DNA of 32,236 nt from Chloroflexota bacterium (GTDB lineage Bacteria; Chloroflexota; Dormibacteria; CF-121): positions 1 to 32,236 of the forward strand of contig VBEE01000045.1 in the NCBI GenBank assembly GCA_005881715.1, in the 5' to 3' direction. How positions within the stretch are numbered: the stretch's first letter is position 1; every line of letters starts with the position of its first letter. Shown one piece after another: positions 1 to 32,236 of the stretch. The notes beneath the pieces were generated by a model, which was not told the origin of the DNA, made no database searches, and saw only the letters and a program-made list of their open reading frames with translations. The position numbers and the translations under genes are program-made.

Positions 1-1
1 C

Positions 2-370
2 GCCTACGTGAGCACCGAGGGTCACGACGTGGAAAGCATCTTGCACGGCCCGCTCATCAGCCTCAACGCCGAGGACTCGGCGGTGGTGATGGCCCAACCC
101 GGCGCCAGCCTGGAGCGGACGGCAGAGCTGACGGCGGCGCTCCACGAGATCGGCACGCCCACGCTTGCCGTCGGTCCTTCCGCTGCCGGCTTGACCGACA
201 CCGCGGCTCGACTGGAGACGCCGGCAATCGACGAGCTGCTGGCTCCGATCGTCAATGTCGTCCCACTGCAATGCCTGGCGTTGGAGGTGTCTCGCCGGCT
301 GGGTGTCGACGCGGACAGCTTCCGCAAAGAGGGCCGCTACGCGGCCGCGCAATCGAAGTTCGCCTTGTAA
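2..370 (+). CDS. SIS-domain protein, C-terminal fragment (GlmS/AgaS-like sugar isomerase domain), truncated by window edge
   Basis: Open frame from window start; ...SILHGPLISLNAED... and C-terminal ...PLQCLALEVSRRLGVDADSFRKEGRYAAAQSKFAL resemble SIS-domain C-termini. Confidence 0.75.
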   Translation, partial: AYVSTEGHDVESILHGPLISLNAEDSAVVMAQPGASLERTAELTAALHEIGTPTLAVGPSAAGLTDTAARLETPAIDELLAPIVNVVPLQCLALEVSRRLGVDADSFRKEGRYAAAQSKFAL

Positions 371-382
371 AAAGCCGCTTGT

Positions 383-904
383 CTAGCCGCTGCAGATAAT
401 CGACGAGATCTCCGCCCCCAGCGGCGGCATGCGACAGAACTGGGTAACGATGTGCAGTCCCATCAGGCCCCCCGCGAGATATCCGATGGCGACACCCAAC
501 AGCAAGCCGGCCAGGATCCATAGCACGCGGAGCCGACGGTCGACGATGTCGCGAACCACATGGGGCACCAACGCCGCCAGGCACAGAATCGCGGCGAGGT
601 GAATGGTCAGGCGAGGCGGCGTCCCCGGTTGGATGCCCATTCCCAAGATGAAAAGGGGGCCAACCGTTAGCGCGGCCGCCACCGCGGCGAGGACGGATCG
701 CGGTCGGATCACAGCCGGGATCAAGAGCGCGAATGGCACGACGAGCAGGGGGACCGCATACACGACCCACAGCCAGTTCGACTCGCGGCCCAGCTGTGAC
801 AGGACGGGCGGCACTATGGACAGGACGGCAACCAATCCAACGAGCGCCGCTGCCGTCGCCATCAGGGTCCGCTCTGGTGTCAACCGGCCGGCTGGCTTCA
901 CCAT
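383..904 (-). CDS. hypothetical multi-pass membrane protein
   Basis: 173-aa ORF with several hydrophobic segments (MATAAALVGLVAVLSIVPPVL, WLWVVYAVPLLVVPFALLIPAV, VLWILAGLLLGVAIGYLAGGLMG). Confidence 0.65.
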   Translation of the reverse strand: MVKPAGRLTPERTLMATAAALVGLVAVLSIVPPVLSQLGRESNWLWVVYAVPLLVVPFALLIPAVIRPRSVLAAVAAALTVGPLFILGMGIQPGTPPRLTIHLAAILCLAALVPHVVRDIVDRRLRVLWILAGLLLGVAIGYLAGGLMGLHIVTQFCRMPPLGAEISSIICSG

Positions 905-914
905 TTGGCGCGTC

Positions 915-1268
915 CTAGTCGATCGCGTTCTTGATGTGATCGACCCGAACCAGGCGCCCGTCGCTGACCGTGAGGCCGACCACGTCGAAGCGGACTGAAC
1001 CCCTGTACCGCTGCATCTTTAAGTAGTACAGCGCCAGCTGCCGAAGCTTGCGGATCTTCCGGCCGTCGACCGCCTCCTGCGGTAAGCCGAAGCCGTGTCC
1101 CGTCCGCGTCTTGACCTCGACGAACACGAGCGTGGTTCCGTCCTTCGCCACCAGGTCGAGCTGACCCAGCGGCGTCCGGACGTCCCGGCCAACAATCTCG
1201 TAGCCCAGACCACGGAGGTGGTCCTCGGCGAGCGCCTCGCCGCTAATCCCTAACGGATTGAGTGGCAA
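915..1268 (-). CDS. yraN: YraN family (UPF0102) endonuclease-like protein
   Basis: GEALAEDHLRGLGYEIVGRDVRTPLGQLDLVAKDGTTLVFVEVKTR motif; downstream of rnhB as in many bacteria. Confidence 0.9.
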   Translation of the reverse strand: MPLNPLGISGEALAEDHLRGLGYEIVGRDVRTPLGQLDLVAKDGTTLVFVEVKTRTGHGFGLPQEAVDGRKIRKLRQLALYYLKMQRYRGSVRFDVVGLTVSDGRLVRVDHIKNAID

Positions 1269-1992
1269 AGGCGGCGGCTTCCAGTTCGGCGCGCGTGCGA
1301 ATCGAAATGAACGAGCGGCGATGCAACGGGCTCAGACCATGGCGGTCCATGGCGGCCAGATGATCCGGTGTCGGATAGCCCTTGTGCGCCTCGAAGCCGT
1401 AACCGGGGAACTTTTCCGCCATCCGCATCATCAGCCGGTCGCGCGTGACCTTCGCGAGAATCCCGCCGCACATGATGGAGATCGAGCGCCGATCGCCCTT
1501 GACGATCGGCAATTGCGGGGTCAGCGCCTCAGGCAACAAGAATCCATCGATCAGCAGGTAGTCGATCTGCCGGCCAAGCTGCTGGAGCGCGATCCCCATG
1601 GCCCAGCGGTTGGCCCGGGCAACGCCCACTCGATCGATCTCGTCAACCTCAATGATGCCGACGCCCCAGGCCTCGGCGCCCTCGAGGATGCATCCGTAGT
1701 AGTGGTCGCGCTCCTCCGCGGTCAGCAGCTTGGAGTCGTCGATCCCCTCGCAGTGAAAATACGGCCGCATGATCGATGCACCGGCCACCACCGGGCCGGC
1801 CCACGGCCCGCGACCAGCTTCATCGACGCCGGCGACCGTCGCGTAACCCAGGCCGAACGCCTGCCGCTCAAAGACCCAGAGGTCGCGGTCAGCTTTCGGC
1901 GGTTTCGGGCGCTTCTTCGGCTGCTTCTCGGTCGGCGGGGACGTTGCTGGCAACGGCTTGACGCTTCTCTCGGATGCGGGCACTCTTCCCAA
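1243..1992 (-). CDS. rnhB: ribonuclease HII (start uncertain; listed start overlaps rplS)
   Basis: [18 protein letters not shown] and [12 protein letters not shown] motifs of RNase HII; adjacent to rplS. Confidence 0.93.
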
Positions 1993-2320
1993 CTTTCCCT
2001 CGGAGGTAATACAGTTTGGCTCGGCGCACCTTGCCGTGCCGGATCAGGTCGATCCGGTCGATGCGCGGCGAGTGCAACAGGAAGCTGCGCTCAACCCCGA
2101 CGCCGTGCGCGATGCGGCGAACGGTGAAGCTCTCCTTGGCGCCGCTCCCCCGGCAACCGATCACGATGCCTTCGAAGATTTGGACCCGCTCGCGGGTGCC
2201 CTCGACCACCTTCGCATGCACCTTCACCGTGTCACCAGGAGCCAGGGTCGGGACATTGGGCCGGTGAGCCTCGGCTTCCAGCAGGTTGATGACGTTGGAC
2301 ACGGCGTACAAGGATACCAT
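1889..2320 (-). CDS. rplS: 50S ribosomal protein L19
   Basis: [35 protein letters not shown]...[37 protein letters not shown] is canonical L19. Confidence 0.97.
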
Positions 2321-2357
2321 TCACCGTCAGCGCCGACCTGGTTCTCGAGACGTGCTG

Positions 2358-3032
2358 CTATAGGTTGTTCTTCAGCAAGTCGGGACGGCGGCGACGGGTT
2401 CGCTCCACCGCCTGCGCCTGCCGCCAGCGCGCGATCTCCGCGTGGTGGCCGGAGAGCAAGACCTCGGGAACCGCGTGACCTTCGAAGAGAGGCGGCCGGG
2501 TGAAATGCGGGTACTCGACCAGGTCCTCGGCGAATGATTCGTCTTTGGGTGAGTCCTCGGATCCGAGCACGCCGGTGACCAGCCGGCTGACGGCGTCGAT
2601 CAGCACCATGGCCGGCAGCTCGCCGCCGCTGAGAATGTAATCACCGATCGAGATCTCTCGGTCGGCCAGGTGCGCGGCGACCCGCTCGTCGACCCCCTCG
2701 TAGCGGCCGCAGATCAGGTACAGGTCCTCGTTGCGGGCGAGCTCTCGCACCAACCCCTGGTTCAGCAGCTCACCCTGGGGACTCAAGAGGATCACGGGCC
2801 CTTTTCCCGTCCGGGCCCGCACCGCCTCGAAGATTGGTTCGGGCTTCAGCACCATGCCGGGGCCGCCGCCATAGGGGACGTCGTCGACCTGCCGATGTCG
2901 ATCGTGGGTGTAGTCCCGAAGGTTGTGGACGCGGACCGAAACCAATCCGGCGTTGAGCCCGCGACCGGTCACGCCTGAACTCAGCGGGCCGGGGAACAGC
3001 TCCGGAAACAGGGTCAGCACCTCGATGATCAC
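2358..3032 (-). CDS. trmD: tRNA (guanine-N1)-methyltransferase TrmD
   Basis: VLTLFPELFPGPLSSGVTGRG, DDVPYGGGPGMVLKPEP, LICGRYEGVDERV, SIGDYILSGGELPAMVLIDAV motifs. Confidence 0.98.
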   Translation of the reverse strand: MIIEVLTLFPELFPGPLSSGVTGRGLNAGLVSVRVHNLRDYTHDRHRQVDDVPYGGGPGMVLKPEPIFEAVRARTGKGPVILLSPQGELLNQGLVRELARNEDLYLICGRYEGVDERVAAHLADREISIGDYILSGGELPAMVLIDAVSRLVTGVLGSEDSPKDESFAEDLVEYPHFTRPPLFEGHAVPEVLLSGHHAEIARWRQAQAVERTRRRRPDLLKNNL

Positions 3033-3538
3033 GCCCCGGTCTCCTCGGGAAGGTCGACGCTGATGGTGCCTGCCTCGGGCGTAATGGCACGTACGACGCT
3101 GCGGAGCATCGGGATCAGAACTTCCCGGTCGCCGTCCGTCACGCGCAGCACGTCATTCGCGGCGTACGCCAGGACCTCGGCTACCCGGCCGATGGTTCGA
3201 GCGCTCCGCCGATCGAGCACCGTCAGGCCGACCAGCTGAAAGTGGTAATAGCGGTCGGCGGGCAGCGTCCGCGCATCCGCGAGCGGCAGGGTGCAGTAGA
3301 GGCCGACCAGCCGCTCCGCCGCACTGCGGTCGTCGATGCCGTCGAACATGACCAGCAGGCTGCCGTCCTGCCCTTCGGAATGTGCAACCGTCATCCGCCG
3401 GCCTGCGATGTCGACTTGGCGTCCTGGCGCAAACCGATCGGGAAAGTCGGTGAGGAGCTCCACGCGCAGGGCGCCCTTGACGCCGTGCGCTTTCAGAACC
3501 CGGCCGATCCGAAGATCCGGCTCGGACTGGGCCGTCAC
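3029..3538 (-). CDS. rimM: ribosome maturation factor RimM
   Basis: RIGRVLKAHGVKGALRVELLTDFPDRF and C-terminal AANDVLRVTDGDREVLIPML; 4-nt overlaps with neighbours. Confidence 0.96.
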   Translation of the reverse strand: MTAQSEPDLRIGRVLKAHGVKGALRVELLTDFPDRFAPGRQVDIAGRRMTVAHSEGQDGSLLVMFDGIDDRSAAERLVGLYCTLPLADARTLPADRYYHFQLVGLTVLDRRSARTIGRVAEVLAYAANDVLRVTDGDREVLIPMLRSVVRAITPEAGTISVDLPEETGA

Positions 3539-3771
3539 ACGATCTCGACCATCACCCGATCGTGGTTCTTCAAGGCGGCTGCCCGTACAACCGCCCGGAT
3601 GGCGTCGATGTTGCGTCCACCCCGGCCGATGACCTTGCCGACATCCTCGTTGGCCAGCGTCACTTCAACCCGGTTGGTGCGCTCGCCTTCCACCATGGCG
3701 ACCCGCACGTCATCCGGCTTCGTCACCATCGCCTTGATGATGTAGGTCACCAGGTCGGTGTAATCCTGCAC
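3535..3771 (-). CDS. khpA: KH-domain RNA-binding protein (KhpA/YlqC)
   Basis: VEVTLANEDVGKVIGRGGRNIDAIRAVVRAAA KH motif between rpsP and rimM. Confidence 0.94.
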   Translation of the reverse strand: MQDYTDLVTYIIKAMVTKPDDVRVAMVEGERTNRVEVTLANEDVGKVIGRGGRNIDAIRAVVRAAALKNHDRVMVEIV

Positions 3772-3773
3772 GG

Positions 3774-4127
3774 CTACGCCTCCTGCGAGACGGGCGTGGC
3801 CGGCGTGGCCGCAGGAGCGGCGGTCGTGGCCGGCGCGGCGGCTGCTTTCGGCGGCTTGGTGGGCCGCTTCTTGGCCGATTCCTTGGGCAGCAACCCCTGG
3901 TCGATCAAGAGCGCCCGGGCGGTATCCGACGGGCGCGCGCCCTTCTGCAGCCAGGCCTTGATCTTTTCCTGGTCGATGTTGAGCTTGACGGGGTCGGTCA
4001 TCGGGTCGAAGGTGCCAAGGATCTCGATGAACTTACCGTCGCGTGGCGAGCGCGTATCGGCCACCACCAGTCGATAGAACGGGTGTTTTTTCGCCCCGAT
4101 GCGTCGCAGTCGAATTTTTACGGACAA
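3774..4127 (-). CDS. rpsP: 30S ribosomal protein S16
   Basis: MSVKIRLRRIGAKKHPFYRLVVADTRSPRDGKFIEILGTFDP. Confidence 0.97.
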   Translation of the reverse strand: MSVKIRLRRIGAKKHPFYRLVVADTRSPRDGKFIEILGTFDPMTDPVKLNIDQEKIKAWLQKGARPSDTARALLIDQGLLPKESAKKRPTKPPKAAAAPATTAAPAATPATPVSQEA

Positions 4128-4140
4128 GCAAAGACCTCCT

Positions 4141-5478
4141 TCAACTTCTCAAGAGCTGTGCGGGATCGATGGGCAATCCCCTGATGTGTTTCCCCTTCCC
4201 CATCTGCTTCATCATCTGCTGCATCTGCTGAAATCCCTTCAGCAACCGGTTGACGGCCGCGATATCGGTTCCGGCGCCGCGAGCGATCCGGCGTCGCCGG
4301 CTGCCGTCGATCGATTCCGGCCGTTCCCGCTCCGCCGGTGTCATCGAGAGGATGATCGCCTCCATCTCCTTCAACTGATCATCGGTCGGCATGACGCCCG
4401 CCAGATTCTTGATTTTCCCGGCACCCGGCAGCATGCCGATGATCCCCTCGAGCGGCCCCATCTGCTTCACCTGCTTGAGCTGGCCCATGAAGTCGGTAAG
4501 AGTGAGGCGGCCGGCACGCAGCTTCTTCTCCATGTCCTTGGCCTGCGAGGCATCGACGTGTTCTTGCGCCTTTTCGATCAGGGTCAACACGTCGCCCATG
4601 CCGAGGATGCGGGAGGCCATCCGGTCTGGATGGAAAACCTCGAAGTCGGTCAGCTTCTCACCAACGCCCACGAACTGGATCGGACAGTGTGTAACGGAAC
4701 GCAGGGACAGCGCGGCACCACCGCGCGCATCGCCATCGAGCTTGGTCAAAATGGCCCCGGTCAGCGCGATGGTCTGCTGGAAGGAACTGGTGACATTGAC
4801 GGCTTGCTGGCCGGTCATCGCGTCGAGCACCAGGAGCCGATGCTGCGCCGGGACGGCCTCGGTGATCCGCCTGAGCTCGTCGAGCAGCTCCTGGTCGACC
4901 TGCAGCCGGCCCGCCGTATCGATGATGATCACGTCGGCGTTCACGCGGCGCGCCTCAGCGACCGAGTCCTTCGCGATCGTCACGGGGTTGATGTTGCGCG
5001 GGGCATAGGCCGGGGCGTTGATGCCCTTGGCCAGCACCTCCAACTGCTCCATCGCCGCCGGCCGCCGGACATCGGTGGAGACGAGGAGAGGCCGGTGCCC
5101 TTCGCGACGAACGAACAGTGCCAACTTTCCGGCGGTCGTCGTCTTGCCCGAGCCCTGCAGGCCGGCCAGCACGATGACGGTGGGCGGCGACGGGGCGTAG
5201 GTCATTGGCTCGCGCTCGCCGAGCAACCGCACCAGTTCCTCGTCGACGATCTTGACCAGCTGCTGGCCGGGATTGAGGCTTTCCATCACTTCGGCGCCCA
5301 CGGCGCGCGCCCGGATGCCGGCGATGAAGTCTTTGACGACCTTGTAGTTGACGTCGGCCTCGAGCAGCGCGAGCCGCACCTCTCGCAGTCCGGCATCGAC
5401 GTCGGCTTCGCTCAGCTTGCCGCGGCCGGTGAGCTTCTTCAGCGCCTGGTCGAGACGCTCGGTCAGGGAATCAAACAC
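4141..5478 (-). CDS. ffh: signal recognition particle protein Ffh
   Basis: GLQGSGKTTTAGKLA, DVRRPAA, DTAGRL, TKLDGDARGGAALS GTPase motifs and M-domain. Confidence 0.98.
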   Translation of the reverse strand: MFDSLTERLDQALKKLTGRGKLSEADVDAGLREVRLALLEADVNYKVVKDFIAGIRARAVGAEVMESLNPGQQLVKIVDEELVRLLGEREPMTYAPSPPTVIVLAGLQGSGKTTTAGKLALFVRREGHRPLLVSTDVRRPAAMEQLEVLAKGINAPAYAPRNINPVTIAKDSVAEARRVNADVIIIDTAGRLQVDQELLDELRRITEAVPAQHRLLVLDAMTGQQAVNVTSSFQQTIALTGAILTKLDGDARGGAALSLRSVTHCPIQFVGVGEKLTDFEVFHPDRMASRILGMGDVLTLIEKAQEHVDASQAKDMEKKLRAGRLTLTDFMGQLKQVKQMGPLEGIIGMLPGAGKIKNLAGVMPTDDQLKEMEAIILSMTPAERERPESIDGSRRRRIARGAGTDIAAVNRLLKGFQQMQQMMKQMGKGKHIRGLPIDPAQLLRS

Positions 5479-5713
5479 GCTGAGCTCGCTCCAACCCGAG
5501 CTTGCGCTCGTAGTCGTCGAGGTTGGTCGTCGTCCGCCGAACCACGTCGTAGACGGCGGTCCGGGTCACGCCCTCTCGGTGCGCGATCTCGCCGTAGGAC
5601 CAGTCCAGCTCCCAGGCCAGGTGCAGGATGCGACGCTGGTGCTCGGTCAGTAAGGCGCCGTAGAGGTCGAGCAGCCGCAGTTGGTGCTGCCGCTGGCGGG
5701 TTCTGTCAAGCAT
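5471..5713 (-). CDS. ylxM: YlxM-like sigma-70 region 4/HTH protein
   Basis: 80-aa HTH (LLTEHQRRILHLAWELDWSYGEIAHREGVTRTAVYDVVRRTTTNLDDYE) directly upstream of ffh. Confidence 0.9.
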   Translation of the reverse strand: MLDRTRQRQHQLRLLDLYGALLTEHQRRILHLAWELDWSYGEIAHREGVTRTAVYDVVRRTTTNLDDYERKLGLERAQRV

Positions 5714-5733
5714 TTAGCCTTGACAGTATATCC

Positions 5734-5844
5734 TCAGCGCTCCCGGGCTCCCCGCTCCTCGTTCCTGACGATGAACTGAATCAGCCAGAGAATGCCGACC
5801 ACCGCGGCGCCCAGAGCGAGCAGCCCAAGCAGGCCGACGAACAC
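5734..5844 (-). CDS. small single-TM protein (not in ORF track)
   Basis: Minus-strand frame reads (LTVLILG)VFVGLLGLLALGAAVVGILWLIQFIVRNEERGARER*; GTG start at 5844, or CTG at 5865 overlapping the DUF2007 stop. Confidence 0.5.
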   Translation of the reverse strand: MFVGLLGLLALGAAVVGILWLIQFIVRNEERGARER

Positions 5845-5861
5845 CCCAAGGATGAGAACGG

Positions 5862-6140
5862 TCAGGTGTGTTCGTCCTCGTCGGTCGGCTCGACGCGCTC
5901 GTCCTGCAGGATCTCGAGTGCCTCGGCCGCCTGCTCGCGCGCCACCCAGAGATCAACGGCGGATAGCTCGCCAACCGTCTCCGGGATCACCGCCGCGGCG
6001 GCTTCGTTCCGAAAGTAGACCGGGATGCCCGAGGACTCGAGCACCGCCTTCCACAGGTCGGCTTCGGGCAAGCCATTGGCCGTGACCAACTTGACAAACG
6101 CCTCAGAGTCCTGCTTTTGCGTGACCGGCTTTTGCGTCAT
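5862..6140 (-). CDS. DUF2007-like putative signal-transducing protein
   Basis: 92-aa protein VKLVTANGLPEADLWKAVLESSGIPVYFRNE...DLWVAREQAAEALEIL resembling DUF2007. Confidence 0.75.
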   Translation of the reverse strand: MTQKPVTQKQDSEAFVKLVTANGLPEADLWKAVLESSGIPVYFRNEAAAAVIPETVGELSAVDLWVAREQAAEALEILQDERVEPTDEDEHT

Positions 6141-7090
6141 GGGCTCTCCTCCATCCGCAACAGCGCATCAAGGTACTGTCCTGGGTCGAACCGATCGAGG
6201 TCGTCGAGGCCTTCGCCGATGCCGACCAGCTTCACCGGCACCGCAAGATCCTCCTCGATACTAAGCACAACACCGGCTTTGGCGCTGCCATCCATTTTGG
6301 TGACCGCCAGGCCGGTCAGCCCGATCGCCTGCTGGAACACCTTAACCTGCTGGGCGGAGTTTTGCCCGATGTGGGCGTCGAGCACCGCGAGCACTTCCTG
6401 CGGCGACCGCTGGTCCAGCCGCTCCAGCACGCGGCGAACCTTCTTGAGCTCCTCCATCAAGTCTGTCCGGGTATGCAGCCGCCCGGCGGTATCGATGATC
6501 ACCGTGTCGGCGCCGCGGGCGCGTGCGGCCTGGACGGCGTCGAACGCAACCGCACCGGGGTCGGAGCCTGGTCGATGGGCGACGACCTCGACCTGTGCCC
6601 GCTGCCCCCAGAGCTGCAACTGCTCGATCGCGGCGGCGCGATAGGTGTCGGCGGCCGCCACCAGCGGACGCCGGCCTTCGCGCCGCAGCAAGGACGCGAG
6701 CTTTCCGATGGTGGTCGTCTTGCCTGACCCGTTGACGCCGACGACGAGCAGCACCGCCGGCGATCCCTCGAGGTTGAGGGCACGCGGCCTCGAGCCCATC
6801 TGCTTCTGCAGCGCGGCCTTCAGATGGGTCAGCGCCTGCTCGGGTGAGCGCAGGTGCGCGCCCGCCGCCTCGCGACGCAGGCCCTGGACCACGCGCTCGG
6901 TTAAGGGAACGCCCACATCCGCAGCGATCAACGCGGCTTCGAGGTCGTCCCAGAACGCCGCATCGAGCGCCGGTCGGCCGAAGACTTCCTTAAGGTCCGC
7001 GACATACGCCTGCCGGCCGGATTCGAGACTCTTCGAGAAGCGTTTCCAGAAGCCCGGTTTTTCGGTCGTCTCCGGCTCAGCCGGCATCAC
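6137..7090 (-). CDS. ftsY: signal recognition particle receptor FtsY
   Basis: GVNGSGKTTTIGKLA, AADTYRAAAIEQL, IIDTAGRLHTRTDLMEELKKV, TKMDGSAKAGV motifs. Confidence 0.98.
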   Translation of the reverse strand: MMPAEPETTEKPGFWKRFSKSLESGRQAYVADLKEVFGRPALDAAFWDDLEAALIAADVGVPLTERVVQGLRREAAGAHLRSPEQALTHLKAALQKQMGSRPRALNLEGSPAVLLVVGVNGSGKTTTIGKLASLLRREGRRPLVAAADTYRAAAIEQLQLWGQRAQVEVVAHRPGSDPGAVAFDAVQAARARGADTVIIDTAGRLHTRTDLMEELKKVRRVLERLDQRSPQEVLAVLDAHIGQNSAQQVKVFQQAIGLTGLAVTKMDGSAKAGVVLSIEEDLAVPVKLVGIGEGLDDLDRFDPGQYLDALLRMEESP

Positions 7091-7098
7091 CCGGCAGC

Positions 7099-10000
7099 CT
7101 ACGCACTGCGCTCAGCCACCGGGACCAGGGCGTCCTGCTGGAGGCGGACGGACACGATGCGAGAGATGCCGTGCTCGGCGAGGGTCACCCCATAGAGCAC
7201 CTCGGCCTGCGCCATCGTTGAGTGGTTGTGGGTCACGATCAGGAATTGTTGGTCGGCGGCCAGGCGTTTGAGCACCCGGTTGAAGCGGACCACGTTCGCG
7301 TCGTCCAGGGCCGCATCCACCTCGTCCAGGACGTAGAACGGGCTGGGGTTGACCGCCTGGAGGGCGAACAGAAACGCCAGCGCGGTCAGGGCTCGCTCGC
7401 CCCCCGACAGAAGCGTGAGTGGCTGCAACCGTTTGCCCGGCGTCTGCGCCAGGATTTCGACGCCGTCATCCAGCGGATTGCCGTCCGGCTGGGTTTCGAG
7501 CCGCAAGGTGGCTCGCCCGCCCTCGAAGAGTTCTCCAAAGAATTCCTGGAAGTTGACAGCCACCGCCTGGAACACGGTGCGGAACCGGCTATCGATCTCG
7601 GCCTCGAGTCGTTCCCGCAACGCCCCCAGCTGGGCGGACGCCGCCTCCAGGTCCGCCAGCTGCCCGGCTAGCCCCTCGCAGCGCTCGCGCACGTGCGCAT
7701 ACTCCTCGGGCGCCAGCAGGTTGACGGCGCCCATCGCGTCGAGGCGTCGCTGCAGCCTGGATACCTCGCGCTCGGTCTTCTGCCAGTCGACCTCCTCGAT
7801 GGTGTCCTCGCCATCGTCGACCAGCTGGCCGCCTTCGCGCAGCGCGCTGGCGCAGCGTTCCACCTCGGTCTGCGCCGCCTCACGCTCGCCGGCGGCCGCG
7901 GCACAGGCGTCGTCGGCGTGAGCCAGCTCGACCTGCAGCGCGACGTTCGCCTGCTCGTCCTCCCGCAACTGCGCCTCGAGCGCCGTGAGCGAGGCGCTAT
8001 CGGGCAGCTGCGCAGCCTCCAGTGACGCAAGTTCGGCAAGCAAGATCTCGGCCTGTTCGAGCCAGCGGCGCCGCTCCTCATTGATGATGGCCGGCTGCAC
8101 CGCAAGGTCGCCTTCGGCGGCGCGGCGTTGGTTCAACTCGCTGCCATGGGAATCGAGCACCTGCTGAGCTCGCTCGAGCTGACGGATCAGGTCATCGGAC
8201 CGCTGGTGTGCGAGCGCCGCCCGAAGTTCCGCTTCCTGGCGCCGCCCCACCAGCGTGGACATCGTCACCGACGCCTCGTGAATCCCTTGCTCCGCCTGCG
8301 CCAGGTCGTGCGCGGTGGCAGTCTCCGCCTCGGCCACGGTCCCCTGCCGGCTTCGGGCTGCCAGCTGTAATTGCTCGGCCTGCTCAACCAGTCCGCCGAT
8401 GCGAACCAGCTGCTGACGGAGTTGCGCTTCCTGGTGTGTTTCGCGCTGGACCGCCTCGCCTGCCGCGGCCAGAGCCCCGGCCGCCTGGGCGGTCGCCGTG
8501 CGCAGCGCGTCGATCCGGGCGAGGATGGTCTGCCGCTCGCGCGCCAGGGCGGACCGCTGTGTCGCGCGGCGCTCGACCTCATCCGCAGCCTGAAGGGCAG
8601 CCTGACGTTCGCGATCGAGCGCACTCTCCGCATCACGAATCCTCGCCTGGACCTCCAACAGCGCGTCCGCCGCCATGCCACCGCGATAGGAGACGGCGGT
8701 GATGATCTCACCGGCCGGCGTCACCGCCCGGAGCTCGGGATGGTCGGCGACGGCGCGCGTGCCCGCCGTTCGATCCGCCACCAGCACCGCACCGCGAAGC
8801 AAGCGCGCAACCAGCCGGGCGACCTGGTCCGGGGCACGCACGAGGTCGACCACCGCTGTGAAGCCACCGGGCACCGCGAGCGGCGGATCCAATTCTTCGC
8901 CGTACAGCAGCGTCTCGCGGGCGTCCTCGGCGCCGGACAGTGCCGTCGCCGCGCTCTCGAAGCCATCCCGATCACGCGCCACCCAGCTATGGAGCCATCC
9001 TTCCAGCGCGGCTTCAACGGCGGCCCGATTGACCGGATCGACCTCGATGAGCTCGAGCAATCGCTCCCAGTTGTCACCCCGCTTGATGGGGCCACGTCGA
9101 TGGGCATGGTCGAGCAGGGTCCGCAGCGCCACGAGTTCAGCCTCGACGGCCTTGAGCCGAGCCTCATGCTCCACCACCGCCTTGCGGGCCACCTCGAGGC
9201 CGGCGTCGGCCTCGCCCACACCTTCCTCGATGATCGCTGCCCTGGCGTCGACGTCACGCAACTCGCGATCCGCGGTCTCGACGTTGCCGCGTCGCCGCTC
9301 GAGCTCGTCGGTCAGCGTGCTCTGCCGGATCGACCAGGCTTCCAGCTGCGTGCGCAGCTGCTGCTGTTGTTCGCCGAGAAACTGCAGCCGCCCTTCCAGC
9401 TGGCGAAGCTCGGCGTCGATCGCGACGCGTTCGCGCTGGAGTTCCTGTCGCCGCTGCTGCGCGGCGGCGCGCTCAGCCTCGACCCCGGCCTGTGCCTCGC
9501 GCGCGGTACGCTCGCCGTCCGCCGCGGTCTGGAGTGCCGCATCCGCGGCCCCGAGCTCAATCCGGGCGGCCTCAACAGCGCGGGCGAGCTCATCGACGAC
9601 GCGGCTGCCGGCCCGCTCCGAGGCCGTCAGCTGCGCCAGCTCCCGCTGCAGCGATTCGAGGGCCTGGACCGCCGCCGCGTTCCGCTCCTGGGCGATCCGC
9701 GCCTGATGTTGACTCTCTGCCAGGCGAAGCCGAACGTCCGCCACGGCTTCCTGATGACGCCAGCGCGCCTCGCGGGCGGCCAGCAGCGCCGACCGGTGCT
9801 CCGCGTAGCGCGGCTCGAACTCGCTGACCGCCTGAGCCATCGCGGCGCGCTTGTTCTCCGCCGTGTGCACGCGGGCCTGGGTGCGGCGCAACTGCACCAT
9901 CGCCTTCCGCCAGGCATCCCGTGCCAGGCTGCCCTGCAACACCTTCAGGGCATCGGCCACTTTCTGGTATTCGTCGGCCGCCACCGCCTGCACGCGGAGC

Positions 10001-10611
10001 TCTTCAGCCCGCGGACTGAGCTCGTTGAGGATGTCGCGGGCCCGCCGCATGTCGCGGTCCGCCTCGGCCAGCCGGTTCAACGCCTCCTGACGCTGATCGC
10101 GAAGCCGGCGCACGCCGGCGGCCTCCTCGATGAGCTCGCGGCGCAGCGCCGGCACAGCCTGGATGACGAAATCGATGTCGTTCTGCGCCGTGACGGCGTA
10201 ACCGTCCTGGCGCAGCCCGGTGCTGGCCAGCAGCGCATCGATGTCTTTCAAGCGGGCGCGCGTGCCGTTGATCAGGTACTCGCTCTCGCCCGAACGGAAG
10301 AGGCGGCGGGCAACCTCGATTTCCGTGAACTCCACGTTGAGTCGCTGGTCCGCGTTGTCGATGGTGAGGGTGACCTCGGCCATGCCGACCGCGGCTTTGC
10401 CCGGCCCGCCTGAGTAAATGACGTCTTCCATCCGATGCCCACGCAGTCCGCGCGCGTTGCGCTCCCCCAGCGCCCAGCGGATGGCATCGACCAGGTTTGA
10501 CTTGCCGCTGCCATTGGGACCGACGATGGCCGTGATGCCGCGACTGAATGGCAGCTCGGTTCGGCGGGCAAAGGTCTTGAACCCTTGCAACCGAAGCGAC
10601 TTCAGATGCAC
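7099..10611 (-). CDS. smc: chromosome segregation ATPase SMC
   Basis: 1170 aa; Walker A GPNGSGKSNLVDAIRWALGE, long coiled coils, hinge, C-terminal LLSGGERALTALAFLFAL...PSPFYVLDEVDAALDDANV. Confidence 0.98.
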   Translation of the reverse strand: MHLKSLRLQGFKTFARRTELPFSRGITAIVGPNGSGKSNLVDAIRWALGERNARGLRGHRMEDVIYSGGPGKAAVGMAEVTLTIDNADQRLNVEFTEIEVARRLFRSGESEYLINGTRARLKDIDALLASTGLRQDGYAVTAQNDIDFVIQAVPALRRELIEEAAGVRRLRDQRQEALNRLAEADRDMRRARDILNELSPRAEELRVQAVAADEYQKVADALKVLQGSLARDAWRKAMVQLRRTQARVHTAENKRAAMAQAVSEFEPRYAEHRSALLAAREARWRHQEAVADVRLRLAESQHQARIAQERNAAAVQALESLQRELAQLTASERAGSRVVDELARAVEAARIELGAADAALQTAADGERTAREAQAGVEAERAAAQQRRQELQRERVAIDAELRQLEGRLQFLGEQQQQLRTQLEAWSIRQSTLTDELERRRGNVETADRELRDVDARAAIIEEGVGEADAGLEVARKAVVEHEARLKAVEAELVALRTLLDHAHRRGPIKRGDNWERLLELIEVDPVNRAAVEAALEGWLHSWVARDRDGFESAATALSGAEDARETLLYGEELDPPLAVPGGFTAVVDLVRAPDQVARLVARLLRGAVLVADRTAGTRAVADHPELRAVTPAGEIITAVSYRGGMAADALLEVQARIRDAESALDRERQAALQAADEVERRATQRSALARERQTILARIDALRTATAQAAGALAAAGEAVQRETHQEAQLRQQLVRIGGLVEQAEQLQLAARSRQGTVAEAETATAHDLAQAEQGIHEASVTMSTLVGRRQEAELRAALAHQRSDDLIRQLERAQQVLDSHGSELNQRRAAEGDLAVQPAIINEERRRWLEQAEILLAELASLEAAQLPDSASLTALEAQLREDEQANVALQVELAHADDACAAAAGEREAAQTEVERCASALREGGQLVDDGEDTIEEVDWQKTEREVSRLQRRLDAMGAVNLLAPEEYAHVRERCEGLAGQLADLEAASAQLGALRERLEAEIDSRFRTVFQAVAVNFQEFFGELFEGGRATLRLETQPDGNPLDDGVEILAQTPGKRLQPLTLLSGGERALTALAFLFALQAVNPSPFYVLDEVDAALDDANVVRFNRVLKRLAADQQFLIVTHNHSTMAQAEVLYGVTLAEHGISRIVSVRLQQDALVPVAERSA

Positions 10612-10766
10612 AGGCTAAATGAAGAAGGACATGGCAGGGCTCTCGCGCCCTTCAGTGACGTAAGCATGGACCACGGCGCGGGTCACCCGTGTATTAGACC
10701 ACGCCGCGAGCCCGCAGGGCGAGCCGCGCTAGCGCGCTTCAGCGCGCCGCCCTTTCGGGCGCATAA

Positions 10767-10857
10767 GGGCGGGTGCCGAATAGCGCTTGTACACGAACAC
10801 GAGGCCATCGTCATTTCGGCCGAGTACGTGATGAGCGCTGTTCGGCACAAACCGCCC
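10767..10857. repeat. long imperfect inverted repeat in smc-modC intergenic region
   Basis: gggcgg-gtgccgaatagcgct (10767-10787) pairs with agcgctgttcggcac-aaa-ccgccc (10834-10857): about 21 bp with one mismatch/wobble and a 3-nt bulge. Confidence 0.7.
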
Positions 10858-10898
10858 GGTCAAGTCACCGTGTAACTTCGCCCCGCAGGAGCCGGCGA

Positions 10899-11951
10899 CT
10901 ATGCAGGGTACACGCTGACTTCCGTCGCCTTTACACCGATCCAGACCTGGTCGCCGCGATCGAGTCCGAGTTCGCGCACCGCCGCGGGCGTGACCTCGGC
11001 GACGATTGACGGCGAGGCCTGCAGCCGGACACGAACCCGGTCTCCCTGCAGGTCGAGGTCGGTGGCCCGCCCCTCCCACACGTTTCGCGGAGTCCCGTCC
11101 GGACGCGCGCGATAGAGAGCGACGGTTCGGGGATGGACGACCGCGAACACATCGCCATCGGTCACGCCGACGGCGGTCAACGAGCCGCCACCGCTGATCG
11201 TGATGACGTTCTGTCGTGCGGTGCCGCGAAAGAGGTTCACGCCGACCAGGTCTGCGACATAGCGCGAGCGAGGTCGCTGGGTAACCTCCGCCGGCGATCC
11301 CGTTTGCAGCACGCGGCCATGCTCGAGCACGATGAGACGGTCCGCCATGGCCATCGCCTCCACCGGGTCGTGCGTCACCAGCAGCCGCACGCCACGGAAC
11401 GACTCGAGGTGCTGTCGCAACTCTCGGCGAAGCTCGACCCTGGTGCTGACATCCAGGGCCGCCATTGGTTCGTCGAGGAGCAGGAGCGCCGGGTCAGTTG
11501 CCAGCGCCCGGACCAGCGCCACCCGCTGCGCCTGGCCACCCGACAAGGAGCCGGGTTTTCGATTGGCCGCCGGGCCGAGGCCGACGCGGTCCAACCACGA
11601 TCGGGCCCTGGCGGTTGCGGTTGTCCGCCCCACCCCGCGCGACCGGAGTCCGAATGCCACGTTCTCCAGGACCGACAGGTGCGGGAAGAGCAGGTAGTCC
11701 TGGAAGACTACCCCGATCGGCCGTTGCTCCACGGGCATGCGGATCGCGTTCGCCGGTTCATCCAGCACGATGCCGTCCAGCGCGATGCGCCCGGCATCGA
11801 TGGTCAGCAGCCCGGCAAGGGCGCGCAGCACCGAGGTCTTGCCCGCACCGTTCGGCCCCAGCAGGGCGACGACCTCGCCTGGTGCGATGCTGAGATCGAC
11901 ATCCAGGTCGAAGCTTCCCACCCGTGCCTGGAGCTGCGCCTGAAGGCTCAC
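10899..11951 (-). CDS. modC: molybdate ABC transporter ATP-binding protein with TOBE domain
   Basis: GPNGAGKTSVLRALAGL, LSGGQAQRVALVRALATDPALLLLDEP, C-terminal TOBE-like region; adjacent to modB/modA. Confidence 0.93.
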   Translation of the reverse strand: MSLQAQLQARVGSFDLDVDLSIAPGEVVALLGPNGAGKTSVLRALAGLLTIDAGRIALDGIVLDEPANAIRMPVEQRPIGVVFQDYLLFPHLSVLENVAFGLRSRGVGRTTATARARSWLDRVGLGPAANRKPGSLSGGQAQRVALVRALATDPALLLLDEPMAALDVSTRVELRRELRQHLESFRGVRLLVTHDPVEAMAMADRLIVLEHGRVLQTGSPAEVTQRPRSRYVADLVGVNLFRGTARQNVITISGGGSLTAVGVTDGDVFAVVHPRTVALYRARPDGTPRNVWEGRATDLDLQGDRVRVRLQASPSIVAEVTPAAVRELGLDRGDQVWIGVKATEVSVYPA

Positions 11952-12757
11952 GACGTCCCCAGCCAGCGGTCACGCAGCCCGACCAGGACCGCGAGCGAGA
12001 CCAGGAGCAAAACCAGGCTGAGCAGGATGGCCGACTGCGGGCTGGACTCCAATGCCAGGTAGACCGCCAGCGGCATGGTCTGGGTACGCCCCGGAAAGTT
12101 GCCGGCAAACGTTATGGTGGCGCCAAACTCGCCCAGCGCCCGCGCCCAACAGAGGACGGTACCCGCCACCAGCGACGGCCGCACGAGGGGCAGCGTCACC
12201 CGCCAGAGCACGGTCCAGCGGCGCGCACCGAGCGTTCGCGCGGCATCTTCGAACCGGGTATCCATCGAGCGCAGGCCGGCTTCGACGGTGATGACGAGGA
12301 AGGGCATGGCGACGAAGGTCTCAGCCAGGATCGCCCCGGCGGTGGTGAACGGCAGGTGGATCCCAAAGACGTCCGCCAGCCAGCCGCCGAGCAGGCCCCG
12401 GCGCCCGAAGGCCAGCAGGAGCGCCACCCCGCCGACCACCGGTGGCAGGACCATGGGCAGCACCGTCAGAGCGCGGAGAATCGCGCGCCCTGGGAAGCTA
12501 ACCCGCGCGTAGACCCAGGCGAGGGGGACGCCGAGCAGCAGCGCGATGGCGGTCGCCGAAAGCGAGGCGATCAGCGACAGGCGGAGGGCCGTCAGCGCTT
12601 CGGATGAGGTCAACAGCACCCAGGCGGATCTCCAGGGCGCCCCAACAAGAAGGCCAAGCAACGGCAGGACGAAGAAGGTGGCGCCGGCGCCGGCCAGGAT
12701 GACGAATGGGACCGGTGCCGGGGCCGGGCGGCGGCCGTCAGGCTGCGGCAAAGCCAT
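11948..12757 (-). CDS. modB: molybdate ABC transporter permease
   Basis: Membrane protein with EFGATITFAGNFPGRTQTMPLAVY and RVTLPLVRPSLVAGTVLCWARALGEFG. ORF-track start at 13057 runs through modA; ATG at 12757 (MALPQPDGRR) is more plausible. Confidence 0.93.
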   Translation of the reverse strand: MALPQPDGRRPAPAPVPFVILAGAGATFFVLPLLGLLVGAPWRSAWVLLTSSEALTALRLSLIASLSATAIALLLGVPLAWVYARVSFPGRAILRALTVLPMVLPPVVGGVALLLAFGRRGLLGGWLADVFGIHLPFTTAGAILAETFVAMPFLVITVEAGLRSMDTRFEDAARTLGARRWTVLWRVTLPLVRPSLVAGTVLCWARALGEFGATITFAGNFPGRTQTMPLAVYLALESSPQSAILLSLVLLLVSLAVLVGLRDRWLGTS

Positions 12758-13490
12758 CTCGGGCCAGGATTTGCTGGCCACCCGCCAGCACGTAGTTGAT
12801 AAAGGCCCTCGCCAGAGCGGCCTGCCGTGAGTCCTGTAAGACCGCCATCGGGTAGTCAGCTGTGACGTTGAAGCGCGCGGGAATGTCGACCCCTTGCACT
12901 CCCGCCCCGGCGGCCTTGACGTCAGTGACGTAGACGATCCCGGCATCGGCCTCCCCCAGGGCGACCTTGCTGACCACCGCCTTGACGTCGGGTTCCTGGC
13001 TGGCGGGCGTAACCGTGACGCCTGCGGCGTGCAGGGCCTGGCTCGCGTACCGCCCACAGGGGACCGATGGGGCGCAGAGCAGGACGATCAGCCCGGCTCG
13101 GCTCAGATCGGCGAGCCCGCCGATGTGCCGGGGATTGCCGGGGGCCACCACGATCTGGAGGCGGTTGCGAGCGAAGATCGAAGGCGACCCGGATACGAGA
13201 CCGGCATCGGCAAGCCGTTGCATGGTGGCCTGGTCCGCTGAGGCGAAGACATCGCCGGTCGCACCCTGCTGGATCTGCGCGGCGAGGGTGGACGAGCCGG
13301 CAAACGTGAGGTGAACCGTCGTTCCCGGATGGGCTGTCTGGAAGTCCGCCCCGATCCGGGTGAAGGCGTCGGTGAGCGATGACGCGGCGAAGACCGTAAG
13401 GGTGGAGGCCGTCGGAGCCGCGGGTGCGCGCTGCCCGGCGCAGGCGGCGAGGAGTATCGCGATCAGCCCTGCCGTGACCCTCGACCGCAT
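12738..13490 (-). CDS. modA: molybdate ABC transporter substrate-binding lipoprotein
   Basis: Signal peptide with lipobox-like LLAACAG; LTVFAASSLTDAFTRIGADFQTAHPGTTVHLTFAGSSTLAAQIQQGATGDVFASAD is classic ModA. Confidence 0.96.
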   Translation of the reverse strand: MRSRVTAGLIAILLAACAGQRAPAAPTASTLTVFAASSLTDAFTRIGADFQTAHPGTTVHLTFAGSSTLAAQIQQGATGDVFASADQATMQRLADAGLVSGSPSIFARNRLQIVVAPGNPRHIGGLADLSRAGLIVLLCAPSVPCGRYASQALHAAGVTVTPASQEPDVKAVVSKVALGEADAGIVYVTDVKAAGAGVQGVDIPARFNVTADYPMAVLQDSRQAALARAFINYVLAGGQQILARDGFAAA

Positions 13491-13497
13491 GCGGCGA

Positions 13498-13893
13498 CTA
13501 CCGTCTCGGAAGCTCGACGATGACGTTGGTCGCCTTCACCACCGCGACGGCCCGCACGCCAGGCGCCAAACCCAGCTCGTCGGCCGCCTCGCGCGTGATC
13601 AGGGCCACGAGGCGATGCGGCCCGGCCTGGATCTCGACCTGGGCGGCGACCCGGTCCTTGACCACCCGCGTGACGATGCCGGGGAAGTGATTGCGGGCCG
13701 AGCGTCCGACGGTCGTTTCCGGTTTCTGCTCCGGCGATGCGGCCATGAATCTGGCTAGCTGGCGGCCCTCGACGACGCGTTGTCCGCCCGAGGTCCTGAC
13801 GGTCGCCAGCCGGCCGCTGTCCGCCAGGCGGCGCACGCTGTCGACGCTGACTCCGAGGAGCTCTGCCACCTCGCCGATCTTGTAGGACGCCAT
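13498..13893 (-). CDS. MerR-like HTH plus TOBE (Mop) domain regulator/molybdopterin-binding protein
   Basis: N-term YKIGEVAELLGVSVDSVRRLADSGRL HTH; C-term ARNHFPGIVTRVVKDRVAAQVEIQAGPHRLVALITREAADELGLAPGVRAVAVVKATNVIVE Mop domain. Confidence 0.9.
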   Translation of the reverse strand: MASYKIGEVAELLGVSVDSVRRLADSGRLATVRTSGGQRVVEGRQLARFMAASPEQKPETTVGRSARNHFPGIVTRVVKDRVAAQVEIQAGPHRLVALITREAADELGLAPGVRAVAVVKATNVIVELPRR

Positions 13894-13914
13894 ATGCTGG
13901 GTGGCATAACTCTA

Positions 13915-13941
13915 GCATTCGCGGCATTCTTTATCGTAAAG
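13915..13941. promoter_or_regulatory. candidate operator upstream of the MerR/Mop regulator
   Basis: Direct repeat gcattc-gcg-gcattc (13915-13929) abutting the palindrome cttta-tcg-taaag (13929-13941). Confidence 0.35.
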
Positions 13942-13993
13942 CCTCGGAATTGCAAGGAAATGCCCGGACCGGCGCGGACGCGGGGCGGCGGCC

Positions 13994-14734
13994 TTAGTTT
14001 GCGGGCGAGCGCTTCGCCTCGTGGGCGGCGACGGCTTCCAGCACCTCGTCGCTGGCCGGTGGATGGTCGAGGGCGCCCAGCGTCGCCAGCGCCTCGCGTG
14101 CCGCCACCTGCTCCGCCGCGCGCTTCGTCCGCCCCGAGCCGGTTCCATGAATGCCGTCGCCAAAGCTCACCATCGCCGTGTACTCGCGGCGATGACCCGG
14201 ACCCGAAGCGCCGACGATCTCGTACTGGGGCGTCGTCAAGAATCGCTCCTGCGTGACTTCCTGCAGCCGGCCTTTGTAGTTGTCGTCCGGCCACGCCTGC
14301 ACGTCGATCAAGCTACGGCTGAACAGCCGGTAGGCGGCGCGGTAGCCCTGGTCGAGGAAGATCGCACCGATGACGGCCTCGAAGGTGTTGGCCAGGATCG
14401 ACTGCAACGAGCGGGCACCGGTCTTATGCGCCCCCTTTCCCAACAACAGATAGTCGCCCAGGCTGAGCCGCGATGCCAGCCGCGCCAGGCTTTTGGTGTT
14501 GACCACCGAAGCCCGTAACCGGGTCAGCTCGCCCTCGTCGGATGTCTGGTAGGTGTGGTAGAGGTGCTCAGCGGCGATCAACTCGAGGACGGCATCACCC
14601 AGGTACTCGAGCCGCTCGTTATCCGCGGATCCGCTTTCCGGGTGCTCGTTGTTGTAGGAGCGATGGGTCAGCGCCTGCCGAAGCAGGGCGACGTCGTGAA
14701 ATCGGACACGGAGCGTCCGCTGGAGTTTTTGTAA
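13994..14734 (-). CDS. rnc: ribonuclease III (start codon unresolved; conserved sequence extends upstream of the first canonical start, TTG at 14581)
   Basis: Manual translation upstream gives LQKLQRTLRVRFHDVALLRQALTHRSYNNEHPESGSADNERLEYLGDAVLELIAAEHLY...; downstream dsRBD GSGRTKRAAEQVAAREAL. Confidence 0.92.
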   Translation of the reverse strand, partial: LQKLQRTLRVRFHDVALLRQALTHRSYNNEHPESGSADNERLEYLGDAVLELIAAEHLYHTYQTSDEGELTRLRASVVNTKSLARLASRLSLGDYLLLGKGAHKTGARSLQSILANTFEAVIGAIFLDQGYRAAYRLFSRSLIDVQAWPDDNYKGRLQEVTQERFLTTPQYEIVGASGPGHRREYTAMVSFGDGIHGTGSGRTKRAAEQVAAREALATLGALDHPPASDEVLEAVAAHEAKRSPAN

Positions 14735-14762
14735 AGGCTCGTCGGCCTGAGCGAGCTTCGGC

Positions 14763-15011
14763 TCAGGTGGCGATGCCGAGCTTTTCTTGGACGTAGTCCC
14801 AGGCGGCTCCGACGGTCTGAATCTTTTCAGCGTCCTCGTCAGGTATCTCCATCCCGTATTCTTCCTCGAACTCCATGATCAGTTCGACCAGGTCGAGGGA
14901 ATCCGCATTCAGGTCGTCGACGAACGAGGCGTCAGGCGTGATTTGCGCGGGCTCGACCCCGAGCTGTTCGGCGATGATGCCCTTGAACTTCTCGTAACTA
15001 CTCCCGTCCAT
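14763..15011 (-). CDS. acpP: acyl carrier protein
   Basis: [64 protein letters not shown] with DSLD motif; SD-like AAGGGGAG before ATG at 15011. Confidence 0.98.
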
Positions 15012-15087
15012 CCGACTCCCCTTTTGGCTAGTGCGAGTGCGGTCAAATTCTAGACCAAGCCGTCCGTCAGGTCCCCGTGAAATGGTG

Positions 15088-15840
15088 CTAGATGGTAAGC
15101 CCGCCGTCAATGCCCAAAACTTGACCGGTGATGTAGGAGGCCTCGGGAGAGGCCAGAAAGACGATCGCCGGGGCCACGTCAGCGGGCGTGCCGATCCGCG
15201 GGATGGCCGCGGCCTGGCGAGCCCGCTCCAGCAGCTCGGCCGGCAACCCGCTGGTCAGCTCGGTCTCGATGAAGCCAGGTGCGACCGCGTTGACGGTGAT
15301 GTTCCGGGACCCGACCTCCTTGGCCAGCGCCTTGGTCAGGCCGATCAGTCCCGCTTTCGAGGCGCTGTAGTTGGCCTGCCCGGCATTGCCCACGACGCCG
15401 GCAAGCGAGGAGACGTTGACGATGCGGCCGTATTTCTGCTTGAGCATGGGTCTCAGCGCGGCCTTGCTCGCCAGGAAGGCCGCCTTCAGGTTGGTCTGCA
15501 GCACGACATCCCAGTCCGCCTCGCTCATCCGCATCACCAAGGTGTCGCGGGTCAGCCCGGCGTTATTGACCAGGATGTCGAGCCGGCCGAACTCTTTCAC
15601 CGCGGCTTCGACCGCCACGCCGGGTGCGCCGGAGTCCGCAAAATCGGCTTGCATCGCCATGGCATGGCCGCCGGCGCGCGAAACCTCCTCGACAAAGCTG
15701 TCCGCCTCGGCTTTGCGGCTCCGATAGGTGATCGCCACCTTCACGCCGGCGGCAGCGAACAGCGTGGCAGCCGCGCGACCGATCCCACGACTGCCCCCGG
15801 TGACGAGGGCCACCTGGTCGACAAAACGCTCAGCCGGCAT
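15088..15840 (-). CDS. fabG: 3-oxoacyl-ACP reductase FabG
   Basis: [58 protein letters not shown]. Confidence 0.97.
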
Positions 15841-16756
15841 GCGCGGCGTGCAGGAAGGCGGTCATGCTGGGCACGTCCTCGATATTGTGGACCACCGCCC
15901 CCGGGAGAATCTTCCGGACCAGCCCGGTCAGCGTCCGCCGCGGGCCAACCTCAATGAACGTGTCGGCGCCAAGTTGCTGCAACCGCTGGATCGACTGGGT
16001 CCAGCGGACCGGGCCGGTCAGCTGGCCGACCATGAGCCGGCGCAGCTCGCTCGCTTCCTGGTGGACCTGCGCATCGGCATTGAAGACCTGCGGCCGGCGC
16101 AGTGGTCGGAGCGGGATCTGGTCCCAGGCGGCGGCAAACACCCGGGCGGCGCCGGCCATCAGCGGCGAATGGAACGCGCCGCTCACCGGCAGCCGGACCA
16201 GGCGCTTGGCTCCCGCGGCTTGCAACTTCGGGCTGACGGCGTTCAGCCCCGACTCGCTCCCCGAGATCACCACCTGCCCGGGGGCGTTGTAGTTGGCGAC
16301 GACGACCAGGCCCTCGCTGGCGGCGCAAATCTGCTCCACGGTGTCGTCGGGAAGCCCGAGCACGGCGATCATTCCGCTGGCCGGTGGGGCAGCCGCCGAC
16401 ATCGCCGCACCGCGCGCCCGAACCGCCACCAGCGCATCAAGCGGGTCCAGCGCCCCACCCGCCACCAGGCCGGCAAACTCGCCCATGCTGTGGCCGGCCA
16501 CGGCCCCTGGCTCAATCCCATTCGTGACCAGCCGCCGAAGTAAGGCCAGGCTGTGGAACAGGATGGCCGGCTGGGCGTTCTCGGTTGCCTGCAGCTCGGC
16601 CTCCGGTCCGTCCACCATCAGCCGGCCGAGCGGAATCGCGAGCCGGTCCTCGGCCTGTCGGAGGAAGTCGGCCGAACCCGGATCCCCTTCCAGCAGGTCA
16701 CGGGCCATTCCGACGAATTGGGCGCCCTGGCCTGGGAACAGGAAGGCGACGGTGAT
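15830..16756 (-). CDS. fabD: malonyl-CoA-ACP transacylase FabD (conserved N-terminus lies upstream of the first ATG; AUC at 16756 is the only near-cognate start)
   Basis: Upstream translation PITVAFLFPGQGAQFVGMARDLLEG; GHSMGEFAGLVAGGAL active-site motif. Confidence 0.95.
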   Translation of the reverse strand: MTVAFLFPGQGAQFVGMARDLLEGDPGSADFLRQAEDRLAIPLGRLMVDGPEAELQATENAQPAILFHSLALLRRLVTNGIEPGAVAGHSMGEFAGLVAGGALDPLDALVAVRARGAAMSAAAPPASGMIAVLGLPDDTVEQICAASEGLVVVANYNAPGQVVISGSESGLNAVSPKLQAAGAKRLVRLPVSGAFHSPLMAGAARVFAAAWDQIPLRPLRRPQVFNADAQVHQEASELRRLMVGQLTGPVRWTQSIQRLQQLGADTFIEVGPRRTLTGLVRKILPGAVVHNIEDVPSMTAFLHAAHAG

Positions 16757-16767
16757 CGGCTTGGGAC

Positions 16768-16944
16768 CTAGTCGGTCTTGATGACTTCGCGCCCGTCGTA
16801 GTAGCCGCAGTTACGACAGATCGCGTGCGGCCGCTTCGCCTGGTGGCACTGCGAGCACTCGACGAGCGGCGGCCGCTTTATCGCCAGGTGGGCGCGCCGC
16901 TCGCCCTGGCGGGCATGGGCATATCGTGTCTTTGGGAGAGCCAT
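16768..16944 (-). CDS. rpmF: 50S ribosomal protein L32 (absent from ORF track)
   Basis: MALPKTRYAHARQGERRAHLAIKRPPLVECSQCHQAKRPHAICRNCGYYDGREVIKTD*, zinc-ribbon CxxC pairs; upstream of fab genes. Confidence 0.96.
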   Translation of the reverse strand: MALPKTRYAHARQGERRAHLAIKRPPLVECSQCHQAKRPHAICRNCGYYDGREVIKTD

Positions 16945-16971
16945 GAGCAGCCCATTATAAGGGGCGCGCGG

Positions 16972-17457
16972 CTACCTCCCGCTGACAACCTCGACTTCTT
17001 TGACTGGCTTTGCCGCCGCGGGGCGGAGCGACTCGACACCTTTCTTTACGGTGGCGATCGTCCGCATCAACTGCCCCTCCAGCGACTGCATCACGTCCCA
17101 GGCGTAGCGGTCGGCGGCCCGGCGGGTTTCCTCGGCTTTCGCCGCCGCCTCACGCAGCATCACCTCCGCCTGCTTTTCGGCGCGCTTCACCAGCTCGTGC
17201 TGCCCGATCATGGTCTGGGCTCGCTCGCCCGCCTTGCTCACGGTCCGGGCGGCCTCGGACTGCGCTTCGGACAGGAGCCGCTGCTGCTCCTGCAGCGTCC
17301 AGCGGGCCTGCTTGATTTCGTCCGGCAGGCTGAGTCGCAGGTCGTCGATGCAGGCCAGCGCTTCTTCCTGGTCGATGACGACGGTTCGGGTGAGTGGAAT
17401 CTGCCGGCTGTGCGCGATCAGGTACTCGAGGCGGTCGACGGCTTCATGGATGTTCAT
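16972..17457 (-). CDS. coiled-coil protein next to coaD (DivIVA/ATPase-subunit-like hypothetical)
   Basis: 161 aa, MNIHEAVDRLEYLIAHSRQIPLTRTVVIDQEEALACIDDLRLSLPDEIKQARW then charged Ala/Glu/Arg-rich helix. Confidence 0.75.
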   Translation of the reverse strand: MNIHEAVDRLEYLIAHSRQIPLTRTVVIDQEEALACIDDLRLSLPDEIKQARWTLQEQQRLLSEAQSEAARTVSKAGERAQTMIGQHELVKRAEKQAEVMLREAAAKAEETRRAADRYAWDVMQSLEGQLMRTIATVKKGVESLRPAAAKPVKEVEVVSGR

Positions 17458-17947
17458 GCTTGTGCTCCCTTGATGTAAGACGTTGCTTGAGCGGTTCGAC
17501 GACGCTGGCTGGGACGAATTCCGAGATGTCTCCGCCGAACTCGGCGAGCTCTTTGATGAGGCTGGAGCTGAGAAACAAGTGCCGCAGGCTGGTGGGGATG
17601 AACACGGTGGTGACCTCCGGCTCCAGTCGGCGGTTCATCAGGGCCATCTGGAACTCGCTCTCGAAGTCCGACACGGCGCGAAGGCCACGAACGATCACCC
17701 GGGCACCAACCTGCCGGGCGAAGCCGATCGTCAGCCCGTCAAAGGTGCTGACCTCGACCCCCGGCCGTTCGCCCAGGCTCTCGCGGATCATGCGAACCCG
17801 CTCGTCGGTGGTGAAGAGCGGCTGCTTGCTGGGATTTTCGAGCACCGCGATCACCACCCGATCGAAGATTCGCGCCGCGCGATCGACGATGTCCAGGTGG
17901 CCGTGCGTCAGGGGATCGAAGCTGCCGGGGTAGAGCGCGGTGATCAT
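17444..17947 (-). CDS. coaD: phosphopantetheine adenylyltransferase
   Basis: ALYPGSFDPLTHGHLDIVDRAARIFD and VIVRGLRAVSDFESEFQMALMNRRLEPEVTTVFIPTSLRHLFLSSSLIKEL. Confidence 0.98.
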   Translation of the reverse strand: MITALYPGSFDPLTHGHLDIVDRAARIFDRVVIAVLENPSKQPLFTTDERVRMIRESLGERPGVEVSTFDGLTIGFARQVGARVIVRGLRAVSDFESEFQMALMNRRLEPEVTTVFIPTSLRHLFLSSSLIKELAEFGGDISEFVPASVVEPLKQRLTSREHKHEHP

Positions 17948-18507
17948 ACGTACCTGAGAAACGTCAGACGGGTGGCGCCGTAGTCGCGCTCCCGCACGTG
18001 CGTCAGTCGCTGCAGCGCGGGCAAGGGTTGACTGCGATGATGCTCTACCGCCACCAGCGCCTGGTCACGCAGCGGCCCGCGGTCCAGCGCCTGCAGCGCC
18101 AGGTTGAGCGCGCTGGCGTCGCGGTAGGGTGGGTCGACCAGAAGGAGGTTGTAGGTCTTGAGGTCGCTCGCGTGCGCCCTCAGCCAGTCGATGGCATCGG
18201 CACTGGCAACGTCGCCCTGGGGGGCGAAGCCGGTTGCGGCCAAATTCTCGGCGACGATGTTAGCACAGGATCGGTCACGTTCCACGAATGTCGCCGACGC
18301 GGCCCCACGGGATAGCGCTTCGATGCCGAGCGTGCCGGCCCCGGCGAAGAGATCCAGTACCCGCGCACCGCGTATGCTGTCGCCGATGATGTTGAACAAC
18401 GCTTCCCGGACGAGTGAGGTGGTGGGACGCGTTGCTCGACCGGGTGGCGTCTTGAGCACCCGACCTCGACTCGCTCCGGCGGTGACGCGGGTGGCGGGCC
18501 CCGACAT
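17944..18507 (-). CDS. rsmD: 16S rRNA (guanine966-N2)-methyltransferase RsmD
   Basis: RVTAGASRGRVLKTPPG...RPTTSLVREALFNII...VLDLFAGAGTLGIEALSRGA...LLLVDPPY. Confidence 0.96.
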   Translation of the reverse strand: MSGPATRVTAGASRGRVLKTPPGRATRPTTSLVREALFNIIGDSIRGARVLDLFAGAGTLGIEALSRGAASATFVERDRSCANIVAENLAATGFAPQGDVASADAIDWLRAHASDLKTYNLLLVDPPYRDASALNLALQALDRGPLRDQALVAVEHHRSQPLPALQRLTHVRERDYGATRLTFLRYV

Positions 18508-18510
18508 TCG

Positions 18511-18570
18511 ATGAGTAAAGCAGGCGGGCCCGATTCACGGGATCCGGCCGAGGAAGGAGCTGCAGCATAG
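18511..18570 (+). CDS. possible 19-aa ORF preceding the small membrane ORF
   Basis: ATG..TAG: MSKAGGPDSRDPAEEGAAA*; overlaps the next frame by ATAG. Confidence 0.3.
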   Translation: MSKAGGPDSRDPAEEGAAA

Positions 18571-18818
18571 TCGTCGTCGACGTGGTGCTCGGGATCATCC
18601 TGGTGCTCGGTCTGCCCATCGCCGCCGGCCTCACCGTCGGTTGGCTCCTCTCGCAAGTGCGACGGTCACCGCGGGTGTCCCCTCCCGCCGGCTCGGCACC
18701 GGCTAGTCCAGCGCGAACACCCGACGATACGCCGAAAGCTGGCGGCGGAGGGCCGGCTCGCCGGCCAAGGTCGGGTCGCGGTCCAAGAGGCGGACGGCCT
18801 CGCTCTGGGCATCGCTGA
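18567..18818 (+). CDS. small single-TM membrane protein (ATA at 18567 or GTG at 18582), 3' end antisense to recG
   Basis: (IVVVD)VVLGIILVLGLPIAAGLTVGWLLSQVRRSPR...; purine-rich AGGAAGGAG 7 nt before ATA. Confidence 0.4.
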   Translation: MVVVDVVLGIILVLGLPIAAGLTVGWLLSQVRRSPRVSPPAGSAPASPARTPDDTPKAGGGGPARRPRSGRGPRGGRPRSGHR

Positions 18819-20748
18819 TCAGCGCGGCATCGAGCAAGCTCGCCATCTTGAACTCATTGCCATGCTGGCGGAAGCCGTGGAGTTCGCCCATGCCCCGCAG
18901 TTGCAGATCGATCTCGGCCAGGTCGAACCCGCTGTGATGCGTGACCAGAGCCGTCAAGCGCCGCATCGTCTCCGGATCATCCATGTCGGTGAACAGGAGG
19001 CAGGTGGATTCGTGTACCCCGCGACCAACCCGCCCGCGAAATTGGTGGAGCTGGGCTAAGCCGAACCGGTCGGCGCCCTCGACCATCATCACCGTCGCGT
19101 TCGGAATGTCGATGCCAACCTCGACCACGGAGGTCGATACCAGGATCCCCACCTCACCACGCTGGAACTTGCCCATGACCTCCTCTTTTTCGGCAGTCTT
19201 CATCCGTCCATGGAGGAGGGCGATGCGCGGGGCCAGGTCCGGGAAGACGTCGCGCTGCAGTTTCTCCACCTCCTGGGTCGCGGACCGGACCCCAAGCTTG
19301 TCCGACTCCTGGATCAGCGGGCAGATGACAAAGACCTGCCGCCCGGCCGTGACCTGTCGGCGAATGAAGTCATACGCGGCCTGCCGCTCATCAGGCGGCA
19401 CCAGTCGAGTGCTGACGGGCGGTCGACCCGGCGGCATTTCGTTGAGCACCGAGATATCCAGATCACCGAACAGGGTGAGCCCGAGGGTTCTGGGGATGGG
19501 GGTCGCGGTCATCGAGAGAAAATGGGGCCAGAGATCGCCCTGGCGGACGGAGAGACGCTGACTGACGCCAAAGCGGTGCTGCTCGTCGACCACGGCGAGT
19601 GCGACGTTCTTGAACCGAACGTCCTCCTCGATCACGGCATGGGTGCCGACCAGCAAGTTGACGGAACCGTCCGCGACCGAGGTCAGCAAGGCGCGTCGGG
19701 CAGCGGCCGGCGTGCTTCCCAAAAGCATGCCGACCACGATTCCAAATGGCCGCAACAGGGACTCGACGACGTCGGCGTGCTGCCGCGCCAGGATCTCGGT
19801 CGGCGCCAGCAGCATCGATTGGAACCCCGCACGTGCCACGTGGTGCATGGCCATCGCCGCCACCACGGTCTTCCCTGACCCGACGTCGCCCTCCAGCAAG
19901 CGGTTCATCGGTTCCGGCCGGGCCACGTCCTTGAGGATCTGCCACGCCGCGCTGCGCTGGGCGTTGGTGAGCTTGAAGGGAAGCGCCGCGACGAATGCTC
20001 GCGCCGTGGCTTCATCGAACGGGATGGGGTCGGCGGCGTGCGATTTGCGGGCCCGTTTCGCCTGTTGCACCGCGACCTGGTTGAGGAAGATCTCTTCAAA
20101 TTCGAACCGGTCGCGGGCCCGCTCGAGGGCTTCCATCGATTCCGGAAAGTGGACCTGCTTGACGGCGGCTGCCCGGGGCATGAAGCCACGGCGCGCCAGG
20201 ATCTCAGCGGGGAGCACCTCGTCGAGCTGGTCGGCCAGCCAGAGCAGCGGCCGGATCTTGGGACGAAGCCAGCGCGACGTAAGGCCTCTTGTCTCCGGGT
20301 AGATCGGCACGATCCGGGCCGCGTGGCTCGGGTCGCTGGAGACCTTTTCATATTCGGGGTTCTTCATCACCAGGCCGCCGTTGAGGTCGACCTCACCCGC
20401 GAGGAAAATCTGATCTCCCTCACGGAGGTAGTTGGCGATGTAGGGCTGGTTGAACCACACCACATTCAGCTGACCGGAATCGTCGGAAACCGTCGCCCGG
20501 GCGATCTGCATGTGCTTGCGCGGCGTGAGCTGCCGCGCGATGTGGTAGACGCGCGCCCGGACGGTGGTTTGCATCCCGGGCCGGACCCAGGCGATTGGCG
20601 TTACGTTCCCAAAGTCGCGGTGTTTTCGGGGGAAGTAGAGCAGGAGATCGCGGACCGTCTTCACGCCCACCCGCTCCAGCTTGCCGCCGTAGGCCGTGTT
20701 GATCCCGGTGATGGCGGTCACCGGGTCGTCGAGCGACAGCCGTGGCAC
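18703..20748 (-). CDS. recG: ATP-dependent DNA helicase RecG
   Basis: Wedge/OB domain, RLLEGDVGSGKTVVAAMAM, VVDEQHRFGVSQR, SMTATPIPRTL, FRGRVGRG. Confidence 0.98.
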   Translation of the reverse strand: MPRLSLDDPVTAITGINTAYGGKLERVGVKTVRDLLLYFPRKHRDFGNVTPIAWVRPGMQTTVRARVYHIARQLTPRKHMQIARATVSDDSGQLNVVWFNQPYIANYLREGDQIFLAGEVDLNGGLVMKNPEYEKVSSDPSHAARIVPIYPETRGLTSRWLRPKIRPLLWLADQLDEVLPAEILARRGFMPRAAAVKQVHFPESMEALERARDRFEFEEIFLNQVAVQQAKRARKSHAADPIPFDEATARAFVAALPFKLTNAQRSAAWQILKDVARPEPMNRLLEGDVGSGKTVVAAMAMHHVARAGFQSMLLAPTEILARQHADVVESLLRPFGIVVGMLLGSTPAAARRALLTSVADGSVNLLVGTHAVIEEDVRFKNVALAVVDEQHRFGVSQRLSVRQGDLWPHFLSMTATPIPRTLGLTLFGDLDISVLNEMPPGRPPVSTRLVPPDERQAAYDFIRRQVTAGRQVFVICPLIQESDKLGVRSATQEVEKLQRDVFPDLAPRIALLHGRMKTAEKEEVMGKFQRGEVGILVSTSVVEVGIDIPNATVMMVEGADRFGLAQLHQFRGRVGRGVHESTCLLFTDMDDPETMRRLTALVTHHSGFDLAEIDLQLRGMGELHGFRQHGNEFKMASLLDAALISDAQSEAVRLLDRDPTLAGEPALRRQLSAYRRVFALD

Positions 20749-20750
20749 GA

Positions 20751-21581
20751 TCAGGCGATCAGGTAGGTGAAACCGATCACGCCCGGGCCGGTGTAGGTGC
20801 CGATCACGGCCCCGGTCTCTGTCAGGGGGATGTCGAGTCCGGGGTAGCTGCCGGCCACGCGCTCCCGAAGCCGCTCGGCGTCGGCCAGGGCGGCGCCGTG
20901 GAGCACCGCCAGGTTGCTCAGCTGGCCATCCCGGCCCAAGAGTTCCACGAGGCGGTCGATGGCTTGCACCCGCCCCCTGGCCCGACCGAGTGGCGCGACT
21001 TCGCCATCCTGGAGGGTGATTAGCGGCTTGAAATTCAGGAGCGAGCCAAGCAGCGCGCGCGCCCGGCCGATCCGGCCGCCCCGTTCGAGGTAGGTCAAGG
21101 TGTCGATGGCGGCCAGCACGCGCGCCTTGGGAACGAGCGATCTGATGCGGTCGGCCACCGCGGCGCGCCCGGCCCCGGTCTTCGCCAGCTTCGCACCCTC
21201 CAGCGCCAGGAACCCCAGCGCCATCGACGCCGTCAGCGAGTCGATTACCTCGATCTGGCCGCCGTCGACCGACTTGGCGGCCATCTCGGCGGCGCCGTAG
21301 GTCCCCGAGACTTTGCTGGAGATGGTCACCGTGACCACCTCGTCGCCCGCCTCGCGATGGCGCCGAAACACCTCCTCGAACGCCCCCACCGGCGGTTGCG
21401 AGGTTTTGGGCAGTTGCGGCGAAGTCTTCAGCTTGTCGAAGAAATCATCGCCGGTGAGGTCCACGTGGTCCTTGAAGACCTGGTCCCCGAAGCGAACGTT
21501 GAGCGGCACAACGGTGATGCCGGCGGCCCGCTGTTGATCCTCGCTGAGGTCCGCCGTGGAATCGGTAACGATCCGGACCAC
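20751..21581 (-). CDS. DegV family protein (FakB-like fatty-acid-binding)
   Basis: VRIVTDSTADLSEDQQRAAGITVVPLNVRFGD; TSQPPVGAFEEVF; EVIDSLTASMALGFLALEGAKLA. Confidence 0.93.
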   Translation of the reverse strand: MVRIVTDSTADLSEDQQRAAGITVVPLNVRFGDQVFKDHVDLTGDDFFDKLKTSPQLPKTSQPPVGAFEEVFRRHREAGDEVVTVTISSKVSGTYGAAEMAAKSVDGGQIEVIDSLTASMALGFLALEGAKLAKTGAGRAAVADRIRSLVPKARVLAAIDTLTYLERGGRIGRARALLGSLLNFKPLITLQDGEVAPLGRARGRVQAIDRLVELLGRDGQLSNLAVLHGAALADAERLRERVAGSYPGLDIPLTETGAVIGTYTGPGVIGFTYLIA

Positions 21582-21681
21582 GACAGGAGTATAGTCACCG
21601 GTCCGCTCCCATCACGAGGGAGCAACAGGCGCGTTTTCGTTAGGTGCCGCGCAGCGCTGGCCTGCTACACCTGTAGATGCT

Positions 21682-22002
21682 GTGGTGCTCCCAAACAGCC
21701 TCAATTCGCGCCTCAACCAGGCGCTGATCCTGGCCGGCTTTGTCGGCTTTCAGGTGATGGATTCCCTCACCACCCACATCGGGCTCGCCCTGCAGCACGC
21801 CGAGCTCAACCACGTCATGGCGCCGGTGATCGCCACCCAGGGGGAGCTGGTCGCCTATGCGATCAAGGGAACAGCGGTCGCCGTGCTGCTCGCCATCCTG
21901 ATGCTGCTATACCGGCAAAAGCCGCGGGTCTGGCACGCCTATCAGGTCGCGGCCTGGCTGACTGCCGTGGCCGTGGTGTCCAACGTGCTGCAGCTGCTCT
22001 AG
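21682..22002 (+). CDS. small multi-pass membrane protein (DUF5658-like)
   Basis: 106 aa with FQVMDSLTTHIGLALQHAELNHVMAPVIA and hydrophobic segments; divergent from DegV gene. Confidence 0.65.
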   Translation: MVLPNSLNSRLNQALILAGFVGFQVMDSLTTHIGLALQHAELNHVMAPVIATQGELVAYAIKGTAVAVLLAILMLLYRQKPRVWHAYQVAAWLTAVAVVSNVLQLL

Positions 22003-22023
22003 CGGGTTGCGCAGGTCCAGCGT

Positions 22024-23631
22024 CTACTCGACGGCGACCACGTAGGGGTAGAGCGCCTGCTCGCCGGACTGCAACTCGATCGACGCTTTTGGGAACTGTT
22101 TGGCGATCGCCGTGCAGAGGGCCTCGCGCTCGGTCTCGGGGGCGTCGGCACCGGCGTAGATCGTAACGGTGCCCACGTTGCCGGCATCGATGCGTTTGAG
22201 GACCGACTGAACGACGGTTTCGGGCGACGCGCCGGCGTCGACGATGCGGTCGTTGAGCAACCCGATGACGTCGTTTTCGGCGATCTTCAGGCCGTCCACC
22301 TCGGAGGCCCGGACCGCCCGCGTCACTTCGATGGTTTGGACCTGGCCGAGCGCGTGCGACATCGCATTGGCATTGGCCTCGAGATTGGCGCTGAAGTCGA
22401 AAGCGAACAGGGCCGCGATCCCCTGCGGCAGGCTGCGCGAGGGAACGACCCGCACCCGCTTCTTGCTCAACTCGGCAACCTGCTGGGCGGTCATGATCAC
22501 GTTGCCATTGTTGGGCAGCAGGAGGACGTCGTTGGAGGGCACCGACTCGACCGCGGCCAGGATGTCCTCCGCCGACGGATTCATCGACTGTCCGCCGCCG
22601 ACGACTGAATCGACCCCGAGGCTTTCGAGGATTCGGCGGAAGCCGTCGCCGCTGGCCACGGCCACCACCGCGAGATGTTTCGTGCTCGCCGGACGGCGGA
22701 TGCTCTCGCCCTGCAGGCGGTGATGCTGCGACGACATGTCATCGACCTTGAGGCGGGTGAGCCGGCCGACACCGCTCGCGTAGCCGATCACGACGGCCGG
22801 CTCGTGGGTGTGCACGTGGACCTTGATGGCAGAGTCGTCACCGACGACCAGCGCCGAGTCCCCCTGTCGCTGGATTTCTTTCCGGACATCATCAACCGGC
22901 AGCTTCTCGCCGTTGATGATGAACTCGGTGCAGTAACCCCAACCCTCAGAGGGCGCCTGCACCTCCTTGGGTCGCGCGTGTTGCGTGGCCGGCCGCTCGA
23001 ATGTGGCCAGCTCCTCCCCCAGCATGCGCTTCAGAAACCCATCGAGGATCAGTTGCAGCCCGAAGCCGCCGGCGTCGATGACGCCCGCCTGCTTGAGGAT
23101 GGGCAGCTGCTCGGGCGTTCGTTCGACCGCCGTCGCCGCTGCCTCGCAGGCGGCTCGCACGACCTGGGTCAGGTCAGTGGTCTGCGCGGCCTCGGCCTCA
23201 GCACCGGCCGCAGCTTCACGCGCCACCGTCAGCATGGTGCCTTCGGTCGGTCTGATCACGGCCCGATAGGCGACGTCGGCGCCTTCGCGAAAAGCCCGGG
23301 CCAGCCCCTTCGCATCGACCGAGGCGTGCGAGCCGATACCCATACAGAAGCCGCGGAAAATCTGGGACAGGATCACGCCCGAATTGCCGCGTGCCCCCAT
23401 GAGCGCGCCGTGCGAGGCGCGCTTGGCCATGGCGGAGAGGTTGGGCTCATCCAGCCCGCGGATGTCCTCGACGGCGGACTGCAGCGTCAACAGCATGTTG
23501 GTCCCGGTATCGCCGTCCGGGACGGGGAAAACATTGAGGGCATCCACCTCATCCCGGTTGATCGTGAGCCAGGCCAGCGAGCCCAGCAGGGCCTCCTTGA
23601 ACAGCCGGCCGTCGCACTCGGTGATGGGCAT
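22024..23631 (-). CDS. fakA: DAK2/DhaL-domain fatty acid kinase catalytic protein FakA
   Basis: NVFPVPDGDTGTNMLLTLQSAVEDI, GARGNSGVILSQIFRGF, GVIDAGGFGLQLILDGF, LPNNGNVIMTAQQVAEL. Confidence 0.94.
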   Translation of the reverse strand: MPITECDGRLFKEALLGSLAWLTINRDEVDALNVFPVPDGDTGTNMLLTLQSAVEDIRGLDEPNLSAMAKRASHGALMGARGNSGVILSQIFRGFCMGIGSHASVDAKGLARAFREGADVAYRAVIRPTEGTMLTVAREAAAGAEAEAAQTTDLTQVVRAACEAAATAVERTPEQLPILKQAGVIDAGGFGLQLILDGFLKRMLGEELATFERPATQHARPKEVQAPSEGWGYCTEFIINGEKLPVDDVRKEIQRQGDSALVVGDDSAIKVHVHTHEPAVVIGYASGVGRLTRLKVDDMSSQHHRLQGESIRRPASTKHLAVVAVASGDGFRRILESLGVDSVVGGGQSMNPSAEDILAAVESVPSNDVLLLPNNGNVIMTAQQVAELSKKRVRVVPSRSLPQGIAALFAFDFSANLEANANAMSHALGQVQTIEVTRAVRASEVDGLKIAENDVIGLLNDRIVDAGASPETVVQSVLKRIDAGNVGTVTIYAGADAPETEREALCTAIAKQFPKASIELQSGEQALYPYVVAVE

Positions 23632-23659
23632 GGTCGGGGCGCCGGTTAGGGTAGCCGTC

Positions 23660-24076
23660 TCAGCTGCCGCTGCCGCCGCTTATGTGGATGCCCTGGACGT
23701 TGACGTTGACCTCGACCACGGGCAACCCGAGGGTCCGCTCGACCGAATACCGGACGGCGTTCGAGAGGTTGTGGGCGACTTCCGAGACCCGTGTGCCGTA
23801 CTCGACGATGACATAGAGCGAGACGGCGATGCCGTCCTCCCGGACCTCGACCTCGACGCCGCGGTGCAGCTTGTCGCGGTGCAGCCGCTCGGCAAGGCCG
23901 TCGCGCAGTCCGCGGGCGGCCATCGCGACGACGCCGTAGCATCCGGCGGCTGCATGGCCGGCGATGGTGGCAACGACGTGGCGCGAGACTTCGATCCGCC
24001 CGAGGTCTCTGGCCTGGATCAGCGTCCTCGGCGGCTTCCCGGTCCGTGGCGGGTTGGCCTTCGTCTTTGAGTCCAT
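23660..24076 (-). CDS. Asp23/Gls24 family envelope stress response protein
   Basis: ATG at 24076; [28 protein letters not shown]...[45 protein letters not shown]. Confidence 0.93.
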
Positions 24077-24152
24077 ACGTGTGCTACTATGTGACGCTGA
24101 TTTCGCCCCAATCATACGCGATGACTCCGGGGCATCGAAGCAAACCAACACC

Positions 24153-24338
24153 ATGGCACAACGTTGCGCGATCTGCGGCAAGGGGCCCCAATACGGGCAT
24201 AACGTGAGCCACTCGAAAGTGCGCACGAAGCGTCGCTTCATGCCCAATCTGCACAAAGCCCGGGTGACGATCAGCGGCCGTTTGCAGACCGCCATGGTCT
24301 GCACGCGCTGCCTTCGGACGCAGGCGAAGTCGGTCTAG
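24153..24338 (+). CDS. rpmB: 50S ribosomal protein L28
   Basis: [61 protein letters not shown]. Confidence 0.97.
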
Positions 24339-24943
24339 TTCTCGGGCGGCCCGCCCGACGAATCCTCGGCGACCGATCCCACGTGCCCCCGCGGCGAGAT
24401 CCATAAGGTGACCGGGATCCCGGAGCGAAGCCACGGCTGAGCGGATCGTAGCTCGGCATCGGACAGCACCAGGTAGTAGCTGGCGCCTCCCTGCAGCCAG
24501 ATGGTGCGGCCCTGGACATGGTCGACGACGCCGGCGACCTCGCGCGGGAGTGCGGAATAGCTTTCGGCGCTGAGCAGCGCCAGCCAGGTCGTGCCGACTA
24601 CCCCGGCCGTGGCCACCAGGAGGAGGATCCGCCGGCCCCAGGGCGTCCCATCCCAGAGCAGCGCGTACACCAGCCAGGGAAGCACGATCGCGACCAGCGC
24701 CAGGCTGGTCTGGGTCTCTTGCCAGATGTTGCCGGCGTAGGCACGCTGGCTGCTGTTCGTGAGGTCGGCGCCCGACGGGAGGAAAGACGGCACGTGGAGG
24801 GCCAGGGCCAGCAGCCCGACGCTGATCGCCAGCGTGAGCCCGACGCGGCGAAGCCGGACGTCGCGGAGATCGATCCGGGTGCCGACGGCCCGCAGGGAGC
24901 GTCGTGCCGCAAGCGTCACGAACCGTGTAACCCGAATCTCCAT
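24335..24943 (-). CDS. hypothetical membrane protein
   Basis: ATG at 24943 ([16 protein letters not shown]...) is preferred over the ORF-track start inside rpe; three hydrophobic segments then a soluble tail. Confidence 0.65.
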
Positions 24944-24977
24944 CCCCGCTTGCGGGCAGGGCCGGGTTACCGTCGCT

Positions 24978-25619
24978 TTATCGCAATTCCTCGATCGCGG
25001 CCTTCTTCCCCTGCGAGTGGCTGTAGACGAAACTGCCCGCCACCAGCACGGTGGCACCATTCGCGATCGACTGGCGGCCGGTTTCCGCGTTGACGCCGCC
25101 GTCGATCTCGATGTCGAGTTTGGGATTGAGCCGGTCCCGCAGGGTCCGGGCCGCCTTGATCCGATCCAGGCTGCCGTCGATGAATGTCTGACCACCCCAG
25201 CCGGGATTGACGCACATCATGACCAGCAGGTCGGCGTCCTTCAGCACCGGCTCGACGAGGACGAGGGGGCTGCCGGGATTCAGACAGACCCCCGGACGCA
25301 GACCGGCCTTGCGAATTGTGTCCAGCACCCGGTGGATGTGCCGGGTCGCTTCGACGTGGACCGACAGGCTGTTGGCGCCGGCGTCGCGAAAAGCCTCGAT
25401 GGTGCGCTCGGGGTTCTCGATCATCAAGTGGATGTCAAAGGGCAGCTGCGCGTAGCGTCGGCAATGTTCGACCGTGCGCGGCCCGATCGTGATCGGTGGA
25501 ACGAAGTGTCCATCCATCACGTCGAAGTGCACCCAGTCGGCGCCGGCCTGCTCGAGGGCTGCGACTTCCTCCCCCAGCCGGCTGAAGTCGGCCGATAACA
25601 GCGACGGCGCGACCAGCAC
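24978..25619 (-). CDS. rpe: ribulose-phosphate 3-epimerase
   Basis: VAPSLLSADFSRLGEEV, HFDVMDGHFVPPITIGP, VNPGWGGQTFI, DIEIDGGVNAET. Confidence 0.97.
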   Translation of the reverse strand: MLVAPSLLSADFSRLGEEVAALEQAGADWVHFDVMDGHFVPPITIGPRTVEHCRRYAQLPFDIHLMIENPERTIEAFRDAGANSLSVHVEATRHIHRVLDTIRKAGLRPGVCLNPGSPLVLVEPVLKDADLLVMMCVNPGWGGQTFIDGSLDRIKAARTLRDRLNPKLDIEIDGGVNAETGRQSIANGATVLVAGSFVYSHSQGKKAAIEELR

Positions 25620-26464
25620 TAGGAGACGGTCGGGACGTTGATCGTAACCGGCGCGTCGAAGTCGTGATAGTTGATGGTCACCTGGGCGGTGGCGTGGATG
25701 GTCGAACCGGCCGGCAAGCGGCTAGCCGATGCGCCGGCCGATGCTCCCAGCGAGCCCATCAACTGGCTGAGGTCGATGTTGTAGTCCAGGTTGACATACA
25801 TCCGGCGGACCAGGTGATCGTCCTTTCCAAACCAGACCTCGACCGCCATCGTGCCGCTATCCAGCACCTGTTTCATCGCGGCCGCGGCCTGGGGATTCTT
25901 GCCGAGCTTGTTCAGGCTGGCGATCAGTTTGTCTTTGTCCGGGGTCAAGCTGTAGTGATGAACGCTGGCGCCGGCCTGCGTCGTGTCGCCCAGGTCCTTG
26001 ACCGACTTCACGTTCTTCAGGAACTGGTCGTAGGAAAGTGGGTCGGGCTGGCCCAACTGATCCGTCAGGCTGCCCGATTGTGGCGAGACCTCCCATTTCT
26101 GGGTCAGCGGATTCTTTACGTAGGCTTTGCCGTTGGCGACGACAATTTCGGTCGCCAGCGAAAGCCCGCCCATTTTGACGTTCATGACGGCGTGATAGCG
26201 ATCGGGGAATTGCGCCTCACCGTTCCCGGTTACCGCGACGGTCATCGAGCCCGAGGACGAGCCGGTTTGGCCGAAAATCTGACCCATCTGCGGGGGGAAC
26301 GTCATGTTGACGTTGGCCTGCATGTCGAACTTGGCCGAGTGGAGTTGGCTCGCGCGTTGTGCGGCGCCGGCGAGCGCCTGCTGCGGGGTCTCGGCCTTGG
26401 CCAACGGCGAGGCGCAGGCCGCCACGGCGACCATCGTCAAGAGGCTCAGAAAGAGTCGTTTCAT
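25619..26464 (-). CDS. LppX/LprG-like lipoprotein
   Basis: Signal peptide with lipobox VAACAS; AKFDMQANVNMTF...; conserved-type VRRMYVNLDYNIDLSQL...TINYHDFDAPVTINVP C-terminus. Confidence 0.8.
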   Translation of the reverse strand: MKRLFLSLLTMVAVAACASPLAKAETPQQALAGAAQRASQLHSAKFDMQANVNMTFPPQMGQIFGQTGSSSGSMTVAVTGNGEAQFPDRYHAVMNVKMGGLSLATEIVVANGKAYVKNPLTQKWEVSPQSGSLTDQLGQPDPLSYDQFLKNVKSVKDLGDTTQAGASVHHYSLTPDKDKLIASLNKLGKNPQAAAAMKQVLDSGTMAVEVWFGKDDHLVRRMYVNLDYNIDLSQLMGSLGASAGASASRLPAGSTIHATAQVTINYHDFDAPVTINVPTVS

Positions 26465-26525
26465 CGAGCTTCCTGAGTATATCGACGCCGGGACGCCAAT
26501 CCCTTCGTCGCCGAAAACGAGCGTG

Positions 26526-27038
26526 TCACGAGGACGAGACGGGCGGCACGTTCACGGTCTCCAGCCACGCGGGTAACTCGCCGAGTCGGGTAATGATGTG
26601 GGTCGGCGCGGGGCCGCCGGTGAGGACCGCTCCCGGATGTTTCAACCAGACCGCGGGGATGCCCGCGTTGAGCGCCCCGGCGATGTCCGTGTCGAGCCGG
26701 TCACCGACCATGCAGGTCGTCCCCAGGGGAACGCCCAATCGGCGCGCACCCTCGACGTAGATGGCCGGATCGGGCTTGGCGCGTCCAAAATCCCTCGAGG
26801 TGACCATCGCGTCGATCAGACTCCGCAACCCGGCCTTGTCCAGCGCTGCGGCGAGCTCGGCGTCCCCCGACCCGACCGTGTTGGAGATCACGCCCAACCG
26901 GTAGCGGGACTTGAGCGCCGCCAGCACCTCGAGGGCACCAGGCAGCGGAATGATCGCCATTTCCCACAGGTGCTTGCCCGGCTCCTCAACCACCAGGGTG
27001 TTCCCGGCATCGAAGAAGACGCCTAAAAGGGCCGGCAT
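26526..27038 (-). CDS. HAD superfamily hydrolase
   Basis: GVFFDAGNTLV, GVISNT, GRAKPDPAIYVEGARRLGV, CMVGDRLDTDIAGALNAGIPAVWL. Confidence 0.93.
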   Translation of the reverse strand: MPALLGVFFDAGNTLVVEEPGKHLWEMAIIPLPGALEVLAALKSRYRLGVISNTVGSGDAELAAALDKAGLRSLIDAMVTSRDFGRAKPDPAIYVEGARRLGVPLGTTCMVGDRLDTDIAGALNAGIPAVWLKHPGAVLTGGPAPTHIITRLGELPAWLETVNVPPVSSS

Positions 27039-28115
27039 CAGGCCGGCGACAGGACCGTCTGCGGCTGGCGGGCGCGCAGCTGGCCGCAGGCCGCATCAAT
27101 GTCCAGGCCCCGGGTTGCCCGGATCGTCGTCGAAATGCCGGCTGCCTGCAGGGTCGCTTGAAACGCCTGCGCCCGCTGCTTCGAGGGCGGCGCGAGCGGG
27201 CTGCCTTCGACCGGGTTCATCGGAATCAGGTTGACGTGACTGAGGCGGTGCTTGACGAGCGCCGCCAACCGTCCCGCCTGCTCGACACTGTCGTTCACAC
27301 CCTGGAGCAGCACGTACTCATAACTGATGCGCCGCCCGGTGCGCTCGGCATGGGCACGAGCGGCCCCGACGATGGCCGCGATCGGGTATTTCCGGTTCAC
27401 CGGAATCATGCTGGTCCGCAGCTCATCGTCGGGCGCGTGCAGGGAGATGGCCAGGTTCGGGCAGTCCTTCGGCCCCGAGCCGTTCGATGAAGGGAACCAA
27501 CCCGATCGTCGAGATGGTCACCCGTCGTGGACTGAAGTTGAGGGTGTCCGGCCCGGCCCAGCGGCGGATCGCGCCCACCACTGCCGCGTAGTTGTTGAGC
27601 GGCTCCCCCATCCCCATGAAGACGACGTTGGTCAGGGAGCGCTGCCCTTCGGCGAGGTCACGGCTGGCCATCAGGAACTGGTCGACGATCTCGGCCTGGC
27701 TGAGATTGCGGTCGAAGCCTGAACGTCCGGTGGCACAGAAGGTGCAGCCGATCGGGCAGCCAACCTGCGAGCTGACGCAGATGGTGGTGCGCGCCCTTGA
27801 CCGCGCGCTGGCATCGTATTGCATCACCACCGTCTCGATCGTCCGCCCGTCCGCCAACCGGAACAGATATTTGACGGTCTGGCCCTTGTCGGCCACCCGT
27901 TTGGCATGTGGCGTCACCGTGCTGAAGGCGTAGGTCTCCTCGAGACGACGCCGAACCGATACCGGCAGTGTTCGCATCGCGCTAAACGACGGAGCCAGCT
28001 TCTGCCAGAACCACTGGCCGGCCTGGTCGCCACGATACGGGGCCTCCCCCATCGCCGTAAGCCGGGATCGGACCTCCGCCGGATCGGCCGTGGCGAACGG
28101 CGCCCGGTCAGTTAT
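27038..28115 (-). CDS. rlmN: 23S rRNA/tRNA adenine-C2 methyltransferase RlmN, split into two frames
   Basis: ORF 27423-28052 (VGCPIGCTFCATG radical-SAM motif ... TISTIGLVPFIERLGAEGLP) continues in the +1 frame as NLAISLHAPDDELRTSMIPVNRKYPIAAIV...ATRGLDIDAACGQL. Break at CCC 27459-27461. Confidence 0.92.
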
Positions 28116-28824
28116 TGCGGCGGTTTCCGAAAACGATCGACGCGTAATACAGCAGGGTCAGGAGGCCGGCAAACAGGGCCACCCAGTAGGTGAAGGCGGC
28201 GGCGCGGAGCATCCGGCGCGCACCCTCCTGTTCTTCGGGAAAGATCACGCCGTTGTCGGCGAGCAAGCGGAGCGCCCGCCGGCTCGCGTTCAACTCGACC
28301 GGGGTGGTGATGAGCTGAAAGGCGACGACCGCGGCGAACAGCGCCAGGCCCGCCAGCGCCACGTAGAACCCGATCACGCTTCCGGTAAAGGCCGACAGTA
28401 GGATACCGGCGATCACGATGAACGGACCCGCCTGCGAACCGAGATTCGCGGCCGGCACCAGATCGGAGCGCCAGCGCATCGCGAAGTAGCCCTGTCGGTC
28501 CTGCTGGGCATGGCCGATCTCGTGGGCGACGACCGCTTCGGCGGCCACCGAGCTGCCGGTCGCGACCTCCCTCGAGAGGTTCAGCGTCTTGGTGCGGGGG
28601 TCGTAGTTGTCACTCAGCTCGCCGTCGATGACCTGCACCGTCACGTCGTTCAGGCCGGCGCCGGTCAAGATCCGGCGCGCCACGTCGGCCCCGGACATCC
28701 CGCTCGAGTTGCGCACTTGCGAGTAGCGCCGGTAGGTGCTCTTGACCCAGCTGCTCGCGATGAAGCTCAGCGCCATGATTGGCAGCGCCACGTAGAGCAG
28801 GTAATGCCAATCCAAGAACAACAT
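28108..28824 (-). CDS. neutral zinc metallopeptidase (YugP family)
   Basis: MLFLDWHYLLYVALPIMALSF; zinc motif VVAHEIGHAQQDRQGY; ELNASRRALRLL. Confidence 0.93.
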   Translation of the reverse strand: MLFLDWHYLLYVALPIMALSFIASSWVKSTYRRYSQVRNSSGMSGADVARRILTGAGLNDVTVQVIDGELSDNYDPRTKTLNLSREVATGSSVAAEAVVAHEIGHAQQDRQGYFAMRWRSDLVPAANLGSQAGPFIVIAGILLSAFTGSVIGFYVALAGLALFAAVVAFQLITTPVELNASRRALRLLADNGVIFPEEQEGARRMLRAAAFTYWVALFAGLLTLLYYASIVFGNRRNN

Positions 28825-28971
28825 CTGACCTGCCCGGATTGTACCCAGCGAGGGTCTGCCTAATCTCGTGGATACCCTTCTGCCGACTCGTGGCCGGCTC
28901 GTCACTCTGCGTGAAAGGATCGCGCACAGCCAGTCGTTTCACCTGCATCGGGGAGCCCCCCGTGGACGACC

Positions 28972-29121
28972 ATGCTGGAAGAGCCACAGCGACTCACGAT
29001 GTCGGATGTCTTCAGCCTTTTCGGCCGCCAGGCCGAGGATACCCGCTGGGTGGCTTCGGCGGATTCGCAAGAATACCTGGCCGTCGTCCTTTACCTAGTT
29101 CAGCGGAACAACGGCCGCTGA
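28972..29121 (+). CDS. small protein A of tandem paralogous pair (49 aa; not in ORF track)
   Basis: MLEEPQRLTMSDVFSLFGRQAEDTRWVASADSQEYLAVVLYLVQRNNGR*; strong similarity to the ORF at 29188-29328. Confidence 0.75.
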   Translation: MLEEPQRLTMSDVFSLFGRQAEDTRWVASADSQEYLAVVLYLVQRNNGR

Positions 29122-29187
29122 GGCTGGCGCCGCCTACGCCACTTGTGATACTCTTCGTGTTAGGTTAACTACAAACTAGGTATCAAC

Positions 29188-29328
29188 ATGTCTGAGAAGC
29201 TAACGTTGAGCGAACTCTTCGCCCTCTTCGGACGGACGACGGACGATACCCGGTGGGTGGGTTCGGCCGATTCCGAGGAATACCTGGCCGTGGTCACCTA
29301 CCTCGTGCAGCGCTCGAGCACCCGCTAA
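29188..29328 (+). CDS. small protein B of tandem paralogous pair (46 aa; not in ORF track)
   Basis: MSEKLTLSELFALFGRTTDDTRWVGSADSEEYLAVVTYLVQRSSTR*. Confidence 0.8.
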   Translation: MSEKLTLSELFALFGRTTDDTRWVGSADSEEYLAVVTYLVQRSSTR

Positions 29329-29437
29329 CCGTTACGAAACGGCCACGATCGGGGCACGACCCGTCTGAAAGCAAGGCTTCAACGCGTTATACGGCTCATA
29401 CTCGGGCTACAACGGCGCTCGCCTGAGGTAAGAAAAG

Positions 29438-29629
29438 ATGATCACACTGCTTGCTGCACGCATCCGGATGCTCTTTGGCTGGCGTGACAGTGAGAATGGC
29501 CAGGCCCTGATCGAGTACTCCCTCATCATGTGCTTGATCGTCATCGTCGTGCTGGTGACACTGATCGTCCTTGGCAACCAGGTGCGGAACACCTACTGCA
29601 ACATCCAGGGCGCCGTCATCGGCGCCTAG
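29438..29629 (+). CDS. Flp/Fap-type (type IVb) pilin
   Basis: DSENGQALIEYSLIMCLIVIVVLVTLIVLGNQV: prepilin-peptidase-like G/QALIEY site and hydrophobic helix; upstream GAGGTAAG. Confidence 0.88.
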   Translation: MITLLAARIRMLFGWRDSENGQALIEYSLIMCLIVIVVLVTLIVLGNQVRNTYCNIQGAVIGA

Positions 29630-30138
29630 CGCTCGTCGACCTCGAGCGCCGGGTTTCCCATCACCACCGCACCAGCGGCGACATCAGCGGTCACGAGCGA
29701 TCCCCAACGCACCACCGCCCCGTCACCAACTGACACACCCTTGAGGATCGTGGCTTTGCCCTGGATCCAGGCTTGACGGCCGATCCGGATCGGCCGGCGG
29801 CTCGCGGATTCTCCAGGCCGGCGTCGCGCCCGGCCAATCGCGTGAAAGTCCGTGTCGACGATCAGGCACGGCCCGAGGATGGCGTCCTCGCCGACCACAA
29901 TCGTGGTGGCGGACATCAGCCCGGCGCCGTCGATTTCGACCCGGTCACCGATCTCGATGCGGGCGTCCGGGCCAAAGGTGAGCAGGGCGGTGCGGCCCGA
30001 CGCATTGCTGATGGACACATCGCGCCCGAAGGTGACCCGGCCCCCGCCACGGATACGCAGCCGCAGCGGGCCGCGGAATCCTGGTCCGAATCGATGGCGC
30101 GGATAGCGAAGGCGCAAATACAGGGTGCTGAGGCTCAC
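29626..30138 (-). CDS. hexapeptide-repeat (left-handed beta-helix) acyltransferase
   Basis: FGPDARIEIGDRVEIDGAGLMSATTIVVGEDAILGPCLIVDTDFHAI...RIGRQAWIQGKATILKGVSVGDGAVVRWGSLVTADVAAGAVVMGNPA. Confidence 0.9.
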   Translation of the reverse strand: MSLSTLYLRLRYPRHRFGPGFRGPLRLRIRGGGRVTFGRDVSISNASGRTALLTFGPDARIEIGDRVEIDGAGLMSATTIVVGEDAILGPCLIVDTDFHAIGRARRRPGESASRRPIRIGRQAWIQGKATILKGVSVGDGAVVRWGSLVTADVAAGAVVMGNPALEVDER

Positions 30139-30152
30139 GCTGATGGAGGCTC

Positions 30153-30236
30153 TGCCCGGGAAGGGATTTGAACCCTTACAAGCTTGCGCTCACAGCCCCC
30201 TCAAAGCTGCGTGTCTACCAGTTTCACCACCCGGGC
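30153..30236 (-). tRNA. tRNA-Leu (anticodon GAG)
   Basis: GCCCGGGTGGTGAAACTGGTAGACACGCAGCTTTGAGGGGGCTGTGAGCGCAAGCTTGTAAGGGTTCAAATCCCTTCCCGGGCA: 7-bp acceptor, class II variable arm, TTCAAAT loop, no encoded CCA. Confidence 0.95.
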
Positions 30237-30257
30237 GAGGGCGAAGGAGATTTTACC

Positions 30258-30300
30258 GCCTCTCTCCCTCCCCCGCTCACGGGGGAGGGTCGGGGCGGGG
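30258..30300. repeat. palindromic GC-rich element of the ccctcccccg-ctca-cgggggaggg type
   Basis: Perfect 10-bp inverted repeat 30266-30275/30280-30289 with a 4-nt loop followed by gtcggggcggggg. Confidence 0.65.
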
Positions 30301-30381
30301 GCATGTGCCGTTTAGCCGTCGTCGATTGGTCCGTGCGACCGATTCACACGCTCGACCCTGGCCCTAGGCTTGCCGCAAAGG

Positions 30382-30415
30382 GGCGCGAGAGGCACCGCTC
30401 GCGCCTCTTTCTTCT
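30382..30415 (+). terminator. candidate Rho-independent terminator on + strand
   Basis: ggcgcgag-aggcaccg-ctcgcgcc perfect 8-bp stem followed by tctttcttct. Confidence 0.5.
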
Positions 30416-30545
30416 CTGCGGAACGGCCGTGTAACGGCGGCCGTAAGCCATCCTCTTTAAGGTGAGATCGTCACCCGGTGTGCGCTTGCTGGTGTGACCC
30501 TGACGCGACAAGAGTCATCACATCGTAAAGAGGAATCGTAAGGAA

Positions 30546-31412
30546 ATGCATGACGAGGGCCATATATCATTGCCGGCTCTCCAGTCGGACCTGAGCCAGC
30601 AGCCGCAGGTCCAAATCCATGGTGGCCGGTCCGCAGCGCGACGCGCGATGGCGGCCGGAAGAGAGGGGTTAAACATCGTCAACCGCTACCGGATTCTGAT
30701 CGTCGACGACGACGCCATGGCCCGGGAGATCCTCAAGCGGATCCTCGAGCACGCCGGCTATGAAGTCATGACGGCGGGCAGCGGACCCGAGGCCCTGCGC
30801 AAACTGCACGAGGGCATCCCGCACCTGGTCGTCGTCGACCTGATGATGCCGGAGATGGACGGCTTCGAGCTGTGCCGCCGGATCAAGAGCCACCTCGACG
30901 TCCCAATCGTGATCTTGAGCGCCGTCGCCGCGGTTGAGAGCAAGGTCGAGGGCCTGCAGATGTACGCCGAGGACTACATCGTGAAGCCGTTCGAGAAAGA
31001 AGAACTGGTCGCCCGGGTGCAGCGCGTGCTGCGCCGCTACGGCGAGTCCGCCGGCGTCGAGCAGCCGGAGGTCGTCATCGATCAGGATCTACAGATCAAC
31101 TTCGTGCAGCATTGGGCTCGGGTCAAGGGCCAGCAGGTGACCCTGACGCCGACCGAATCCAAGCTGCTTTTCCTCCTGGTCCGCAACGCCGGCAGGGTCG
31201 TCACCAACGAGACGCTCCTGGCCAAGGCTTGGGCCGGCGACGAAGAGGCGTACGAGGAAGGGCTGCGGGTGCACATCTCGCGGTTGCGCAGCAAGATCGA
31301 ACCAAATCCCAGCAAGCCGGTCTATATCCAGACCAAGCGCGGGGTCGGCTATCGCTTCGGGGCCAAGGTCAACTATCCGGCCGGCCAGGAGCCGATGGCC
31401 CTGGCGGGATGA
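30546..31412 (+). CDS. OmpR/PhoB-type response regulator with winged-helix output domain
   Basis: RILIVDDDAMAREIL, VVVDLMMPEMDGFEL, AEDYIVKPFEKEELV, LTPTESKLLFLLVRNAGRVVTNETLLAKAW, VHISRLRSKIEPNPSKPVYIQTKRGVGYRFG. Confidence 0.96.
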   Translation: MHDEGHISLPALQSDLSQQPQVQIHGGRSAARRAMAAGREGLNIVNRYRILIVDDDAMAREILKRILEHAGYEVMTAGSGPEALRKLHEGIPHLVVVDLMMPEMDGFELCRRIKSHLDVPIVILSAVAAVESKVEGLQMYAEDYIVKPFEKEELVARVQRVLRRYGESAGVEQPEVVIDQDLQINFVQHWARVKGQQVTLTPTESKLLFLLVRNAGRVVTNETLLAKAWAGDEEAYEEGLRVHISRLRSKIEPNPSKPVYIQTKRGVGYRFGAKVNYPAGQEPMALAG

Positions 31413-31477
31413 CGATGCGCACCCTGGCACTGGGCCTGCTGGTCTTCGTCCTCTCTTTCCCGCTCTGGCTCCACTGA
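31409..31477 (+). CDS. 22-aa hydrophobic micro-ORF translationally coupled to the response regulator (ATGA overlap)
   Basis: MTMRTLALGLLVFVLSFPLWLH*; ATG at 31409 overlaps the TGA stop at 31410-31412. Confidence 0.45.
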   Translation: MTMRTLALGLLVFVLSFPLWLH

Positions 31478-31506
31478 TCGACGCAAGCCGCCGCTAGACT
31501 CCTCCC

Positions 31507-32103
31507 GTGACCCATGCATTGGGCCTGGGCCTGACCGTCTTCACCCTCATCTTCTTGCTCGAGCTGCCGGACAAGACGGCACTGGCGGCGCTGGTCCTGG
31601 CGACCCGCCACCGGCCACTGCCCGTCTTTTTGGGGGCGGCGGCCGCCTTCGTGATCCAGAGTGCCGTCGCCGTGGCGGCCGGCTCATTACTCGGCTTGCT
31701 TCCCCGCGAACCGATCCGGATCGGCGCCGGCGTCCTGTTCCTCGTGATGGCCACCATCCTCGTTCGACAAAACCTCATGAAGCGCGGGGAGTCCAATGAC
31801 CAGCACGAACTCGAACGCGAGGAGCGGCGCCATCGACACCCGTTCGTGACCGCGTTTACGGTCGTCTTCGTCGCCGAGTGGGGCGACCTCACGCAGCTGG
31901 CCACGGCGGCCCTGCAGGCGCGGTATCAATCGGCGGTCGTCATTTTCGTGTCCGCCACGCTCGCCCTGTGGACCGTGGCCGGCATCGCGGTCGGGCTGGG
32001 AAATCGGCTCGGTGCCTGGGTTCCCCAGCGGCCTCTGCAGTTCGCCGCCGCCGGGGTCATGGTCCTTGTCGCCATCGCGCTGATCAGCGGCGTGCTCGGC
32101 TGA
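31507..32103 (+). CDS. TMEM165/GDT1 (UPF0016) family cation transporter
   Basis: Two signature repeats IFLLELPDKTALAALVLATR and VFVAEWGDLTQLATAALQAR with TM helices. Confidence 0.92.
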   Translation: MTHALGLGLTVFTLIFLLELPDKTALAALVLATRHRPLPVFLGAAAAFVIQSAVAVAAGSLLGLLPREPIRIGAGVLFLVMATILVRQNLMKRGESNDQHELEREERRHRHPFVTAFTVVFVAEWGDLTQLATAALQARYQSAVVIFVSATLALWTVAGIAVGLGNRLGAWVPQRPLQFAAAGVMVLVAIALISGVLG

Positions 32104-32128
32104 GCCACATCACGGTGCCGCTCGATTC

Positions 32129-32236
32129 TCAGGCGGCGCTGGTCAGGTCGATTGCTTCGGGTAAGGCTCGTTGTGGGATCGTGAAGGTGAACGTGCTCCC
32201 ATGCCCGGGCGCGCTCTTGACCCAGATTCGACCGCC
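32129..32236 (-). CDS. sensor histidine kinase, C-terminal end (truncated by window edge)
   Basis: Minus frame reads GGRIWVKSAPGHGSTFTFTIPQRALPEAIDLTSAA*, typical HATPase_c C-terminus. Confidence 0.88.
   Translation of the reverse strand, partial: GGRIWVKSAPGHGSTFTFTIPQRALPEAIDLTSAA

Follow-up and report, generated by a model that had tools for sequence, protein, structure and literature searches.

Sda is an antiparallel two-helix hairpin that binds the DHp domain of a histidine kinase; among kinases DegS belongs to the HisKA_3 class, and among regulators DegU belongs to the NarL-type class. In Bacillus, two proteins of 46 amino acids modulate kinase activity: Sda inhibits KinA and KinB (PMC8534201), and DegQ stimulates DegS (PMC8515880). 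In a global catalogue of small open reading frames, more than half of the families that have at least three members are confined to a single genus; because lineage-specific small families are so common, the existence of a further one is in itself unsurprising (PMC11364881).

Here we add a well-supported, unnamed small-protein family, represented by two genes, A and B, in a 32,236-nucleotide stretch of Chloroflexota DNA (the window). Both genes had fallen below the open reading frame cutoff used in an earlier, sequence-only reading of the window. The data directly support the existence of the family, how strongly it is conserved, the ancient duplication, its range, and the separate upstream elements; its function can be proposed only with low confidence. 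Like the lineage-specific families of the catalogue, A and B are conserved, unannotated, and found in one lineage; unlike the genus-specific ones, they belong to a family that spans four genera and includes ordered, anciently duplicated paralogs. Its copies occupy distinct contexts, and one immediately follows a kinase-regulator pair; the family therefore provides a concrete, testable starting point for the study of small-protein regulation in soil bacteria of an uncultured lineage.

A and B are equal in size to Sda and DegQ and resemble Sda in being soluble and all-helical, the helices of A and B being predicted. One paralog group adjoins a histidine kinase, as might be compared with the action of Sda on the kinases KinA and KinB, and the classes of its neighbors, a NarL-type regulator and a HisKA_3 kinase, are those of DegU and DegS. 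The A/B model, however, runs from a short helix through a turn and second short helix to a long helix, in place of the Sda hairpin, and Foldseek listed no Sda entry for this model, the packing of which is only moderately confident. Membership of the Sda family by sequence was rejected (hhalign probability of 0.1 against the Sda sequence 1pv0_A and no Pfam match). A relation to DegQ was sought through Pfam and NCBIfam only and gave no match, and the likeness in gene cluster architecture is one of analogy. In all, known kinase modulators gave no profile or fold match to the family (Pfam, NCBIfam, hhalign against Sda, and Foldseek).

Coding status and range of the family

Gene A (positions 28972 to 29121, forward strand) encodes 49 amino acids and has an internal in-frame ATG at 28999; gene B (29188 to 29328, forward strand) encodes 46 amino acids and is about 80 to 100% identical in 17 genomes. 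The two proteins are 65% identical over 43 residues. Both open reading frames and translations match the sequence-only reading exactly, and the core motif that it described as shared is correct. That reading also proposed protein-level selection after duplication, and the substitution pattern agrees: within the window, A and B differ far more at synonymous than at nonsynonymous sites (pS, 0.50; pN, 0.18), and the mean pN/pS among orthologs is 0.073 for A (16 genomes) and 0.070 for B (17 genomes), far below 1. All orthologs used have an open frame 0; the remaining frames are broken to different extents, with frame +2 the least affected. Because the ortholog pN/pS is near 0.07 and the frame is open in all orthologs compared, A and B are, by their pattern of sequence evolution, real genes and not chance open reading frames. 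The copy of A in genome G004 (L063:5830-5931) has a disrupted N terminus, replaced or frameshifted, through either assembly error or decay.

B-like proteins are present in all 18 sampled genomes of the window's bacterial family, which represent four genera, and in none of the 92 other sampled genomes of the class. With B as the query, all 18 genomes of this GTDB-style family gave matches and 83 other relatives gave none. Profile A1, run against 110 genomes of the class, recovered the same 18 strongly (best matches all at E values of 1e-25 or below), and the best match outside them had an E value of 0.003. In a search of 400 phylum genomes, scores came from the window's family alone, besides two chance-level matches in long frames; these, in G049 and G295 (frames of 364 and 1091 codons; per-genome E values of 0.003 to 0.007 with about 500 genomes searched), were rejected as chance. 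In the genome collection, 27 of 27 loci came from Chloroflexi soil metagenome-assembled genomes. A class with four families and genomes of soil origin would agree with the description of Limnocylindria in PMC13212565, a tentative placement. Searches of viral contigs, phages, and plasmids gave no match to the family, nor did searches of Pfam, NCBIfam, PHROGs, PADLOC, and PDB sequences, in keeping with the earlier statement that no named family could be recognized; homologs do exist outside this locus. Of the outcomes that the sequence-only reading had named as refuting its view, a lack of homologs beyond the locus and a dN/dS near 1 are thus both contradicted. Judged by these searches, the small-protein family is new to the libraries covered and restricted to one bacterial family. 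A 17-residue match to the C-terminal end of the family, lying in a 23-codon frame (G008:C160:17594-17644), is possibly a remnant copy.

Gene order, paralogs, and genomic contexts

The order and strand of rlmN, a metallopeptidase gene, A, B, a pilin gene, and the genes for a hexapeptide protein, a response regulator, and a GDT1-like protein are kept in 17 genomes, contig ends aside. The putative neutral zinc metallopeptidase (PF04298; 28108 to 28818, reverse strand) is divergent from A. In 2 of the 17 loci (L057 and L047) no metallopeptidase match is found at this position, yet A, B, and the upstream element of A are kept. At an E value of 1e-10, 15 of the 18 family genomes match this metallopeptidase, and 0 of 92 other class genomes do. 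Downstream of B lie the Flp-type pilin gene (29438 to 29629, forward strand; 63 amino acids), a conserved neighbor, and, at a distance of 1.2 kb, the gene for an OmpR-type response regulator (30546 to 31412, forward strand), which is 84 to 99% identical across the family and is a possible partner of A and B.

The sequence-only reading described A and B as a tandem paralogous pair. They are indeed paralogs, but the pair undercounts the family: a search of the window's own genome gave four copies, namely A, B, and single copies on contigs C30 and C51, and related genomes carry 1 to 5 copies in total, with up to three paralogs besides A and B located elsewhere in the genome. The order A-B is fixed in 17 genomes. 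In a tree of the paralogs, which rests on few columns and has many open forks, A, group C, and group D form separate clades (94/98, 100/100, and 90/87, respectively). Because the A clade has members from all four genera, the tree places the A-B duplication before the divergence of these genera, and it is in this sense ancient. Group C paralogs (the copy on C30, L033:8059-8216, and L071, L072, L074, and L075) have no in-frame ATG, GTG, or TTG just upstream of the core; a conserved CTG stands about 9 nt past a TACACT/TAGAAT −10-like box, which suggests that these copies start at CTG or are leaderless. In this group, the synonymous sites of several core codons are nearly invariant between genera.

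The dispersed copies occupy varied surroundings. In G011, one paralog group lies on the same strand as, and 40 to 60 nt behind, the genes for a NarL-type regulator and a PAS-GAF-HisKA_3 kinase, and G010 and G012 have the same order of NarL regulator, HisKA_3 kinase, and paralog, likewise on one strand. Within the window's family, this kinase is found at high similarity only in these three genomes; a roughly 50% relative occurs in two more, without a further small-protein copy to match. Another dispersed copy in G011 lies near a NarL regulator, a copy in G015 is separated from a response regulator-kinase pair by about 1.5 kb and an HNH-type gene, and a copy in G017 lies behind a topoisomerase IB fragment. 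In four genomes the group C copy is flanked by moaA and rpiB, and in a different genus it precedes rpiB. A response regulator was present within 2.5 kb in 4 of approximately 10 distinct contexts, versus about 9% expected for a random gene (nominal P of about 0.01 for a comparison chosen after looking, with two contexts cut by contig ends).

Predicted fold and possible function

AlphaFold2 models built from the alignments of this analysis place helices at residues 7 to 13, 22 to 26, and 29 to 45 of B (pLDDT, 80.8; pTM, 0.53) and at residues 10 to 16, 26 to 29, and 32 to 48 of A (pLDDT, 80.7; pTM, 0.58). The two proteins are predicted to share one three-helix mini-domain shape, with the helix packing tentative because the spread of the five models is moderate (65 to 81). 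Foldseek searches of the PDB and of viral models returned nothing below an E value of 1 (best PDB match, 6.9). The invariant residues are A27, D28, E31, L33, Y38, and V40. Of the most conserved positions, T6-x-x-E9 and D28-x-x-E31 would form helix-capping boxes at the predicted helix starts, and the others are mainly hydrophobic, with a few arginines. Because these motifs resemble capping boxes and the remainder resembles a core, the conserved residues look structural and offer no obvious catalytic set, and for this reason we read A and B as small regulators that probably bind another protein. As the sequence-only reading had anticipated in calling them a small soluble family, GRAVY is negative for nearly all members and no transmembrane stretch is present; net charge is mostly negative, with a pI of about 4.6 to 6 for most members.

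The fold (from AlphaFold2), the binding role, and the signaling partner are what we infer from these data. The explanation that we tentatively favor is that A and B are lineage-restricted, soluble, mostly acidic helical mini-domains that would act through partner binding and not catalysis. Each would begin with a short helix, continue through a D-x-R-W-V turn with a second short helix, and end in a long C-terminal one. The partner would most likely belong to a signaling pathway, and the foremost candidates are two-component kinases or response regulators. This idea arises because one paralog group follows the NarL regulator and HisKA_3 kinase in three genomes; position and analogy point to two-component signaling as the best present guess at the partner, and the analogy suggests that A and B would act in the manner of Sda or DegQ, as modulators of two-component signaling. 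The paralogs would keep the fold but be controlled by different promoters, and the partners or conditions that they serve would probably differ as well. Speaking against a signaling role, the response regulator association consists of one clear gene cluster plus looser neighbors, and the well-conserved group C copy lies beside moaA and rpiB with no signaling gene. A more specific proposal, that this is a stand-alone adaptor mini-domain with a fold of its own, several paralogs of which tune different two-component systems within one uncultured Chloroflexota family, is unlikely.

A serious though less probable contender is a function tied to a lineage-specific housekeeping complex (e.g., the ribosome, RNA polymerase, or metabolism), with the dispersed copies as specialized duplicates. 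Such a role would suit the universal presence of these proteins in the window's family, a conservation exceeding that of the adjacent metallopeptidase, and the location of group C, which in two genera precedes rpiB and other genes of housekeeping type. Against it, copy number varies and so do the contexts, a pattern expected of a modular regulator more than of a fixed subunit. It is distinctly improbable that A and B are small DNA-binding or transcription-modulating proteins with a MerR/excisionase-like helix-turn-helix start (L-T-x-x-E-x-x-x-L-F-G): the N-terminal half resembles such a motif by eye and three helices are predicted, but Pfam gave no helix-turn-helix match even at an E value limit of 10, most members are acidic, the models have no wing and a second helix of only 4 to 5 residues, and Foldseek gave no match.

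The sequence-only reading suggested a functional link to the downstream gene, which it described as an orphan Flp pilin. The pilin is an orphan locally, but genomes of the window's family have 5 to 10 Flp pilin matches each. Were A and B accessory or regulatory factors of the adjacent Flp pilus, one would point to the A-B-flp order, which is found in 17 of 17 genomes examined and includes G015 with its divergent pilin; Flp pilins (PF04964) adjoin A and B at every one of these loci. Yet rlmN and the genes for the hexapeptide protein, response regulator, and GDT1-like protein, a block of unrelated genes, are equally syntenic, no pilin lies near any of the dispersed paralog loci examined, and the pilin gene has its own conserved upstream element. 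Because Flp pilins occur in 108 of 110 class genomes, while A/B-type proteins occur only in the 18 of the window's family, the distribution of the pilin does not follow that of A and B, which, unlike pilins, have no hydrophobic segment and no pilin motif. The proposed link thus found no support; the pilin is probably just a conserved neighbor, and a role of A and B in the pilus is very unlikely. Least credible is an antitoxin, bacteriocin, or mobile-element gene, for which small size and several copies would speak; PADLOC, PHROG, phage, plasmid, and viral-contig searches gave no match, vertical synteny is stable over four genera, and no cognate toxin-like neighbor was seen in the contexts examined.

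Upstream elements and RNA at the locus

Upstream of A, at positions 28911 to 28943 of the forward strand, lies a conserved element, GTGAAAGG-N(16)-CGTTTCACC, whose exact form occurs once in the genome. The same element with a spacer of N15 to N18, or a near variant, is found upstream of A in most genomes, and the strict element occurs once each in 4 of 5 genomes scanned. We regard it as a putative promoter or operator. One reading makes it an ECF-like promoter (TGAAAG-N17-CGTT); the other, a set of TTTCAC/GTGAAA half-sites. The palindrome TTTCAC-N5-GTGAAA was also considered as a regulon motif and rejected; each genome contains it at few sites, in some cases in numbers close to those of the reversed control, and we therefore claim no regulon.

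By eye, the A-B intergenic region (29142 to 29187, forward strand) contains a conserved TGTGATA-type extended −10-like element followed by TAGGTATCA just before the start of B, which suggests that B has its own promoter. The gap between B and the pilin gene holds a conserved CGTTAT...CATACTC element, and B and the pilin gene each have a conserved upstream block of their own. Because each of the three genes has its own conserved upstream element, A, B, and the pilin gene look separately promoted. A consensus (sigma-70) promoter and terminator scan found none at the locus, so these remarks on promoters rest on conservation across genomes.

Among structured RNAs at the locus, only a tRNA-Leu scored above its cutoff. 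A sub-threshold Rfam match (34.8 of 71 bits) covers a hairpin-like CCCTCCCCCGCTCACGGGGGAGGG stretch at positions 30254 to 30303, and a CCCTCCCCCGCGAGCGGGAG stretch of similar look precedes the group C copy in L033.
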